NCBI GenBank assembly: GCA_009779925.1
Contig: WRAZ01000003.1
Location: 1 to 64,000 of the forward strand
Length of the DNA stretch: 64,000 nt
Reading direction: 5' to 3'
DNA from: Chitinivibrionia bacterium
GTDB taxonomy: Bacteria > Fibrobacterota > Chitinivibrionia > Chitinivibrionales > Chitinivibrionaceae
Part shown: piece after piece, positions 1-64,000 of the stretch
How positions within the stretch are numbered: position 1 is the first letter of the stretch
Layout of the letters: the number at the start of each line of letters is the position of its first letter
Notes under the pieces: model-generated
What the model saw: only the letters and a program-made list of their open reading frames with translations
What the model was told of the DNA's origin: nothing
The model's database searches: none
Made by a program: the position numbers and the translations under genes

Positions 1-9
1 GGGTAAGTA

Positions 10-129
10 ATGGAGGGATTTATTTTACTCGGCGGCGGAACATTCGCAGGTGGTCTTATAGTTGGCATTTGCGCAATTATTGCAGACAAAAAAATAAAAC
101 AGAGAGAAGCAGCAAAGTTAGCGGCTTAA
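10..129 (+). CDS. Small hydrophobic membrane protein (39 aa)
   Basis: A 39-codon frame starts at ATG 10 and ends with TAA at 127-129. An in-frame stop at 4-6 means it cannot be the tail of a longer protein. Residues 3-26 form one hydrophobic, glycine-rich segment (FILLGGG ... GICAII), followed by a short Lys/Arg/Glu-rich tail. That is the look of a single-pass small membrane protein with a cytoplasmic C-terminus. A good rho-independent terminator follows 10 bases after the stop, which supports it as the last gene of a rightward unit. Any ribosome binding site lies outside the window. No function can be assigned. Confidence 0.5.
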   Translation: MEGFILLGGGTFAGGLIVGICAIIADKKIKQREAAKLAA

Positions 130-139
130 CATTCAACAA

Positions 140-167
140 GCGGGGGGAATATCTTTCCCTCGCTTTT
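140..167 (+). terminator. Rho-independent terminator
   Basis: A ten-pair stem (140-149 with 154-163, including two G-U pairs) closes a TATC loop and is followed by TTTT. It ends the rightward unit before the convergent ffh gene. On the other strand no T-run follows the hairpin, so it acts for the plus strand only. Confidence 0.7.
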
Positions 168-235
168 CAATAAACAAACAGAAAACAATTTGAGATAAAT
201 AGACTTCAACAGGAAAAATTAACGAGCAAACGCTC

Positions 236-1576
236 TCACATCCCCAACTTCTTCATCTGTCCTTGCATTGCGCCGAATTTTCCGCCTTTGCCCATTTTTC
301 CCATCTGTTTCATCATTGTTTTCATTTGGTCGAATTGTTTGAGCAGTTTGTTCACTTCTTGCACGTTTCTTCCGCTTCCTTTGGCAATTCTTAAACGCCG
401 ACTTCCGTTTATTATGTCGGGATTTACGCGTTCTTTCATCGTCATCGAAAGAATAATCGCCTCAATGTGCTTAAACTGTTTGGGGTCTATGTTTATGTTT
501 GACAGTTGCTTGCCGATTCCGGGAAGCATTCCGAGAATATCTTTTATTGAGCCCATTTTTTGAATTTGGCGCAGTTGGTCTAAAAAATCTTGCAAAGTAA
601 ACTGATTTTTGCGGAATTTTCGTTCCAAATCCGCCGCGCTTTCCAAGTCCACTACTGACTGCGCTTTTTCGACAAGCGATACAATATCGCCCATTCCCAA
701 AATTCGTGAGGCAAGACGGTCGGGGTAAAAAAGTTCGAGCGCGTCGGGCTTTTCGCCGACACCGATATAGCAAATCGGAACGCCAATAATGCTGAAAACC
801 GACAAAGCCGCGCCGCCGCGTGCGTCGCCGTCCATTTTCGACAGAATTATTCCAGTGCAATCCACTTGTTTGTGAAATTCATTTGCAACGTTTACGGCTT
901 CTTGTCCGGTCATTGCGTCGGCGACAAAAAATACTTCTACGGGCTTTACAATGTCTTTCACCTGCCTGAGTTCGTCCATCATATCTTCGTCGATTTGCAA
1001 GCGACCCGCAGTATCGACAATGACTATGGAATTGCCGTTTTTGTCCGCCTGAATAAGCGCGTTTTTCGCAATAGTCTGCGCCGAAACGCCTCTTTCGCTG
1101 TAAACGGGAATGTTCAGCGATTTTCCCAAGGTTTCCAACTGGTCAATAGCGGCGGGACGGTGAATATCGCAGGCGACCAATAGGGGAGTGTGCCCCGTTT
1201 TTCGGAAGTGCAGAGCCAATTTTGCGGAGTGCGTGGTTTTTCCCGAGCCCTGAAGCCCCGCCATAAGAATTACGTTGGTTTTATTTTGTTGCAAAACAAT
1301 TTTTCGCGCGGCGCCGCCCAAAATAGCGGTCAATTCGTCGTTTACGATTTTTATGAACATCTGCCCCGGATTAACGCCCGAAACAACGTCCGCTCCGAGC
1401 GCTTTTTCTTTTACTTTTGCGGTAAAGTCCTTAACGACCTTAAAATTAACGTCGGCTTCAAGGAGGGCGCGCTTAACTTCGCGCATCGCCTCGCTTATAT
1501 TTTCCTCGGTAATTCGCGCCGACCCACGAATACCTTTAACGATTTCTTCCAGTTTATTACTTAAATCTTCAAACAT
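236..1576 (-). CDS. ffh: Signal recognition particle protein Ffh
   Basis: This is the GTPase subunit of the signal recognition particle. It binds 4.5S RNA and signal sequences of nascent inner-membrane proteins and docks with FtsY. The 446 residues match the usual length. An N-terminal helical bundle covers about 1-85. The G domain shows GLQGSGKTT (about 107-115), DTAGRL near 190 and SKMDGDARGG near 248. A Met-rich M domain follows from about 325, ending in a Met/Gly/Lys-rich tail. The start is ATG at 1576, with only a weak ribosome site further upstream. It is divergent from the AAA ATPase gene. No 4.5S RNA gene was recognised in the window. Confidence 0.97.
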   Translation of the reverse strand: MFEDLSNKLEEIVKGIRGSARITEENISEAMREVKRALLEADVNFKVVKDFTAKVKEKALGADVVSGVNPGQMFIKIVNDELTAILGGAARKIVLQQNKTNVILMAGLQGSGKTTHSAKLALHFRKTGHTPLLVACDIHRPAAIDQLETLGKSLNIPVYSERGVSAQTIAKNALIQADKNGNSIVIVDTAGRLQIDEDMMDELRQVKDIVKPVEVFFVADAMTGQEAVNVANEFHKQVDCTGIILSKMDGDARGGAALSVFSIIGVPICYIGVGEKPDALELFYPDRLASRILGMGDIVSLVEKAQSVVDLESAADLERKFRKNQFTLQDFLDQLRQIQKMGSIKDILGMLPGIGKQLSNINIDPKQFKHIEAIILSMTMKERVNPDIINGSRRLRIAKGSGRNVQEVNKLLKQFDQMKTMMKQMGKMGKGGKFGAMQGQMKKLGM

Positions 1577-1703
1577 AGCAACGATTGCCGCCCTTTTTTT
1601 GTTTTTTGGTTATTAAAATTGTCCTCAAAATACTAAATTCCCCACACAGGAACGTAAATTTTCGATAAAAAACACTTTTTTCCATTGCTTTTAGACTTTG
1701 CAA

Positions 1704-1709
1704 TATAGT
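1704..1709 (+). promoter_or_regulatory. Possible -10 element (TATAGT) for the AAA ATPase gene
   Basis: TATAGT lies directly upstream of the 22-bp repeat array that leads to the ATPase gene. The same hexamer precedes the tRNA-Glu and pcrA genes in this window. I see no convincing -35 element, so the assignment rests on position and recurrence. Confidence 0.35.
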
Positions 1710-1711
1710 AT

Positions 1712-1777
1712 ATTGAGTAAAACTTACAGGAGCACTGAGTAAAATTTGCAGGTGCACTGAGTAAAATTTACAAGTTT
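1712..1777 (+). repeat. Three tandem 22-bp direct repeats in the ATPase leader
   Basis: Three units of exactly 22 bp occupy 1712-1733, 1734-1755 and 1756-1777. Each carries a near-palindromic core of the type GTAAAATTTAC after TGA. The first core reads GTAAAACTTAC and the second GTAAAATTTGC. The 22-bp period is about two helical turns, so the dyads face one side of the DNA. The array fills the space between a TATAGT element and the ribosome binding site, which suggests an operator or a leader RNA element for the downstream gene. Confidence 0.8.
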
Positions 1778-1789
1778 GGGAGGGTGAAA

Positions 1790-3001
1790 ATGAGCGAAAA
1801 TACGAGATACTTGCTTAAGCAGGTTTTAAGCAGAATAGAAGAAAAAAGACATCTTATTCAGGTGATTGTCGGTCCGAGGCAGGTTGGAAAAACTACTTTG
1901 TGCAAACAGGTTTTGGCTTTGTGCAAAGGTGTTTCGCAGTATCACACGGCGGATTCCGTCGCCAATACTAACGGCGAATGGATAGACGGCATTTGGGAAG
2001 CGCTTCGTAAAACTATGAAGTTAAATCAAGCGAACGAGGCGCTTTTGATTATTGACGAAATCCAAAAAATAGACAATTGGAGCGAATTTGTAAAAAAGAA
2101 TTGGGATAACGACAGTTTCAATAATATTAACATAAAAGTTATAATTTTAGGCTCTTCAAGAGTGCTTATTAAACAAGGGTTGTCGGAATCGCTTTTGGGG
2201 CGTTTTGAGCTGAATGTCTTGGGGCATTGGTCGTATTCGGAAATGCGCGACACCTTTGGTTTTACTCCCGAACAATACGCTTATTTCGGCGCTTATCCGG
2301 GGGCGATTAAACTTATAGGCAACGAAAAAAGATTTAAGGAGTACATTCGCGATTCTATAATAGAGTCGGTTGTAAGCAAAGATATATTGCAGTTAACTAA
2401 AGTAAATAAACCCGCTCTGCTTCGGCAATTAGCAAACATCGGAATTTCTTACAGTTCTCAGATAATTTCGTATAATAAACTTTTAAGCGGCGTAAACGAT
2501 GTCGGAAATACGACTACTCTTTCGCATTATATTCAGCTTTTGGATGAAGCGGGAATTGTTTGTGGTCTGCAAAAATACACGCAGAAAGATATAATTCAAA
2601 AAAGCTCAATTCCGAAATTTCAAGTGCATAACCAATCTTTGCTTTGTTGCCTTACTTCGCTGACGTATCCGAAAGTCATTGTGGATTACGCTTTGTGGGG
2701 AAGATTTGTGGAAAGCGCGGTCGGAACGCATTTGATAGCGGAAAAATCGCGGCTGAACGGCGGAAAAATCCGATATTGGCGCGAAACGGAGGGGCGGCAT
2801 ACTTACGAAGTCGATTTCGTTTTTGAGTATAATGGAAAAGTGCTCGGGATAGAAGTAAAAAGCGGTAGCGGAAAAATAAAAAATTTCAGTAATTTCGCCA
2901 AATTCAAAGAGCATTTTCCCGAAGCAATGACTTTGGTTGTCGGCGCGGACGGGATTCCGTGGCAAGAATTTATTGCGGGGAAAATTGAGCATTTGTTTTG
3001 A
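1790..3001 (+). CDS. AAA+ ATPase with DUF4143 domain (COG1373 type)
   Basis: A 403-residue protein of the ATPase/DUF4143 family, whose cellular role is not settled. The P-loop GPRQVGKTTL lies near residues 26-35 and a Walker B-like LLIIDEIQK near 84. The DUF4143 part ends in a fold resembling PD-(D/E)XK nucleases, with EVDFVFEYNGKVLGIEVKSG near 341-360. ATG 1790 is preferred over GTG 1784, because GGGAGGG at 1778-1784 is well spaced for it and overlaps the GTG. The gene stands alone, directly after three 22-bp repeats and convergent with a methyltransferase gene. Family members are often scattered, multicopy accessory genes. I infer a defence, toxin-antitoxin or DNA-handling role only weakly. 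Confidence 0.85.
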   Translation: MSENTRYLLKQVLSRIEEKRHLIQVIVGPRQVGKTTLCKQVLALCKGVSQYHTADSVANTNGEWIDGIWEALRKTMKLNQANEALLIIDEIQKIDNWSEFVKKNWDNDSFNNINIKVIILGSSRVLIKQGLSESLLGRFELNVLGHWSYSEMRDTFGFTPEQYAYFGAYPGAIKLIGNEKRFKEYIRDSIIESVVSKDILQLTKVNKPALLRQLANIGISYSSQIISYNKLLSGVNDVGNTTTLSHYIQLLDEAGIVCGLQKYTQKDIIQKSSIPKFQVHNQSLLCCLTSLTYPKVIVDYALWGRFVESAVGTHLIAEKSRLNGGKIRYWRETEGRHTYEVDFVFEYNGKVLGIEVKSGSGKIKNFSNFAKFKEHFPEAMTLVVGADGIPWQEFIAGKIEHLF

Positions 3002-3019
3002 GTAAAAACTCCGTTTTTT

Positions 3020-3757
3020 TCACTCCATATCAACACAACAAAGCAAATCTCCTCCAAGCTTCAAGAATTTCGCGTTTAAATACCCTCCTCCTCCGCCGAC
3101 AATAAACCGCTTGAAATCGAACATATAGGGGAAGAAGTTCACGTGTAAATCTACGGTGTATTTGTATTCTCTTTGTTGCGGAACTACTACGATAAGTCGC
3201 TTTTTTGTAATTCTTATCAATTCCTCAAGCGCTTTTTGCGGGTCGCGAATATGCTCCAGAGTGTGGGTGCATAAAACTATGTCGAAATGTTTGTCGGGGT
3301 GCTGTAAATTTGTTATGTCGGTTGCCAAGACCTCGATTTTGTCGTCGATTTTTCGTGGAGCAATGTCGCCGCCGCCGCATTTTATGTTTGGGTATTTCTT
3401 TGCGATTAGTTTCAGCAAATATCCGTTTCCGCAGGAGGCGTCAAAGCACGTGAAATTGCCTTTTAGAAGTCCGCTTACAAGATTATCTGTAATCCAGTTA
3501 AGGGATTTTGTATGCAGGTCGGATTTTCTTGTGTTTACGGGGACATTCATAATTTGTTGATAACAAAGCGAAAGCTCTTCGTCGCTCATAAACGGGAATT
3601 TTTCCTTGAAATCAAGCAGAATTTCGGTCTGCTTTCCGTAGGCGGCGTACATTAAAGGGTACATGAAAAATTTGTTATCCCGCAAAATCGGCGGAACTAT
3701 GTTGTCGAGCGCCCAATTTATTGCAGAAGTTATGTTTTTGCTTGGAAACAGTTTCAT
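3020..3757 (-). CDS. Class I SAM-dependent methyltransferase
   Basis: A 245-residue protein with a methyltransferase type 11 core. The SAM-binding loop reads FDASCGNGYLLKLI at about 105-118. An acidic strand end follows in GGGDIAP near 130, and the post-II region reads FDIVLCTHTLEHIRDP near 158-173. The HTLEH stretch is typical of small-molecule or lipid methyltransferases, but the substrate is unknown. An N-terminal helical region of about 95 residues precedes the core and could hold the acceptor. It starts three bases after the antiporter stop codon, so the two genes are probably co-transcribed. An AAAGAGA site lies within the antiporter end. Confidence 0.85.
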   Translation of the reverse strand: MKLFPSKNITSAINWALDNIVPPILRDNKFFMYPLMYAAYGKQTEILLDFKEKFPFMSDEELSLCYQQIMNVPVNTRKSDLHTKSLNWITDNLVSGLLKGNFTCFDASCGNGYLLKLIAKKYPNIKCGGGDIAPRKIDDKIEVLATDITNLQHPDKHFDIVLCTHTLEHIRDPQKALEELIRITKKRLIVVVPQQREYKYTVDLHVNFFPYMFDFKRFIVGGGGGYLNAKFLKLGGDLLCCVDME

Positions 3758-3760
3758 CTT

Positions 3761-5857
3761 TTACCAATCTCTTTCTTCTAAAATTTTGTATAATTCGTCG
3801 TTGTTTTTCGCGTTTATGAATTTTTCACGAACTTCGGGCTTCGATAAAACCTTGCTCATTTCGGCTAAAAACTGCAAGTGCGGCGCGCAATCTTTGGTCG
3901 GCGATAAAATTACCACCACAATATAAACGGGCTTTTTGTCGATTGCGCCAAATTCAATTCCCTTATGCGAAATGCCTATTGCGGCGCAGATTGTTTCTAC
4001 CGCGTCCGTTCTTGCGTGAGGGAAAGCAACGCCTTCGCCAAGCCCCGTGGACATTGATTTTTCGCGCTCGATAACCGCGTCGAAAACGTCTTGCCTGCTT
4101 GCGAATTTGCCGTTTATTTGCATTATGTCGGTTAATTCGCGTATGGCGGCGTTCTTTTCATTGTTAATCAGCGGGACAGCCATACAATTTTTGCACAAAT
4201 ACTTCATAAAATCAAAATTTGTTTCGTTGTCTTCGTCGTCTTCGCGAATTATTTGGTTTATGCTGTCGGGCTTCATAACCTCGACGATTGAAGACAGCGA
4301 TTGATTCAACTCGATAATCGTTTCGTATATTATTGTGTTTGCGTAAGAAATGTCTCCTTGGTCGGCAAGGACTTCTATGTGGTGGTTTGTCACTCTGAAG
4401 AGAAATAAATTATCCCGCATTTTCATAACATATTCTTTAATATGCTCTTTGTCTGGATACTCTTCTATTGTTTTTGTCCGCACATAAAAACCTTCTTCTT
4501 CGCAGTGCTTTACGACTTTGGAAATTATTAAGTCCACAATTCCGTTGTTCGGGAAAGAATACAGTTTTCTGCTGCAGGTAGATTCGTCAATATCGGGGTC
4601 GTCGGGCTCTATTTTTAGTTTTTTCATTAGCTCTTTCACGCTTGTTCCCTGCACCAAAAGCGAAAACAGGATGTAGGAAAAAGTCAATTGCACTATAATA
4701 TCGCGAAGCGGATAATCGAGAGGAATTGTAAGAACAAGCGCCGCGGGAAACGCGCCTCTGAGCGCTCCCCAGGTAAAAATCAGCGAATAACTGTGCGGAA
4801 TACGCAATTCGGGACGTCTTTTTCGCACAAAGAAATTATACGGTACAAAACAAGTCATAACGCTCAGATATCTTGCGAAAATCAGGATTGCTATTGAGAC
4901 GGGAACTGCGATTGCCGCCTGAGCGGAAAATTGGCTTTCAATAAAAATATTCGCCTGCGTTATGCCCATAAGCAAGAATATGAAACTGTTCGCGATAAAC
5001 GTAAAAAATTCCCAAAATGTTTCGACCTGTTCGCGGTTTCTTCTTCTTATAACATCCTCGGCTTTCAGCGAAAACACAACGCCCGCGCTTAACGCCGCCA
5101 TAACTCCCGAAAGATGAAGCGTTTCCGCGCCTATAAAAGACGAATACGCCATAATTATGCTCAAAATAATCTGATATTCCCGTCCGTCTTTATCCATTTT
5201 GCAAAAGAAAGCGCCTACAAATCCTACTACAATGCCGACGGCTGTTCCGCCAAATAAAATCTTTATCATACGCAAAATTTCGGTCGGAATGCTCAACGTT
5301 ATATCGGGCGTGTGGTAAGTGAGAGCCAAAACTATGCTGAAAAGAACGATAACGGTAGAGTCGTTCGACATCGATTCGCCTTCTATAATAGCTCGCAGCC
5401 GCTTGGGGGCGCCGACTTCGTTAAAAAGCGCAAGAATTGCAACGGGGTCCACCGCAGAAATTATTATTCCGAACAAGAGCATTGCGCCGAAATAAAAACC
5501 CATGGTCCAGCTTAAAAGCCCGCCGATAACAAAAGCCGAAACCAAAACTCCTACAACCAATAAAAGGGCTATCGGTACCATATTCTTGAAAAGCACCTTG
5601 CTGTTTACGTTCAGCGCGGCGTCAAAAATCAATATCGGAAGAATAAGATACAAAACCACGTCGTAAGATAGGCGTATGCCCACATAATTCAGTTGTCCCT
5701 GATAAACGTTTGCAATAACGCCGACTATAAGCCCGACTATTACAAGCCCTATGGAATAAGAGAATTTCAATTTTTTAAGGACGACCCAAGAGAGAGACGC
5801 AATTGTTATTAGCGACAAAATTATCAAAATGCCGTCGAGTAAAGAGGGCGATTCCAG
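3761..5857 (-). CDS. CPA1-type Na+/H+ antiporter with C-terminal PTS EIIA domain
   Basis: About 12 membrane helices cover residues 10-410 and contain the CPA1 hallmark SAVDPVAILALFNEVGAPKR region. A cytoplasmic linker follows. The last 150 residues form a PTS EIIA type 2 (PtsN-like) domain with the phospho-acceptor histidine in GEGVAFPHAR. The antiporter exchanges cytoplasmic sodium or potassium for protons, and the EIIA domain probably links it to PTS phosphorylation state. No ATG start exists. A clear GGAGG at 5864-5868 lies six bases before a CTG at 5855-5857, which gives 698 residues. The alternative TTG at 5827 has no ribosome site. I chose CTG, with moderate certainty about the exact start. 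Confidence 0.88.
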   Translation of the reverse strand: MESPSLLDGILIILSLITIASLSWVVLKKLKFSYSIGLVIVGLIVGVIANVYQGQLNYVGIRLSYDVVLYLILPILIFDAALNVNSKVLFKNMVPIALLLVVGVLVSAFVIGGLLSWTMGFYFGAMLLFGIIISAVDPVAILALFNEVGAPKRLRAIIEGESMSNDSTVIVLFSIVLALTYHTPDITLSIPTEILRMIKILFGGTAVGIVVGFVGAFFCKMDKDGREYQIILSIIMAYSSFIGAETLHLSGVMAALSAGVVFSLKAEDVIRRRNREQVETFWEFFTFIANSFIFLLMGITQANIFIESQFSAQAAIAVPVSIAILIFARYLSVMTCFVPYNFFVRKRRPELRIPHSYSLIFTWGALRGAFPAALVLTIPLDYPLRDIIVQLTFSYILFSLLVQGTSVKELMKKLKIEPDDPDIDESTCSRKLYSFPNNGIVDLIISKVVKHCEEEGFYVRTKTIEEYPDKEHIKEYVMKMRDNLFLFRVTNHHIEVLADQGDISYANTIIYETIIELNQSLSSIVEVMKPDSINQIIREDDEDNETNFDFMKYLCKNCMAVPLINNEKNAAIRELTDIMQINGKFASRQDVFDAVIEREKSMSTGLGEGVAFPHARTDAVETICAAIGISHKGIEFGAIDKKPVYIVVVILSPTKDCAPHLQFLAEMSKVLSKPEVREKFINAKNNDELYKILEERDW

Positions 5858-5998
5858 ATTTTCCTCCGTTTTATGCGATTATTTGAAGTAATCCTAAGGT
5901 AAAATATTATAATGTTAAGACAAGTTGCGACAAAAAACGCAACCTTTGACGAAAAAATAGTATATTTGCTCTAAAAAAAGAAAGGACTTGTATATTTT

Positions 5999-6250
5999 AT
6001 GGAAAAGTATTTGCAGGAAAAGTATGACGAATGTTTTGACGCGCAGTTCCATTATTGGCATGACAAGGCGCAGGAAAATCCCGTAAAAACGCTCAAAGAA
6101 ATTGAAGCGGAACTCAGAGTGCTTTACGTTCGCCTCGAAAATGATCAAGAGGGCAGAGGGCAGGTTGCCGAGACGGGAATCATGGGAACGGTTGCGGGAA
6201 TGGAAGCTGTCCGCGCCGAGTGTTTGCATTTAGTCGGCGGCGTTAAGTAG
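5999..6250 (+). CDS. Hypothetical small soluble protein (83 aa)
   Basis: An acidic, mostly helical 83-residue protein with no signal peptide or membrane segment. The first half is rich in Glu, Lys and aromatic residues. The second half contains a Gly/Met/Ala stretch (TGIMGTVAGMEAV). I do not recognise a family. It begins the unit that leads through two lipoprotein genes to ispE: its stop is followed after 9 bases by the next start, and AGGAG at the stop serves that next gene. A TAGTATATTT element at 5958-5967 could be its promoter. Confidence 0.7.
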   Translation: MEKYLQEKYDECFDAQFHYWHDKAQENPVKTLKEIEAELRVLYVRLENDQEGRGQVAETGIMGTVAGMEAVRAECLHLVGGVK

Positions 6251-6259
6251 GAGCGCTTA

Positions 6260-6766
6260 GTGCGAAAACTTTTGTTGCTTGCGTTTGTCGGCGTTTTTTT
6301 AGGGGGATGCCTTTTTATTCCCCAAGAGGCGGAAGAACCCGGCGGCGTATTTTTTGTTGACCATCTTAATTTAAGCCAAATTCTTTGGGGAACAGGCGAG
6401 CAATTTTCGTTTAACGAATACAGCGACTTGTTTAGAGTAAGCAATAATTTATTTATAGATGCAGAGCTAAACTCGTTTTCTACTCAAATGTTTGTCGCGC
6501 GTCTCAGAACAATGAACAGAGAAGCGGGCGATGCAACAGAATATCGCTGGGAAGCGTCGGGTAGCGAGCCGATATTTACGGACAGACCTACAACGCTGAA
6601 CGTACGCACGTTTACAATAAGTTCGCCAAATTCCGCGCACGTAGAAACGGGCAGGGTCAGAATTACCGTGGAGCGCACGGATTTCAGGTGGCAAATAACA
6701 GAATGGAGGGAGTTAGATGAGATTTCTTTTTTCCATCCTACTCTTGGCGGCAGTTTCGGTAATTAA
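6260..6766 (+). CDS. Hypothetical lipoprotein
   Basis: A 168-residue protein starting at GTG 6260, after a well-placed AGGAG. Residues 1-17 form a lipoprotein signal peptide: basic RK, a hydrophobic core, then LGGC with the lipidated cysteine. The mature part contains charged beta-rich sequence without a recognised domain. It may be a small NTF2-like or DUF-type fold, as the segment with TVERTDFRWQITEWREL near the end resembles the last strands of such domains. That is inference only. Its last 50 bases overlap the next gene in another frame. It and the next gene probably form a pair of related envelope lipoproteins. Confidence 0.75.
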   Translation: MRKLLLLAFVGVFLGGCLFIPQEAEEPGGVFFVDHLNLSQILWGTGEQFSFNEYSDLFRVSNNLFIDAELNSFSTQMFVARLRTMNREAGDATEYRWEASGSEPIFTDRPTTLNVRTFTISSPNSAHVETGRVRITVERTDFRWQITEWRELDEISFFHPTLGGSFGN

Positions 6767-7325
6767 CGCCTGCTTTAATCCGTTTTTTCCGCAGACGACG
6801 CCTCCGCCGATTGTGCCGAGTTCGCCCGAGCGTACAATTCAACTTTTGCGTGAAGCATACGAACAAAAGGACATCGACGCCTTTGTGCGATTGATTTATT
6901 CTACCGCTCAATATGCGTCATACACTCAGTTTGCGGGACATACGGCAAGTTTGGTCAATTTCGGCACGCTTCCTTTAGTGCAAATTGACAGTATTTTTAT
7001 GCCGAGCAGTTTTTTGCCGCCGAGTAATTTTTTGCCGTCTAATCTGTGGTTTCACGAGTTAAGCTGGACGGATGAAGACAGAATTCACAGAAATATGTTC
7101 AGGTTGGCGGATGAAATAGTGTTTCTGTCGCCGTTTGTGGTGAGAGATATGCTTTTTGAGGTGGAAGGGACAGACACGCTTTCGGCTTTGGTGAGAACAA
7201 GTTCGTCGCAAATCAGAATAAGAATGCGCGGCGAAGAATATATTATAGATATAAACGGACAGGTTTTCGCTATGAGAAAAGCAAACGCAATTTGGAAAAT
7301 CTGGAAATGGGTAGAACTAAACTGA
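6717..7325 (+). CDS. Hypothetical lipoprotein
   Basis: A 202-residue protein whose start ATG 6717 lies inside the preceding gene, preceded by GGAGGGAG. The signal peptide ends in a lipobox-like VINAC near residue 19, followed by a Pro-rich linker (TTPPPIVPSSP). The mature part begins with a helix (RTIQLLREAYEQKDIDAFVRLI), as seen in NTF2-like/DUF4440-type small domains, and ends with strands (EEYIIDINGQVFAMRK ... IWKIWKWVEL). It resembles the preceding lipoprotein in general build, which suggests an old duplication. The substrate or partner is unknown. ispE follows 9 bases later. Confidence 0.72.
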   Translation: MRFLFSILLLAAVSVINACFNPFFPQTTPPPIVPSSPERTIQLLREAYEQKDIDAFVRLIYSTAQYASYTQFAGHTASLVNFGTLPLVQIDSIFMPSSFLPPSNFLPSNLWFHELSWTDEDRIHRNMFRLADEIVFLSPFVVRDMLFEVEGTDTLSALVRTSSSQIRIRMRGEEYIIDINGQVFAMRKANAIWKIWKWVELN

Positions 7326-7334
7326 GGAGCAAAA

Positions 7335-8186
7335 TTGATACAGGGAATTTCTTACACTCGAATAACGCTTGCGCTTGATATTGTCAAAAAACTTACGCAA
7401 GGTCAATTCGCAGGCTACCACGAACTCGGCATAATAAAACATCAGATTGACTTGGGCGATACCATAACCATAGAAAAGTGCGACGAGATGAAAATCTTCT
7501 GCGATAATCCGCAAGTCCCGTGCGACGAAAATAATATTTGCTGGCAAGCGGCAATCTTGCTTAAAAAAGAGTTCGGAATAAAGCAGAACGCGTCTATTCA
7601 TATAGACAAAAAAATTCCTGTTCAGGGCGGGCTTGCAGGCGGAAGCGCAAACGCTGCCGAAACGCTTAAGCTTTTGTTTAAAATGTGGGAGATTGATGTT
7701 GAAATCGAGCGGAAAATCGAACTTTCGCGAAAGCTCGGAATGGACGTTCCTTTCTACTTTTACGGAGGAACAGCGTTTGACAGCGAGGCGGGCGCACGTT
7801 TGTATCCGATAGAAAACATCTGCGAAAAACTTCATTTTTTACTTGTAGTTCCGCAGTTCGGAGTCTCTACTCAAGAGGCATATTCGAGGATTGATTACAC
7901 AAAAATCGGAAAAAATATAAATAAAACCTCGGAGTTAAAATTTGCGCTGAAAACAGGAAAAATGCAAAAAATCGCAGAAAATGTCCATAATGATTTTGAG
8001 CAAAGTGTATTTTTGTCGCACCCAAATTTGGCTGATATAAAAAAACAGCTTTTGGATTATGGTGCAAGCGCGGCGGTTATGTCAGGGTCGGGTTCTACTG
8101 TAATAGGTATTTTTGACGACATTGATACAACCGAAAACGCAGGCGCCGAATTTGAGAATGCGGTGTTGGCGAGTTCTCTTGTTTAG
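7335..8186 (+). CDS. ispE: 4-diphosphocytidyl-2-C-methyl-D-erythritol kinase IspE
   Basis: IspE phosphorylates CDP-methylerythritol in the MEP route to isoprenoids. The 283 residues fit the family. The GHMP kinase ATP loop reads PVQGGLAGGSANAAETL near residues 95-111. A GMDVPFYFYGGTA stretch lies near 136-148, and the C-terminal AAVMSGSGSTVIGIF is the third GHMP motif. The start is TTG 7335 behind GAGGAG. dxs, from the same pathway, lies at 46-48 kb. The gene ends the small operon that starts with two lipoprotein genes. A non-coding gap of 155 bases with A-rich runs follows, and no clear terminator is visible there. Confidence 0.93.
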   Translation: MIQGISYTRITLALDIVKKLTQGQFAGYHELGIIKHQIDLGDTITIEKCDEMKIFCDNPQVPCDENNICWQAAILLKKEFGIKQNASIHIDKKIPVQGGLAGGSANAAETLKLLFKMWEIDVEIERKIELSRKLGMDVPFYFYGGTAFDSEAGARLYPIENICEKLHFLLVVPQFGVSTQEAYSRIDYTKIGKNINKTSELKFALKTGKMQKIAENVHNDFEQSVFLSHPNLADIKKQLLDYGASAAVMSGSGSTVIGIFDDIDTTENAGAEFENAVLASSLV

Positions 8187-8341
8187 GAGAAAAGAGTAAA
8201 AAAACAGGACTGTTAAAAAAAAACAGGCAAATTTTGGAGAGTGTGTATATATTATGTTTGTTGTGTAGTAAGTTTGTCGAAAAAATATGCAACAACAAAT
8301 AATTTGAAGGTGTGAAATAAAAATGAGGAGTTTGCTATACT

Positions 8342-11300
8342 ATGAAAAATGTTAGGTTTTTGGGATTTTGTGCGGCACTTTTGGTGCTTGCTTTTTCTGC
8401 GACTGATATTTACGCGCAACGCGACAGAGAAGCAGAAAGAAGAGAGAGAGAGCGTCAGGAGCTTCAGCGGAGGCTTGAGCAAATGCAGAGAGACCGCGCT
8501 CGCGAGGAAGCAAGAATTGAGCAGGCGGTAGGTCCCATTGCGGGAACCGAGCAGACAATCGCTCAGTGGCAGGACTTTTATGACAGAAGTTGCGTCGGTG
8601 AGAACGCAAGAGGCGGTCGTCAGCGTTGTGCGGACGCGCTTTATTCTGTTGCGGAAGGTCTTTACAGGGATGAGAGAGACGGATTTATCAGGGCGCAAGG
8701 TCAATATGAAATTGATTTTGCTCGTTGGGAAAGAGCGCGTGTAGGACCGAGACCTGTAATGCCCAGACCTAATTATGAAAGGTCGCTTCGTACGTTTCAG
8801 ACTGTAGCGGAAAGATATAACGGTACCAACAGAGCGCCTATGGCTTGGCTTGAAATCGGCGGCATATATATGATTGACGGAGACCTTACAAGAGCAAGAG
8901 CGGCGTTTGAGCAACTTGTCAGAAGGTATCCGAATGACCGTCGTGCTTCGGCGGCGCATTTCAGAATTGCAGAAATTTGTTTCGGCGACCTTCGCGACTT
9001 TAACTGTGCACTCAATCACCTTAATCAGATAAATCCCGAACACATTACGCCCGACATACGCGAGATGGCGCATTTCAGACGTGCGGAAATACATCATAAC
9101 CGCGGCGACTTGGACGAAGCGGTTAATCTTTACGGCGAATACGTGGACAGATGTGCGCGCAGAGAGTTTCCCCGTTGCGAACTTCGCTCGGAAGCAATTG
9201 AAAATATGGCTATAGCGTTTTCCGATATGGCAAACGGCGCGGATGCGGCAATCGCTTATTTTGCAAGAGTGGGAGCGCGTCCTTTTGAAGATACAATTCT
9301 GTTCAGAATAGGTATGAGAAACTTTGACCACGGACAATTTGAACAGTCAATCGTAGCGCTTAACAGAGCGATAGAGCGTTTCCCGAACTTTGCGGAGGCT
9401 CCGAGAGCGCAAATGAACATAGTGAGCGCTCATCTTATTCGTACTCGTCCCGTTGACGCAAACAATGCGCGCGAAAGATTGGTTGAACGTTTCAGCCCCG
9501 GCACTCCTTGGGCTCAGGCAAACAGAGGAAATTCGGTCGCTTTGGCGGTTGCTCAGGATATGGTAAAACAGTCGTTGGGCTCCATTGCGGTTTATCATCA
9601 CGCCCTTGCTCAACAAGCGACAGATCCGCAAGTTGCAAGAGGACACTATGAAAAAGCGATTGTTGCCTACGAAAGAGTTATACGCGACTTCCCGCAAGAT
9701 TTGTGGATGGTTTACGAATTTAACTTTAACCTTGCAGAAGCGCTTATGGCGGTCGGACGTTTTGAAGACGCGGCTGTAAGATACAATTTGGTCGCGTTTG
9801 CAAACTTGGCGTCATTCCCTGTTTTCAGAGCGGACATTGACACTATCGGTATGAGCGCGGCGGAAATCGAAAGAATGAGAACTGAAGGTGCGGCTCGCAC
9901 ATCTCCGATAAATATTTCTCAGGGAGACGCAGGTTGGGGCGCGGTTGTTGCGCTTGACACTTTACGCAGAGTGCAGATTGCACAGGGAAGTTTGAACGAA
10001 CAGCAAGCGTATGCGCTTCCGATAACAAGAAGATTGCTTACTACAATAAGCGAATTCCAACAAAGGTTCCCGCAGGACGCAAAGGCGGCAGAAGCGCTTT
10101 ATGCGGCGGCAAGCATTCACTTCGACGGCTCGAATTACGTGGAAGCGATTTCAATGTCGCATAGAATTCTTGCGGCTTACGGTGCGGCAGATACGGCAAT
10201 GTGGAGACAGGCGACCAAGCTTGCGGCTGACTCTTACGCCCGAAACGAACAATTTGACGAAGCGGTTGCAAAATACGATGCTCTTATAGCTCGAACCCGA
10301 AACAACCCGGAGCTTCTGCAAACATACGTGGATTTGTCGGCGGCGGCAATTTTCCAAAAAGCAACTCGTATGAGAGAACGCAGGCAAATTGCGCAATCGG
10401 CGGCGGAATTCCAGACAATAGTGGTAAGATACCCTGCTTCTACAGTTGCGCCTCTCGGTTGGTTTGAGGCGGCGGTAACTTTTGAAGGCGCGGATTCTGC
10501 GGCTCAGGCGGCGCGGATTTTCAGAGAATTTCCGACAAGGTTCCCAAGACACGAACTTGTTCAGAGAGCATTTGTTCGTTCGGGTGAAAACTTTGCAAAA
10601 GCCGAATTGTTTACCGAAGCCGGTGAAATTATGAGATTAGCGGCGCAAACGGTTAATGAGTCCGAGTTCTCCATCGGTGCGCTCGGCGTTGCGGCAGGCT
10701 ACTTCAGAAGCGCAGGTCAGCTCGAAACCGTGGGAGATATGTATTATCAGATTTTCAGAATGTTCCCGACAGACGCGCAGGCACCTCAGGCGTTGTATAA
10801 CGCAGGTCTTGCTTACGAAGAAGCGCAAAACTTCAGACGAGCAATCGAGGTTTATACAATTTTGGGAACAAGATACGTAGAAAGCGAATTTGCACCGTCG
10901 GGTTATTTCTCAATCGGTCTTGCTTACGAGCAAATGGGCGATTTGGTCAGAATGGCGGAAGCGTTTGTTAGTTATGCACGCAGATTTACATCTAACCGCG
11001 ACAGCCAAATGAAGGCGTTGAACAGAGCGGGCGGTGCATTCAGAGATTTGGGAAGAATGCCTGAATCGGAAGAGAACTTCCTTTTGGCAACGCAGATATT
11101 TGCACGTTTCAGAGAGAGCGACGCGCTTTCAAATGAGGACGGCGCTATAGCATTCTTCAACTTGGCGGAAATTCAGCGTTCAAGATTTGAACAGATGACT
11201 TTGACGGGAAGAAATCAGCGTGATGTTGAGGCGGCGGCAAGAAGAAAACAGGAGTCGTTCCAGCAACTTGCGGAAACATATATGAGCGCGGCGGCTTTGG

Positions 11301-12106
11301 CTATTGCCGAGTGGACTATTCGCTCAATACAGTCGGTTGGTCTCGCTTCTAAAGCGTATGCAGACGCTTTCCGTAATCAGACGCTTTTCGGAAACAACGA
11401 CGTTCAGATGGGAACACGAATTCAGATATTGAGCGGTGGCGTTCATCAGTTCTACGACGAGGCTATAACGAATTTTGCCCGAGCGGTTCAGTTTGCTCGT
11501 GAGGCGGGTATTCAGGCGTCATTTGTGAATGATGCGGAATTGTACTTGTCGCAAATGTGGTTTATGAAAGGTTATGCGTTCCAAGAAGCGGGAACAATGG
11601 TGCGTAATACGCCGATGCCCAGAGGCTTGGACGAAGAAGAAGAAATGGCGTTTATCGATATGGTCGAAGAGTTTTACTTGAACTTTGTAAAACAGGCGTT
11701 GCCCGTGTTTGTAAACAGTATCGACAATCTTACGGCGCTTTTTGTCGGCAAAAACGAGTGGACGGACAGCATTCAGGGACGTATCGGCATTTTGGCGGCG
11801 GAACTTGAACTTGCAGGCTTTTCTTTCGGCGAGATTGCTCAGGCGGAAGTGGATTTGAACGCAGAACGCGCTCAAGCGAGAGCAGACGGTCGATTTGTCG
11901 TGATTACAGCGGCTGAACTTGCAAGAAGAGAAGCGCGTAGCGAACACGACCAAGCGATGATGGCTATAAACAGCATAGTTGCAAGCAATATGACTGTCAG
12001 CGAAAAATTGTCTTCTTTGGCGTCGCGCAGAACAAATGCGGAAAGAGCTACGGCTCAGGAGGCGGCTCGTATAACGGAACTCAGAAGACAACTTGGATTG
12101 AATTAA
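8342..12106 (+). CDS. Large exported TPR protein of an Agl/Glt- or Tol-like envelope machine
   Basis: A 1254-residue protein with a Sec signal peptide (about 1-25, ending in DIYAQ). A highly charged Arg/Glu coiled-coil stretch covers about 26-65. Many tetratricopeptide repeats follow through about residue 930, visible as recurring patterns such as FAEAPRAQMNIVSAHL and PQALYNAGLAYEEAQNFRRA. The last 250 residues are helical and charged. It should sit in the periplasm as a scaffold. It is followed 54 bases later by TolQ-, ExbD- and AgmX-like genes, an order seen in Fibrobacterota and resembling the aglT/aglR/aglS arrangement of myxobacteria. A role in envelope integrity or gliding-type transport is inferred from context. 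Confidence 0.85.
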   Translation: MKNVRFLGFCAALLVLAFSATDIYAQRDREAERRERERQELQRRLEQMQRDRAREEARIEQAVGPIAGTEQTIAQWQDFYDRSCVGENARGGRQRCADALYSVAEGLYRDERDGFIRAQGQYEIDFARWERARVGPRPVMPRPNYERSLRTFQTVAERYNGTNRAPMAWLEIGGIYMIDGDLTRARAAFEQLVRRYPNDRRASAAHFRIAEICFGDLRDFNCALNHLNQINPEHITPDIREMAHFRRAEIHHNRGDLDEAVNLYGEYVDRCARREFPRCELRSEAIENMAIAFSDMANGADAAIAYFARVGARPFEDTILFRIGMRNFDHGQFEQSIVALNRAIERFPNFAEAPRAQMNIVSAHLIRTRPVDANNARERLVERFSPGTPWAQANRGNSVALAVAQDMVKQSLGSIAVYHHALAQQATDPQVARGHYEKAIVAYERVIRDFPQDLWMVYEFNFNLAEALMAVGRFEDAAVRYNLVAFANLASFPVFRADIDTIGMSAAEIERMRTEGAARTSPINISQGDAGWGAVVALDTLRRVQIAQGSLNEQQAYALPITRRLLTTISEFQQRFPQDAKAAEALYAAASIHFDGSNYVEAISMSHRILAAYGAADTAMWRQATKLAADSYARNEQFDEAVAKYDALIARTRNNPELLQTYVDLSAAAIFQKATRMRERRQIAQSAAEFQTIVVRYPASTVAPLGWFEAAVTFEGADSAAQAARIFREFPTRFPRHELVQRAFVRSGENFAKAELFTEAGEIMRLAAQTVNESEFSIGALGVAAGYFRSAGQLETVGDMYYQIFRMFPTDAQAPQALYNAGLAYEEAQNFRRAIEVYTILGTRYVESEFAPSGYFSIGLAYEQMGDLVRMAEAFVSYARRFTSNRDSQMKALNRAGGAFRDLGRMPESEENFLLATQIFARFRESDALSNEDGAIAFFNLAEIQRSRFEQMTLTGRNQRDVEAAARRKQESFQQLAETYMSAAALAIAEWTIRSIQSVGLASKAYADAFRNQTLFGNNDVQMGTRIQILSGGVHQFYDEAITNFARAVQFAREAGIQASFVNDAELYLSQMWFMKGYAFQEAGTMVRNTPMPRGLDEEEEMAFIDMVEEFYLNFVKQALPVFVNSIDNLTALFVGKNEWTDSIQGRIGILAAELELAGFSFGEIAQAEVDLNAERAQARADGRFVVITAAELARREARSEHDQAMMAINSIVASNMTVSEKLSSLASRRTNAERATAQEAARITELRRQLGLN

Positions 12107-12160
12107 AAGAGAAAATGGATACAATAAATAAACTAATAACTAACCTTAGGAGGGTTTAAA

Positions 12161-12796
12161 ATGGAATTGTTTTTACAATTTGTGTGGGAAGGGTTCAAAC
12201 CGGAAAACGGCGGTACTTGGGCTCAGGTGTGGATACTTTTTATGGGACTTTTCGGACTTGGCTTTGTTATCGAAAGAGTGATTTATTTGTGGTTCACTGC
12301 AGGTAATACCGAAAAATTTATGGGAGATTTACAGCGTTTTATCAAAGCGGAAAAGTGGGATGAGGCGCTTAAATATACTAAGTCGAAACCCAAAATGCCG
12401 CTTGCAAAAGCAGTTTCAATTATTATCCAAAACCGCGATGCAGGTTCAAAGAAAATCCAAAAGGCTATCGACGAGGTTTTCTTGGGCGATGCTCCGAATA
12501 TCAACAAAAACGTTAACATTATTGCTATGTTCGGTAATACTGCTTCGATGGTTGGTCTTATGGGAACGATTTTCGGTCTTATGATGTCGTTTGACGCGGT
12601 GGCGAACGCTCCTGCGGCTCAGCGTGCGACAGAATTGGCGAGAGGTATTTCTATCTCTATGTCAACGACACTTTTCGGTTTGACGTGCGCTATTCCTTTG
12701 ATTATTGCTCAGGCGATTATTTCATCAAGGTCAGATAAAGTTCTTTCCGAATTGGATGAAAAAACGGCAAAATTAGTAAATCTTATTGAAGCATAA
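12161..12796 (+). CDS. MotA/TolQ/ExbB proton channel family protein
   Basis: A 211-residue inner-membrane protein with the MotA/TolQ/ExbB architecture. One helix near residues 24-45 is followed by a cytoplasmic helical domain (about 50-115). Two further helices occupy about 120-150 (NIIAMFGNTASMVGLMGTIF) and 165-195, with the conserved LMGTIFGLMMSF and TLFGLTCAIP elements. With the ExbD-like products downstream it should form a proton-driven stator that energises the periplasmic AgmX/TonB protein. AGGAGG sits just upstream of ATG 12161. It could equally be called AglR or TolQ. Sequence alone does not separate these. Confidence 0.93.
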   Translation: MELFLQFVWEGFKPENGGTWAQVWILFMGLFGLGFVIERVIYLWFTAGNTEKFMGDLQRFIKAEKWDEALKYTKSKPKMPLAKAVSIIIQNRDAGSKKIQKAIDEVFLGDAPNINKNVNIIAMFGNTASMVGLMGTIFGLMMSFDAVANAPAAQRATELARGISISMSTTLFGLTCAIPLIIAQAIISSRSDKVLSELDEKTAKLVNLIEA

Positions 12797-12828
12797 GCGG
12801 ACCTTTTAAAGAAAGAAGGTGTTTGTCT

Positions 12829-13782
12829 ATGGCAAATAAGATAAGAAAAAGAGTAAGGGATGCAGACGATTTAGATTTGACCATTTTTATGGCTCTAATG
12901 GTCTGTCTCATCCCTGTATTGTTGTCTATGGCTGAGTTTGCGAGAATGGCGACTGTTGATATTTCTCTTCCGAGAGGTCGCGGCTCACAAACGGAATCGA
13001 CACAGTCGGAACAGCCGCAAGAGGAGCCGAACAAGCTCATTCTTACGGTTATGGTTTCGGACTCTGCGATTACCGTAGGCGCAAGAGACGGTTTTGTTCT
13101 TCCGTCGATTATATATAGGGAGTTTCACGATTACCGCTCAAGAATTGACGGCTTTGAACTCAGAGACGTGGAATTTAACCCGAGATTATTGGACAGAAGG
13201 ACCGGGCAATACGCTAATATGCCTATTCACCCGCTTTTGGGAATACCATTTGCGAAACAGGACAGAACGGAAATTCGTTTGATTGCTTATAATGTGGATG
13301 ATTCCGAAGCAATGAATTTCACAACGCCTGTTATGGGGTACTATTCTATTCCGAGACGTGATGCGGCGGGCAGAGTGGTATATGACGGTAATGACTTACT
13401 TGTGCAGGAAAACGGTATGATTATCGAAAACTTGGAAGTCGGTATGCAGGTTTATTCGCTTACCACTCAGTTTTCTACAACCGTTTTGGGAGTCAGAGAT
13501 GCGTCCGAAGAAGGTGCAACGGAAATTCCGAACAGACGTTTAATCACTATCGAAAATCTTGACGATTTTGAAAAACGCCCTGTGTCGGCTTACGACTTGC
13601 TTAAGTCGCTTTTGGTGCAAATTCGTGAGCGGTTTCCCGATGTTGACGACAGAGATGACGTGATAATTGCGGCTGATGACCACATTATCTACGACAAAAT
13701 AATTCAGGTTATGGACGTTGCAAGGAGTGCAAATCTCACCAATATTTCCATAGCGCGATTTAGAGAACAAGGACAGGACTAA
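12829..13782 (+). CDS. ExbD/TolR family protein, long form
   Basis: A 317-residue protein, about twice the length of a standard ExbD. The N-terminus has a basic cytoplasmic start (MANKIRKRVRDADDLD) and one transmembrane helix (about 20-38), with the conserved aspartate region just before it. The periplasmic part begins with a disordered Gln/Glu/Ser stretch. It ends with the typical ExbD/TolR fold, seen as DDVIIAADDHIIYDKIIQVM near 280-299. The middle 130 residues are an insertion without a recognised domain. ATG 12829 is chosen for its AAGGTG site. It works with the TolQ-like channel and the second, shorter ExbD that follows. Confidence 0.88.
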   Translation: MANKIRKRVRDADDLDLTIFMALMVCLIPVLLSMAEFARMATVDISLPRGRGSQTESTQSEQPQEEPNKLILTVMVSDSAITVGARDGFVLPSIIYREFHDYRSRIDGFELRDVEFNPRLLDRRTGQYANMPIHPLLGIPFAKQDRTEIRLIAYNVDDSEAMNFTTPVMGYYSIPRRDAAGRVVYDGNDLLVQENGMIIENLEVGMQVYSLTTQFSTTVLGVRDASEEGATEIPNRRLITIENLDDFEKRPVSAYDLLKSLLVQIRERFPDVDDRDDVIIAADDHIIYDKIIQVMDVARSANLTNISIARFREQGQD

Positions 13783-13797
13783 GAAAGGAGGAAAACG

Positions 13798-14295
13798 ATG
13801 GCTAGACGTAGTATCAAACCAAAAAAGAAAGTGCCGATGAATATGGCGGCTATGATGGACGTAATGACAGTTTTGTTGTTATTCCTTCTTCAAAGTTTTT
13901 CGGCGGATGGTTCTATGTTAACCAACGCGGATAACTTGCAGTTGCCTAACTCAATATCGAACGAAAGACCGGTGGACTTGCCGTTTCAGATAGCGGTTAC
14001 CGAGGATGCTATTATTGTTGACAACGTTGCGATAGAAGATACCAGAGCGCTTGCGTCAAGAGATTTCTATGAGTTTATGGCGGACACCAATACCGCGCTT
14101 GACATAGCTTTGAGAGAAAAAATGTCGCAACAAATAGAATTGGTGAGAATAGGCGCGCTGACTGAGGTGAGGGATGACGTCATTGTTCAGGTCGATAAGA
14201 ATTTAGGTTTGAACGTGATGTATAAAGTAATGACGGTTTCAGGAAGACAGGGCTTCAGTAGAATGAGGTTCGCGGTAATGATGAGGGAGCAATAA
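13798..14295 (+). CDS. ExbD/TolR family protein, short form
   Basis: A 165-residue ExbD-like protein preceded by a strong AAAGGAGG site. It has a basic start (ARRSIKPKKKVPMN). One transmembrane helix (about 17-40) contains the conserved aspartate in AAMMDVMTVLLLFLLQSF, which carries protons in this family. A periplasmic domain ends in a strand-helix (DVIVQVDKNLGLNVMYKVMT). Two ExbD genes after one TolQ gene is the usual arrangement of Agl- and Tol-like stators in Fibrobacterota. The next gene begins two bases after its stop, so translation is probably coupled. Confidence 0.92.
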   Translation: MARRSIKPKKKVPMNMAAMMDVMTVLLLFLLQSFSADGSMLTNADNLQLPNSISNERPVDLPFQIAVTEDAIIVDNVAIEDTRALASRDFYEFMADTNTALDIALREKMSQQIELVRIGALTEVRDDVIVQVDKNLGLNVMYKVMTVSGRQGFSRMRFAVMMREQ

Positions 14296-14296
14296 T

Positions 14297-15535
14297 ATGG
14301 CATATCAAGTAAAATTAAAGAGGATTACCGAAAAAGATATTCTCGACAAAGTTGTTGCTGAAATCGTGAAATCGTCGGGCGCATCCTCGGAAAAAGTAGC
14401 AGAGTCGCTTTCTTCGCAGGCGTGGACTTCCATTGGCAGAAATTTTGACAGAGTTCGCGCAAAAGAACTTCGTGCAAATTACGAGGCGTTGGGAGCGAAA
14501 GTTCAGTCGATTGACTTGGACGACCTTGACGAGGACGAGGAAGAAGACGAAGGCAGAGTTCGCTCGCAAGACGAATTCGTAAAGATGCTTAACGCGAGAG
14601 GCGACATCTTTGAAGTCGAAGACGATTCCAAAAAGACTAAGATTATATTCCCGATACTTTTTGTTCTCGGTATTTTCTTGAGTTGGTATATGGCAGTAAT
14701 TTTTGAAATAGAAATTGTTGCTGTGGACTTTTACGAAAGACATATCAGAGAGCATACAGTTACAATGGCGGAAGTTGTAAGAGAAGCAATCAGAGAACCT
14801 GAACCGGATCCTGAGCCTACTCCTACTCCACAGCGTGAAGAGCAACGTCCGCAACAACGTCAGGGAACTGCCGCGCCTACAGGCGGTGGCGGCGACCCGA
14901 GGTCGAGAATTGCTCGTCAGGGCGTTTTGGGAGTATTGTCGGGTGCGGTAGCGACTAACGTTGCGGGTGCTCAAGGTCAAGGCGGTTTTGCCGCGGGTAT
15001 TGACGCTATTATTTCGGGTGCAGGCGGACTTCAGGCAGGCGGCGGAGGCGGTACAGGTCGTGCAGGTGCAGGCGGTATCGGTTTTGGCGGCGGTATGGGG
15101 TCGGGCTTTGGCGGCGGAACGGGCGGTGTTGACGGCTTGGCAGGTCTTATGGGCGGCGGAGGCGGCAATATGCAGTTTGAGCGAAGAGCCGAAGTAAGAG
15201 TAAGAGAACCGGCGGCGGCGACAGGAGCAGGACTTACGGGCGGTCGTTCGAGAGCGGAAATTATGCGGGTTGTGCGCCAAAATATGGCTAGCTTGCAACA
15301 CGCATATAACCAGCGTCTCAGAGATAACCCCGGAATGCAGGGTCGTGTAACGGTAAAATGGGCAATTGACGAATTTGGGAATGTTATTCACGCCCAGTTG
15401 GTCAGTTCAACAATTGGTGATGATATTTTTGAGCAAACGGTAGTGAGCCGAATAAGAAGTTGGGTCTTCGGGAGAATAAATATCCCGGGAGACGTGACGG
15501 AAGTGGAATACCCGTTTGTATTTACACCGAATTAA
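14297..15535 (+). CDS. AgmX/PglI-type TonB family protein
   Basis: A 412-residue energy-transducing protein. Residues 1-85 form a cytoplasmic domain with the look of a small regulatory or ribosomal-L7/L12-type fold. An acidic run (DDLDEDEEEDEG) follows near 75-86. A transmembrane helix at about 113-133 leads to a Pro/Glu/Gln linker and a long Gly-rich stretch (about 190-295). The C-terminal 90 residues match the AgmX/PglI C-terminal domain: RSRAEIMRVVRQNMASLQHA, then a TonB-like RVTVKWAIDEFGNV. In myxobacteria AgmX is a gliding motor component. Here it probably spans the periplasm and passes force from the TolQ/ExbD stator to outer-membrane partners. Confidence 0.9.
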   Translation: MAYQVKLKRITEKDILDKVVAEIVKSSGASSEKVAESLSSQAWTSIGRNFDRVRAKELRANYEALGAKVQSIDLDDLDEDEEEDEGRVRSQDEFVKMLNARGDIFEVEDDSKKTKIIFPILFVLGIFLSWYMAVIFEIEIVAVDFYERHIREHTVTMAEVVREAIREPEPDPEPTPTPQREEQRPQQRQGTAAPTGGGGDPRSRIARQGVLGVLSGAVATNVAGAQGQGGFAAGIDAIISGAGGLQAGGGGGTGRAGAGGIGFGGGMGSGFGGGTGGVDGLAGLMGGGGGNMQFERRAEVRVREPAAATGAGLTGGRSRAEIMRVVRQNMASLQHAYNQRLRDNPGMQGRVTVKWAIDEFGNVIHAQLVSSTIGDDIFEQTVVSRIRSWVFGRINIPGDVTEVEYPFVFTPN

Positions 15536-15563
15536 AAAAATTTAAGAAGGAGTTTGTTTTAGT

Positions 15564-16985
15564 ATGTTTAAAAAAATTGTAGCAGGGGTAGCGCTTGCAG
15601 GAATTGCGTTTGTGGCGTTTGCAACAGATGCAAGAATTGAGACGATGGGCGGTACCGACCGCTTCTTTATGGACGAGATGTCCATCCACAGAAATCCGGC
15701 AAATATGGGCTTGTTCGGCAATATTATGTACGGTTCTTATGGAAGTATTACAAGAACCCCAAATCGTGAGTGGGAAAGCGGTATAGATTGGCGTCCCGAA
15801 CAACCGTTTTTCGGCGGTGCTATTTCTTTCGGACAAAGAGAGGAAGACCAACGTAAGTTTACTATCGGTGCAACATTTAACAGAGTGGATTCCGCTCTTA
15901 ATCTTGTAGCATTCAATATTAACGAGTTGGGTTTGAGAACTGTCAGAACGGGTACTGTTCCACAGCCACATAACAGAGCTTTGGTTTTTGCAGGAGAAGA
16001 TATCACAGTTGTTCGTCGCAATCCATTTGGAGCCGGAGCAGATGGTATTTTGTATAGTCCGTCTGATATTGAGTTCCTTGGAAAAGTTGACTTGATGTTT
16101 TCTAAAACTCTTCCGAATGGAACTACTGTAGGTTTGGGTACATATATTGCGTTTCAAAACGGTGCGCCGCGCCATTTGATTGCAAACGTGAGTGGTTTTG
16201 GAGAAGCCGAACTCAACAAGAGCGACTTAACAAACAGATTTATTAAGGGAAATATCGGTGTGAATACTCCGATAGGAGACGGTGTTGATTTGGATGCGTC
16301 AATTGGTATCTCTACCCTTACATTAGAAGGTGCTTTGATAGAAGATGGATCAATACCAAGAGACGTGAACAGATTTCACCGTGTTGCGGATAATGACGTT
16401 GGTGTACACGTAGATGTTCGTATGTTTGCTGACCTTCCCGCAATTAACGGTGCGTTTGTGCCGAGCTTGCGTGCGGATATAGTAAACTACGGCGATGATG
16501 AGCGTCTTGTAAATTTCAGCGCAGGTGTAGGTCTTAACGTAAACATCGACCGCGGTTTCTTCTGGACAGGTTTTTATGGTTTGTATAACAGCAAATCTCA
16601 CGCTTTGCTCAGCGGTGAAGTACGTAATGTTGGTCGTGACGGCATAATAGCCGACGGCGATATGCCGAGATTTGGTTCTAAAGATATGATGGGTGGAAAA
16701 ATTGGTTTCGGTATTGAAAGAAACGTTCTTACCGACTGGTTTATTCTTCGTGTCGGCGGTGCAAAACTTCTTGCAAAAGAATCATTCGGTAGCAACCAAG
16801 GCTCTCGTTGGGTTGAAACCAATGATATTGACCACGTATCTCTTGGTATGGGTGTAAATATTGAAAATCGTTTGAAAATCGATTTCACGATTGCTCAAAA
16901 CCTTCCCTATACTTTCACGAGCTTGTTTTCAAGTGGCGGAAATCCGTATCTTGCAAGCCGTGTCAGCGCAGTATTTGCGTTCTGA
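15564..16985 (+). CDS. Outer-membrane beta-barrel protein (OmpP1/FadL-like or PorV-like)
   Basis: A 473-residue protein with a signal peptide ending near FATDA (about residue 21). The mature start (RIETMGGTDRFFMDEMSIHRNPANMG) resembles the N-terminus of OmpP1/FadL and PorV-type barrels, where the Asn-Pro-Ala motif is conserved. Alternating strands fill the rest. The last residues (ASRVSAVFAF) give the aromatic-terminated final strand recognised by BamA. It is the last gene of the envelope operon, 28 bases behind AgmX with AAGAAGGAG upstream, and is closed by a strong terminator. It may be the outer-membrane partner of the machine. A transport substrate cannot be read from the sequence. Confidence 0.85.
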   Translation: MFKKIVAGVALAGIAFVAFATDARIETMGGTDRFFMDEMSIHRNPANMGLFGNIMYGSYGSITRTPNREWESGIDWRPEQPFFGGAISFGQREEDQRKFTIGATFNRVDSALNLVAFNINELGLRTVRTGTVPQPHNRALVFAGEDITVVRRNPFGAGADGILYSPSDIEFLGKVDLMFSKTLPNGTTVGLGTYIAFQNGAPRHLIANVSGFGEAELNKSDLTNRFIKGNIGVNTPIGDGVDLDASIGISTLTLEGALIEDGSIPRDVNRFHRVADNDVGVHVDVRMFADLPAINGAFVPSLRADIVNYGDDERLVNFSAGVGLNVNIDRGFFWTGFYGLYNSKSHALLSGEVRNVGRDGIIADGDMPRFGSKDMMGGKIGFGIERNVLTDWFILRVGGAKLLAKESFGSNQGSRWVETNDIDHVSLGMGVNIENRLKIDFTIAQNLPYTFTSLFSSGGNPYLASRVSAVFAF

Positions 16986-17016
16986 GAAATCGGAAACGAG
17001 ATTACAGAAAAAAATG

Positions 17017-17045
17017 CAGGAGCGAATTTTCGCTCCTGTTTTTTT
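17017..17045 (+). terminator. Strong rho-independent terminator of the envelope operon
   Basis: An eight-pair perfect stem (CAGGAGCG at 17017-17024 with CGCTCCTG at 17031-17038) encloses a six-base loop and is followed by seven T residues. It lies 31 bases behind the outer-membrane protein gene. Confidence 0.92.
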
Positions 17046-17048
17046 CTT

Positions 17049-17119
17049 GTAGGGGCGTATTGCATACGCCCAATTAAAACACAATAATAAAAATAAGGGC
17101 GTATGCAATACGCCCCTAC
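17049..17119. repeat. REPIN-like inverted pair of GTAG palindromes (intergenic)
   Basis: Two perfect 23-bp inverted arms lie at 17049-17071 and 17097-17119, around a 25-bp A-rich spacer. Each arm begins, read inward, with GTAG followed by an imperfect palindrome GGGCGTATTGCATACGCCC. This is the architecture of REPIN elements. It sits between the envelope-operon terminator and the end of the flagellar operon. Confidence 0.85.
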
Positions 17120-17121
17120 GA

Positions 17122-17388
17122 TTATATGCTCTTATGCGCTTTATATACCCACGCTAAAACTTCGGCTACTGCTTTGTATAGTTCGGGCGGGATTTCTCGG
17201 TCTAACTCTATTTCGCTTAAAACTTCGACCAATGCCTTGTCTTCGTAAATCGGAATTTCGTTATCTTTTGCCTTTTCTATTATTTTTTCGGCAACATTTC
17301 CCGCTCCTTTTGCAACGACTTTCGGAGAAACGTCTTTTTCTTCGTCGTATTGGAGGGCTACTGATTTTTTTGCTTCTTTTTTAAGCAT
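17122..17388 (-). CDS. FlhB C-terminal domain homologue (FhlB/FlhB2 type)
   Basis: An 88-residue protein that matches only the cytoplasmic C-terminal domain of FlhB/YscU export-switch proteins. The hallmark pattern is present: SVALQYDEEKDVSPKVVAKG, then an AEKI(I)EKAK helix, EIPIYEDKALVEVL and a C-terminal IPPELYKAVAEVLAWVY. The autocleavage motif NPTH is absent, as usual for stand-alone versions. These small proteins accompany FliK-like proteins in flagellar operons and can replace the FlhB tail. ATG 17388 is preferred over an upstream TTG. It overlaps no coding sequence of the FliK-like gene, whose stop codon lies four bases upstream. Confidence 0.88.
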   Translation of the reverse strand: MLKKEAKKSVALQYDEEKDVSPKVVAKGAGNVAEKIIEKAKDNEIPIYEDKALVEVLSEIELDREIPPELYKAVAEVLAWVYKAHKSI

Positions 17389-17392
17389 TTTT

Positions 17393-19837
17393 TTACCCCG
17401 TAATATCAATGTTGCTTTTTATACCTGCGCTCTGAACTTTTTGTTCTTCTTCAATCTTTTTGTTGAAACTGACGCGCACCGATTTTGTACCGATACTTTC
17501 GAGCGCTTTGTAAAATTCGTTGTAATTCAGTTTGAAATATTCAAGCATTTTTTCGTTAGTGAAATTTATTGCGACCTGCAACTGTTTTTCTAAGGTTAAG
17601 TTTGCCTTTGCCGAAACAGTATTGCCTTTTTCCAACTCGACTGTAAGTTCAACTTCGTTAGCTTGTTTTTTGCCTTTTTTTTCCTGTCCGTCTTTTTCGT
17701 CTTTGTTTATGCGAAGTTCCATTTGTATCCAAGCATTGCCGATTTGTACAGGAATAAGAACGGTTTGTTCGCTTCTTCCTGTGGTAATATCGACCTTGTT
17801 TGCGAGCAAATTTGCGGAATCAATCTTTTGTGAAAGCTCGTTTACGGAATTGGACAACAATCTCAGCCGTGAAAATGCTTCGCTTAATTTTTCGTCCGCC
17901 TGCAAATTCGGCAAATTCTGTAATTTTTGCGCCGCTTCTTTTATTTGGCTTGAAATTTCACGCAGGACGTTTCGCAGGTTTTCCTCCATTTGCGGTTGTT
18001 TTTCTCTGCGCAACAATTCTTCTTGCTTAATCGCTCCCTGCAAAATTCCGATTTTTGCCATAAGAAAATCTACCGGGTTTTCTTTTTTGAATATAATATC
18101 AGGATTTTTCAATATGTTTTCTATATTATCAAGTTTTTCCAGAGTATTTTGCATTTGTCCCCAAATTTGCGGAGAAGAAATTTCGGGTTTGTTATGTGCC
18201 GCAATTCTGGTTGTTATTGCCTCCGAATTAACCTGCATCAGTTCTTTCAACAAAATATCGGGTTTGCTTTTTATAAATTCTCGCATTTGTGCAGTAATAT
18301 TTTCAACGCTTTTTTCTGTGGCAAACAATGTTTTAAAATTTTGCAATATTGCGTCATTTTTGCTCGGTTCCGCAATATATTGCAATAACGCAGACAAAAC
18401 AGAAGGCGTAATCCTCCACATTGTCGCGGCTGAAGCGGCTGAGCCACCTGCCGTTTGTAGTATTTGTTGGGGTGTTTGTATGGGATTTGCTGTGTTTTGT
18501 AAGAAAGGCGTACTCACATTTTGAGTTTCGGTTGGTGTGGGGATTGCATTTTGTATAAATTGAGGAATTGGCATAGCTGGCGCATTTGTTGTTTGAACAG
18601 TGTTCAGGTTTTGCGCATTTTGCGGGCGTATAACACTTTCGGTTTGCGTGGTATTTTCGGGGCGCGCTGTGTTTTCCGTAAAACTTTTCAGTATGCTTCT
18701 CAAATTTTCAATAACTTCTTGCGAGAGTATTATAGGTTTTGGGCTTGTTCTTATAATGTTTGCCGTGTCGCTTATCAATTCTTTTGAAAATTCGGGAAAG
18801 TTTTTTTGTAAAACTGCAGAAAATTCGCTGTTAAACTGCGTATGAAGCACAAGCGGGAGAAATTTCGTCTCGCCACCGCCGATTTTTCCTTCAATTTTTG
18901 CAAACGAGAATGTGGCATTATCCCTTTGAGGCGATGATAAAATTTCAGTAAGCAAACTTTTTATACCTTCGCTTTGCGTAAGCGGAATTAAATTTTGAAT
19001 ATTCGCCCTGATATTTGCCTCGGTTTGCTTTATAAATACGGGTATTTTGTCGTTTTGCGTAGGGGCAGGTTTTAAACCTGCCCTATTATAGTTCGCCACT
19101 GTTTGATTTTCTGCAATATGCGTTTGGTTTTGCATTTGGGCAGGTTTAAAACCTGCCCCTACATTAGTGTTAGCGTTTTGGGTGAAGGTTTTTTCGCCGT
19201 TGCTAATTGTTTCATTTCCCAGCAAAAATTGTGATACGGCAAAAAAATCACGCGCCGACAAGTTGCCCGCCTTTACTTGCGTTGCCGTCCATTTGAAAAT
19301 CTCTTCCGTCGAAATGTTTTTCGGCAAGGCGTTTGCGTTTTGCAAAAGTTGGGAATTCGGCGATGGTTTTCGCAAAATCGCTTCAACTTCTTTTAGGATT
19401 GCGCGCGCCAATTCTTTTTCTTCGGGGGAGAGGTTTGATTTTTCTATTTGCGCAGTCAATTCCTGAGCGAGTTTTGCAAAATTTTCCGCGTTTTTAACGG
19501 CAGTCTGCGCAATGGACGCAAGTTTTTCGACGGATACGGATTTTATCGTCGCGTCCATTCCCTCGCCTCCTTGAGTTTTCGCTAAAATTTTTGAGAGAAG
19601 TTGCATCATTTCTTCTTTATTCTGCGGCGAAGACAACAGGGCGGTATCTGCGGTTTTGGGCGTTTGTGTCTGCGCAGGTTGTGCGGCTTGGCTTTCTTGC
19701 GGAGTTTGCGGAAGTTGCGGTTTTGTCGTGTTTTGCTCTTGCACTTTAGCAGTATTGCCGCCCTCTTCCTGAGGCATTTGGGCAAGATTTGCGATTTTAT
19801 GCAATGTTGTTTGAGGAATTATGTTTTGTAAATTCAA
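17393..19837 (-). CDS. FliK-like flagellar hook-length control protein
   Basis: An 814-residue protein of very biased composition (Gln, Asn, Thr, Ala, Pro) with a folded C-terminal part. The last 150 residues resemble the Flg_hook/FliK C-terminal domain: an ILIPVQIGNAWIQMELRI-like strand, then a Lys/Glu linker and EKQLQVAINFTNEKMLEYFK. FliK measures hook length and switches export specificity through FlhB, and a FlhB-like gene follows immediately. The gene carries two in-frame palindromic insertions (19059-19083 and 19138-19162), which add GAGFKPAQ and RAGLKPAPT to the disordered region. The start is ATG 19837, touching the stop of the preceding gene. The FliK assignment is by domain, composition and neighbours. 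Confidence 0.8.
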   Translation of the reverse strand: MNLQNIIPQTTLHKIANLAQMPQEEGGNTAKVQEQNTTKPQLPQTPQESQAAQPAQTQTPKTADTALLSSPQNKEEMMQLLSKILAKTQGGEGMDATIKSVSVEKLASIAQTAVKNAENFAKLAQELTAQIEKSNLSPEEKELARAILKEVEAILRKPSPNSQLLQNANALPKNISTEEIFKWTATQVKAGNLSARDFFAVSQFLLGNETISNGEKTFTQNANTNVGAGFKPAQMQNQTHIAENQTVANYNRAGLKPAPTQNDKIPVFIKQTEANIRANIQNLIPLTQSEGIKSLLTEILSSPQRDNATFSFAKIEGKIGGGETKFLPLVLHTQFNSEFSAVLQKNFPEFSKELISDTANIIRTSPKPIILSQEVIENLRSILKSFTENTARPENTTQTESVIRPQNAQNLNTVQTTNAPAMPIPQFIQNAIPTPTETQNVSTPFLQNTANPIQTPQQILQTAGGSAASAATMWRITPSVLSALLQYIAEPSKNDAILQNFKTLFATEKSVENITAQMREFIKSKPDILLKELMQVNSEAITTRIAAHNKPEISSPQIWGQMQNTLEKLDNIENILKNPDIIFKKENPVDFLMAKIGILQGAIKQEELLRREKQPQMEENLRNVLREISSQIKEAAQKLQNLPNLQADEKLSEAFSRLRLLSNSVNELSQKIDSANLLANKVDITTGRSEQTVLIPVQIGNAWIQMELRINKDEKDGQEKKGKKQANEVELTVELEKGNTVSAKANLTLEKQLQVAINFTNEKMLEYFKLNYNEFYKALESIGTKSVRVSFNKKIEEEQKVQSAGIKSNIDITG
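19059..19162. repeat. Pair of inverted GTAG palindromes inside the FliK-like gene
   Basis: Perfect 25-bp inverted arms lie at 19059-19083 and 19138-19162, each with GTAGGGGCAGG at its outer end and an internal palindrome centred on TTTAAA. The 54-bp spacer encodes Gln/Asn-rich sequence like the host protein, so two separate insertions are possible. Both arms are read through in frame on the minus strand, giving NVGAGFKPAQ and NRAGLKPAPT. Confidence 0.9.
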
Positions 19838-20854
19838 TTACGCCCTCCTGTCTGCCAACCTCAAAATCATTGCGACTTGGTCTTTGCTCATCTTTAAATC
19901 TTGCGCTATTTTACCGATGTCTTCATTTGCGTCGAAACGTCTCACTATTTCGTTTCTTATTTCTAACGCGCGCGGTGGCTTGGATTGTTGCGGCGTCGGT
20001 ATCGGCTTACTTTCGATTTTCGGCATAGTCGGCGGTGTTTGCGGTTTCGGCGCCTCGTATATTGCCTCCTGTTTTGGCGGCATTACTGTTTGGGGCGGAA
20101 TAACGCTCGCATTCGGCATTTCAATTTCAAATGACTGTGGAATTGGTTGCGGGATTTCCGCATTTGTTTGCTCTTGGGGTTTTATCGGCGCCGATATGTC
20201 TATTTTCAGCAAATCTTCGACTTTTGTGTTTGTCGGTGCAGGCGGGGACGGATATTTGCTTGCAAGTTCCCTTAACGAATAAATTGCGGTTTCCAAAGTC
20301 GGCGGTGTTTGCGGTGCGGGAGGCGGTACAATTTTCGACGACATCGGAGGTGCGGCTTGCTTCTTTTCTTGCTTTGGCTTTGTCGGCGCAACTTGTTTTT
20401 TTATGGGGGCTTTCTTGCCTTTTGGCAAAATTGCAAGGAAGAGCCGTGTAAAAATTAAAAATACTGCGGCAAGGACTGCGAGCGCGCCCATTCCTATTAT
20501 CAGTTTGTCAAGAATTGGTCGTCCCATAAAAGAATTGTATGCGTTTTCTATAAAATTTGCGGCAATTGCTGTTTGAGTTCGCGACGCTGTCGGCGTTTGT
20601 CCGTTTCTCTGTTCGCGCCTGCTTGTCTCTATTTCCGTTTTTATTATCGCCTGTAATTGCCTCATTTCAGCGACAAAGTTGTCTTGCAGTCCGCTTCTTA
20701 TCGCTTCTTGCTGAAGAAATTCCAATGAGTCCAACTGCCTTTGACGTTCTTCAAAACTGTAGCGGGGGATTTGCGCAAAAATAACAGTCGCAAGCGCCAA
20801 AATAACTACTGCGACGAATGCCGTTTTTATAAAAATATCTTCTTTTTCCAACAA
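19838..20854 (-). CDS. Hypothetical membrane protein of the flagellar operon with C-terminal HTH-like domain
   Basis: A 338-residue protein with two membrane segments, at about 10-27 and 118-140. A helical, charged periplasmic loop (RQRQLDSLEFLQQEAIRSGL) joins them. A long Pro/Lys/Gln-rich cytoplasmic stretch follows. The last 45 residues look like a helix-turn-helix (EIVRRFDANEDIGKIAQDLK, then MSKDQVAMILRL). Such tails occur in uncharacterised proteins next to fliK and flhB-like genes (DUF6115-like, by my reading). It starts the leftward flagellar operon, and its stop codon abuts the next start. The function is unknown. A link to flagellar assembly or membrane signalling is inferred from position only. 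Confidence 0.75.
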   Translation of the reverse strand: MLEKEDIFIKTAFVAVVILALATVIFAQIPRYSFEERQRQLDSLEFLQQEAIRSGLQDNFVAEMRQLQAIIKTEIETSRREQRNGQTPTASRTQTAIAANFIENAYNSFMGRPILDKLIIGMGALAVLAAVFLIFTRLFLAILPKGKKAPIKKQVAPTKPKQEKKQAAPPMSSKIVPPPAPQTPPTLETAIYSLRELASKYPSPPAPTNTKVEDLLKIDISAPIKPQEQTNAEIPQPIPQSFEIEMPNASVIPPQTVMPPKQEAIYEAPKPQTPPTMPKIESKPIPTPQQSKPPRALEIRNEIVRRFDANEDIGKIAQDLKMSKDQVAMILRLADRRA

Positions 20855-20937
20855 AATTCACTCCGATTTGTAAAAGTTGTTTGCCATTTATTATATTAAA
20901 TATACTTTATGACTTTTTATACGGGGGACCTGTTTTT

Positions 20938-21654
20938 ATGATAAAGGCAATTGTTTATCACAATGCGGAGTTGATTAAGACCTACGAATTTTCAAAATCG
21001 CCTGTTTCCGTCGGGCGCTTGCCCCACAATAACATACCGATTAACAGTATGGGAGTTTCGCGCCAACACCTTCAAATCAGTTATGATTGGGACAAAAAGG
21101 CGTATTTTGTAGATGACCTCGGTTCTACTAACGGAACTTTTATAGACGACAAAAAAATAACCAATATGCGAGTTGAAAGCGGTGCAAAAATCACTTTGGG
21201 CGAATTTACCATAGCTTTGGAATTTGTCGGAGAGCCGCCTGTTGCAGTGGAAGTTGCCAGCGAAGATTTGCAAGACAGCGGCGACAATTTGTCATCCGCC
21301 ACTCTTTCAAGTAAAGACGGTATGTTTTTCTCGAAAGTCTCATCGGATAGCGAAACAGATGACGAAAAAATCGTAGTAAAAGCGTTTTTGATAGAACTCA
21401 ATAACAAGATAATCTATCCGATAAACAAGCGTACTATGATGTTTGGAAGCGTTCCCGAAGACGATTTTTACGTGGCGAGCGGCATTTTTGACTCCGAAAA
21501 CATAGCAAAGCTTACAATAAATAACGGTGAATATTTAATTCAAGGGAAGAAATTCAAGCACAACGGGAACAAAGTGAGTAAATGCGTCTTGCAGAACAAA
21601 GACCGGATAGAAATTGGAAACTGCGTGTTTACTTTCAAGATAAAGGCAGACTAA
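20938..21654 (+). CDS. FHA domain protein
   Basis: A 238-residue protein with a clear N-terminal forkhead-associated domain: VSVGRLPHNNIPIN near 23-36, GVSRQHLQI near 40 and DLGSTNGTFIDDKKI near 60. These are the phosphothreonine-binding loop residues. A linker of about 60 residues is followed by a second, degenerate FHA-like half (MMFGSVPEDDFYVASG ... LQNKDRIEIGNCVFTFKI) without the Arg/Ser/His contacts. ATG 20938 is chosen: it gives a normal domain start, and earlier in-frame codons add a hydrophobic stretch with no ribosome site. It is divergent from the flagellar operon. No kinase gene is adjacent. Confidence 0.88.
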   Translation: MIKAIVYHNAELIKTYEFSKSPVSVGRLPHNNIPINSMGVSRQHLQISYDWDKKAYFVDDLGSTNGTFIDDKKITNMRVESGAKITLGEFTIALEFVGEPPVAVEVASEDLQDSGDNLSSATLSSKDGMFFSKVSSDSETDDEKIVVKAFLIELNNKIIYPINKRTMMFGSVPEDDFYVASGIFDSENIAKLTINNGEYLIQGKKFKHNGNKVSKCVLQNKDRIEIGNCVFTFKIKAD

Positions 21655-21786
21655 AAAGCGCCAAAAATCGTGCGCAAAATGTAAAAAAAAGTTTTTTTCG
21701 GCTAAACATTCAATTTGCCTTGCTTCTTGTTTGCGGCAATAAGTATTTTTGCGGTCGGAAAATAAGATTTAACGGAGATTTTTTAG

Positions 21787-22542
21787 ATGAGCAGAAAAAT
21801 ATTTATCGCAGGCAACTGGAAAATGAACACAACTGTTGAAGAAGCGGTTGAATTGGCAAAAAGTGTTGTTGCGGAATGCAAAGACAGAGGCGATGTAGAA
21901 GTTGCGGTTTGCCCTCCTTATGTAAATTTGTCGGCTGTTGCGCAGGCAATTAAAGGAAGCGGAATTAAACTCGGCGCGCAAGACGTTCATTGGGAAGCAA
22001 GCGGCGCATTCACAGGAAAAATTTCGGTAGCTATGCTTAAAAGCGTTGGTTGCGAATACGTAATCGTAGGGCACTCCGAGCAAAGACAATATTTCGGCGA
22101 AACCGACGAAACCGTAAATAAAAAAGCAAAAGCAACACTTGCGGGCGGCTTAAAACCTATAATCTGCGTAGGCGAATTGCTCGAAGAAAGAGAAAACGGC
22201 TTTACCGAAAAAGTTGTAGAAAAGCAAATTATCGGCGCATATAACGGTTTGTCAAAAGAAGAAGCGCTTAACACGGTTATCGCTTACGAGCCTGTATGGG
22301 CTATCGGAACGGGCAAAACTGCCACACCCGAGCAAGCGGAAGAAGTTCACTTGTTCATAAGAAAACAGTTGGAAAAATTGTACGATAAAGATTTGGCGGC
22401 TAAGCTTGTTATTCAATACGGCGGCAGTATGAACCCGAAAAACGCCAAAGAATTGTTGGCAAAAGATAATGTTGACGGCGGACTTATCGGCGGCGCTTCG
22501 CTTAAAGCCGAGCAGTTCAAAGGCGTGGTAATCCCGCAGTAA
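21787..22542 (+). CDS. tpiA: Triose-phosphate isomerase
   Basis: TpiA interconverts dihydroxyacetone phosphate and glyceraldehyde 3-phosphate. The 251 residues carry all signatures: AGNWKMNTT with Asn and Lys (about 8-16), the catalytic histidine in VIVGHSEQRQYFGE near 93-106, and the catalytic glutamate and mobile loop in AYEPVWAIGTGKTATPEQA near 165-183. The phosphate-binding QYGGSMNPKNA and GGLIGGASL are near the end. The ribosome site is AACGGAG upstream of ATG. secG follows 17 bases later, and the tpiA-secG-tRNA-Leu order is common. Confidence 0.98.
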   Translation: MSRKIFIAGNWKMNTTVEEAVELAKSVVAECKDRGDVEVAVCPPYVNLSAVAQAIKGSGIKLGAQDVHWEASGAFTGKISVAMLKSVGCEYVIVGHSEQRQYFGETDETVNKKAKATLAGGLKPIICVGELLEERENGFTEKVVEKQIIGAYNGLSKEEALNTVIAYEPVWAIGTGKTATPEQAEEVHLFIRKQLEKLYDKDLAAKLVIQYGGSMNPKNAKELLAKDNVDGGLIGGASLKAEQFKGVVIPQ

Positions 22543-22559
22543 AAAGAAGGAAAAAATAT

Positions 22560-22937
22560 ATGTTGTTTGGATTTATGGTCTTTTTGTTTTTGCTTGTGTG
22601 CGTGATTTTGGTATTTTTGGTGCTTATTCAAGACGATAAGGGCGGCGGTATTTCGGGCGCAATCGGCGGCGGAGTAAGCGCTACTGCAAACTCGCTTTTG
22701 GGTTCGCAGAATGCCGAAAACATTTTAACGCGCGGAACAAAAATTTTTGCGGCGGCATTTTTTGTGCTGACCCTTATTATTACGCTTTATGTTGCCAGAG
22801 GTAATCTGACGACTACGGCTTCGGGTGTGCGGGCTGTTGTGGAGCGCGAAGGCGCGGCAACACAGCAAATTAACGTTAATCCAGTTATGCCGATTGAGAT
22901 GCCGATGCTTCCTGTTCAGGAAGAGAGCGCAGAATAA
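22560..22937 (+). CDS. secG: Preprotein translocase subunit SecG
   Basis: A 125-residue SecG. The first helix is at about 4-26 (VFLFLLVCVILVFLVLIQ), followed by the typical DDKGGGISGAIGGG and the LGSQNAENILTRGTKIFAAA connection. A second helix lies at about 60-80, and a variable acidic tail of about 45 residues ends the protein. SecG assists SecYE-mediated export by topology changes with SecA. It follows tpiA with AAGAAGGA upstream and precedes two tRNA-Leu genes. Confidence 0.95.
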   Translation: MLFGFMVFLFLLVCVILVFLVLIQDDKGGGISGAIGGGVSATANSLLGSQNAENILTRGTKIFAAAFFVLTLIITLYVARGNLTTTASGVRAVVEREGAATQQINVNPVMPIEMPMLPVQEESAE

Positions 22938-22950
22938 ATGAGTTTTTTGT

Positions 22951-23037
22951 GCGGTCGTGGTGGAATTGGTAGACACGCAGGATTAAGGATCCTGTGGGGA
23001 TTGCCTTGTGCGGGTTCAAGTCCCGCTGACCGCACCA
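22951..23037 (+). tRNA. tRNA-Leu (anticodon AAG), copy 1
   Basis: An 87-base class II tRNA with encoded CCA. The acceptor is GCGGTCG with TGACCGC, and the D arm GTG/CAC is typical of tRNA-Leu. The anticodon stem CAGGA/TCCTG encloses TTAAGGA, so positions 34-36 are AAG and position 37 is G, as expected for CUN-reading leucine tRNAs. A long variable arm and the TTCAAGT T loop follow. A 34 would have to be deaminated to inosine to read CUC and CUA as well as CUU. Confidence 0.95.
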
Positions 23038-23051
23038 TTTTTTTTAACAAT

Positions 23052-23138
23052 GCGGACGTGGTGGAATTGGTAGACACGCAGGATTAAGGATCCTGTGGGG
23101 ATTGCCTTGTGCGGGTTCAAGTCCCGCTGTCCGCACCA
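23052..23138 (+). tRNA. tRNA-Leu (anticodon AAG), copy 2
   Basis: This copy is identical to copy 1, except for acceptor pair 5-68, which is A-T here and T-A in copy 1. This is a compensatory double change, so both genes fold equally well and are likely both functional. It encodes CCA and is followed by a T-run that may end transcription. The genes are 14 bases apart. Confidence 0.95.
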
Positions 23139-23143
23139 TTTTT

Positions 23144-24043
23144 TTAATACTTCTTCTTATTCATTTCTTCAAAAATCGCTATAAAATTCATATATCGGCT
23201 TTCGGCGATTTCTCCAGTTTCTACGGCGGATATTATTTTGCAATTCGGCTCGTTTCTGTGGGAACAGTTTGAGTATTTGCAAGGTGCATTTCGCAGGGTT
23301 TCGACAAAATCGTTCCAGTATGAAGCTACAAATTGCGGCTTTATTTCAGGCATTTCAAAAACCGAAAATCCCGGTGTGTCTGCTACAAAACCGCCGTTTG
23401 AAAGTTGCAGAAGCGATGTGTGCGAAGTTGTATTTTTCCCGCGAAGCAGTGCGCGCGACAATTCTTGCACCGCAAAATATTCGTCGGGAAGTAAAATCTG
23501 CATAATTGAACTCTTCCCGACACCCGACTGCCCTGCAAAAACCGAAACTTTGTCTTTTGCGACATCTTTTATTTGTTCTATTGATTTTGCGTCATCTTTG
23601 CTTGTTAGTAAAACGTCATAACCGATTTTTTTATAAATTTGTGCTATGTTTTGTAAATTTTCGAGTTGTTCGGCAGACAAAATGTCTATTTTGTTAAAAA
23701 CAATAGTTGTATGAATATTTTTTACGGCGGCGCAAAAGAGAAATTTGTCGATGTAAGACAAATCCAAGACAGGGTCTATAAAACAATTTATGAAAAAAAC
23801 ATTGTCGATATTTGCAATAAGGGGTTTTGGTAAAAAGTTTTTTCTTTCGCGAACATTGCGGATTATGGCATTGTCGGCAATTCCGTCAAATATTTCTACA
23901 TTTACGTAATCGCCGACAGCTATTCGTTTTTGCTTTGCTTTGGCAACGCCTTTAAGGACTGCGCGGACGGGATTTTCTTTTGCAATGTCCACTAAATAGT
24001 AGTTTTTTTGCTCCTGAATTACCCGTCCAAGTGTTAAACTCAT
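23144..24043 (-). CDS. rsgA: Ribosome small subunit GTPase RsgA
   Basis: RsgA (YjeQ) is a late-acting 30S subunit assembly GTPase. The 299 residues show an N-terminal OB-fold (GRVIQEQKNYYLVDI). The circularly permuted GTPase motifs come in the order FNKID (G4), then GQSGVGKSS (G1) near 172-180, then DTPGF (G3). A C-terminal zinc knuckle is visible in CKYSNCSHRNEPNC. The start is ATG 24043. It is convergent with the tRNA-Leu genes and lies downstream of a secreted protein gene. Confidence 0.96.
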   Translation of the reverse strand: MSLTLGRVIQEQKNYYLVDIAKENPVRAVLKGVAKAKQKRIAVGDYVNVEIFDGIADNAIIRNVRERKNFLPKPLIANIDNVFFINCFIDPVLDLSYIDKFLFCAAVKNIHTTIVFNKIDILSAEQLENLQNIAQIYKKIGYDVLLTSKDDAKSIEQIKDVAKDKVSVFAGQSGVGKSSIMQILLPDEYFAVQELSRALLRGKNTTSHTSLLQLSNGGFVADTPGFSVFEMPEIKPQFVASYWNDFVETLRNAPCKYSNCSHRNEPNCKIISAVETGEIAESRYMNFIAIFEEMNKKKY

Positions 24044-24056
24044 ATATAATGCGCGA

Positions 24057-24668
24057 TTATCTGTTCAGCTCGTCCATTGTCGCGCGATGACCTGCTCTCG
24101 CTCTTTCGGCGGTAAAGGCTATCGCCGTGATACCTTCGATGTCGTTGGTGAGTTCGAGTTCGCGGGTTGCTCTGTTGTTAACAAAAATAGCCAAAGTAAA
24201 ATCGCGCGCCCGATAGATGTTCTGGTCGTTTTCTATGAAGATATACAAATCTTCTTCGCCTGCGCCGTCAATAAGTTTTACGCGTGTGCCGCCGAAGAAA
24301 ATGTACTCTATCGCTTCTTGACGAACCATTTGGAAGCCGCCGTCTCGTCTTACCGCAAATTCGGCTGTGGAATTTATTCTTCCGCGGTTGCCGAAGCCGT
24401 TTCCTTCGAGGTAGCCGCCCGACATAAACATAATGTTTACGTTTCCGTTTACTGCTACGTCGCCTTCACCGGGAAATCTGCGCACCAAATCGACTTCAAA
24501 TCTTCCTAATTTTAACTGCCAAAAGTCCGCAGTCTGAACTCTTCCGTCCGAAGTTGTGAAATGAACGGTGCTTTGGGTCATCGCACGTTGGCGAAAATCC
24601 GCCGCGCTTTGTGCGAAACTAATGGTAAAAAATACTGAAATAATCAATGCAATTACTGCTTTTTTCAT
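24057..24668 (-). CDS. Hypothetical exported protein
   Basis: A 203-residue protein with a clear Sec signal peptide (about 1-19, ending in SFAQ). The mature part alternates charged and aromatic residues in a beta-rich pattern (NVNIMFMSGGYLEGNG, AEFAVRRDGGFQM, TLAIFVNNRATRELEL). I do not recognise a family, and a periplasmic beta-sandwich is possible. ATG 24668 has AAGGAG upstream. rsgA follows 13 bases after its stop, so the two may share a transcript. Confidence 0.75.
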   Translation of the reverse strand: MKKAVIALIISVFFTISFAQSAADFRQRAMTQSTVHFTTSDGRVQTADFWQLKLGRFEVDLVRRFPGEGDVAVNGNVNIMFMSGGYLEGNGFGNRGRINSTAEFAVRRDGGFQMVRQEAIEYIFFGGTRVKLIDGAGEEDLYIFIENDQNIYRARDFTLAIFVNNRATRELELTNDIEGITAIAFTAERARAGHRATMDELNR

Positions 24669-24738
24669 AAAAAACTCCTTTATTAGTTAATATTCTTGCA
24701 TAAATATACGAAATTTTACGCGGTTTTGCAGAAAAATC

Positions 24739-25767
24739 TCACTTTATGCGCCATTTGATTTCTTTTTGCGCTCGCATAGGAACGATTGAAATCTGCTCAT
24801 TTACCTTAAATTCGGCGGGGGCAGTCCACGGCTCGCGGACTAAAGTGATCGTATCTTTATTGTGCGGAAGACCGTAATAATCCGCGCCGTTTTTGGAGCA
24901 GAAATTCTCGAAATTTTCCCAAGCGTCGGCTTCTTCAAATGCTTCGGCGTAAAGGGGGAGCGCGGCGAATGCCGAATAAATTCCGCCAAATCCGCCGCTT
25001 GTTTCTTTTGCGCTTTTGGGGTGTGGAGCGGAATCTGTTCCGAGGAAAAATTTTTTGGAAGGCATTTTTATCGCTTTAAGCAGTGCTTGGCGGTGAGTTT
25101 CGCGTTTTAGAACGGGAAGGCAATAATTGTGCGGATTTATTCCGTTTTCAAAGATTGCGTTTCTGTTCATCAGCAAATGATGCGCGGTTATTGTTGCCGC
25201 AATTTCGTTATCGCACACAAAATCAACGCCTTCTTTGGTGGTAATATGTTCCAAAACTATTTTTAGTCCTGCTGTTTTCATTATCTTTTTGCTTAAAATA
25301 TCGTCAATAAAACGCTTTTCTTTGTCGAAAGCATCGACGTTTGCGTCGCTTACTTCGCCGTGGAGCAGAAGCGGAAGATTGTGCTTCGCCATTGCTTCGC
25401 AGACAGGGGCTATTTTGTCGAAATCGCTTATGCCCGCTTGCGAGTTTGTCGTGGCGTTGCTCGGATAGATTTTTATTCCCGTTATAAGTCCTGATTTTGC
25501 AAACGCTTCGATGTCGGCGGGAGTGTGGTCGTGGGTCAGATAAATAGTCATAAGCGGTTCAAAATTCGGATTTTTCGCCGCTTGCATTATTCTGTCGCGA
25601 TAGTTTTTGACATCGTCAAGCGTAATTATCGGCGGTTTTAAGTTCGGCATAATTATTGCCCGTGCAAAAACTTGCGCTGTGTGGGGAAGTACGACCGACA
25701 TAATCTCGTTGTCTCTTATATGCAAATGGAAATCATCGGGCTGAATTATTGTAATCTCGTTTTTCAT
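24739..25767 (-). CDS. pyrC: Dihydroorotase PyrC (class II)
   Basis: PyrC closes carbamoyl aspartate to dihydroorotate in pyrimidine synthesis. The 342-residue form starts MKNEITIIQPDDFHLHIRD, where DFHLHIRD supplies the first two zinc histidines. ATG 25767 with GGAGGATTTT upstream is preferred over any earlier start. Further ligands are visible in LLLHGEVS (about 133), LEHITTKEG (about 172) and LGTDSAPHPKS (about 242, catalytic aspartate). The length and motifs match the E. coli-type enzyme. No other pyr gene is near. Confidence 0.96.
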   Translation of the reverse strand: MKNEITIIQPDDFHLHIRDNEIMSVVLPHTAQVFARAIIMPNLKPPIITLDDVKNYRDRIMQAAKNPNFEPLMTIYLTHDHTPADIEAFAKSGLITGIKIYPSNATTNSQAGISDFDKIAPVCEAMAKHNLPLLLHGEVSDANVDAFDKEKRFIDDILSKKIMKTAGLKIVLEHITTKEGVDFVCDNEIAATITAHHLLMNRNAIFENGINPHNYCLPVLKRETHRQALLKAIKMPSKKFFLGTDSAPHPKSAKETSGGFGGIYSAFAALPLYAEAFEEADAWENFENFCSKNGADYYGLPHNKDTITLVREPWTAPAEFKVNEQISIVPMRAQKEIKWRIK

Positions 25768-25807
25768 AGAAAATCCTCCGAAAATATTGAGGAAAGAAGA
25801 GGGAGAA

Positions 25808-25879
25808 TACACCCACGGGGAGTCGAACCCCGCTTGCAAGGATGAAAACCTTGAGTCCTAACCGATAGACGATGGGTGC
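25808..25879 (-). tRNA. tRNA-Glu (anticodon TTC)
   Basis: On the minus strand the acceptor GCACCCA pairs with TGGGTGT, with a G-U first pair, which is slightly unusual. The anticodon stem CAAGG/CCTTG encloses TTTTCAT, so the anticodon is TTC. The T arm is CGGGG/CCCCG with TTCGACT. The discriminator is A, and CCA is not encoded, unlike the two tRNA-Leu(AAG) genes. Confidence 0.93.
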
Positions 25880-25895
25880 ATAAATCTAAAATGCG

Positions 25896-25911
25896 GAGTG
25901 AAAATACTATA
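25896..25911 (-). promoter_or_regulatory. Probable -10 region of the tRNA-Glu gene
   Basis: On the minus strand TATAGT (25911-25906) is followed by ATTTT and sits 26 bases before the tRNA 5' end. The sequence around it (TTTGGCAATATAGTATTTT) resembles the TTTGCAATATAGTATATT before the AAA ATPase leader. Confidence 0.45.
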
Positions 25912-26063
25912 TTGCCAAATATCCGCGCAAGGGATAATCGTAAAAAATGTGATTTTCTTTAAAAAAAATGTTTTTTTGAATAAAAATGAATAAAGTCCCC
26001 CAAACTTAGTGGCGCAATGTATTTTTATGCAACTTGAAAATAGTACATACAGGAGGTGTGTAA

Positions 26064-28295
26064 TTGACGAAAGAAAAGAAACGACTTCATTTTGGAGTTT
26101 TGTTCTCCGCAATAGATAATACGTGTCAATGCAAAATATGGGACGGGATAGTAGGGTTTGCAAAGCTGAATGATATACAACTGACAGCATATTTAGGTAC
26201 TTACCAAACGCGCGAAGACGTGTTTATGCTACATTATGAGACTTGCTTTGAAGCAATCAGAAACAATAAAAGTTTAGACGGTTTAATTATATTCGCAGGA
26301 TTTATCGCTGAAGATGTAGGGCTTGAAAAATTTCGTGAGTATTCAGCCAAAGTTCCCAAAGATTTACCTGTTATATCGGTTTCTTATTTGATGTCGGGCG
26401 TGCCTTCCATTCTTGTTAATAACGAAGACGGAATTTTTGCCGCTGTTCAGCATTTGATAGAAGTTCACGGAAAGAGAAAAATTGCCTTTGTAAAAGGACC
26501 CGACGGGCACCCCGAAGCGGAAGAGCGTTTACAGGGATACAAAAAGGCGCTTTCTGCAAACAACATTGAATTTGACGAGCGGTATGTTTTGCCCGGGCAT
26601 TTTAGCCAAGCGACGGGGCAAGCGGCAATGGTGGAGTTGATAGATAATCGAGGACTTGACTTTGACGCTGTAGTGGCGAGCGATGACGAGACTGCGGTCG
26701 GCGTATTAAAAGAGCTTAACGACAGGCATATCTTGGTGCCGACAAACGTTTCGGTTACGGGATTTGACGACGACAGAGTAGCGGAATCGTCTATTCCGTC
26801 AATAAGTACGGCGCGTCAGCCGTTTTTTGAAATAGGTATGGCAAGCGCAAAAACGCTTTTCGATAAAATTAACGGCTTTACTCCCGATAATGTCAATTAC
26901 GTCCCGCCTGTTTTTGTGCCGCGTCAGTCTTGCGGTTGTCTGGAACAGTCAATTATAGGGACTAAGGTGGAAATTAACGAAAGCGCAGATACAACCAACT
27001 CGCTTTACTCTTTTGTGTTGAGTAAATATATGACGCTTTTTAAGAATAACGCTTCGGGGCAAAATATTCATTCTTGGGCTACTGCTTTGGTCGAAAAAAT
27101 TTCGCAAGCTTCATTTGACTCTAAAGTGTTTTTGCACCTTTTCAGCGATATTTTGATTTATTACGGACGCGAGTCGCGGGATTTCAGCCAGTGGTATGCG
27201 GCGTTGAATATTCTTTCGGACGGAGTTAAATTATACAAAGATAAATTGCCCGACGCAAACGCCGTAATTTTGGCGCTTAATTCCGCCGCAATGTTTATTC
27301 ACGATATTCGCATAAAGGACGAAAAGGTACAGGATTTGGCAATGCTTGACGCTCAACAACTTTTGCGTCGGGTTACAAGTTCCATAGCCCTCAGCTTTTG
27401 CATAGAATCTCTGAATGACGAATTGGCGCGTTCGCTTCCCGAAATTTCTATAAATTCGGCGCTTATAGGTTTGTATCACAAGCCCGTAAAAAATTCTGAT
27501 GTTGAAGGCGACAGGTCGATAGACATTTTAATAGGCTTTGATAAAACCAGAAGATTTAACATAAAGCAAAGCGGCAATCCCAGCGTATCTTTTTCGGAAT
27601 GCACTTCCGACGAAAGGCTGTTGTTTGCAAGGGAGAGGCGAGCATTTTTCTTTATTCCGCTGTTTTTTGAAGACGAAGAACTCGGGGTTATGCTTTTGCC
27701 TTACGAAAGCCACCTTAATTCCGACGCATACGAGACCTTGCGCATAAGCGTTTCAACTGCCGTAAGGGGTGCGGAATTGCTTGCGAAAGTCCAAACGCTT
27801 TCCATAACCGACGAACTGACGGGACTTCTTAACAGACGCGGCTTCTTCCAGTTTGTGTATTCGCGGCTTCAGCATTTATACAGAAGAACGGAAATTATTC
27901 CGCTCGTATTGTTCTTGGATATGGACGGACTTAAATACATAAACGATAATTTCGGTCATAAAGAAGGCGACGTTGCAATTTCTGCTTTTGCGAGAATTTT
28001 GAAAGAGATGTTCAGAGAAGAAGATATTGTCGGACGATTGGGTGGCGACGAATTTGCAATATTCTCGTCCGTTAAATCAAGAGAAAACGCCGACCGTCTT
28101 GTTAATCGTCTGCGTGAAAAACTTGATGAATACAACTCTGAAAAACATCATTCGTATAACGTTATGGCAAGTGTGGGATGTGTTGCGTTGGACAGCGCGT
28201 CGAAAGAATGTTTTGAGGCTGCAATGCTCAGCGCCGATAATGTCTTATACGAAGAAAAAGCAAAAAAGAGGAAAAAGGGACTTTCGAGGCAATGA
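26064..28295 (+). CDS. Sugar-binding-type sensor with GGDEF diguanylate cyclase domain
   Basis: A 743-residue cytoplasmic protein. Residues 8-300 form a LacI/periplasmic-binding-type ligand domain (LHFGVLFSAIDNTCQCKIWDG, ILVNNEDGIFAAVQHLIEVHG, VTGFDDDRVAESSIPSISTA) without an HTH. A mixed helical region of 300-575, partly GAF-like, follows. The C-terminal GGDEF domain (about 580-740) has an intact LGGDEF active site. Five residues before it is the inhibitory I-site RxxD (REED). It should make cyclic di-GMP in response to a small ligand, perhaps a sugar. The start is TTG 26064 with AGGAGGTG upstream. Its stop overlaps the argA start (ATGA). No membrane segment is seen. Confidence 0.9.
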   Translation: MTKEKKRLHFGVLFSAIDNTCQCKIWDGIVGFAKLNDIQLTAYLGTYQTREDVFMLHYETCFEAIRNNKSLDGLIIFAGFIAEDVGLEKFREYSAKVPKDLPVISVSYLMSGVPSILVNNEDGIFAAVQHLIEVHGKRKIAFVKGPDGHPEAEERLQGYKKALSANNIEFDERYVLPGHFSQATGQAAMVELIDNRGLDFDAVVASDDETAVGVLKELNDRHILVPTNVSVTGFDDDRVAESSIPSISTARQPFFEIGMASAKTLFDKINGFTPDNVNYVPPVFVPRQSCGCLEQSIIGTKVEINESADTTNSLYSFVLSKYMTLFKNNASGQNIHSWATALVEKISQASFDSKVFLHLFSDILIYYGRESRDFSQWYAALNILSDGVKLYKDKLPDANAVILALNSAAMFIHDIRIKDEKVQDLAMLDAQQLLRRVTSSIALSFCIESLNDELARSLPEISINSALIGLYHKPVKNSDVEGDRSIDILIGFDKTRRFNIKQSGNPSVSFSECTSDERLLFARERRAFFFIPLFFEDEELGVMLLPYESHLNSDAYETLRISVSTAVRGAELLAKVQTLSITDELTGLLNRRGFFQFVYSRLQHLYRRTEIIPLVLFLDMDGLKYINDNFGHKEGDVAISAFARILKEMFREEDIVGRLGGDEFAIFSSVKSRENADRLVNRLREKLDEYNSEKHHSYNVMASVGCVALDSASKECFEAAMLSADNVLYEEKAKKRKKGLSRQ

Positions 28296-29602
28296 ACGGC
28301 GAATTACAGCACGACCAAATAGATACTATCCGCCAGATGTTTGGTTATTTGCAGAAATACAAAGACACTGTTTTTGTGATAAAGACGGATGGGCGACTTC
28401 TTTCGCATCCGCTTTTTCCCGTTCTTATTCGCGACGTTGTGCTTTTGCATAATCTTGGTATAAAGGTGGTTATTATTCCGGGAACGCGCAAACGGATAGA
28501 AAAAATTCTGCAATCGTTTAACATAGACCTCCAAGAGCATAACGGCGTGCGAATTTCAAGTGAAGAGGCAATTCCTTTCATAAAAATGGCGGCGTTTGAC
28601 GTTGCCAATCAAATAATGACGATGTTTGCGGAAAACGGCGCACATTCGGTTATCGGCGACTGGATAAGAGCGCGCGGAATGGGCGTGATTGACGGCGTTG
28701 ATTATCAATACACAGGGCTCGTGGACAAGGTTGACAGCGACTCGGTTATGAAAATTCTCAATAACGGTATGATACCCATTTTTCCTAATATCGGCTGGGG
28801 ATTGTCGGGGAAAGCGTATAATATTTCGTCGGACGAACTGGCGCTTAAAATAAGCGTTGCTTTGGGCGCGGAAAAACTGTTTTTTGCAACAGATTTCGGC
28901 GGCGTAGTAATAGACGGCTCTCCGATTTCGCAACTAACCGTAAAAGAAGCAAAGAAAGTTCTGGACGAGCGAAAAAATGCCAAAGTCGAAGAAGTAAACC
29001 TGAAGCGTAAAGAAACGAAACTTTTGCAGTTGTCATACGAGGCGGCGCAAAACGGCGTAAAGCGCGTACATATAGTAGGCGGACACAGCGACGGAATGCT
29101 CCTTAAAGAGATTTTCGGCAATATAGGGCAGGGAACAATGATTTACACCAACGAATACGACAATATCCGCAAGCTGACATATTCCGACATTCCCGAAATT
29201 TTACGAATAACTCGCCCGCTTGTAGAAAAAGGCATACTGATAGAGCGAACAAACGCCGACCTCGAAGAAATGATAGATAAATTTTACGGTTTTGAGGTCG
29301 ATGGAATTTTGCACGCGTGTGCCGCGCTTGTTCCTTACGAAAAAGATTGGGTAGAAATAAGTTGCGTTGCGGTCGATAGCGTTTACAGCGGAATGGGTAT
29401 AGGAAAAAAAATGGTATCTTTTCTGACGGCGCTTGCAAAATCGCAGGGCAAGAAACGCTGTTTTCTTTTAACGGTACAAACAAGCGATTGGTTTGAGGAA
29501 TTGGGTTTTGTAGAGACCACCCCCGAAAATCTACCAAAAACAAAGCGTGAAACATATAACAGCAAAAGAAATTCGCGTATAATGGTTTTGAATTTGCGAT
29601 GA
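28292..29602 (+). CDS. argA: N-acetylglutamate synthase ArgA type (kinase-like plus GNAT)
   Basis: A 436-residue protein. An amino-acid kinase fold covers 1-290 (VFVIKTDGRLLSHPLFPVLI, LGIKVVIIPGTRKRIEKIL). A GNAT acetyltransferase follows at 295-430, with the acetyl-CoA loop in VDSVYSGMGIGKKMVSFL. This is the domain order of E. coli ArgA, which makes N-acetylglutamate for arginine synthesis. The kinase-like part senses arginine in that family. It overlaps the upstream diguanylate cyclase gene by ATGA and the downstream glycosyltransferase gene likewise. That is an odd operon for arginine synthesis, and no other arg gene is near. Confidence 0.92.
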   Translation: MNGELQHDQIDTIRQMFGYLQKYKDTVFVIKTDGRLLSHPLFPVLIRDVVLLHNLGIKVVIIPGTRKRIEKILQSFNIDLQEHNGVRISSEEAIPFIKMAAFDVANQIMTMFAENGAHSVIGDWIRARGMGVIDGVDYQYTGLVDKVDSDSVMKILNNGMIPIFPNIGWGLSGKAYNISSDELALKISVALGAEKLFFATDFGGVVIDGSPISQLTVKEAKKVLDERKNAKVEEVNLKRKETKLLQLSYEAAQNGVKRVHIVGGHSDGMLLKEIFGNIGQGTMIYTNEYDNIRKLTYSDIPEILRITRPLVEKGILIERTNADLEEMIDKFYGFEVDGILHACAALVPYEKDWVEISCVAVDSVYSGMGIGKKMVSFLTALAKSQGKKRCFLLTVQTSDWFEELGFVETTPENLPKTKRETYNSKRNSRIMVLNLR

Positions 29603-30603
29603 ATTTTTCCGTAATCATTCCTTTCAGAAACGAAAAAGAAAATCTCGATGGCTTACTGAAATCGCTTTCGGCGCAAATTACATCTGCAAAATACGAAATA
29701 ATAATGATAGACGATTTTTCCGATGATGGCGGCGGGGAGGTTGTGCGGGAATATGTAGGGGCGGGGTCTGCCCGCCCAAATCAGAAACACCTGCAATTGG
29801 GCGGGCAGACCCCGCCCCTACGATTATTGCACCGAAAAGATTTCCCTAATAACCCAAACATTTCCTCCAAACAAAATGCGCTCGATATAGGGGCAAGTTT
29901 CGCGCAATATGAATACCTGCTTTTCACTGATGCGGATATGATTTTTGCAGAAAATTGGATTGAGAATTACAGAATTACCATTGAAGAGAACAAGGCTGAT
30001 TTTGTTTTTGGGAGAACGGGGATTGTTTGTGATTGCGTAGGGGCAGGTTTGAAACCTGCCCTTACATATATTCTTGCTGTTATCCAGAAGGCGCAATTAG
30101 ACTTTTTGTTTTCTCTTGCATTTATTTTCAACAAACTCAAGCTTGAAGGTTCGGCTATGGGCAACAATCTGGCAATATCTGCGGCGGCGTATAAAAAAAT
30201 CGGCGGGCAAGCGGCGCTCGATTTTTCGCTTGTCGAAGATAAAAAATTGCTTTCTGCTGTAAAAAAAAGCGGATTTAAAGTTGTTTGCACAAAAAAATTT
30301 GAAGCGTTGGCGTACACGTTGCCTGTGCCGTTTAATAAATTTTTTCAGCAAACGCTTCGTTGGGTTAAGGGTGGTATTAAAGAAGACCCGATTTTAGCGG
30401 CACTTTTGATTGTTTTTGCTTTAGGCAATCTGCTGATTTTTCCATCTTTTATTTTGATATTGCTTCTGATGCCTGTTTTTTTGAAGCATAAAACAGGTGT
30501 AATTCATATATTCTTGCTTCCGTTTTTCTTTTTTATAGAGACAATCGCTCTAACATTTGGGCTGTTTTTTGTAAAATTGCGCTGGAAAGACAGGCAAATT
30601 TAG
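29599..30603 (+). CDS. Family 2 glycosyltransferase with C-terminal membrane helices
   Basis: A 334-residue protein with the GT-A start MNFSVIIPFRNEKENLDGLL and IMIDDFSDDGG. The DXD-like LLFTDADMIFAENW lies near 110. A QTLRWVKGG motif, like the Q/RxxRW of processive GT2 enzymes, is near 252-260. Two hydrophobic helices follow (about 268-295 and 300-325). It probably transfers a sugar to a lipid or surface polymer at the inner membrane. It carries three GTAG palindrome arms: an inverted pair near residues 53-75, between the fold start and the DXD, and one near residues 147-157 (CVGAGLKPALT). All are read in frame, so they lengthen loops. Its start overlaps the argA stop (ATGA). Confidence 0.88.
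   Translation: MNFSVIIPFRNEKENLDGLLKSLSAQITSAKYEIIMIDDFSDDGGGEVVREYVGAGSARPNQKHLQLGGQTPPLRLLHRKDFPNNPNISSKQNALDIGASFAQYEYLLFTDADMIFAENWIENYRITIEENKADFVFGRTGIVCDCVGAGLKPALTYILAVIQKAQLDFLFSLAFIFNKLKLEGSAMGNNLAISAAAYKKIGGQAALDFSLVEDKKLLSAVKKSGFKVVCTKKFEALAYTLPVPFNKFFQQTLRWVKGGIKEDPILAALLIVFALGNLLIFPSFILILLLMPVFLKHKTGVIHIFLLPFFFFIETIALTFGLFFVKLRWKDRQI
29755..29821. repeat. REPIN-like inverted pair inside the glycosyltransferase gene
   Basis: Perfect 23-bp inverted arms lie at 29755-29777 and 29799-29821, with GTAGGGGCGGGG at the outer ends and a 21-bp spacer. Both are translated in frame as VGAGSARP ... GGQTPPLR. Confidence 0.9.
30037..30065. repeat. Single GTAG palindrome inside the glycosyltransferase gene
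   Basis: A 29-bp palindrome that starts GTAGGGGCAGG and ends CCTGCCCTTAC. It is translated in frame as VGAGLKPALT. The core matches the copies at 31809 and 49660. Confidence 0.9.
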
Positions 30604-30692
30604 GCAAAAAATTCCCGCAAACTCAGAAAAATCTTGCTGAGAACTAAGTAAATTCGTAATCCATAATTTGCAATTCGCAACTAAACAGTGGT

Positions 30693-30710
30693 TTGGCACG
30701 CACATTGCAT
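30693..30710 (+). promoter_or_regulatory. Sigma-54 promoter of the flagellin gene
   Basis: TTGGCACGCACATTGCAT matches the sigma-54 (RpoN) consensus TGGCACG-N4-TTGC exactly. The -24 GG is at 30695-30696 and the -12 GC at 30707-30708, 10 bases apart. Transcription should begin near 30720, about 40 bases before the start codon. An enhancer-binding regulator is required, but none is encoded in this window. Confidence 0.88.
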
Positions 30711-30758
30711 ACCGATGGTGTAAAAAAAAGGAATTTTAATATAATCAGGAGGATTATT

Positions 30759-31781
30759 ATGAGAATTAATCACAATTCACCTGCAACAGTCACACAGGGG
30801 GCTCTTGCTATTAACAATCGCGGGCTTGTCAAAAACTTGGAAAGATTATCGACAGGTTTAAGAGTAAACAGAGCAAGCGACGACGCGGCGGGTTTGGCAA
30901 TTTCGGAAGGCTTGCGTACGCAAATTCGCGGTTCGCAACAAGCAAAAAGAAATGCCTTGGACGGTATCAGCGCACTCAACATTGCGGAAGGTGCGACAAA
31001 CGAAATTTCGGCAATTCTTCAACGTCAGCGTGAGCTTGCAATTCAGGCGGCTACCGCTACTTACAGCAGTGTTGAACGCCAATATATGGAATTGGAATTC
31101 CAACAATTGACGTCGGAAATTCTCAGAATAAGCCGAGCGACAAACTTTAACGGAATGAAACTTTTGGACGTTGATAATCTTCAGCGTTTGGGCGGAGATC
31201 TGAATAAAGAATTGTGGATTGATGCAAACGATACGAGTGGTATAGACAGCATTAATATACCTCTTAACCCACTTGATATAACTCAATATCCCGGACACCC
31301 TAACTTTCAAAACGCCGCCAATCCCGGTGCTGCTAATGGTGTAAATGGACATTGGCAGACGTGGATAGACGCGTTGGCGACTGGTGCTGAACCTGACCTT
31401 AGTATGGACCTTACTCAAATTCCGCCTGTGCTGAATAACCAAGATTATTCTAATTACCTTGAAAGTTTGATGGGCTTTGCGGGGACGGTTGTAAATGCTG
31501 ACTTTGCACAGCGGACAATTGGTACCCTTGACGAATTGATAAAACAGGTGAATGATTTGCGTGCAGACGTTGGTTCGTTTGTTAACCGTTTGGAAAGTAC
31601 GGTGAATAACTTGGATATTTCTATTACCAACCAAGCGGCGGCGGAAAGCCAGATAAGAGACGCGGACTTTGCGCTTCAATCGTCGGAGTTCTCACGTTCT
31701 CAAATTCTTACACAGTCAGCGACGGCTATGCTTGCACAAGCAAACCAAGTCCCGCAGAACGTGTTGTCGTTGATAAGGTAA
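30759..31781 (+). CDS. fliC: Flagellin
   Basis: A 340-residue flagellin. The conserved D0/D1 N-terminus reads MRINHNSPA, then NRGLVKNLERLSTGLRVNRA and SDDAAGLAISEGLRTQI. The C-terminal D0 reads AAAESQIRDADFALQSSEFS, then RSQILTQSATAMLAQANQVP. The variable middle (about 150-250) is short and rich in Asn, Pro and Gly. ATG 30759 with AGGAGGATT upstream gives the true N-terminus, as an earlier in-frame start would add a basic leader that flagellins lack. It is preceded by a perfect sigma-54 promoter. It is monocistronic, followed by a repeat cluster. Confidence 0.96.
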   Translation: MRINHNSPATVTQGALAINNRGLVKNLERLSTGLRVNRASDDAAGLAISEGLRTQIRGSQQAKRNALDGISALNIAEGATNEISAILQRQRELAIQAATATYSSVERQYMELEFQQLTSEILRISRATNFNGMKLLDVDNLQRLGGDLNKELWIDANDTSGIDSINIPLNPLDITQYPGHPNFQNAANPGAANGVNGHWQTWIDALATGAEPDLSMDLTQIPPVLNNQDYSNYLESLMGFAGTVVNADFAQRTIGTLDELIKQVNDLRADVGSFVNRLESTVNNLDISITNQAAAESQIRDADFALQSSEFSRSQILTQSATAMLAQANQVPQNVLSLIR

Positions 31782-31808
31782 TAGCGATATATTTATTATT
31801 TGTTTTGT

Positions 31809-31837
31809 GTAGGGGCAGGTTTCAAACCTGCCCTTAC
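31809..31837. repeat. Single GTAG palindrome downstream of flagellin
   Basis: A 29-bp palindrome starting GTAGGGGCAGG and ending CCTGCCCTTAC. It forms the left border of a 151-bp composite whose right border is a related arm at 31935-31959. It may also act as a weak transcription stop for the flagellin transcript. Confidence 0.85.
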
Positions 31838-31850
31838 TTTATGCAAATTT

Positions 31851-31930
31851 ATTTCATCGGATTATTTGGGCGATTTTATTTCATCGGATTATTTGGGCGA
31901 TTTTATTTCATCGGATTATTTGGGCGGGTT
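31851..31930. repeat. 27-bp tandem repeat, three copies
   Basis: Units start at 31851, 31878 and 31905. Each reads ATTTCATCGGATTATTTGGG, then CGATTTT; the third diverges after GGGCG. The array lies between two GTAG-type palindromes and non-coding sequence. The period is a multiple of three, but I see no ribosome site or start that would make it coding. Confidence 0.9.
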
Positions 31931-31934
31931 ATTT

Positions 31935-31959
31935 GGGCGGGTTTGAAACCCGCCCCTAC
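31935..31959. repeat. GTAG palindrome (right border, opposite orientation)
   Basis: A 25-bp palindrome, GGGCGGGTTTGAAACCCGCC, then CCTAC. Read on the minus strand it begins GTAGGGGCGGG. It ends 6 bases before the mnmA stop codon, so it may serve that gene as a 3' hairpin. Confidence 0.85.
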
Positions 31960-31965
31960 GTTTTT

Positions 31966-33033
31966 TTATACGCGCTCGCGGATTATACCGCCAAAAACTA
32001 CGCGGTTTTCGCAATAAACAACTGCGGATTGTCCGCGGGTTATGGCAAATTGCGGTTCTTCAAAAATAATTTTTACGCTTGTTTCGTCTGTTTTTTCTAC
32101 TTTGCATTTTACGGGAGCCATTGTTGAGCGGATTTTTACGCTGAATTGGTGGCAATCTTCTAATTTTTCGAGAAAATTGCAGTCTTTTACGATACAACCG
32201 TTTGCATTAAGGTCGTTTCTGCTTCCGATAATTACGGTGTTGTTTTTGGGGTCTATTTCGCAAACAAATGCAGGTTCGCCAAGAGCAATTCCAAGTCCTT
32301 TTCGCTGTCCTACCGTATAGTTTTCTATGCCCGAATGTTCGCCTAAAATTCTGCCGTCAGTGTGGAGCATTTTACCAATTTGCGATTTAATTCCGTATTG
32401 AGAGAGCAGTGTTCTGTAATTTCCGTTGCTTACAAAGCATATATCTTGACTTTCTTGTTTTTGTGCGGTTGGAAGTCCTGCGCTTTCGGCGATTTTTCGC
32501 AGAGTTGGTTTTTCTATGTCGCAGACGGGGAAAAGAATGTCGGGTAAGTCGTCTTTTTTTATTCCCCATAAGAAATAACTTTGGTCTTTTAGTTTGTCGT
32601 CGGCTGTTTCCAAGTGAAAGCCCGCCTCGTCTTCTGTAATTTTTGCGTAATGTCCTGTGGCAATCTTGGAAAGTCCGAGTTCTTTTGCGCGGCTTAAGAG
32701 AGATTGAAATTTAAGAAAAGTATTACAACGAACGCAAGGATTTGGCGTTTGCCCGATTTTGTATTCTTCAACAAAGTTGTCGATTACATATTCTTTAAGC
32801 TCGTCTGCGTAATCGAAAACATAGTGCGGTATGCCTAATTTTGTGCATACTCTTTTTGCGTCCGCAACACTTCGCGGGTCGCAGCAACTTTTGGGATTGC
32901 CGTCCACATCCACAAGTCCAAAGCACATTGTTGCGCCTACGGGAGAGTATCCTTGCTCTTTCAGCAGTAATGCGGCGACACTGCTGTCCACTCCACCGCT
33001 CATTGCTATCATTACGTCTTTGTTGTTTTGCAT
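31966..33033 (-). CDS. mnmA: tRNA-specific 2-thiouridylase MnmA
   Basis: MnmA adds sulfur to U34 of tRNA-Glu, -Gln and -Lys. The 355 residues show the PP-loop AMSGGVDSSVAALLL near 10-24. The catalytic cysteine lies in NPCVRCNTFLKF near 103, and the ATGHYAKI stretch is typical of the family. The second cysteine sits in QDICFVSNGNYRTLL near 200. The C-terminal beta domain ends in RGQSAVVYCENRVVFGGGI-like sequence. The start is ATG 33033. It is divergent from pcrA, with which it shares a 106-bp promoter region. Confidence 0.97.
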   Translation of the reverse strand: MQNNKDVMIAMSGGVDSSVAALLLKEQGYSPVGATMCFGLVDVDGNPKSCCDPRSVADAKRVCTKLGIPHYVFDYADELKEYVIDNFVEEYKIGQTPNPCVRCNTFLKFQSLLSRAKELGLSKIATGHYAKITEDEAGFHLETADDKLKDQSYFLWGIKKDDLPDILFPVCDIEKPTLRKIAESAGLPTAQKQESQDICFVSNGNYRTLLSQYGIKSQIGKMLHTDGRILGEHSGIENYTVGQRKGLGIALGEPAFVCEIDPKNNTVIIGSRNDLNANGCIVKDCNFLEKLEDCHQFSVKIRSTMAPVKCKVEKTDETSVKIIFEEPQFAITRGQSAVVYCENRVVFGGIIRERV

Positions 33034-33065
33034 ATTTGCGTCAAAATCCTTTGTTTTTTATTCAA

Positions 33066-33101
33066 AAATACTATTTTTGCGTGGGAATATAGTATTTTGT
33101 T
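33066..33101. promoter_or_regulatory. Divergent promoter region between mnmA and pcrA with inverted repeat
   Basis: AAAATACTAT at 33065-33074 and ATAGTATTTT near 33089-33098 are inverted copies. Each strand therefore carries a TATAGT/TAGTAT-type -10 candidate followed by ATTTT. The plus copy (TATAGT 33088-33093) suits pcrA, and the minus copy suits mnmA. Confidence 0.4.
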
Positions 33102-33139
33102 TGTGAAATTACAATAAAAAATGGAGGCGACCGTCGTAA

Positions 33140-35404
33140 ATGTATGACGAAATTATTAATTCGCTGAATAAAGTGCAGAGAGAGGCGGTATTTTACGATG
33201 GCGGAAGCGAACTTGTTTTTGCGGGAGCGGGAACAGGAAAAACCAAGGTGCTCACCTCAAAAATAGCTTGGTTGCTTAAAGAAAAACATCTTTATCCAAA
33301 CCAAATTTTTGCCGCAACTTTCACCAAAAAAGCCGCCAACGAAATGCGGGAGCGCGTCGCGCTTGCCATAGGGCAGAGCGTCGAAGGTATGTGGATTGGA
33401 ACTTTTCACTCGCTTTGTTCCAAAATTTTGCATACCGAAGCGGCAAAAATCGGCTTTACTCGGAATTTTACCATATACGACACAAGCGACCAGCAAACGC
33501 TTCTGAAATCCGTTATGAAAGAGGCGGGCGCGGATGAAGCGCGTTATCCTGTCAAGTCTATGCTTTCGATTATTTCGTCGCACAAAAACAGATTTGAACT
33601 TCCCGAGGCGCTTTTTGCTAAACTTAACGCATATTCCGACAGAAAAATCGTGGAACTTTACGCGGGTTATCAAAACGCGCTCAAAAAAGCAAACGCTATG
33701 GATTACGACGACTTAATGCTTCAAACCCTTATGCTTTTTGACAGCGACAAAGAAACTTTGAAAAAATACCAAAATTACTTCAAATTTATACTTGTGGACG
33801 AATATCAGGATACAAATCACGTGCAATTTTTGCTTATACAGTTGCTTTCAGGTGGCAAAACTCCCGTTTTTGCGGTGGGGGACGACGACCAGTCGATATA
33901 TAGTTGGCGAGGCGCGCAAATCGAAAATATTTTGAATTTCGAGCATCATTTTCCGAATGCAAAAAAGTTTAAGTTAGAGCAGAATTATCGTTCTACCGAG
34001 CAAATTCTGAACTTCGCAAACACTATGATTGGAGCAAGCGTAAAAAAACGTTCGGGAAAAGAGTTATGGACAAACAAAAAAGACGGAAGCAACGTTAAAG
34101 TCTATAATTATTCGAGCGATCTTATGGAAGCGCAACGGGTTTGCAACGAAATAGTTTCGGCGATTGCAAAAGGACACTCTCCAAGCGAAATTGCTGTTTT
34201 GTATCGCACAAACGCGCAGTCGCGACTTTTTGAACAGCATTTGCAGGGGAAAGCGCCATACGTGGTTGTCGGCGGAATGTCGTTTTACGAGCGAAAAGAA
34301 ATCAAGGATATTCTGGCGTACCTTAAATTTTTGGTAAATCCGCAGGACGACGTATCGCTTTTGCGAATATTAAATGTTCCTGCGCGGGGGATAGGCGCGA
34401 CAAGTCAGGAGAAAATTGTTGTGGCGGCGCGAGAAATCGGCGTTAGTTGCGGCGAGTTTATTGTTTCGGGAGGCGCGCAAACATTGCTTCGCGCAAAAGC
34501 GGCGGACGGCGTTAATGATTTGCGAAAAATTATAATAAATCTCCGCGAAAATATGGAAAAATTAAGCGCAAAAGACCTTATAACCGAAGTTTTGGAACAG
34601 ACGAATTACATAAAAATTTTGCTTGAAGAAAAAACAGAAGAAGCAAACGACAGGGCGGAAAACGTAAAGGAATTGGTGAACGCCGTGTCTTTTTGGCAAA
34701 TGAAAAACGAAGAGGGCAACATAGCCGATTTTATAGAAGAAATAACGCTTTCATCAGCGATTGACGAAGCGGAGGGGACTGCGGAAGCGGTTAATCTTAT
34801 GACTTTCCATACTGCAAAGGGGCTTGAGTTCGACAAAGTGTTTCTGGTCGGAGTTGAAGACGATATTTTGCCGTCGGGAATGTCGCGCGACGACTCACAA
34901 AAGATGGACGAAGAATGCCGTCTTTTTTACGTCGGAATTACCCGTGCGCGAAAGGAACTAAACTGCTCTTTTGCGGCGCGCAGAATGCGTTTCGGCGGAA
35001 TAAAACCGATGTATCCGTCGCCGTTTTTTACCAAAATTCCGAAAAATACTTACACAATGTTTAACTTGGCGAACGAATACGATATGGGCGGCTTTGGTAA
35101 TAATTTTTCGTTTTCGCAAAGAAATAGCGCACCGAGCATTTCCAAAAATGTATTTTCTACTCCAAACACGCGAGCAACACCTGATTTTGTTGAAAAACGC
35201 GTTTATGTGGAAGACGAAAGTTTGGGATTTTCGGGCAGTGCAAAAAAATTGCGGGCAGGGACTATGGTGAGCCATACAAAATTTGGCGTCGGGAGAGTTT
35301 TGAGCATTACGGGCTTTGCCGAGGAAGAACGCGCAACAATTTTGTTTGACGGCGGAGTAAGAAAGCAACTTATGACAAGCATAGCCAAATTGGATATACT
35401 TTGA
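33140..35404 (+). CDS. pcrA: UvrD/PcrA-type superfamily 1 DNA helicase
   Basis: A 754-residue 3'-5' helicase for repair and replication. Motifs in order: Q-motif LNKVQREAV, I AGAGTGKTKVLT (about 30-41), Ia ATFTKKAANEMRERV, II LVDEYQDTNHVQ (about 220), III VGDDDQSIYSWRGA, IV LEQNYRST, V MTFHTAKGLEFDKVFLVGVE and VI EECRLFYVGITRARKEL. The C-terminal tail has the PcrA-like KVSHTKFGVGRVL-type Tudor segment (VSHTKFGVGRVLSITG). It begins the rightward operon that runs to rsmD. The ribosome site is ATGGAGGCG upstream of ATG 33140. Confidence 0.95.
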   Translation: MYDEIINSLNKVQREAVFYDGGSELVFAGAGTGKTKVLTSKIAWLLKEKHLYPNQIFAATFTKKAANEMRERVALAIGQSVEGMWIGTFHSLCSKILHTEAAKIGFTRNFTIYDTSDQQTLLKSVMKEAGADEARYPVKSMLSIISSHKNRFELPEALFAKLNAYSDRKIVELYAGYQNALKKANAMDYDDLMLQTLMLFDSDKETLKKYQNYFKFILVDEYQDTNHVQFLLIQLLSGGKTPVFAVGDDDQSIYSWRGAQIENILNFEHHFPNAKKFKLEQNYRSTEQILNFANTMIGASVKKRSGKELWTNKKDGSNVKVYNYSSDLMEAQRVCNEIVSAIAKGHSPSEIAVLYRTNAQSRLFEQHLQGKAPYVVVGGMSFYERKEIKDILAYLKFLVNPQDDVSLLRILNVPARGIGATSQEKIVVAAREIGVSCGEFIVSGGAQTLLRAKAADGVNDLRKIIINLRENMEKLSAKDLITEVLEQTNYIKILLEEKTEEANDRAENVKELVNAVSFWQMKNEEGNIADFIEEITLSSAIDEAEGTAEAVNLMTFHTAKGLEFDKVFLVGVEDDILPSGMSRDDSQKMDEECRLFYVGITRARKELNCSFAARRMRFGGIKPMYPSPFFTKIPKNTYTMFNLANEYDMGGFGNNFSFSQRNSAPSISKNVFSTPNTRATPDFVEKRVYVEDESLGFSGSAKKLRAGTMVSHTKFGVGRVLSITGFAEEERATILFDGGVRKQLMTSIAKLDIL

Positions 35405-35423
35405 GAAAAAAAAGGAGTAATAA

Positions 35424-35714
35424 ATGGGAAATGTAGATATTGCGGAAATCGAAAAAATAGCGCATATTGCACGCATAGAAATGAGCGACAAAGAAAAAGC
35501 GGATATGGCAAAGTCCGTAAACGAAGTGCTTGACTACTTGGAGCCGCTTAAAAAAGTAAATACCGACGGCGTAAAGCCAACAATGTATATGTCGGCGAAC
35601 AGCGGTGTTTTTCGTGAAGATGTTGCGGGTATAGAATTTACTCAGGAAGAAGCTCTTGCAAATGCGCCCGTGCCGAAAAAAGGACATTTTGCGGTGCCGA
35701 AAGTGATAGGTTAA
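35424..35714 (+). CDS. gatC: Aspartyl/glutamyl-tRNA amidotransferase subunit C
   Basis: A 96-residue GatC, the small subunit that stabilises GatA in the transamidation of Glu-tRNA(Gln) or Asp-tRNA(Asn). It has the typical IAEIEKIAHIARIEMSDKE start, a VLDYLEPLKKVNTDGVKPT middle and FREDVAGIEFTQEEALANAP, KKGHFAVPKVIG at the end. It is preceded by AAAAAGGAG. gatA and gatB are not in the window. The next gene starts immediately after its stop. Confidence 0.95.
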   Translation: MGNVDIAEIEKIAHIARIEMSDKEKADMAKSVNEVLDYLEPLKKVNTDGVKPTMYMSANSGVFREDVAGIEFTQEEALANAPVPKKGHFAVPKVIG

Positions 35715-36200
35715 GTGAACGCGCGAGTGAAAACTCATATCCGAATAATATTTATTTGGGCTGTGGGACTTGCATTGCTTTGGACTTTTCTTTTTGTTAG
35801 AAACGGCAACATAACGCCGATTGGCGTAGTTGTTGTGCAAGCGGCAGAAGTCCAAGAATTTGTTTTTGACGACGAAATGCCGATTTTTGAGACGGATAAA
35901 AAAGAAGATGCGTCTAGTAGAGACGCGATGCTCGCGTCTCAAAATAATACGGTGCAGACGACAAAAAATGCGCAGTCAAGAACGCCGCGAACAGCGGAAA
36001 ACGCACCCTTGGAGGTGAATATAAACACGGCGGGATTGAACGAATTGACGAAACTTACAGGGATTGGTCCCGCAATGGCGCAGAGAATTATTGATTATAG
36101 AAACGAACACGGAAAATTTGAGAAAATCGAAGATATAAAGAAAGTGCGCGGAATAGGTGAAGCACGATTTAATGCAATGAAGGACTTTTTAAGGTTGTAG
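35715..36200 (+). CDS. ComEA-like helix-hairpin-helix protein
   Basis: A 161-residue protein starting at GTG 35715, directly after the gatC stop. One membrane helix lies at about 10-27, then a low-complexity linker. A tandem helix-hairpin-helix DNA-binding domain fills the last 65 residues (VNINTAGLNELTKLTGIGPA, then IIDYRNEHGKFEKIEDIKKV and GIGEARF). ComEA proteins bind incoming DNA at the periplasmic face during natural transformation. The linker holds a GTAG palindrome (35917-35940) in frame, giving SRDAMLAS. Downstream pilM- and pilN-like genes would fit a competence or type IV pilus link. Confidence 0.88.
   Translation: MNARVKTHIRIIFIWAVGLALLWTFLFVRNGNITPIGVVVVQAAEVQEFVFDDEMPIFETDKKEDASSRDAMLASQNNTVQTTKNAQSRTPRTAENAPLEVNINTAGLNELTKLTGIGPAMAQRIIDYRNEHGKFEKIEDIKKVRGIGEARFNAMKDFLRL
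35917..35940. repeat. GTAG-headed palindrome of a second type inside the ComEA-like gene
   Basis: GTAGAGACGCGATGCTCGCG, then TCTC: GTAG overlapping the palindrome GAGACGCGA-TGC-TCGCGTCTC. The sequence differs from the GGGGCAGG family but the head is the same. It is translated in frame as SRDAMLAS within a disordered linker. Confidence 0.75.
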
Positions 36201-36217
36201 GAGCAGGAGCAAAGATT

Positions 36218-37078
36218 GTGAAAATTTACGGAATTTACATCGGTTATGATTATATAACGATTGCTTCAAGAAGCGGTGCGGCGCAGTCTGTTGCACCATT
36301 GATTATTTGCCGGCTCAACCGAAATGAGGACAGATACGCGCAAGTATCAAAGGCATTTGGCGATATTATTAAGCAAAAAAGACGTTTGGCTAAAAAGGGG
36401 GCGTGCGCGGCGGTGCTTTCGTTTGAAAGTCCCGAAAATGTGTGCTTTACGACCCTTGCTTCACACGAAATTCCCGACATTACCGAAATGATGAGCTGGG
36501 AAATGTTTATACGAACGGGCGAGGCGGTTAGAGATTACAACATATCGTCTTTTCATACATACCAAGACACGTATTTTGTTGCGGGCTCCAAAATAAAAGA
36601 CATAGATTTTTATACTAAACAAGTCGCTCGGCTCGGCTTAAAAGTCTCCGCAATTCAGCCGCCTGTAGCCGCGGTCTTAAATGCTTTCAGTATGAATTAT
36701 AAAGCGGAAGAGCAAATGCTTATCGCTTCTTTGAGCAGAAATCAAATGACTTTCGCTTATCTTGAAAACGGAAAATTGAAGCATATTATGGAAAATTCGC
36801 TACATTCGGAGCAATCGATTACATCGAAAGAAATAATGAAAGCACGTGCAGAAATCAGCGAAATACACGGCTTAACGGCGGAAACTCCGCTTTATATCAC
36901 GGGCGACTTGCTTGCCGACAAAGAATACGGAAAAATTATAGCGGGTGATATTGAAGAATGTATAATGCTTAACCCGTTTAATCGCGTAAGCGTTCCTGAT
37001 ACGGACGACAAGGAATTATTAAATAAACATTCTTTTGCGTTTTGTGCGGCGGTTTCACTTTCAATGGATAAGGTGTAG
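36218..37078 (+). CDS. PilM/GspL-like actin-fold protein
   Basis: A 286-residue soluble protein. The start KIYGIYIGYDYITIAS resembles the first phosphate loop of PilM-type actin-fold ATPases. The middle contains KVSAIQPPVAAVLNAFSMNY, similar to the GL...VDxxxxAL region of PilM, and the end has PLYITGDLLADK. No clean nucleotide-binding set is visible, so it is a diverged member. The start is GTG 36218 with GCAGGAGC upstream. A single-pass PilN-like gene follows 3 bases later. Together they look like the inner-membrane platform of a type IV pilus or type II secretion system, but no ATPase, pilin or secretin gene is present here. Confidence 0.6.
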   Translation: MKIYGIYIGYDYITIASRSGAAQSVAPLIICRLNRNEDRYAQVSKAFGDIIKQKRRLAKKGACAAVLSFESPENVCFTTLASHEIPDITEMMSWEMFIRTGEAVRDYNISSFHTYQDTYFVAGSKIKDIDFYTKQVARLGLKVSAIQPPVAAVLNAFSMNYKAEEQMLIASLSRNQMTFAYLENGKLKHIMENSLHSEQSITSKEIMKARAEISEIHGLTAETPLYITGDLLADKEYGKIIAGDIEECIMLNPFNRVSVPDTDDKELLNKHSFAFCAAVSLSMDKV

Positions 37079-37081
37079 ATT

Positions 37082-38035
37082 ATGATTGATATGAATTTGG
37101 CAAATTCCCCCTCGTATATTGTGGGGGCTTATCCGAAAGGAAAAGTAAAAAGGGGAGCGGGAATTATTTTTTTGATTGTCGCGCTTATACTTATTCCTCT
37201 TGGTTCGGTGATTTTGGTCAGCTATATATTTGGTTTTGATATTGACTTCGGGACAAACAAAGAGTTTGCGGTGCAGGAAGACCAACGTTATTCGGAAGCG
37301 GCAAAACAAATATACAAAAATATTGCGAAAAATATAATGGGTACTCCCGAAGTTGCAGTTGCACCGCAAGCAGTTGTCGCGCAATTACCTGTAAATTTAG
37401 AAATAAACAAAGAAAATATGTCTCAGTTTGAGCGAATGAATTACGAGGTAAAATTTACGTCTCTTCTTCTCGAAGAATTTACTCGGCTTGTGCCTAACGG
37501 GATAACCTTTAATACTATACGGATTTTTAATTTTGAAAGCGTAATTGCCGAAGGAACTTCACCTAATCAGGCGCTTGTGTCAAGATTTTTGGCAGAGTTC
37601 AGGGCAAATACCGATGAATGGGAATTGAAAGCTCGTCCACAAACAAATATTCGTGCTGTCGGCGACTTTTTTGATTTCCGTTTGGAAGCGAATTTTACTC
37701 CTGCGCCCTTAAAAATTATCCAAAACCCTATAGACCCCGACGCTATTCCGACCCGTTTGCAATTAGATGATGTTAAAAACAGAGTTGTTCGCTTGGCTCG
37801 TTCGTCGGGTTTGCAGGTGCCGCAGGGACTTGTTCTTGCATCGAGTGTAAATGAACCAAACCGAAGAGAATTTTCGTATAATCTTAATTTTAACGGCAGT
37901 TTTCAGCAGACGAAGAATTTTATACAGGCGCTTTCTCTTATGAGAGAGTCAATCCGCACCCAAAATCTGACGCTTACAAATACGCCGCAAGGTAGCGTTC
38001 AAGGCACTGCTCAGATAATTATAAGCGTAAAGTGA
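37082..38035 (+). CDS. PilN-like membrane protein
   Basis: A 317-residue protein with a short cytoplasmic N-terminus and one membrane helix at about 27-50 (GIIFLIVALILIPLGSVILV). The periplasmic part fits PilN/GspL-type ferredoxin-like folds: NYEVKFTSLLLEEFTRLVPN, GITFNTIRIFNFESVIAEG and NQALVSRFLAEFR, matching the strand-helix order of PilN. A second similar half lies at the end (FNGSFQQTKNFIQALSLMRE). It probably partners the preceding PilM-like protein. rsmD starts 9 bases after it. Assignment is by architecture and neighbour, not by a strong family match. Confidence 0.6.
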   Translation: MIDMNLANSPSYIVGAYPKGKVKRGAGIIFLIVALILIPLGSVILVSYIFGFDIDFGTNKEFAVQEDQRYSEAAKQIYKNIAKNIMGTPEVAVAPQAVVAQLPVNLEINKENMSQFERMNYEVKFTSLLLEEFTRLVPNGITFNTIRIFNFESVIAEGTSPNQALVSRFLAEFRANTDEWELKARPQTNIRAVGDFFDFRLEANFTPAPLKIIQNPIDPDAIPTRLQLDDVKNRVVRLARSSGLQVPQGLVLASSVNEPNRREFSYNLNFNGSFQQTKNFIQALSLMRESIRTQNLTLTNTPQGSVQGTAQIIISVK

Positions 38036-38044
38036 GACGGCTGA

Positions 38045-38587
38045 ATGGTACTGTCTGTAAGCGGCGGGAAATACAAGCGCACACAAATAAAAATCCCCGA
38101 TAATTTAAGCGATTTTCGTCCGACAAAGGCGATAACTCGCGAGGCAATCTGCAATATTCTGCAAGGAAAAATTGCAGGAAGCACGGTTTTGGAACTTTGT
38201 GCGGGAAGCGCCGTTTTTTCTATGGAAATGATAAGTCGGGGAGCGTTGAACGCCAAAGCAATCGAAAAAAATGCCGCGCTTTGCGAATTTGTTCAAAAGC
38301 AAACAAAAAAATACCAATGGAGTGAGCAATTAGAAATTTTAAGCGGCGACGCAACGGATTTTGCGCGAGGAGCGAATAAAAAATTCGACATAATCTATTT
38401 TGACCCGCCGTATTACAAGGACGAACTTAATGCGCTGACAAAGGAACTGCCCACTCTTCTTAATGATGGCGGAACTTTGATTTTTGAATTTGCGACGGAC
38501 GATAGTTTTGCATTCCAGATTGCGACTGAAATGAACGGCAATATTCGCAAATACGGAAAAACGACGGTTTTGTTGCTTACAAAATAG
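38045..38587 (+). CDS. rsmD: 16S rRNA (guanine966-N2)-methyltransferase RsmD
   Basis: A 180-residue methyltransferase with the RsmD start SVSGGKYKRTQIKIP, then FRPTKAITREAICNIL. The SAM loop is VLELCAGSAVFSMEMISRGA near 43-62, and the catalytic motif is FDPPYYKDEL near 119. It methylates G966 of 16S rRNA in the 30S subunit. It ends the operon from pcrA. The last 11 bases overlap the convergent purB gene, so both transcripts run into each other and no terminator lies between. Confidence 0.93.
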   Translation: MVLSVSGGKYKRTQIKIPDNLSDFRPTKAITREAICNILQGKIAGSTVLELCAGSAVFSMEMISRGALNAKAIEKNAALCEFVQKQTKKYQWSEQLEILSGDATDFARGANKKFDIIYFDPPYYKDELNALTKELPTLLNDGGTLIFEFATDDSFAFQIATEMNGNIRKYGKTTVLLLTK

Positions 38588-39998
38588 CTACAACGGCATA
38601 TTCTTTAGCTTTTGGAAATTTTTCACTCCAAACTTCTGTTTGTCGGACAAATTCATCAACCTGCTCTTTTGCTGAGCCGATTAAATCTTCGCCTCTGTCG
38701 ATAATCGCTTGTAATTCGTTGAGCGACAAGCCTAAAGGACTTTCTGCAAGACGTTCGAGTAAATTGTTTTTGGAGATTTTTCCGTTTCGCAAATTGCGAA
38801 CAACTGCGACCGCGTTTTCTTTTATTATTTCGTGCGCAAGTTCTCTGCCAATGCCTTTTTTCACGCTTTCCATAAGTATTGTGGTAGTCGAGAGGAACGG
38901 GAAATAATACTCGTTTTCACGCTGAATTACGGCTTCAAAGACTTCCATTTGGTCTAAAATGCTCAAAAATGTCTCGAAAAGTCCGTCAGTTGCAAAAAAT
39001 GCGTCGGGCAACGCTACTCTGCGAACTACGCTGCACGAAACATCGCCCTCGTTCCACTGATTGCCCGAAAGTCCCGAAAGCATTGCGACATATCCCGACA
39101 AAATTATGCGAAAACCATTTACGCGCTCGCACGAACGACTGTTCATTTTGTGCGGCATTGCACTGCTTCCGACTTGACCTTTTACAAAGCCTTCGGCAGC
39201 GGTATCAGCTCCTGCCATTATGCGCAAAGTCGTGCAAAAACTGCCTGCGCCTGCCGTTAAATTGTAAAGGGAGGCGGCGACTTCGTAATCCGACATTCTC
39301 GGGTAAACTTGTCCTACAGCGTTCATTGTTTTGGAAATACCTAAATGCTTTACTATTAAATTTTCGAGTTCTGCGACTTTATTTTTATCGCCGTTAAAAA
39401 GCGTTATCAGGTCTAATTGCGTTCCGACCGCGCCTTTTATTCCGCGAACTGCGTAATTTTCTATAAGCCTGTCCAAACTTTCAATACCCATTAGTAGTTC
39501 TTCGCCGAACATTGCAATTCGTTTTCCCAAAGTTGTAGGTTGCGCGGCTACGTTGTGTGTTCTTGCGGTGATTATCAAATCTTGGTATTCTTTTGCTCGC
39601 TCGCTCATTTTAATCAGTGCGCAAATCGCTTTTTCCCTTATAATTTTAAGAGACTCAAAAATTTGAAGTTGCTCTACGTTTTCGGTTAAATCGCGGCTGG
39701 TCATTCCTTTGTGGATGTGTTCAAAACCCGCCAAGTCGCAAAATTCTTCTATTCTTGCTTTAACATCGTGCTTGTTAATTCTTTCGCGGTCGGCTATATT
39801 TTGCAAATTAACGTTTTCTTTCACTTTTTCGTACGCCTCAATCGCCTCCGCAGGAATATTCAAACCCAATTCTTTCTGCGCTTTTATAACGGCTATCCAC
39901 AATTCGCGTTCCTTTATTACTTTGCCTTCACCCGACCAAATCTTTTTTATTTGCTCGGCGGCGTATCTTTTCGCCAAAACGTTCTCTATTTTGCTCAT
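38577..39998 (-). CDS. purB: Adenylosuccinate lyase
   Basis: PurB acts twice in purine synthesis, releasing fumarate from SAICAR and from adenylosuccinate. ATG 39998 with GAGGAAAACT upstream gives 473 residues. Motifs: TSRDLTENVEQLQIF near 100, TARTHNVAAQPTTLGKRIA near 140 with the catalytic histidine, and the signature GSSAMPHKMNSRSCERV near 275. The length is typical of the long bacterial class. It is convergent with rsmD. Confidence 0.96.
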   Translation of the reverse strand: MSKIENVLAKRYAAEQIKKIWSGEGKVIKERELWIAVIKAQKELGLNIPAEAIEAYEKVKENVNLQNIADRERINKHDVKARIEEFCDLAGFEHIHKGMTSRDLTENVEQLQIFESLKIIREKAICALIKMSERAKEYQDLIITARTHNVAAQPTTLGKRIAMFGEELLMGIESLDRLIENYAVRGIKGAVGTQLDLITLFNGDKNKVAELENLIVKHLGISKTMNAVGQVYPRMSDYEVAASLYNLTAGAGSFCTTLRIMAGADTAAEGFVKGQVGSSAMPHKMNSRSCERVNGFRIILSGYVAMLSGLSGNQWNEGDVSCSVVRRVALPDAFFATDGLFETFLSILDQMEVFEAVIQRENEYYFPFLSTTTILMESVKKGIGRELAHEIIKENAVAVVRNLRNGKISKNNLLERLAESPLGLSLNELQAIIDRGEDLIGSAKEQVDEFVRQTEVWSEKFPKAKEYAVVAIL

Positions 39999-40122
39999 AG
40001 TTTTCCTCTTTTTACAACATTTTAACGTAAAAATACAATATTTCACATTCGACAAACGGGAATTTATTATTTTTGCGCGATGGTTTGCCGATTTTTTTTA
40101 ATGTGTTGAGGTAAAACGAGAA

Positions 40123-41337
40123 ATGTTTATAGAATTTCTTTTACAGATTTTGGAAATGCCGCTTTTGAGAAGCCGACTTTTTGCGGCAAGTTGCGCGCTT
40201 GTATTGTCGTTTGTTTTGGGAGTACTTTTATTTCCACCGTTAATTAAATTTTTGCGCAAAAAGGATTTTTCCGCCGAGCTCGAGAAAAGCAAATCGCAAC
40301 CCGTTCAACCTGCGGGCATACTTTTTGCTGTCGTAATTCTTTCGGTATCTTTTATAACCGCACGCTTTAACGCGTTTGTTGTGTCAGCTCTTTTAATTTA
40401 TGTATTATACGCGCTCATCGGATTTATCGATGACATTGTAAAGGTTAAAAGCAAGAAAAAAATTGAAGCGGGAAAGATGGAAAAAAAGTCGTATATCTAT
40501 AAAGCAGACGGGATTTCAGCGAGTATTCGGCTCGGACTTTACTTGTTTTTCGCGTTTTGGGTTTCTATAATCGCCTATCATTTTGTCCCGGGAATTAACG
40601 AGAATATAACCATTCCTTTTGTTGCTACAAACAGAATTACCGTTGATTTGCCGTTTTGGATTTACGTACTTATAACGACTTTCGGCATAGCAGTTGTAGC
40701 AAATGGCGTAAATTTCACCGACGGCATAGACACGCTTGCCACGGTTCCGCTTATAACTAATTTTATATTTCTGGCGCTTGTCGCCTACATTACATCTCGT
40801 CCCGACTGGAGCGCATACCTGCTTATTCCGTTTGCAAGCGGCACAAACGAGGTAATTCCCGTTATAGGAGCGGCGATTGGCGTTTTAATAGCATATTTGT
40901 GGTTCAATTCGCCTCCGTCTTCCATAATTATGGGCGACAGCGGCTCTATTGGGCTTGGCGGGCTTTTAGGCGCGCTTTTTGTCTTGCTTAAAGTAGAATT
41001 TTTTATACCGATTGTGGCGTTTATTTTCATAGGAGAATTCGCGTCGTCGTTCATACAAATGTTTTACTTCAAGATTTCAAAAGGCAAACGTTTGTTTAAG
41101 CGCGCGCCGTTTCATCATCATCTTCAATATTCAATGCGTGAAAAAAAATGTTTTTGCAAGATTGACGATGTCAAAGCGCAATTTAAAGACGACGAGACTT
41201 TGAGCGATGAAACAGTGGCAAAAATCGCAAGAAATTGGCAAAATAAAGACATAAATTCCAAAATAACTTGGTGGTTTCATATAACCTCGTTTGTTCTTTT
41301 GGTTATAACAATCGCTCTCTACGTAAAGGTGCGCTAA
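40123..41337 (+). CDS. mraY: Phospho-N-acetylmuramoyl-pentapeptide transferase MraY
   Basis: MraY makes lipid I from UDP-MurNAc-pentapeptide and undecaprenyl phosphate. The 404 residues include about ten membrane helices. Family motifs: ALIGFIDDIVKVKSKK near 105, NGVNFTDGIDTLAT near 205, and the late hallmark FKRAPFHHHLQYSM near 325-338. A Pro-rich NSPPSSIIMGDSGSIGLGG carries the catalytic aspartate. The protein is about 40 residues longer than E. coli MraY, mainly from a C-terminal insertion after the HHH motif. It stands outside any dcw cluster, next to a methyltransferase gene that starts one base after its stop. Confidence 0.94.
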   Translation: MFIEFLLQILEMPLLRSRLFAASCALVLSFVLGVLLFPPLIKFLRKKDFSAELEKSKSQPVQPAGILFAVVILSVSFITARFNAFVVSALLIYVLYALIGFIDDIVKVKSKKKIEAGKMEKKSYIYKADGISASIRLGLYLFFAFWVSIIAYHFVPGINENITIPFVATNRITVDLPFWIYVLITTFGIAVVANGVNFTDGIDTLATVPLITNFIFLALVAYITSRPDWSAYLLIPFASGTNEVIPVIGAAIGVLIAYLWFNSPPSSIIMGDSGSIGLGGLLGALFVLLKVEFFIPIVAFIFIGEFASSFIQMFYFKISKGKRLFKRAPFHHHLQYSMREKKCFCKIDDVKAQFKDDETLSDETVAKIARNWQNKDINSKITWWFHITSFVLLVITIALYVKVR

Positions 41338-41338
41338 A

Positions 41339-42064
41339 ATGGTTACCGACATAAAAAGCAACTATACCTCTCCGGCAGGCAAAGAATTTACGCTTGTGGC
41401 AGGGCGTTTTGCAGGGGTTTCGCCCGCAAGCAAGGTTTTGGATATAGGTTGCGGCTACGGCGACGGCGTTTGTAATATTGTTTCGGAATTTCGCTGTAAA
41501 GCAACGGGTATCGATATAAACAAAGACAACATAAAAATTGCCCAGAGCGCCGCCGAACAAAGACGAATAAGCCACTTAATCACCTTCAAGACAGGCGACA
41601 TACTGAAAGAGCCGCATTTCGACAAAAATTTCGATTTGGTGCTTGCCGAGGGCGGTGTTTTAACTATGCTTGAACGTCAGAAAAGTATAGAAATGATAAG
41701 CGATTTGCTCGCATTTCGCGGCTGGCTTGCCTTTTCGGACTTAATTCTTCTCTGCGACAAAGAAAAAATTCCGCCCGAAATTCTGCACATATACGACAAC
41801 GAAAGATTTAACTACGAAACAGAGTCGGGCTACCGAAAACTCCTGAAATCCGCCGGCTATGACATTCACCTGATGACCCTTGTCCCTCAAAGCGGTTGGG
41901 ACAACTACTACGCCCACATGGCGCGCCGCTTGGAAGACCAAACAGGCTTCTTCGCCGACAAACAAGTGAAGACATTCTTCCATCGGGAAATGGATATTTT
42001 CTACCGCTTGGAAGCGTTTAAGTATGTCGGTTATTTGTTCGGTTTGGTCAGGAAGTCGTCTTAA
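41339..42064 (+). CDS. SAM-dependent methyltransferase (UbiE/type 11-like)
   Basis: A 241-residue class I methyltransferase. Its SAM loop is VLDIGCGYGDGVCNIVSEF near 33-51, then ATGIDINKDNIKIAQ near 56-70 and a FDLVLAEGGVLTMLER segment near 100-115. The C-terminal 70 residues are aromatic and basic. The substrate is unknown. It starts one base after the mraY stop, so translation is likely coupled. The end of the gene is convergent with the GH2 gene, leaving a 22-base gap. Confidence 0.88.
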   Translation: MVTDIKSNYTSPAGKEFTLVAGRFAGVSPASKVLDIGCGYGDGVCNIVSEFRCKATGIDINKDNIKIAQSAAEQRRISHLITFKTGDILKEPHFDKNFDLVLAEGGVLTMLERQKSIEMISDLLAFRGWLAFSDLILLCDKEKIPPEILHIYDNERFNYETESGYRKLLKSAGYDIHLMTLVPQSGWDNYYAHMARRLEDQTGFFADKQVKTFFHREMDIFYRLEAFKYVGYLFGLVRKSS

Positions 42065-42086
42065 GTTTTTTCTGCCTTAAAAATTC

Positions 42087-44600
42087 TCAGCTATTTATCG
42101 CTTCAACACGCAACGTCAGATTATCAAACGAAATATGTGAATTTTCGAGTATTGTCGCATTGATTTTTCTTACGCTTTGCGGAGGAAGCCAAAGCAGGTT
42201 TTCGCTGAACTTTATCGGATAAAACAATTCACCGTTTTCCGTCATAAAATCTAATTGAATAGCGGCGGCGAAGTGATTTTCCGTATTTAGAACCGTGATT
42301 TCGGCATTTCTTCCGTCTTTTTTCAGTACGGTTTTCAATGACGTTTTTGGCATAGTTAAAATCGGCGAAAAGTCGGCATATTTTGTTTGTGGTCGATAAT
42401 ACCAACATTCTCGCGTATGCTCCTGAACAAATTCGTCTCTCTTTTTGCTTAACCAATAGGTATTTGTTTGCGTTTTGTAGTCTAAGTGCAAAATGAAAAA
42501 GTCTTCGTTGATTTTATCGAATTGCACAGTCGAAATTTTTGTTCTTTGTCCGCTTTCAAGTTTTATTTTGCGACTTTCTTCGTAAATGACATCACTCGTT
42601 TTGTTGTAGAGTGTTATATCCAATGAAAATTCGCTTGTTTTTTGCGAAAAATTTACTGCCCAAATCGAATTATCGTCGTAAGAATATTGGCAGTGAACTT
42701 GCTCGCAAGCCTTTTGCGCGCCGTAAAACCCGCCTGTGGGAACTAAGTAATAGTCGTAAAGTTGCCAAAAATTCTTTCCCCAGCTTGAATTAAGCATCCA
42801 ACCGATAACTCCCGTTCCGTCGGGAAAATTTCGACCATACGCTTCATACATCGCCCGCCAACATTCGTAGCCCATAATTTGTCCGACTTGCAAGAATTTT
42901 TTGAAATCCTTGCGAGAAACACCATAGCGTTTTTCAAGACCGTTATTTGTCGTTTCACTATCTTCAAAACACGAAACTCCGCAATGAAAATTCCAAGATG
43001 GCGAACCGACAAAACGTTCGTTTTCGGGCAAATATTTTATTGCAGACTCGTATCGGGGAAGCGATGCGTCGGGGCAAGTTTCGGCATTAAACGAATGTGC
43101 CGCTCCGTTCATATTATCGTCATACCAATAAGCAGGCGGAACAAAGCCGTAAGGACCGCTCATTTTCATTCCGCTTTCACCCGTAATTGCCGACGGAAAT
43201 TTGGCGGCAGACGAAACGCTGACGAGATTAGGAGCGTATTTACTTAACACGGCAAGGTAAATTTTTTCGACTTTCGGCACGGGCGGAAAATCACTTCCGT
43301 AAAACCAAACTGCCAACGACGGATGATTTCGCAAACGCAAAAGCTGTGATTTAAGCGATTCTTCGGCTATGTGGTAATCTTCGGGCATCCATTTGTCCCA
43401 CTTTTCCCAATGCGTGCAACAAGACCAACCCGCAAGTACCAAAATCCCCTTTTCGTCGCACAGATTAAAGAGATTGTCGCTTCCTAAAAATCCCTCAAAT
43501 CTGACAGCATTGAAATTCATTGCTTTTATGTAATCGGTTTCAATGTTTTCTTTTTGAAAGTCTTGTCGAAGCAAAATATCAGGTGCGTAAGCTGCTCCGC
43601 GAATAAGAACTTTTTGTTTATTTACCCAAATTTCACGTGCGCCGAATTCGTTTATTTTGCTTTCTATTTTACGGTACGCGTATCGGACATTTGCCGTCTC
43701 TATCTCTCTGCAGTTTTCGTCGGTAAGTGCAACAAAAAGCGAGTATAAGCGTTGCTCTCCCATATCGTGCGGAAACCACAGCGCGAAATTTTTATCAAAA
43801 AGCACGCCTTTTTCCACGATTAGTTCTTCGTCGTGTTTTTCGATATTTACGCCAAATTCTATAAATTGTCCTTCGTCGAGCATAATTTTTAGTTTTCCGA
43901 CAAATTTTTCGTCGGTGTTATTTACCAATCTGCACGAAAAATTTACGTCCGCCATTTTTAAGTCGCCCGATAAAACAGGGTCGACAAAAAGTTCCTTTAT
44001 TGCGATTTTTCCTGTGGAATAGAGTTCTACTCTCTGCCACAAGCCTGCGCCGTCGTCAGGTGGAGTGGGCGACCAATCAACAAAGGTAAGTCCCAGCTCG
44101 TCGTGGCGTTGAGCCGTGATTTTTACGGCGACGATATTCTTATTATATCGGCGAACCCATTTTGTTATGTCGAAATCGTATTGTCTGTATGAGCCTGCAC
44201 AACCTGTTTCGGTTGCTATTCGCTTTCCGTTTATCCAAATTTCTGCGCGAAAATTTATTCCGTGAAACTTAATCCACCAACGATTATCTGTGTTTTTGTC
44301 GTCTGTTTCAAATTCGGTACGATACCAAGTCGGTAATTTATACGGCGAATTTTCGGGCATTGCGTGCCAAGAAAAATGACTTTTTGCCTCCGTTTTGAAG
44401 CCGTTCAAATTAAACATATTTTTACCAAAATATATATCTTCGATTTTTTTTGCCTCATAAAGCGAGCCGACAACCGACATCGGTATTGTTGTATTGACCC
44501 AATCACTTGTTATCTCAAAGTTCTCGCTTGAAATAATATCGCCGAACAAGTTTTCGTTGCTCGGCGTAAGTATTTTCCAATTTGTCAGTGGTGTCATCAT
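42087..44600 (-). CDS. Glycoside hydrolase family 2, exo-beta-glucosaminidase-like
   Basis: An 837-residue GH2 enzyme. A jelly-roll sugar-binding domain covers about 1-185 (WWIKFHGINFRAEIWINGKR, DDGAGLWQRVELY), then an Ig-like domain. A TIM barrel follows at about 300-600, then further beta domains. The acid/base region reads RNHPSLAVWFYGSDFPP, with Asp where most GH2 enzymes have Glu. The nucleophile candidate is Glu in AHSFNAETCPDASLPRYESA. This Asp/Glu pair is characteristic of the exo-beta-D-glucosaminidase branch. No signal peptide is present, so it should act in the cytoplasm on imported oligosaccharides, perhaps chitosan- or chitin-derived. It ends the leftward cluster after a SPOR lipoprotein. 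Confidence 0.88.
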   Translation of the reverse strand: MMTPLTNWKILTPSNENLFGDIISSENFEITSDWVNTTIPMSVVGSLYEAKKIEDIYFGKNMFNLNGFKTEAKSHFSWHAMPENSPYKLPTWYRTEFETDDKNTDNRWWIKFHGINFRAEIWINGKRIATETGCAGSYRQYDFDITKWVRRYNKNIVAVKITAQRHDELGLTFVDWSPTPPDDGAGLWQRVELYSTGKIAIKELFVDPVLSGDLKMADVNFSCRLVNNTDEKFVGKLKIMLDEGQFIEFGVNIEKHDEELIVEKGVLFDKNFALWFPHDMGEQRLYSLFVALTDENCREIETANVRYAYRKIESKINEFGAREIWVNKQKVLIRGAAYAPDILLRQDFQKENIETDYIKAMNFNAVRFEGFLGSDNLFNLCDEKGILVLAGWSCCTHWEKWDKWMPEDYHIAEESLKSQLLRLRNHPSLAVWFYGSDFPPVPKVEKIYLAVLSKYAPNLVSVSSAAKFPSAITGESGMKMSGPYGFVPPAYWYDDNMNGAAHSFNAETCPDASLPRYESAIKYLPENERFVGSPSWNFHCGVSCFEDSETTNNGLEKRYGVSRKDFKKFLQVGQIMGYECWRAMYEAYGRNFPDGTGVIGWMLNSSWGKNFWQLYDYYLVPTGGFYGAQKACEQVHCQYSYDDNSIWAVNFSQKTSEFSLDITLYNKTSDVIYEESRKIKLESGQRTKISTVQFDKINEDFFILHLDYKTQTNTYWLSKKRDEFVQEHTRECWYYRPQTKYADFSPILTMPKTSLKTVLKKDGRNAEITVLNTENHFAAAIQLDFMTENGELFYPIKFSENLLWLPPQSVRKINATILENSHISFDNLTLRVEAINS

Positions 44601-44610
44601 AATTTATATG

Positions 44611-45393
44611 CTACCAAGCAAAGTCATCCCAACCGCTACCTGTTTGAGAAGCGTCCGCATCAAACGTATCGTCCGCTTCGGGCACAAAAATCGGCGCTGT
44701 TGCAGGTGTTGATACTGTAACCACTGTCGGTGTTGTCGGTGCAGTCTCCGCGGCAGGGGTCGGGGTTGGTGCTGGTGCAGGTGTATAAGTTGACGGCGGG
44801 ATTGTCGTTATGGTAGGCTCAAAGTCAAAAGAGCCAAGTCCGCTACCACCCATTCCGACGTGGTCGTTTGAGCGATTATCAACCCAAAAATCATAGCCGA
44901 GCGGTCTCAATACCGTTTCTCCGAAATTATTTGCTTCGCTAACACGAGCAAATCCACCTATACGAACTCTGAAAAATGTACCTATCAATGAAGTTGTGGG
45001 GTTTTCGACGCGCGCTACATAAGCAGGATAACCCATTCTTTCAAATCTTTGTGCTATGCTGTTTGCCAAATCGGGATTTGCAACAGTTGAAACCTGCACA
45101 ACGTATCTTCCTGTCGGCGAGAATGTGAAATTTCTTTCGGGCTGTCTCGGGGGCTCGGGGGCGATAACTCGTTGCGCGGGCGGCGGAGTAGTTGCCTGTT
45201 GAACGGGCGCTACGTCAAAAAATTCGTTAAAAAGAGCGTCCGCTCCTCTGGTGTCGCCTCTTTGTTCTGCCGCCGGTGTCGGTGGCGGTGGGATTGCGTC
45301 TCTTCTGTTGTTTCTGTTGTTGCCGTCAAACAATCCGCAACCTGCTAATGCAAGCGTTAACGCTCCTGCCGATAATAAACGCGTAATAACCAT
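44611..45393 (-). CDS. SPOR-domain lipoprotein
   Basis: A 260-residue protein from ATG 45393 with GGAGGAAAA upstream. The lipobox is LALAGC near residue 19. A Pro-rich linker precedes a SPOR domain at about 93-165: GRYVVQVSTVANPDLANSIA, FERMGYPAYVARV, FFRVRIGGFARVSEANNFGE. SPOR domains bind denuded peptidoglycan at division sites. The C-terminal 90 residues are disordered, rich in Thr, Pro and Ala, and end in an acidic WDDFAW. It lies between hisB and the GH2 gene. Confidence 0.9.
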   Translation of the reverse strand: MVITRLLSAGALTLALAGCGLFDGNNRNNRRDAIPPPPTPAAEQRGDTRGADALFNEFFDVAPVQQATTPPPAQRVIAPEPPRQPERNFTFSPTGRYVVQVSTVANPDLANSIAQRFERMGYPAYVARVENPTTSLIGTFFRVRIGGFARVSEANNFGETVLRPLGYDFWVDNRSNDHVGMGGSGLGSFDFEPTITTIPPSTYTPAPAPTPTPAAETAPTTPTVVTVSTPATAPIFVPEADDTFDADASQTGSGWDDFAW

Positions 45394-45463
45394 ATATTTT
45401 CCTCCAAAACTTAATTTCTGCCTATAAAATATTTTTTTTCGCAACCAAAGTGTTAGTTTTTTT

Positions 45464-46054
45464 TCACAAAACACCTTTTGTTGACGGAATTTCATTTTTT
45501 GCTCTTTCGTCGATACTTGCCGCAAGGCGTAAAGAGCGTCCCAATGCCTTAAAAATTGCCTCGACTGCGTGATGGCTGTTTCGGCTTCGCAAGATGTCCA
45601 GATGAAGGGTTGCGCCGCAAAAATCGCAGAACCCTTTCAAAAAATCATAGACCAAATCCACCTCGAATGAATTTATTATTCTGTCGCGCAGGTTCTCTTC
45701 GTAAATCAGATTGCTACGCCCGCTCAAGTCAATTACCGCGCGCACCAAGGTTTCGTCCATCGGAATATACACCGAAGAATAGCGCATAATTCCGCGTTTT
45801 TCGCTCAATGCTTCCTTAAACGCCTGACCGAGTGCAATGCCGATGTCTTCAGCGCTGTGGTGAAAATCAACCTCAATATCGCCGTCGCATTTTAAGTCCA
45901 AGTCAAAAAGCCCGTGCTTGGTAAAAAGCGTGAGCAGGTGGTCGAAAACTCCGTTTCCGCTTTTGCAGATACCTGTGCCGCTACCGTCTAAATTCAACGT
46001 TATCTTTATGTCGGTTTCTTTGGTCTTTCTTTCGATTGTCGCTGTTCTCGTCAT
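45464..46054 (-). CDS. hisB: Imidazoleglycerol-phosphate dehydratase
   Basis: HisB converts imidazole glycerol phosphate to imidazole acetol phosphate in histidine synthesis. The 196 residues show the manganese-binding histidines in GVFDHLLTLFTKHGLFDL, VDFHHSAEDIGIALG and the later RSRNSHHAVEAIFKALGRSL. The N-terminal phosphatase domain of enterobacterial HisB is absent, as in most bacteria. The start is ATG 46054, behind GGAGAGGAT. No other his gene is near. It follows a 52-codon membrane protein gene and dxs. Confidence 0.96.
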   Translation of the reverse strand: MTRTATIERKTKETDIKITLNLDGSGTGICKSGNGVFDHLLTLFTKHGLFDLDLKCDGDIEVDFHHSAEDIGIALGQAFKEALSEKRGIMRYSSVYIPMDETLVRAVIDLSGRSNLIYEENLRDRIINSFEVDLVYDFLKGFCDFCGATLHLDILRSRNSHHAVEAIFKALGRSLRLAASIDERAKNEIPSTKGVL

Positions 46055-46074
46055 TTTTTATCCTCTCCGGTTTT

Positions 46075-46233
46075 TTATTCTTCGTAAAAGTCGCCGTGCG
46101 CTTTGCTGTAATATTCTGTTATTTCATCGCTCAGGAGCAAGCAATTTTTCTCTATTTCGTTATTCGACAAAAGAACGTGCACATACAACAACAACGCAAA
46201 AAGTATTCCTATAACTACCCCGACTATCAACAT
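46075..46233 (-). CDS. Small membrane protein (52 aa)
   Basis: A 52-residue frame between dxs and hisB, from ATG 46233 to TAA at 46075-46077. One N-terminal hydrophobic helix (MLIVGVVIGILFALLLYVHV) is followed by a charged, mostly acidic tail (LLSNNEIEKNC ... SKAHGDFYEE). A GAAAGGG site lies in the end of dxs, five bases after which the dxs stop and this start follow. It fills the dxs-hisB gap exactly, which supports expression. No known family is recognised. Confidence 0.65.
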   Translation of the reverse strand: MLIVGVVIGILFALLLYVHVLLSNNEIEKNCLLLSDEITEYYSKAHGDFYEE

Positions 46234-46237
46234 AAAT

Positions 46238-48118
46238 TTACCCTTTCATAGCGGCAATTACTTTTTCTGCAACTTGCTCCGCGGACATATTCAGGTCATT
46301 CGCCAACTCCGAGACACTTCCCTGCCCGACAAAGCAATCGGGATAAGCCACTCTGATAAATTTAGGCGCTTTTGCTACCTTCTTTTCTTCGAGCAATTTT
46401 TCGCTTATTTCCAAAACTGCCGAGCAATATCCCCCGATTATCGAATTTTCTTCACACAGTACAATATAATCAAACTTTTTCAAAATTGCCGAATATAATT
46501 CTTCGGAGAGTGGTTTTATTTGTTTTATGGAAATCACACTTGCCGAAACTCCGCTCTTATCAAGGATTTTAGCCGCAGTCATCGCTGTTTCCAAAAAATG
46601 ACCTGCTACCAATATACAAACACTTTTTCCGCTTTTATATTCAACCATTTCCACAAATTTGTCATTTTTAATACCGTCGTCGAGTGCAATTCCTCTCGGA
46701 TAGCGAATAAATACTGGACATTTAAGGTCGTTCAGCGCATATTTTAACATAAATCTGAGGTCAGAGGCTGTTGCCGGGGTCAAAATTACCACATTCGGAA
46801 TGCAACGCAAAAACGATAAATCGAACGCGCCGTGATGAGTTGCTCCGTCCGCTCCGACAAGCCCTGCTCTGTCCACCGTAAAGACAACATGAAGATTATC
46901 GAGTGCGATGTCGTGAATTACTTGGTCGAAAGCCCTCTGCAAAAAGGAAGAATAGAGCGCTACAACGGGCTTTATTCCGTTTAGTGCAAGCCCCGCGGCA
47001 AAAGTTGTCGCGTGCGCTTCGGCAATTCCCACATCTACAAATCTTTCTGGAAATTTTTCGCCGAACTCGCTCAATCCCGTTCCGTCGGACATTGCCGCCG
47101 TTATTGCCACGATTTTATCGTCTTTCTCGGCTAATTTTATCATTTCCGCACCGAAAACATTGCTCCACGAAGCTCCTGCCGAAGATTGCGTTTTGCCCGT
47201 ATCTTTGTCGAACGCGCCAAGTCCGTGAAATTTCTCCTTGTCGGTTTCGGCAGGAGTATATCCCTTGCCCTTTTGAGTTAAAACGTGAATTAAAAGCGGT
47301 TCTCTGTTTTGCTCGTGCGCGTACCTTAAAACAGGAAGCAATTCGTCAAAATTATGCCCGTCCACGGGACCGATATAGCGCAAACCCAAATCCTCAAAAA
47401 GTCGTCCGGGGGTTATTACCTGCTTCGCCGATTTTGTCAGTTTTTGTATGGTCGCTTGCATTTTTTTGCCGAACTCACCCGAAAAATTTTCCAGTTTGTT
47501 CCAAACGCCCGCTTTAAGTGCATTGTATTTTTTGTCGGTTATAATTCGGGTAAGATATTTTGAAAGCGCACCGACGTTGTTTGCTATAGCCATTTCGTTG
47601 TCGTTGAGGATTACGCACATCCGCGTTTTGGAATGCCCGAGGTTGTTAAGCCCTTCAAAAGCAAGTCCGCCCGTAAGAGAGCCGTCGCCGATTATCGCGA
47701 CCACTTCGCCGTTCATTTTTTGCAAATCACGCGCTTTGGCAAGTCCTAAAGCCGCCGAAATTGAAGTTGACGCGTGTCCTGTGGTTATCGCGTCGTGCGG
47801 ACTTTCTGTTGTGTGAGGAAAGCCGCTGAGTCCGCCGTATTTTCGGAGAGTTTCAAATCTGTCTCTTCGTCCCGTCAATAATTTGTGCGCGTATGCTTGG
47901 TGTCCGACGTCCCACACGATTTTGTCTATCGGTGAATTGTAAATGTAATGCAGAGCAATCGTTAGCTCGACAACTCCGAGCGACGGACCGATATGTCCGC
48001 CTGTTCTACTTACGGAATCTATAAGAAAGTCCCTTATTTCCTGTGCGAGTTTCGCAAGGTCTGCAACGGGAATTTTTTTTAAGTCTGACGGCGAATTTAC
48101 GCTTTCCAACAAGTTCAA
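46238..48118 (-). CDS. dxs: 1-deoxy-D-xylulose-5-phosphate synthase
   Basis: Dxs condenses pyruvate and glyceraldehyde 3-phosphate, the entry step of the MEP isoprenoid pathway that ispE also serves. The 626 residues show GGHIGPSLGVVELTIALHY near 40, the thiamine diphosphate motif VAIIGDGSLTGGLAFEGLNN near 140-160, and DRAGLVGADGATHHGAFDLS near 420. The C-terminal domain is complete. Its stop is followed by a 52-codon gene and hisB, probably in one transcript. Confidence 0.97.
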   Translation of the reverse strand: MNLLESVNSPSDLKKIPVADLAKLAQEIRDFLIDSVSRTGGHIGPSLGVVELTIALHYIYNSPIDKIVWDVGHQAYAHKLLTGRRDRFETLRKYGGLSGFPHTTESPHDAITTGHASTSISAALGLAKARDLQKMNGEVVAIIGDGSLTGGLAFEGLNNLGHSKTRMCVILNDNEMAIANNVGALSKYLTRIITDKKYNALKAGVWNKLENFSGEFGKKMQATIQKLTKSAKQVITPGRLFEDLGLRYIGPVDGHNFDELLPVLRYAHEQNREPLLIHVLTQKGKGYTPAETDKEKFHGLGAFDKDTGKTQSSAGASWSNVFGAEMIKLAEKDDKIVAITAAMSDGTGLSEFGEKFPERFVDVGIAEAHATTFAAGLALNGIKPVVALYSSFLQRAFDQVIHDIALDNLHVVFTVDRAGLVGADGATHHGAFDLSFLRCIPNVVILTPATASDLRFMLKYALNDLKCPVFIRYPRGIALDDGIKNDKFVEMVEYKSGKSVCILVAGHFLETAMTAAKILDKSGVSASVISIKQIKPLSEELYSAILKKFDYIVLCEENSIIGGYCSAVLEISEKLLEEKKVAKAPKFIRVAYPDCFVGQGSVSELANDLNMSAEQVAEKVIAAMKG

Positions 48119-48226
48119 TTTTTATTTCCTCGCTAATTTGTTTGTACAAAAATAGTTTTTGCGGCAGTATTTTAGGAAAAAAAACAGAAATTTAGCCAAT
48201 TATTTGAATTTTTGTGAAAACATCCT

Positions 48227-48778
48227 TCACTCCCAAACCCGATTAACTTTCACATTACTCACCATCATCACCGACAACAGAACGATAAAAACCGTTGTAA
48301 TTGCAAGGCTTACGTCGGAATTAAGCTCATTCGCCCAAAAAGAAAAAGAGGCGCAGTGCACGGCAAGTAAAATTCCCGCTACGGTTATGGGAAGCCCCAA
48401 AAAATGCTTTTTGAAGTCGCCTGTGTTGTATCGAGCAAGGCGAAAAATCCCCGCCACGACGAAAATTCCCGTCGATAAAATTATCGGCAAAGGTAAGCCA
48501 AAAATCGCGTGGGCAAAGCATACGGGAGCTATGCCGAACGTGGTTAAATCGGCAAAAGAGTCTAATTGCTTGCCGAAATCGCTTTCTACGTTAAGGCGGC
48601 GCGCTAAAAAACCGTCGAAAAAATCTATTATGCCGCCAAATATTATTATCGCGGCAACCGTGATTGCTAAATTCGGAAATTCGCTGTGATGCGAAAGCAC
48701 GATTGCCGTAAAACCCGCCAAAAAATTAAGCGTTGTAAGGGCGTTCGGAATATTTTTAATTATTTTTTGTTTTAGCAT
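48227..48778 (-). CDS. pssA: CDP-diacylglycerol-serine O-phosphatidyltransferase
   Basis: A 183-residue membrane enzyme with the CDP-alcohol phosphotransferase signature DG-x2-AR-x8-G-x3-D-x3-D, seen in FDGFLARRLNVESDFGKQLD near 54-73. It makes phosphatidylserine for phosphatidylethanolamine. The NIPNALTTLNFLAGF start and the length fit the Bacillus-type PssA. ATG 48778 (MLKQKIIKN) is chosen, and it overlaps the preceding gene by 23 bases. No psd gene is present here. Confidence 0.9.
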   Translation of the reverse strand: MLKQKIIKNIPNALTTLNFLAGFTAIVLSHHSEFPNLAITVAAIIIFGGIIDFFDGFLARRLNVESDFGKQLDSFADLTTFGIAPVCFAHAIFGLPLPIILSTGIFVVAGIFRLARYNTGDFKKHFLGLPITVAGILLAVHCASFSFWANELNSDVSLAITTVFIVLLSVMMVSNVKVNRVWE

Positions 48779-49757
48779 AACCGCCAATCCCTTTGTAAAT
48801 TCCGATATAGACAATGCTTAATAAAAGAACAAACCAAAAGGTGATGAAACGAAAAATTATCGTAAGAGCCAACGCCTCGCTCGGTGCAAATCCGATAAAC
48901 GGAAGCGAAAGAAGTCCCGTCATCGTCAGTTCAAAGCCGCCTAAACCCGCGGGGAAAATCGGCAAAAGCGCAACCATATACGAAATAAAAGCCATCGCTG
49001 ATATTGCAAACAAGCCGACGTCGGGATTTATTTGCGCCGCCAATATATACATTTTCAGCGGATAAATTAACCATATCAGAACAGAAAGCAAGAAAAACGG
49101 GACAAATGTCTTAGGTTTTATTTTTGCGAAATGCGCTTTTATTCGCTTGGGCATAAAAAAAACGCAGGCAAAAAGCAGGGCAATAGCAAGCAATATTCCG
49201 AAAATCCCCGTGTGTAAATTTTCTTTTAACTGCGGAATTTCACTAACGGTAAAACCGAATACCATAATACAAATAAAAAACAACGCGCTCAAACTGAAGA
49301 TTTTTTGCGCCGCAACCACAGCCGCCGCCTGCGATTTTGAGCAACCGTCGATACCCGCCATTTTGGCAAAACGCGTAAGTTCGCTCCCCACGTATCCCGC
49401 GGGAATACTGTGCACAATTTCGGCTTGACTGTTTATATAAAGCATTTTGCCGAAACTTACGCGCACATCGGTATTTGCGGCAATTTTAACCCACTGGAAA
49501 TTAAGCAAAAGTTGCGTTATTATCTGAATTCCCGCAAGCAAAACTATAGACCAAAGCGGGATTTTTGTTATGCTTTCCAAAAAACCGTGGCGAAAATCGG
49601 GAAATTTTAATACAATAAATATCAGCGCAATGATTATTAGCGCACCGAAAATGTATCTTGTAAGGGCAGGTTTCAAACCTGCCCTTACCGCGTTGTCGCT
49701 GATATTTTCGCCTGCGTTGTTGCTGACGTTGTCGCCGATGTTCTCGCGATTTCTCAC
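48756..49757 (-). CDS. Lysylphosphatidylglycerol synthase-type (UPF0104) membrane protein
   Basis: A 333-residue protein with eight or nine membrane helices of the UPF0104/LPG synthase TM family. Such proteins are proposed lipid flippases, or the flippase part of MprF. Conserved features are PAGYVGSELTRFAKMAG near 125 and the late PIFPAGLGGFELTMTGLLS near 270. GTG 49757 overlaps the preceding stop (GTGA) and follows AAAGGAGAAG. The first 30 residues hold a GTAA palindrome (49660-49688) in frame, giving VRAGLKPALT just before the first helix. It stands between the Cys-rich feo-linked gene and pssA, and a phospholipid link is plausible. Confidence 0.85.
   Translation of the reverse strand: MRNRENIGDNVSNNAGENISDNAVRAGLKPALTRYIFGALIIIALIFIVLKFPDFRHGFLESITKIPLWSIVLLAGIQIITQLLLNFQWVKIAANTDVRVSFGKMLYINSQAEIVHSIPAGYVGSELTRFAKMAGIDGCSKSQAAAVVAAQKIFSLSALFFICIMVFGFTVSEIPQLKENLHTGIFGILLAIALLFACVFFMPKRIKAHFAKIKPKTFVPFFLLSVLIWLIYPLKMYILAAQINPDVGLFAISAMAFISYMVALLPIFPAGLGGFELTMTGLLSLPFIGFAPSEALALTIIFRFITFWFVLLLSIVYIGIYKGIGGYAKTKNN
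49660..49688. repeat. GTAA palindrome inside the UPF0104 gene
   Basis: A perfect 29-bp palindrome GTAAGGGCAGG-TTTCAAA-CCTGCCCTTAC, apart from its centre. It is translated on the minus strand as VRAGLKPALT in the cytoplasmic N-terminal tail. It differs from the GTAGGGGC copies by G to A in the head. Confidence 0.9.
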
Positions 49758-50326
49758 TCCGCTTCTCCTTTTTTTACGTAGAGCAGAGTGCAACCGATAT
49801 TGCAGGATTTTGTATGTTTAACGCATTTGCATTCTCCGAATTTGCTTTTATCCAAGCAGCAATACATTTTTTCCAAAGTGTTTTTCGGACGGCGCACCAA
49901 AAGTTTTGTGCCCGGCGACACGCGCTTTAAAATGTTAGAAAACACCTCTTCTACAGGGCTCACCTGCAAGGCGAAATGCACCACCGTAAACTTCGATAAG
50001 TCAAAGAACGGACAGCCGCCGTCTTTGCATTTAACACAGATATTTTCGTTTAGCCCCATACTTTTTATGAGTTTTTGCGAGGTTTTTTGGCAATTCGGCT
50101 CGTTGTCTATTACGGTTATTTTCGCCCCTGTTCTTTTGTGGAACAAAATCGCGCTGAACGGGCAATTCCCGCCGCCGATACATAGAATATGGTCGTCTTT
50201 TTTTATATCGGCGAGGCGAATTTCTTTTTGAATAACGCTGCAATAATATTTAGAACTCAGCCAAAAAAGCGGCTTTGTTTTCGCCGCTAATTTTTCTAAA
50301 ACTCTGGTAAATTTCGTTATTTTCAT
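49754..50326 (-). CDS. Cys-rich SAM-binding-like protein of the feo operon
   Basis: A 190-residue protein. Residues 40-110 resemble a Rossmann methyltransferase or nicotianamine synthase core: DDHILCIGGGNCPFSAILFH, then KITVIDNEPNCQKTSQKLIK and FTVVHFALQVSP. The protein is unusually Cys-rich. About 14 cysteines include a CVKCKDGGC cluster near 95 and a C-terminal CCLDKSKFGECKCVKHTKSC, suggesting metal binding. It starts 21 bases after the feoB stop, and its stop overlaps the next gene. An iron-linked role, such as making a metallophore-like amino acid or metal-dependent methylation, is inferred only from this context. Confidence 0.65.
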   Translation of the reverse strand: MKITKFTRVLEKLAAKTKPLFWLSSKYYCSVIQKEIRLADIKKDDHILCIGGGNCPFSAILFHKRTGAKITVIDNEPNCQKTSQKLIKSMGLNENICVKCKDGGCPFFDLSKFTVVHFALQVSPVEEVFSNILKRVSPGTKLLVRRPKNTLEKMYCCLDKSKFGECKCVKHTKSCNIGCTLLYVKKGEAE

Positions 50327-50347
50327 TGCAATTTTCGCCTGTTTTTT

Positions 50348-52279
50348 TTACTCAACGCCAAAAATTAAGCGCACAATTTGATTTATAAGTCCGCCTACAA
50401 AAATTGCCGAAAGAACGGTTGAAAAGAAAATAATTACCGCAAATTTAACCTTAAATTCTTTAGCCAAAATTCCTATTACCGAAAGGCAGGGCAGATACAT
50501 AAGCGAAACCACTCCCGCCACAAACGCCTGCAAATGCGTGAGATTTAGAGCAAGCAGAGGCGCAACCGACATTTCGCGGCGCACAATTCCCAGAATTAAA
50601 GATATTACCGCTTCTTTAGGCATTCCGAGCCAGCCGCTTACAACGCTTTGCACTTGCGGATTGTCCGCAATAACGCCTATAACTCCCGTTCCCGCAAGAA
50701 GAGCCGCCAAGAACACCGCTATAAGCATAGGAACTTCCGCGTCGAGCATAAAATGTTTCATACGAATTTTCAGTTTTCTGAAATACGCTTTCGGCTCGGG
50801 AAGCAAAAGATTGGGGACTTCAATAATAAGCGCGTCCACTTTTCCTTTTATTATTTTGCTTGCGATAAGAGCCGTTATGACGAGCAAAAATATTGCAAAC
50901 AAGAACATCAGAGGCATCATCCACCACGAAAACGCGGACATTAAAGCGATAAGCGCGCCGATTTGCGAAATGCACGGAATGGCAACGCAGATAACGGTCG
51001 CAATCACCAAACGCTCTTTTTCGGTTGTCGCCGCGCGGCTTCCCATAATAGCGGGAACAGCGCAGCCAAGCGCCAAAAACGCGTGTATTAAACTGCCGCC
51101 CTGAACGCCGAGTTTACGCATAATATTGTCGAATAAAACGCTTACCCGAGGCAAATATCCCGAGTCCTCCAAAAACGAAATACCCAGATAAAACGCAAAA
51201 ACGTATGGCAAAATAAGCGCGATTATCCATTGAAAACTTATTACAAAAATGCCGTATTCGCCGACTAAAACGTTTAAAAGCACGCAGGCAAAACCGCAGA
51301 CCGCCGCATAACCGCCATCGACAACCGTGTGCCAAGCGCCGTCGGTAAACATACGAAGTCCCGTCTGAAATCCGCCGTCGTAATACAGAAAACGATAGCT
51401 CAAATTGCCGCCGTCTCCTGCAAAAAAGGCGAAAATGTTCTCGAACAGGTTTCTGAAAAACGGGATAATTACGCCGTCCGTAAGCGCAATAAGAGGCACG
51501 CGCAATCCGCCGCCGCCAAACCGCACCACGCCGACAAGAGCCAACAAAACCAAGAACGCAATAGGAAGCCCCGGAAACGGATTTACCATTGCCTCGCCGA
51601 GTTTATCGATAAACGAAGGTTTAAGTTTGTCTTTTTTGCTCACTTTGTTGGTAATTTCTTTGGCGCTCGACCATATAGCCACGCCGCGATTGCACTGAAC
51701 ATTTGACGGGCAAGTAGAGCAATGACCGCAGGCAACGTCCGTCTCGTCCGTTTCCTTAAAGAGTTTTTTCAGTTCTTCTTCGACATCTTTCAGCCCCTGT
51801 TTTTTTACGGCGACTGTCATAATAACGGGCGCGCCGAGTTCCTGTTCGAGCAATTTTGAGCTTATTTTTATGCCGTTTCTCTCGGCAACGTCCACCATAT
51901 TAAGCGCAAAAATCATAGGAATTTCGCACTGTTGCAATTCTAAAGCGAGGCATAAATTTCGCTCGAGATTGGTCGCGTCCAAAACGCAGACAATAGCATC
52001 CGCGCCTTTTTTTACCAAATCGGTCGCCACGGCTTCCGCTTGGGAGGTCGGCGACAAAGAATACGTCCCCGGCACGTCTATAAGCGTGTATGCGGAATTT
52101 GCTTTAAGCGCGCCTTCCATATAATTTACGGTTGTTCCCGCATAGTTTGAACTTACAACTTTAATGCCCGTCAATTCGCTGAAAAAAACGCTTTTGCCGA
52201 CATTCGGATTTCCGACGAGCAATATTCTTTTATTCGTCTTTGCGCAATGACGCCCTTTTTGTTTTTTGGAATTACTCAC
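50348..52279 (-). CDS. feoB: Ferrous iron transporter FeoB
   Basis: FeoB moves Fe2+ across the inner membrane. The GTPase domain has GNPNVGKSVFFSELTG near 23-38, TTVNYMEG (G2 region), DVPGTYSLSPTSQAE (G3) and NMVD (G4). A Cys-rich insertion follows (CGHCSTCPSNVQCNRG near 188). The membrane part contains LEDSGYLPRVSVLFDNIMRK and the gate motif LGCAVPAIMGSRA. The 643 residues are somewhat shorter than E. coli FeoB. The start is GTG 52279, overlapping the feoA stop (GTGA). Confidence 0.96.
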   Translation of the reverse strand: MSNSKKQKGRHCAKTNKRILLVGNPNVGKSVFFSELTGIKVVSSNYAGTTVNYMEGALKANSAYTLIDVPGTYSLSPTSQAEAVATDLVKKGADAIVCVLDATNLERNLCLALELQQCEIPMIFALNMVDVAERNGIKISSKLLEQELGAPVIMTVAVKKQGLKDVEEELKKLFKETDETDVACGHCSTCPSNVQCNRGVAIWSSAKEITNKVSKKDKLKPSFIDKLGEAMVNPFPGLPIAFLVLLALVGVVRFGGGGLRVPLIALTDGVIIPFFRNLFENIFAFFAGDGGNLSYRFLYYDGGFQTGLRMFTDGAWHTVVDGGYAAVCGFACVLLNVLVGEYGIFVISFQWIIALILPYVFAFYLGISFLEDSGYLPRVSVLFDNIMRKLGVQGGSLIHAFLALGCAVPAIMGSRAATTEKERLVIATVICVAIPCISQIGALIALMSAFSWWMMPLMFLFAIFLLVITALIASKIIKGKVDALIIEVPNLLLPEPKAYFRKLKIRMKHFMLDAEVPMLIAVFLAALLAGTGVIGVIADNPQVQSVVSGWLGMPKEAVISLILGIVRREMSVAPLLALNLTHLQAFVAGVVSLMYLPCLSVIGILAKEFKVKFAVIIFFSTVLSAIFVGGLINQIVRLIFGVE

Positions 52280-52533
52280 GCCGCCTTGTCCTCCTCGTCG
52301 TTAGTTTCGCAAACCGTTATTTGGCTTGCTATATCTTTACCGAGGGCTATGGAATAAGCGTCCGCAACTCGCAAAAGCACGGGACCTCCGAATGCGTATC
52401 GGTTTTGCAGAGTGATTTTTACTCCCGCGCGCAAACCCATATTCTCGAGCAGTCCGATTTCGGGGGTCGAAATAATCTTAAACATCCGCTTTTTCTGCGC
52501 GGCGTAAAGATTTATTGTTTTTTTATTAGACAC
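52276..52533 (-). CDS. feoA: FeoA-domain protein
   Basis: An 85-residue SH3-like FeoA, which assists FeoB at the cytoplasmic face. The typical GLLENMGLRAGVKITLQNRY, then PVLLRVADAYSIALGKDIA and SQITV are present. The start GTG 52533 lies seven bases after AAGGAG, and it is preferred over an upstream ATG that lacks a site. It is the first gene of the leftward feo operon. A possible terminator separates it from the PerR-like gene upstream. Confidence 0.92.
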   Translation of the reverse strand: MSNKKTINLYAAQKKRMFKIISTPEIGLLENMGLRAGVKITLQNRYAFGGPVLLRVADAYSIALGKDIASQITVCETNDEEDKAA

Positions 52534-52584
52534 AAATGTCTCCTTAATTGTTTTTTCACAATAGATTTCAGCATAAAAATACAT

Positions 52585-52614
52585 AAAAGCGCGAGAAGGA
52601 TTGCGCCTTCCCGC
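52585..52614 (-). terminator. Probable terminator after the PerR-like gene
   Basis: On the minus strand GCGGGAAGG (52614-52606) pairs with CCTTCTCGC (52599-52591) around a six-base loop, with one G-U pair. The sequence then continues GCTTTT. The hairpin lies 29 bases after the regulator stop and before feoA. The T-run is short. Confidence 0.55.
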
Positions 52615-52643
52615 TAATTTTTCACTTAATACGGCTATTTATT

Positions 52644-53021
52644 TCAACGACACAGTTCGCACAATCCTTTGAAATTTAAATTATAGCCCTTAACGTCAAA
52701 ACCGTCTATCCCCGAAATTTGTTCGCGCAAGTCGGAAAATCTGCCTTCCACATCAAAGATTTTTCGACAATTTTCGCAGACAAAATGATGATGGCTGCGG
52801 GGATTATGGTCGTAATGCGTAGAACCGTAAAAGTCGCCGATACTTAAAAGGTCGCCCATATCAACCATTTGACGGAGATTTCTGTAAACCGTTGCCTTAC
52901 TTACGGACGAATGCTTTTTTTTAATGTAATCATAAATTTGCTCGGCGTTTGCGTGTACGTCGAGTTCTTTCATTGCGTCCAAAATAAGCCGGCGCTGAAT
53001 AGTATTTCTTTTGGCATTCAT
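52644..53021 (-). CDS. perR: Fur-family regulator, PerR-like
   Basis: A 125-residue Fur-family repressor. The winged helix contains VHANAEQIYDYIKKKH and SSVSKATVYRNLRQMVDMGD. The regulatory site is HYDHNPRSHHHFVCENCRKI, then FDVEG. Its Asp/His/His pattern and Asp in KIFD, where Fur usually has Glu, favour a peroxide sensor of PerR type. The structural zinc site is CENC and the terminal CELC. It lies downstream of ahpC and an AhpF-like reductase, whose promoter carries a Fur/PerR-type box, and upstream of feoAB. It may control both. PerR rather than Fur is my reading of the ligand residues. Confidence 0.82.
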   Translation of the reverse strand: MNAKRNTIQRRLILDAMKELDVHANAEQIYDYIKKKHSSVSKATVYRNLRQMVDMGDLLSIGDFYGSTHYDHNPRSHHHFVCENCRKIFDVEGRFSDLREQISGIDGFDVKGYNLNFKGLCELCR

Positions 53022-53102
53022 ATACTTTTATACTCCTTTCCATTAAAAAAATACTATGCGCGCCAAACCTAAAACCGCAGATAAAACAAAATACTGATAA
53101 AT

Positions 53103-54731
53103 TTATTTTTTCTGCAAAATCTCCAGCAATTCTTCAAGACTTTTTTTGCCGAAAACGACGTCGCTATCGTCGATAATTAGGGCGGGAATACTCATTATGT
53201 CAAACTTGTCTCTCAGTTCGGGATAATAATATAAATCCACCATTTCCGCCGTGATTTTATCGTTTAACGCGGCAATTCTCTGGCACCCCTGAACAACGTC
53301 GGGACACATCGTGCAAGATAAAGACGCTCCGATTTTCAGATTGATACGCCCGAGGTTTTTTACTTTTTGGGAGAGCTCTTCGCTTATTTTTTGCCCCGGT
53401 CCCGCTACATTATATATAGCAAGAATAAACGACTCGAGTTCGTGTCCCGCGGGCGTTCCGTGAAAATTTACGCCCGAATATTTCCCCGCCTCGTCAAACA
53501 ACGCAATTACAGGATAAAGTTCGGTCGAAATTTCGTTTTCTAAACTTTGATTTTCGCCTTTCTTGAAAATTTTTATCTCCGTTTTGTCGGTAATCTGAGA
53601 AAAATCGTCCAAAAATCTCTTTATGCTGTCCGACAGTTTGTTGTTTTCGAGCAATACGGCGTTTATTTTTACGCGGCTTTGACAACGTTCCATTACATAC
53701 TTTATTTGCGTAATTGCCTCTTGTGAGAAGAAGTTTGAGTCGCCTTGCCGCGCGTCGTCCTCTTCTTTTTCGCTTACAATTCCCAGCTCGTTTTTTTTGT
53801 GCTCAATGTATTTTTCAACGCTTGTGGAAGCAATTGCGCCGTCCGAAGTCGCGGTAACAAGTTGGCGCAATCTTTTTGGTCGGATATCGCCCGCAACATA
53901 AACGCCGTTAACGTTAGTCTGCATATTTTCGTCCGCTAAAATATAGCCGAAATTATCCATTTCCACGCGTTCCTTAAATACTGCGCCGAGCGGTTCGTAT
54001 CCTACAAAAATAAAAACGCCGAAAGTGTTGTCGCCTTCTTTTACGTGATGAACCCACGTTTCTTTGCTTTGATTATTGATAAATTTTGCTTCTTTGACGA
54101 CTTTATCGCCGCGAACATAAAGCAATTCCGTGTTAAACTTAACCTCGATTTTTTCGTGCGCCATAACTTGGTCGGCTATGCTTTTTGCACAAGTAAATTC
54201 GGGTTCGCGCGCGATTACAATAACTTTTCGAGCAAATCGCGTAAGGAAAATCGCCTCTTCCGCCGCCGCAAATCCCGCGCCGACAACAAAAATGTCTTTG
54301 CCTGCAAAAAGTTCGCCGTCGCAAGTTGCGCAATATGCAATCCCGCGCCCTGCAAATTCCGCTTCGCCCTCAAATCCGAGTTTGCGCGGTCTTGCTCCCG
54401 TTGCGATAACCACTCCGACAGACTGATAAACTTCGTTAAATTTTGTTTTTAACTCTTTAATGTCTTTTGAAAAATCGACTTCAACTACTTCGTCCGTAAT
54501 AAATTTTACGCCGAAACCAACTGCCTGCTCTTTCATTTTTTCGGTTAAATCTTTACCGCTCGTAAACGGAATTCCCGGATAATTAACCACGTCCGAGGTA
54601 ATTTTAATTTGCCCGCCAATGTCCGAACGCTCTATAACAAGCGTTTTAAGTTTGGCGCGCCCCGCATAAATAGCAGCGCTGAGACCCGCAGGTCCCGCGC
54701 CGATTATTATCAAGTCATAAACAGAATTCAT
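53103..54731 (-). CDS. Thioredoxin reductase fused to AhpF-type glutaredoxin-like domains (reversed AhpF)
   Basis: A 542-residue flavoprotein. Residues 1-310 are a complete thioredoxin reductase: IIIGAGPAGLSAAIYAGRA, redox CATC in GIAYCATCDGELF near 135, NADPH site VVGAGFAAAEEA, and GVYVAGDIRPKRLRQ. After a linker, residues 345-540 hold two thioredoxin-like folds, the second with SLSCTMCPDVVQGCQRI. This is the motif AhpF carries in its N-terminal domain. The order is therefore the reverse of AhpF. It probably feeds electrons from NAD(P)H to the AhpC peroxiredoxin encoded two genes upstream. Its start touches the stop of the QueD-like gene. Confidence 0.9.
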   Translation of the reverse strand: MNSVYDLIIIGAGPAGLSAAIYAGRAKLKTLVIERSDIGGQIKITSDVVNYPGIPFTSGKDLTEKMKEQAVGFGVKFITDEVVEVDFSKDIKELKTKFNEVYQSVGVVIATGARPRKLGFEGEAEFAGRGIAYCATCDGELFAGKDIFVVGAGFAAAEEAIFLTRFARKVIVIAREPEFTCAKSIADQVMAHEKIEVKFNTELLYVRGDKVVKEAKFINNQSKETWVHHVKEGDNTFGVFIFVGYEPLGAVFKERVEMDNFGYILADENMQTNVNGVYVAGDIRPKRLRQLVTATSDGAIASTSVEKYIEHKKNELGIVSEKEEDDARQGDSNFFSQEAITQIKYVMERCQSRVKINAVLLENNKLSDSIKRFLDDFSQITDKTEIKIFKKGENQSLENEISTELYPVIALFDEAGKYSGVNFHGTPAGHELESFILAIYNVAGPGQKISEELSQKVKNLGRINLKIGASLSCTMCPDVVQGCQRIAALNDKITAEMVDLYYYPELRDKFDIMSIPALIIDDSDVVFGKKSLEELLEILQKK

Positions 54732-55223
54732 TTAGAACTCCTTGCTCGCAGCATTCATTAAAGACGACCTGAAAGTTATTTTTTTGATGGGCATCTTATC
54801 TTTAAGAAGCTCATAAAAAAGTTCGCAAAGGTTTTCGCAAGTAGAAACTTTTTTGGTAACTACTATTCTGTATTCCGGATATGACCAAGCAAGCTCGTGC
54901 TCAATCTTTTTGAGCGGAACACAATTTTTCGGGTCGTTAATAATACCTTCTTTTTCGTACACCGCAAGAACCGCGTCAAGCAGCGGGTCGCCTTCCTGAA
55001 ACAATGTTGCGTGGTGAAAATGGTCGCAAACTTCCCACGCTTTTTTTACTCCCTCTTTACACGGATGCGCAAAACCTGTTATAGGGTCAACTTCGTCTTC
55101 GAGTTCTATGCTCAAAAGCCCCGAATGTCCGTGAAGATGTTTTGCTTCTCTTGGCCAATTCATAAATCTGTGAGCATACTGAAAGTCAAGATTTACTATA
55201 GATCTATACTTATTGTTTTCCAT
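54732..55223 (-). CDS. QueD/6-pyruvoyltetrahydropterin synthase-like protein
   Basis: A 163-residue tunnelling-fold protein. The zinc ligands appear as FQYAHRFMNW near 14-23 and KHLHGHSGLLSIELED near 28-43. The C-terminal VSTCENLCELFYELL carries the STxEN(L) motif of the family. QueD makes carboxytetrahydropterin for queuosine, but this copy has a middle insertion (HPCKEGVKKAWEVCDHFHHA) and lies between ahpC and the reductase gene, not with other que genes. Its substrate is therefore uncertain. Gaps are 15 bases on one side and 0 on the other. Confidence 0.8.
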   Translation of the reverse strand: MENNKYRSIVNLDFQYAHRFMNWPREAKHLHGHSGLLSIELEDEVDPITGFAHPCKEGVKKAWEVCDHFHHATLFQEGDPLLDAVLAVYEKEGIINDPKNCVPLKKIEHELAWSYPEYRIVVTKKVSTCENLCELFYELLKDKMPIKKITFRSSLMNAASKEF

Positions 55224-55238
55224 AATTCTACTCCTTTT

Positions 55239-55802
55239 TTAAAGTTTTCCGATTAAATCAATACCGGGTTTAAGCGTTTCTTCGCCGGGTTTCCAATTTG
55301 CGGGGCAGACTTGGTCGCCGTGTTTTGCAACAAACTGCGCCGCTTGCACTTTTCTCAAAAGTTCTTCGGCGTTTCTTCCTATACCGAGCGCATTTACTTC
55401 ATACGCAACAATTTCGCCTTCAGGGTTCAGCACAAACGAACCGCGAAGCGCCAAACCTTCTTCTGGGATAAGCACCTCAAAAAGTTCCGCCAACTTGTGA
55501 GTCGGGTCTGCAAGCATAGGATACTTAATCTTTTTAATGGTTTCGGAAGCGTCGTGCCACGCCTTGTGAGTAAAATGCGTGTCTGTAGAAACGCTGTAAA
55601 CCTCGCAATCCGCCGCCTTAAACTTCTCATAATTATCCGCCAAATCACCCAATTCCGTCGGGCAAACGAAAGTAAAGTCTGCAGGATAAAACACAAAAGC
55701 AGACCACTTCCCCTTTAAGTCCGCGTCCGTAATTTCCTTAAAATCACCGTTCAAATACGCTTGCACCTTAAAATTCTCAATTTTTTTGCCAATCAATGAC
55801 AT
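55239..55802 (-). CDS. ahpC: Peroxiredoxin AhpC
   Basis: A typical two-cysteine peroxiredoxin of 187 residues, starting at ATG 55802 behind TTGGAGG. The peroxidatic cysteine is in FYPADFTFVCPTELGDLAD near 47, and the resolving cysteine is in GDQVCPANWKPGEETL near 165. It reduces hydrogen and organic peroxides, with electrons probably from the reductase gene two genes downstream. A Fur/PerR-type box lies between its -10 region and the ribosome site. It is the first gene of the peroxide-stress operon. Confidence 0.97.
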   Translation of the reverse strand: MSLIGKKIENFKVQAYLNGDFKEITDADLKGKWSAFVFYPADFTFVCPTELGDLADNYEKFKAADCEVYSVSTDTHFTHKAWHDASETIKKIKYPMLADPTHKLAELFEVLIPEEGLALRGSFVLNPEGEIVAYEVNALGIGRNAEELLRKVQAAQFVAKHGDQVCPANWKPGEETLKPGIDLIGKL

Positions 55803-55830
55803 ATATAAACCTCCAATGATAATTGTTCCT

Positions 55831-55851
55831 AAATAAGAATTATTCTCATTT
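55831..55851 (-). promoter_or_regulatory. Fur/PerR-type operator upstream of ahpC
   Basis: On the minus strand AAATGAGAATAATTCTTATTT is a 21-bp palindrome with one mismatch around a central base. Its core TGAGAATAATTCTTA fits the 7-1-7 Fur-family box. It lies immediately downstream of the -10 element, where a bound repressor would block transcription. The PerR-like gene at the end of the cluster is the likely regulator. Confidence 0.75.
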
Positions 55852-55862
55852 ATAGCAAGAAA

Positions 55863-55889
55863 ATAATATATAGGCAAAATATTTGTCAA
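55863..55889 (-). promoter_or_regulatory. Sigma-70-type promoter of ahpC
   Basis: TTGACA (55889-55884) is followed 15 bases later by TATTAT (55868-55863). The AT-rich spacer holds alternative -10 hexamers, so the exact pair is uncertain. The -35 is a perfect consensus. Confidence 0.6.
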
Positions 55890-55952
55890 GGCTAAAATCA
55901 AAAAAAGTGAAAATAGTAAATTAAAAAAAGATAAAAGATGCCAATATTCTTA

Positions 55953-56759
55953 TTAAAAGTCGGCAAAACATTCGGCTGTTATTTCGCCCGTACAAATTTT
56001 TTGCACTGCGCCGCTCATTGTAGCGTTAAAGTCTTCGTCAAAGCAAAGTTGCAGTTTTCCACCCGCCATAGATACGGTAATTTCACTGTCGCAATGCCCT
56101 AATTTTTTAGCAACTGCCGCCGCCGCTGTCGATGAGCTTCCCGAAGCAAGCGTATAGCCCGCTCCTCGTTCCCAAATTTGTATTTCTATGTTTCTTCTGT
56201 CGATGATTTTTACAAATTGAACATTTGTGCGATTTACAAAGCGCTTGTCAGTTTCTATAACGCTTCCGTATTTTTTTGCGATTTCGCAAGATATTTTGTC
56301 TAAAACAATAACACAGTGCGGATTTCCGACGTTCGCTTCGCAAAATGAAAACTCTTCGTCTAAAACCGAGATTTTTTCATTTATCGCGAAAAAACTTACC
56401 TTGCCCATCTCTACTTTTACCAAATTCTCATCGATAACAGTGGATTTCACAAGACCGCCCAAAGTGCTTATTTTAAATTCTTCACCTAATTTCACCAAAC
56501 CGCAATCAAAGAGATAACGCGAGAAAATCCGCAGACCGTTTCCGCTCTTTTCCGCTTCGCCTCCATCCGGATTAAATATCTTTACGGCGAATTTGCCGTC
56601 GGTTTTGTCGAGGTCGGCAAGCAATATTCCATCACTGCCGACCCCAAAATGCACATCGCAAATGCGAATAATATTATCTTTGCTCAAAAAATCAGCGAAT
56701 TTTTTGTCAATAACGATATACTCGTTCCCCAATCCGTGATATTTGGCAAAGTTTATCAT
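55953..56759 (-). CDS. DapF-family protein with both catalytic cysteines replaced
   Basis: A 268-residue protein of the diaminopimelate epimerase fold. It has the start MINFAKYHGLGNEYIVID, GVGSDGILLAD, GNPHCVIVLDKI and ERGAGYTLASGSSSTAAAAV. In canonical DapF the two active-site cysteines lie in QCGNG and ACGSG. Here they read KSGNG and ASGSS, so both are serine. The GNG and ERGAG substrate loops remain. It may be a distinct subfamily with altered chemistry, or not an epimerase at all. It starts within the trigger factor stop region (4-base overlap). The name dapF is therefore withheld. Confidence 0.85.
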   Translation of the reverse strand: MINFAKYHGLGNEYIVIDKKFADFLSKDNIIRICDVHFGVGSDGILLADLDKTDGKFAVKIFNPDGGEAEKSGNGLRIFSRYLFDCGLVKLGEEFKISTLGGLVKSTVIDENLVKVEMGKVSFFAINEKISVLDEEFSFCEANVGNPHCVIVLDKISCEIAKKYGSVIETDKRFVNRTNVQFVKIIDRRNIEIQIWERGAGYTLASGSSSTAAAAVAKKLGHCDSEITVSMAGGKLQLCFDEDFNATMSGAVQKICTGEITAECFADF

Positions 56760-58030
56760 TTACTCGCATCTTCCCATTTTACTTCGCCGATAAGGCAGTT
56801 GAGCGCTTTTGCAATTTTCAATTCTTCGCGAATTTGTACGGTTTCGCCGTTTTTTCTGAGCGATTCTTTAAATTGTTCAAACGGATAGTTATACATTTTT
56901 GCAATATTTTCGATATACGCGTCAACATCTTCCGCGCTCACCTTTATATTTTCCGTCTTAACAATATAGTCGAGAATACGGAATCGGCGAATTGCCTTTG
57001 TCGCCTCGTCTTTTCTTTTTTCGAGGTACTCTTCAAGGCTCGGCTGAGGATTTTTTGCGTTGAAATAATGCGCTTCGTTTTTGTGAAGATTTTCAATGTA
57101 GTATTTTATGCGTCCTTCGGGAACGTAAAAGTCGTTCTTTTTGAGAAGTTCGTCAACTGCTTTTTCGCAGGCTTCGTCTCTTGCTTCGTTTTTCTTTTTG
57201 TTTAGAACGTTATCTTTTACAATAACCTTTAACTCTTCTTCGTTTGTCGCCGTTGTTCCGATTTGTTTGAAAAACTCTTCGTCAAGCGGAATAAGCGTTT
57301 TCGCTCTTACTTGTACTATTTCTACAGTTGCGGACGCTTTTTTTCCGGCATAATCGTTCAGCGGATAGTCTTTAGGGAAAGTAAAGGAAATATCTTTTTT
57401 GTCTCCCGTTTTCTTGCCTGTAAGTTCGGTGTTTAATTCGGGAAGAGTTGCGTTTCCGACCTCAAACATTTTTGTAGCGGGAAAAGTTTCGGCTTTTGCG
57501 CCGTCAATCACGATGTTTTCGTATTCTACTCCGACCACGTCGCCTTTTTTAATCGGTTCGTTTGTTTCGTTTAACTCTGCGCGCTGATTTTTTATAGTGT
57601 CAATAATCGCGTCAATTTCGTTGTTTTCGACTTTCACTTCGTTTATTTTAACTTTAAGGTCTTTATAGCCGTCAATTTTTATTTCGGGGTCAATTTCTAT
57701 AACCGCCGCAAAAGAAATCGCGTCAATTTCCTTGGGATTGATTTTCGTATCTTCAAAAACAGGGTCGCCCGCGGGATTTAATTGATTGTCCATACACGCT
57801 TTATGGAAAGAGCGCGAAATAAGTTTTTCGGTCGCTTCCATAATCATACCTTCGCCGTATCTTGAAATCACAACTTTTTCGGGAACTTTGCCTTTTCGGA
57901 AGCCCTGAATATCGACTTTTTTTGCAACGTCTTTCAAAATTTTATCGAATTCCGCCTGCACTTCTTCTTTTGGGATTTCCACTAAAATCCGTTTTTTCCA
58001 TTCATTCACCGATTCTACTTTTGTGCTCAT
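56756..58030 (-). CDS. tig: Trigger factor
   Basis: The ribosome-associated chaperone and prolyl isomerase. The 424 residues show the ribosome-binding N-domain with the signature GFRKGKVPEKVV near 41-52. A PPIase domain covers about 150-235 (KGDVVGVEYENIVIDG, KDISFTFPKDYP). A long helical C-domain follows. The start ATG 58030 follows a GGGAG site. The dapF-like gene overlaps its end by four bases, so the two are co-transcribed. Confidence 0.96.
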   Translation of the reverse strand: MSTKVESVNEWKKRILVEIPKEEVQAEFDKILKDVAKKVDIQGFRKGKVPEKVVISRYGEGMIMEATEKLISRSFHKACMDNQLNPAGDPVFEDTKINPKEIDAISFAAVIEIDPEIKIDGYKDLKVKINEVKVENNEIDAIIDTIKNQRAELNETNEPIKKGDVVGVEYENIVIDGAKAETFPATKMFEVGNATLPELNTELTGKKTGDKKDISFTFPKDYPLNDYAGKKASATVEIVQVRAKTLIPLDEEFFKQIGTTATNEEELKVIVKDNVLNKKKNEARDEACEKAVDELLKKNDFYVPEGRIKYYIENLHKNEAHYFNAKNPQPSLEEYLEKRKDEATKAIRRFRILDYIVKTENIKVSAEDVDAYIENIAKMYNYPFEQFKESLRKNGETVQIREELKIAKALNCLIGEVKWEDASK

Positions 58031-58075
58031 TTTCCAAAAACTCCCTATTTATTTTATTGTTAAAGTCTTTTTAAA

Positions 58076-58157
58076 TGCGAGTAGAGGGAGTTGAACCCCC
58101 ACACCTCTCGGTAGCGGCTTCTAAGACCGCCGTGTCTGCCGATTCCACCATACTCGC
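58076..58157 (-). tRNA. tRNA-Leu (anticodon TAG)
   Basis: A class II tRNA on the minus strand. The acceptor is GCGAGTA with TACTCGC. The anticodon stem GCGGT/GCCGC (last pair T-G) encloses CTTAGAA, so the anticodon is TAG. The long variable arm and TTCAACT T loop fit tRNA-Leu. The discriminator is A, and CCA is not encoded. It lies between coaD and tig, both on the same strand. Confidence 0.93.
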
Positions 58158-58217
58158 TAAAATTTCAAGACGGAAAATACATTTTTACCGCGCCCACACA
58201 CAAGGGGCAATCATTTT

Positions 58218-58697
58218 TTATTGCGAACACTTGCTTTTTAATGCCGCCGCCACCATCGGTGAAACATATTTTTCGACGTTTCCGCCGTATTTCGACAAGT
58301 CTTTCACAAGCGACGAACTCAAATTTGTGTAGCGCGCCGAGGTCATAAGGAAAATAGTGTCGATTTTGTCGTTAAGCTGCCTGTTCGTAAATGTCATCTG
58401 GAACTCGTAATCAAAATCCGAAAGCGTGCGAAGCCCTCTTATAATCGTCGAAGCGCCCGTTTGCGCAACCGCGTCTATAACAAGTCCGTAGTGCTTTATC
58501 ACCTCGACATTTTCGTAATCTTTAAGGCAATCCTTTGCAAACTCAACCCGCTCGTCCGCCGAAAACATACATTTTTTGTTAGGATTATCTGCAATTACCA
58601 CATAAATTTTCGTAAAAATCCTCTGCGCTCGAGCAACAATATCCGCGTGTCCAAGCGTTATAGGGTCAAACGTCCCCGGATATAAACCGATACCCAT
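58218..58697 (-). CDS. coaD: Phosphopantetheine adenylyltransferase
   Basis: CoaD transfers AMP from ATP to 4'-phosphopantetheine, the penultimate step of coenzyme A synthesis. The 159 residues show the nucleotidyltransferase motif GLYPGTFDPITLGHADIVAR near 4-23. IIRGLRTLSDFDYEFQM lies near 86-102, and the ISSSLVK-type end appears as NLSSSLVKDLSKYGG near 125. The start is ATG 58697. It precedes tRNA-Leu(TAG) on the same strand. Confidence 0.97.
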   Translation of the reverse strand: MGIGLYPGTFDPITLGHADIVARAQRIFTKIYVVIADNPNKKCMFSADERVEFAKDCLKDYENVEVIKHYGLVIDAVAQTGASTIIRGLRTLSDFDYEFQMTFTNRQLNDKIDTIFLMTSARYTNLSSSLVKDLSKYGGNVEKYVSPMVAAALKSKCSQ

Positions 58698-58715
58698 AAA
58701 TTTTCTTCCTTTTTT

Positions 58716-59735
58716 TTAGTTGTTTTCCAAAAGTATTTGCCGCCGTTTCATTCTTTCACGAGTTTCGGCTAATATTTTATGTATTTTTTGTTCAAATTCG
58801 ACTTTTGGCGGTAAATTTGTCCAATATTGCGATACCATTATACCTGCCTTATCCATCTCAAGAAGTTCTATTTGTTCGCGACTGCCTTCTGCGCAAAGTA
58901 TCAGTCCGATTGGTTCTTCTTCTCCAACTTTTCGCTCATAACGATTAAGCCATTTCAGATACAACTCCATTTGCCCCTTAAATTCGGCTTCAAAATTTCC
59001 TTGTTTAAGTTCAACCGCCACTAAACGCCTAAGGTTTCGATTATAAAAAAGAAGGTCTAAATGAAAGTCCTTGTTGTCTATTATCATTCTTTTCTGGCGA
59101 GCGACAAACGTAAACCCCTTTCCAAACTCAAGTATAAATTTTTCAAGTTCTCGCAACACTGCCGCTTCCAAATCCGCTTCAAGATATTCATCACTTAGCC
59201 CCATATAATCAAAAAGATAAGGGTCTTTGAATGTATCAAGTGGTATTTTGTTGTCAGAATTGCCGAATTGGTTATTGGCAATTTCTTTTCTTTCAAACGC
59301 TTTACGTGAAATCATATCTCGAAGTTCACGTATTCCAAGTTGTCGTTCTGCGCAATCTTTGGCATAATAGAGCCGCGCTTCGTTTGTTTTTAGGGGCAAA
59401 AGTTCTACAAAATGCGACCAACTCAATTGTGTAGACAGCGTCGACACAATTGCAATATCTTCAAATAATTCGGCAAACTGAATCATTCTCCGCAAATTTC
59501 TTGCTTCAAAATTTTTCCCATATTTCTCTTTCAGTTGCGTAGATAACGCTGCTACGATTTGCTTTCCGTATTCGGCGCGTTTGTCTTGAAGTATGATTTC
59601 ATTTACACGTTTTCCGATTTGCCAAAAAGTTAGAATAACAGACGCATTTACCTGCAAGGATACGGTACGGCGACTATGCTCAATCATTAGCGAAATTTCA
59701 TCAAACAGATTTTTCTCGAAGTTAATCAAGTCCAT
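58716..59735 (-). CDS. DUF1016/YhcG-type PD-(D/E)XK nuclease domain protein
   Basis: A 339-residue protein of the YhcG family. The N-terminal helical DUF1016 domain (VNASVILTFWQIGKRVNEII, then STLSTQLSWSHFVELLPLK) is followed by the nuclease-like domain at about 190-320. It contains FHLDLLFYNRNLRRLVAVEL, then KQGNFEAEFKGQMELYLKWL, so the D-xExK catalytic set is intact. These proteins often accompany restriction or other mobile defence systems, but none is adjacent here. The start ATG 59735 follows AAGGAG. I infer accessory or defence-related status. Confidence 0.88.
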   Translation of the reverse strand: MDLINFEKNLFDEISLMIEHSRRTVSLQVNASVILTFWQIGKRVNEIILQDKRAEYGKQIVAALSTQLKEKYGKNFEARNLRRMIQFAELFEDIAIVSTLSTQLSWSHFVELLPLKTNEARLYYAKDCAERQLGIRELRDMISRKAFERKEIANNQFGNSDNKIPLDTFKDPYLFDYMGLSDEYLEADLEAAVLRELEKFILEFGKGFTFVARQKRMIIDNKDFHLDLLFYNRNLRRLVAVELKQGNFEAEFKGQMELYLKWLNRYERKVGEEEPIGLILCAEGSREQIELLEMDKAGIMVSQYWTNLPPKVEFEQKIHKILAETRERMKRRQILLENN

Positions 59736-59895
59736 TTACATTTCTCCTTAAAACGCAATTTCGCTTTTATCTTTTCACTCCGAAAATAATATTTGCCAAA
59801 ATAAAAAAGGCGGACAACTCTATACGTCTCTGAAAATAAGGGTAAAAATATATTGTTTTTTCCGAAAATCATTGCGTAAATTGTTGAAAAAAATA

Positions 59896-59977
59896 TATTT
59901 TTACTGAAAATAATTAACAATGAGTTTCGGACTTTGTTGTTTGTTAATAGATACACGGTATTTAATTTAATTGAAAA
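59896..59977 (+). repeat. 82-bp direct repeat, copy 1 (upstream of pagL-like gene)
   Basis: 82 bases that recur at 60640-60721 with only two differences (G/A near the middle, A/G near the end). It ends 16 bases before the pagL-like start and contains AT-rich promoter-like sequence. A 13-bp inverted repeat (59842-59854 with 59892-59904) overlaps its left edge. Confidence 0.92.
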
Positions 59978-59993
59978 TTGTGGAGTTTTGAGA

Positions 59994-60545
59994 ATGTTTG
60001 GAAAAAAAAGTTTTATTTGTATCGTTTTCTTGTTTTTTGGCGCGGTTTTTGCCGAATTTCCGTTTGAAAATCCTGCTTTTGAAGAAAAAAAGCAACAGTT
60101 GGCTTTAGTTTTAGGGCAAGGCATACGCGACCACAAAGATTTAAGATTTGAAAGATTATACAGCGTAGGAATTACTTACAGTCAGCCGTATCATTTTTTT
60201 AGATTGCCCGTAAGGCGAAACGCGGAATTTATAATGCACAGAGGCGCGGGAGAATTTTCTCGCTACAATAATTGGATAGCCGGTTTGTCGCAAGATTTCT
60301 TTACGCCTCAACTTTGGCGGATGTATCTCAGTTTAGGCATCGGAGCATACATAAAATCCGAAAAAACCGACAGAATAAGTTCGCTGTTTACTTTCGGCCA
60401 AAAGGTCGCTTTGGGCTTTCAGGTTATAGACGAGTTAAGATTGGAATTTTTTATAAGACATTTTTCCAACGGCACTTTAACGGAAACAAGTAGCGGCTAC
60501 GACTTTATAGGTTTAAGCGCCGTTTGGAATTTCGGCACTCTTTAA
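59994..60545 (+). CDS. Lipid A deacylase PagL-like outer-membrane protein
   Basis: A 183-residue protein with a signal peptide ending near AVFAE (about residue 20). The mature part is an eight-strand-type barrel with the PagL hallmark His-x-Ser-Asn in FFIRHFSNGTLTETSSGYDF near 152-171, where the His and Ser are catalytic in PagL. The C-terminal strand ends in SAVWNFGTL. PagL removes the 3-O acyl chain of lipid A. ATG 59994 with GGAG upstream is chosen over an in-frame start inside the 82-bp repeat. The gene is flanked by the two 82-bp repeats. Confidence 0.82.
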   Translation: MFGKKSFICIVFLFFGAVFAEFPFENPAFEEKKQQLALVLGQGIRDHKDLRFERLYSVGITYSQPYHFFRLPVRRNAEFIMHRGAGEFSRYNNWIAGLSQDFFTPQLWRMYLSLGIGAYIKSEKTDRISSLFTFGQKVALGFQVIDELRLEFFIRHFSNGTLTETSSGYDFIGLSAVWNFGTL

Positions 60546-60639
60546 CAGAAAAATTGAGCAATGATGTAAATTTGCAGTTGAGTCGCAAAAAAACTCTAAA
60601 TGTGGTATTTAGTATTTGCAAATTGTCTGTAGCATAACG

Positions 60640-60721
60640 TATTTTTACTGAAAATAATTAACAATAAGTTTCGGACTTTGTTGTTTGTTAATAGATACAC
60701 GGTGTTTAATTTAATTGAAAA
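60640..60721 (+). repeat. 82-bp direct repeat, copy 2 (upstream of TPR lipoprotein gene)
   Basis: The second copy ends at the AGGAGG ribosome site of the TPR lipoprotein gene. Spacing to copy 1 is 744 bases, exactly enclosing the pagL-like gene. Recombination between the copies would remove that gene and leave the lipoprotein gene behind an equivalent promoter. Confidence 0.92.
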
Positions 60722-60734
60722 GGAGGCATTTATT

Positions 60735-62402
60735 ATGTCTGAAAATCTTGATAACACACACAGGATGTTTCGTGTTTTTGTTCGACTGCTTTTATTGATA
60801 GCTGTCGGTTTGTTTATTTCCTGCTCAGACATTGGCGGCGGCGGCAGTGGCGGTGGCGGCGGAGGAGGCGGCGGTGGAGGAGGCGGAGGCGGTGGAACCT
60901 TAGAAGAAAATCTTACATCGGGCAACAGCGCTCTGCGAAGCGGGCGGTATGACGAAGCCGTGCAACATTTCGAAAACGCGTTTCGCGCAAATCCCGACGA
61001 CCCGAGAGCGATTATTTATTCGACTATGGCGCAAATTGCAAGAATAAGCGTTTCTCCGCAAGTCGTGAATTTATTCAGAAATAGCTTTGGTTTTGTCGAT
61101 TATCCTAATCAGCTCAACGCGTTGTTCAGCACCGATTGGATGAGAAATTATCAACAAAATTGGATGGATTACAGCATCGAAGTCAACGGAAGATGGGCTT
61201 CTTGGTACGGCGAATGGGCAGTTGGTCAATCGTGGTATATCGGAATTGATAGACCGGGATATTATTTACAGGAATGCGACGGATGGAACTGTCATTATGT
61301 CCTTGTTTCCGAAACGCCGAGATACGGAACGAACAAAATGCCGGGACTGAATGTTCCGAGTTGGTTGCGGGGAAACAATTCTTGGTTTGATGAAACGCTT
61401 GGTGCAAACAATGTGCATACTTTCAATACTTGGACTTTGCTTTTATTTGCAAATCTTGTCGAGAATAACAGGCACGGCTTCAATAACGTTTTAGACGAAC
61501 TTATAGATGCGGTTTTCGGTCAGAATTTCCAAAACGCTCAAAACAGAATTGTGAGATTGGAAAACAGAAAAACCGAAAGAATAACTCTCAGCAGGGACTT
61601 TATTCAGGCGTTGCATTTAGATGAGTTTACCCCGATTACCGAGTACGATTTAGTCGGCTGGGCGGAAATAAACGCAATTGTTTCTACGATGCTTGGCATA
61701 AAAGCAAGTTTGCAGTGGGTAGCGGCTTATGATTGGAACACCAACCTCAGCGTATTCAGGCACTCTTGGCAGAGCAATGAAAATTATTGGCACGGACGAC
61801 TTCAGGCAATGAACCACAACGATTTGCCGTTTGTTAATAACTTTTTAGAAGCAAGACCGGGCAAAATGGCAGCCGCAAGAGAAACTTTTGTGCGGTCAAT
61901 CAGAGGGCTTCAAGCGTCATACACGGCGATTTTGGGAAACAATTTATATCCGACGGCAATTACAGACGCTTATCGGACAATAAACGAAGGTTTGGATATT
62001 TTGATTTCGAGAATTCAAAACGGCGGAAGATTTTATGTTCCCGAAGACCCGACAACAGGCAGGTGGCCAACTTCTTCAACTTCGAGGTCGGATGTTCTTT
62101 TCGGCGTGGATATGGGGCTGTTTTTCCAAGAAGGATATTTCCGTCTGCATAACCTGTTTTATACCGAAAACAACAGAATACCTATGTTTTTCTGTCGGGA
62201 TAGCGGCGTGCAACTTACACGTCAGAACTATGAGAGTGTACTAAACAACGCAGGCAGAGACATAGGTCTTAAATTCAGAAGTCGAACGATACGCGACATT
62301 ATGGTTTATCTCCCCGATTTTGATATAGAAGACGAGATACTCCCGATGTTTCCGCCGTCGCTTGCAAGGGTGCTTTTTGAGAAGTATCACAACATAAGAT
62401 AA
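60735..62402 (+). CDS. TPR-containing lipoprotein with poly-glycine linker
   Basis: A 555-residue protein starting at ATG 60735, after AGGAGG. The signal peptide ends in a lipobox-like LFISC near residue 36. Next comes a linker of 20 glycines with one serine. One or two TPR units follow (TLEENLTSGNSALRSGRYDE, AVQHFENAFRANPDDPRA). About 430 residues of unknown fold, rich in Trp, Asn and Tyr, form the rest. An outer-membrane lipoprotein of unknown partner. The downstream beta-barrel gene starts two bases after its stop, so the pair probably works together. Confidence 0.82.
   Translation: MSENLDNTHRMFRVFVRLLLLIAVGLFISCSDIGGGGSGGGGGGGGGGGGGGGGTLEENLTSGNSALRSGRYDEAVQHFENAFRANPDDPRAIIYSTMAQIARISVSPQVVNLFRNSFGFVDYPNQLNALFSTDWMRNYQQNWMDYSIEVNGRWASWYGEWAVGQSWYIGIDRPGYYLQECDGWNCHYVLVSETPRYGTNKMPGLNVPSWLRGNNSWFDETLGANNVHTFNTWTLLLFANLVENNRHGFNNVLDELIDAVFGQNFQNAQNRIVRLENRKTERITLSRDFIQALHLDEFTPITEYDLVGWAEINAIVSTMLGIKASLQWVAAYDWNTNLSVFRHSWQSNENYWHGRLQAMNHNDLPFVNNFLEARPGKMAAARETFVRSIRGLQASYTAILGNNLYPTAITDAYRTINEGLDILISRIQNGGRFYVPEDPTTGRWPTSSTSRSDVLFGVDMGLFFQEGYFRLHNLFYTENNRIPMFFCRDSGVQLTRQNYESVLNNAGRDIGLKFRSRTIRDIMVYLPDFDIEDEILPMFPPSLARVLFEKYHNIR
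60834..60896 (+). repeat. GGN trinucleotide tract encoding poly-glycine
   Basis: 21 codons, all GGC, GGT or GGA except one AGT, encode four Gly, Ser and sixteen Gly just after the lipidated cysteine. Mixed third positions suggest it is not a young slippage tract, but its length could vary among strains in steps of three bases. Confidence 0.9.
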
Positions 62403-62403
62403 A

Positions 62404-63618
62404 ATGACACTTCCGAAAAAACTGATTTTTGGGTGGATTGGAGTTTTGCTTTTAGTAAAACTCTGTTTCGCCCAAAATTTTGAAATATCTACTCAAAGCG
62501 GAATTCTATTTTATTGGCGAGACGACAAAATGTCCTTTTGGGATGGCGGCATAAATTACAACAATCACAAGAATTTTTCAAACGAATTAAATTTTCTTAA
62601 AATCAGCTCGGATTTGCCTTGGTTTTCTACTGACATTATCCGTTTCGGCTACTCCGCAAAATTCGACTTCGGCAATATTTCGCCGCAAATTTCAGCGGGC
62701 TTTTTAAGCCAATCCGAAATCGAAATTCCGTTTTCACATCGAGGAAGTCAAAGACTAATCACAAATTACGGAGCGCGCGGTTTTTATCTTGGCTCAAAAT
62801 TGGGCTTGAATATCAGAGACATTAGATTTACTCCGTCTTTTTTGTTTGCGCGTGGAAGATTTGAGGACGGGGATTTTCACTATTTTTTTGGGAAGCCCGA
62901 TGTTCCTTATCTTTTGCATTTCGGCTTGTCGGCGGAGTTTAGAGAGCGACATAAAATCGGCGTTTCACACCAAAATTTTGCCCTTAACATTGTAAATAAC
63001 AACGAAATGCCGCTTTTTAATTCAGAAAATTATGTTTTCGGCATAAATTATAGGCATTTGTTTTTGCCGCAACGATTGTTAAAATTAAACGGAATATTAG
63101 GTGCAAATTACGTAAATCTTTCGGCAAGCGGCTCGTTAAGTCCTGCAAATCAGCAGTATTTTTTGTTCCCGTATATGTTTTTTAATATAGACGGAACTGT
63201 AAACGCGTTTGTTGTTTGGACTGCTTTCTCGTTTGAATTACAGCGAAAAATCTTACAACATCACTTTGTAGTCGGAGCGGCAAATATTTTCAGCGGTGAT
63301 TTTAACGCGGACGCTCATTACTTGTACAAAAGATTTTTCGGCGGCAGAGAGGGGCGGGAAGTTCTAACGCAAAACTTGAATAACACTGGATTTCCGTTTG
63401 TTTTGTATTACTTGAAAAGTCCAAATCTAAACATAAGAGACAGAGTAAACATAAACTTCGGATTAAGAAATATTATAGGCGTTCCTTTCGGCATAGCAAA
63501 ATATATGGGAGACGGCAGTAGCGACGATCGGAACATCAGCGATAAAATCGGCAGAAGAGATTTAGTAAAAACGATATTGCTTTCTGGCTTGTCGGGGTTT
63601 TTGAGGGTAGAATTTTAA
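62404..63618 (+). CDS. Hypothetical outer-membrane beta-barrel protein
   Basis: A 404-residue protein with a signal peptide ending near CFAQN (about residue 24). The mature part alternates aromatic and polar residues throughout (FEISTQSGILFYWRDDKMSF, NYGARGFYLGSKLGLNIRDI, YVFGINYRHLFLPQRLLKLN). It ends in LSGFLRVEF, a BamA-type terminal strand with final Phe. No specific family is recognised. It follows the TPR lipoprotein gene by one base, which suggests a lipoprotein-barrel pair. Confidence 0.78.
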   Translation: MTLPKKLIFGWIGVLLLVKLCFAQNFEISTQSGILFYWRDDKMSFWDGGINYNNHKNFSNELNFLKISSDLPWFSTDIIRFGYSAKFDFGNISPQISAGFLSQSEIEIPFSHRGSQRLITNYGARGFYLGSKLGLNIRDIRFTPSFLFARGRFEDGDFHYFFGKPDVPYLLHFGLSAEFRERHKIGVSHQNFALNIVNNNEMPLFNSENYVFGINYRHLFLPQRLLKLNGILGANYVNLSASGSLSPANQQYFLFPYMFFNIDGTVNAFVVWTAFSFELQRKILQHHFVVGAANIFSGDFNADAHYLYKRFFGGREGREVLTQNLNNTGFPFVLYYLKSPNLNIRDRVNINFGLRNIIGVPFGIAKYMGDGSSDDRNISDKIGRRDLVKTILLSGLSGFLRVEF

Positions 63619-63659
63619 TTTTACCTTGCATTATGCAACAAGAAAAGTGGCAACTGCCT

Positions 63660-64000
63660 CTAAAAATACAAATCCCTCGCTCCGTCTTTGGTTTTTTCGT
63701 AATAATTTATCAGCGCGTCGTACATCTTCGGATTTTTAACCTTTACTTCTGCAATTTCTTTTTGAATTATCGGCTCTGCCAAAGCGACTGTTTCGGGGGA
63801 GGCGAAGTCGTCGAGCCATTCGCGGTAGGTTATAATTGCGTTTAATTTGCAGAATTGACCCTCGTGTCCGCTTTTTAGCGCGTCTAAAATTTTTTGCCCC
63901 GTTCTTCCGCAGCGATAACCAGCCGTGCAAAACGACGTGATAAAGTCTTGTTTTGCAAGAGAGCGGACAACTTCGTCCAAGGAGCGGGTGTCGCCTAAAA
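63660..64000 (-). CDS. hydG: HydG-type radical SAM protein, C-terminal part (runs off the window)
   Basis: Only the last 113 residues are present, and the frame stays open to the window edge. The visible GDTRSLDEVVRSLAKQDFIT, then SFCTAGYRCGRTG and YREWLDDFASPETVALAEPI match the C-terminus of HydG. That tyrosine lyase makes CO and cyanide for the [FeFe]-hydrogenase H-cluster. Canonical HydG binds its auxiliary iron-sulfur cluster through a CTAC motif here. This copy reads CTAGYRC, with the second Cys displaced by three residues, and a further Cys in QFCKLN. The radical SAM CX3CX2C motif is outside the window. The assignment to HydG rather than a paralogue is likely, not certain. Confidence 0.75.
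   Translation of the reverse strand, partial: LGDTRSLDEVVRSLAKQDFITSFCTAGYRCGRTGQKILDALKSGHEGQFCKLNAIITYREWLDDFASPETVALAEPIIQKEIAEVKVKNPKMYDALINYYEKTKDGARDLYF

Follow-up and report, generated by a model that had tools for sequence, protein, structure and literature searches.

Tandem tRNA-Leu(AAG) genes behind secG in a Fibrobacterota genome: a predicted tRNA-Leu(IAG) and the breadth of AAG-for-GAG replacement in bacteria

TadA, the enzyme that makes inosine in tRNA-Arg(ACG), is described in bacteria as strictly specific for this tRNA. Inosine has been shown in the tRNA-Leu of Oenococcus oeni (PMC8072771), Streptococcus pyogenes (PMC11472039) and further streptococci, with a link to leucine recoding in the latter (PMC13249217). 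The S. pyogenes TadA fully edits its own tRNA-Leu(AAG), with the editing consensus YUAMGRA, and the same tRNA is not modified by the E. coli TadA (PMC11472039). In a test tRNA with an AAG anticodon, the substitution A37G blocks the E. coli enzyme (PMC11066159). The classic TadA substrate, E. coli tRNA-Arg(ACG), has C32 and A38 and the motif YUACGAA (PMC11472039). The AAG genes reported were nearly all from Bacilli, cases in Mycoplasma and Prochlorococcus being also noted, and in Lactobacillales the leucine codon usage is shifted towards CUU and CUC (PMC13249217).

Bacterial tRNA-Leu(IAG) is already known, and the genes described here would add a member, predicted to be IAG. The newer part is the breadth of the replacement of GAG by AAG, which extends to Deferribacterota, Myxococcota and scattered other groups.

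The gene pair and the tpiA-secG slot

The window, which is the whole stretch of 64,000 nucleotides that was analysed, comes from a genome (G000) of 2,502,114 bases in 88 contigs, 97.6% complete, of the Fibrobacterota, the phylum of Fibrobacter. A flagellin-like ORF at 30693-31781 (+) and a long ORF at 17393-19837 (-), which by eye resembles flagellar hook-length control proteins, suggest a flagellated member of the phylum. The mechanical ORF 24739-25839 (-) overlaps a tRNA-Glu gene (25807-25880) owing to an upstream TTG, and its dihydroorotase-like protein probably starts at an internal ATG (MKNEITIIQ). The cluster of interest contains the following features:

21787..22542, + strand: tpiA (triose-phosphate isomerase), first gene of the tpiA-secG-tRNA-Leu cluster (NCBIfam TIGR00419, 211 bits; synteny)
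22560..22937, + strand: secG (preprotein translocase subunit; NCBIfam TIGR00810, 62.7 bits, cutoff 30.85; synteny)
22951..23037, + strand: tRNA-Leu(AAG) copy 1, U5-A68, CCA encoded (ARAGORN, Rfam, sequence)
22983..22989, + strand: anticodon loop of copy 1, UUAAGGA (32-38), A34 at 22985 (sequence)
23052..23138, + strand: tRNA-Leu(AAG) copy 2, A5-U68, CCA encoded (ARAGORN, Rfam, sequence)
23084..23090, + strand: anticodon loop of copy 2, UUAAGGA (32-38), A34 at 23086 (sequence)

The stop codon of secG lies 13 bases upstream of copy 1. With the Rfam model RF00005 (gathering score 29 bits), copy 1 scores 54.7 bits and copy 2 scores 55.3 bits. In both, the stem CAGGA/TCCTG encloses the loop TTAAGGA, placing A34-A35-G36 at 22985-22987 and 23086-23088, and the sequences include a long variable arm, A73 and the encoded CCA. 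Chance does not account for two tRNAs with such scores at a syntenic tRNA locus. The copies agree at 85 of their 87 positions, and the two mismatches, at sequence positions 5 (T/A) and 79 (A/T; tRNA position 68), concern bases that pair with each other and compensate. The sequence-only reading of this DNA, made beforehand, had described tandem tRNA-Leu(AAG) genes with this loop that differ solely at pair 5-68, and ARAGORN, Rfam and the sequence bear it out on both points; its proposal that both copies are selected for folding is supported by a compensatory pair that preserves the fold in each. A consensus scan for a terminator or promoter at the pair gave matches no more frequent than chance.

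The tRNA pair of the sister genome G001, compared by eye from the printed sequences, is likewise a two-gene array in which copy 1 has U5-A68 and copy 2 A5-U68; no CCA is encoded in the second. Further positions, loop positions 32 and 37 among them, distinguish the two genomes and are alike within each. As the 5-68 difference is common to both genomes and the rest has changed in concert, the tandem duplication probably predates their split, and the interiors of the copies are possibly kept alike within each genome by gene conversion. G002 has two identical copies and G003 a single one. A fragmented assembly of 88 contigs could raise the suspicion that the pair is an artefact of assembly or binning, or consists of pseudogenes. 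This is scarcely credible, given that AAG genes were found independently in G001 and in the family members G002 and G003, that the two-copy state recurs in two of these three genomes, that pair 5-68 compensates and that the Rfam scores are normal.

The position of the genes points to their origin. All tRNA-Leu(GAG) loci checked in relatives lie behind tpiA-secG in the same orientation, as does every AAG gene of the Fibrobacterota, and the CAG genes do not. The E. coli leuU (GAG) also lies behind secG. With GAG and AAG genes in one syntenic slot, G34 became A34 in place; judged by this synteny, the A34 gene is the former GAG gene of the ancestor, altered at the wobble base, and not an import. 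Horizontal gain from another AAG lineage, with displacement of the GAG gene, might be imagined since AAG is present in many phyla, and is very improbable: the AAG genes occupy the slot of the relatives' GAG genes, within the order the occurrence of AAG agrees with the rpoB tree, and the best DNA matches among 60 relatives searched are from the genus, the order and the family. It was rejected on synteny and tree.

Leucine decoding and the candidate editing enzyme

The tRNA set of the genome, obtained from Rfam matches and from ARAGORN on the fetched loci, comprises 42 tRNAs. The leucine tRNAs among them are AAG (two copies), TAG, CAG, TAA and CAA, and the arginine tRNAs are ACG, CCG, TCT and CCT. 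No Thr or Ser tRNA with A34 occurs in this set, A34 being found solely in Arg and Leu. A normal tRNA-Leu(GAG), the presence of which would have counted against the sequence-only reading, was looked for genome-wide and not found, neither among the 42 tRNAs nor by the GAG pattern, which has zero matches in this 97.6% complete genome. The partner isoacceptor for CUA and CUG lies in the window:

58076..58157, - strand: tRNA-Leu(UAG) (ARAGORN)

CTT, correctly noted beforehand as a common leucine codon in the window, is the commonest one (33%). CTC makes up 9% of the leucine codons there and occurs nine times in the rpoB of G000; these codons need to be read, which counts in favour of I34.

The genome encodes a TadA homologue at C4:59547-59996 (Pfam, 129.6 bits) with the catalytic HAE and PCxxC motifs. 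The NCBIfam TadA model is its top match with 128.5 bits, below the cutoff of 150, and no other model is nearly as good. The best PDB match is the S. aureus TadA (2b3j, E=1.9e-33). The host Leu loop UUAAGGA and the loop of the host tRNA-Arg(ACG), CUACGGA, both fit YUAMGRA, the consensus of the S. pyogenes enzyme. The host tRNA-Arg(ACG) itself carries G37 and A38, so the host TadA must tolerate G37, which answers the strongest objection to editing, namely the G37 block in E. coli. That the host TadA accepts A35 and G37 in the Leu loop is assumed.

The window genes are very probably working CUU/CUC tRNAs, derived from a former GAG gene, in which TadA edits A34 to inosine (IAG). In the proposed course of events, the wobble G34 of an ancestral tRNA-Leu(GAG) gene downstream of secG would have mutated to A34, and the GAG gene would be gone since it was the gene that became AAG. 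The TadA that makes inosine in the host tRNA-Arg(ACG) would also convert A34 to I34 in tRNA-Leu, and the resulting tRNA-Leu(IAG) would read CUU and CUC, and possibly CUA. The locus would afterwards have been duplicated in tandem. We infer the deamination, the acceptance of the loop by TadA and the codons read from the work on S. pyogenes and Oenococcus and from the fit of the loop to the consensus.

A tRNA with unmodified A34 would read mainly CUU, with CUC read weakly by A34 or by a cmo5U34-bearing tRNA-Leu(UAG). Such bacterial tRNAs exist, as O. oeni shows with its Thr and Ser tRNAs (PMC8072771), and next to an AAG anticodon G37 is not accepted by the E. coli TadA (PMC11066159). CTC is also rarer than CTT, and G000 has a CmoB homologue (343 bits), so that a tRNA-Leu(UAG) with cmo5U34 might take over some of the CUU codons and perhaps CUC; such shared decoding would leave some room for unmodified A34. 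On the other side, the bacterial tRNA-Leu(AAG) examined in vivo in the studies consulted (O. oeni, S. pyogenes and S. mutans) are inosine-modified, the G37 and A38 of the host tRNA-Arg(ACG) imply that the host TadA tolerates G37, and two other AAG genomes (G002 and G008), where CTC reaches 25-26% of the leucine codons in gene samples, have no GAG match by pattern despite this heavy use. Of the two states offered by the sequence-only reading, unmodified A34 is thus unlikely for the window tRNAs, and inosine appears much the likelier.

The search for a diagnostic TadA residue gave none that reliably tells AAG and GAG genomes apart. Gln at position 142 (numbering of the G000 TadA fragment) occurs, within Fibrobacterota, in 6/6 AAG and 2/20 GAG sequences; it left the eight strongest columns once Deferribacterota, Myxococcota and PDB sequences were added. 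The best column is then Gly at position 71 in the E. coli numbering (21/22 against 13/32, uncorrected for kinship or for the columns tested), and no determinant is claimed from it. The E. coli TadA row of the alignment serves mainly for numbering. Four Myxococcota GAG genomes (G250, G245, G259 and G312) have no strong TadA-like match, the best ones ranging from 6e-18 to 7.5e-10 and lying mostly in frames of RibD-like length; some Myxococcota may be without TadA, or the gene may fall in an assembly gap.

A clear shift of codon usage with AAG was not separable from GC3 and relatedness. Among the few, related genomes with GC3 below 0.47, CTY/CTN ranges over 0.64-0.83 with AAG and over 0.62-0.71 with GAG.

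Distribution of the AAG and GAG states

In Fibrobacterota, AAG was matched in 7/168 genomes, GAG in 147/168 and both in 0/168. Of the seven AAG genomes, four belong to family f1, which has five members, and the others are G005 (f2), G008 (f5) and G158 (f13); the fifth f1 member, G004 (69% complete), matched neither. In the rpoB tree, f1, f5 and f2 form one clade (support 100/98), f2 being represented there by G011, the tRNA of which was not found, and G158 groups with the GAG genomes of f11. By these matches A34 marks a clade of three families and occurs also in a distant fourth family. The place of G158 among GAG genomes requires at least two changes in Fibrobacterota, and their direction would be from GAG to AAG because GAG is the majority state. 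The single-gene TIM tree is poorly resolved, with long outgroup branches, and origins were not counted from it.

The other phyla were scanned with fixed D- and T-arm motifs, by which divergent genes are missed. When named genomes were scanned for AAG genes whose D-arm is related, 78 stretches came up, from Prochlorococcus, Synechococcus, Deferribacteraceae, Myxococcota, Alphaproteobacteria, TM6, Zixibacteria, Synergistaceae and others, and ARAGORN called tRNA-Leu(AAG) for all but one of them. When 30 such genomes were scanned whole, 29 had AAG alone and one, G171 (Myxococcales RS415), had both. Its GAG-like and AAG matches are at C69:17-66 and C120:9712-9763; the former is at the extreme end of its contig, and contamination is possible. 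Among 51 Deferribacterota genomes, 24 have AAG and 23 GAG (AAG in 24/47 with a match). The corresponding numbers for 113 genomes spread over the Myxococcota are 23 and 79 (23/102 with a match); no genome of either phylum has both, a second, non-pairing AAG match in G287 being left aside. The earlier statement that A34 is normally confined in bacteria to tRNA-Arg(ACG) is true of most of them and is overstated, both because tRNA-Leu(IAG) is proven in O. oeni and streptococci (PMC8072771, PMC11472039, PMC13249217) and because AAG genes are common in these two phyla.

The rest of the loop appears to shift together with the wobble base, from U32 and G38 or U38 with GAG to usually C32 and A38 with AAG. 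The AAG genes listed for Deferribacterota and Myxococcota have C32 and A38 (CTAAGGA), positions 32 and 38 having been left free in that scan, and the GAG genes of both phyla have U32 with G38 or U38 (TTGAGGG or TTGAGGT). In the wider AAG set, for which the pattern limited position 32 to C/T and 37 to A/G, C32 occurs in 61/79 and A38 in 67/79. These counts refer to genomes, not to independent events. The window loop UUAAGGA has A38 and retains U32, and that of G008, UUAAGGG, is GAG-like.

It is rather probable that GAG has given way to IAG repeatedly and genome-wide in many phyla, among them Deferribacterota, Myxococcota, cyanobacteria, alphaproteobacteria and, at least twice, Fibrobacterota, and that the trait is not mainly one of Bacilli; the loop would tend to be remodelled towards that of the TadA substrate tRNA-Arg(ACG), implying repeated broadening of the TadA specificity. 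In the literature searched, neither this spread over phyla nor the coupled change of the loop was met with, which is no proof of their being unpublished. The swaps in Fibrobacterota, Deferribacterota and Myxococcota, with loss of GAG and the same loop change, are natural replicates. With them it can be asked by which changes TadA takes on further substrates, whether the cell comes to depend more on the enzyme and whether the use of leucine codons is altered by I34, and they bear on how the wider use of inosine in eukaryotes could have begun.

Comparison with described tRNA-Leu genes

The standard tRNA-Leu(GAG) gene behind secG shares with the window genes the slot tpiA-secG-tRNA-Leu and a similar acceptor stem, D-arm and long variable arm. 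The window genes differ from it by A34 in place of G34 and by A38, where GAG genes have G38 or, in many genomes of the Fibrobacter family, U38.

In O. oeni, tRNA-Leu(AAG) exists besides tRNA-Arg(ACG), as in the host, but A34 is present in Arg, Leu, Thr and Ser, with I34 in Arg and Leu, whereas the host has A34 in Arg and Leu alone (PMC8072771). The tRNA-Leu(IAG) of S. pyogenes and S. mutans (PMC11472039, PMC13249217) is similar in that AAG stands in place of GAG and that tRNA-Arg(ACG) and TadA are also present, and the window loop fits the YUAMGRA consensus of the S. pyogenes TadA. In contrast to these streptococci, where inosine is proven, the host belongs to another phylum and its case is known from the genes; the window also has two tandem copies behind secG, and U32 instead of the C32 common in other AAG genes.
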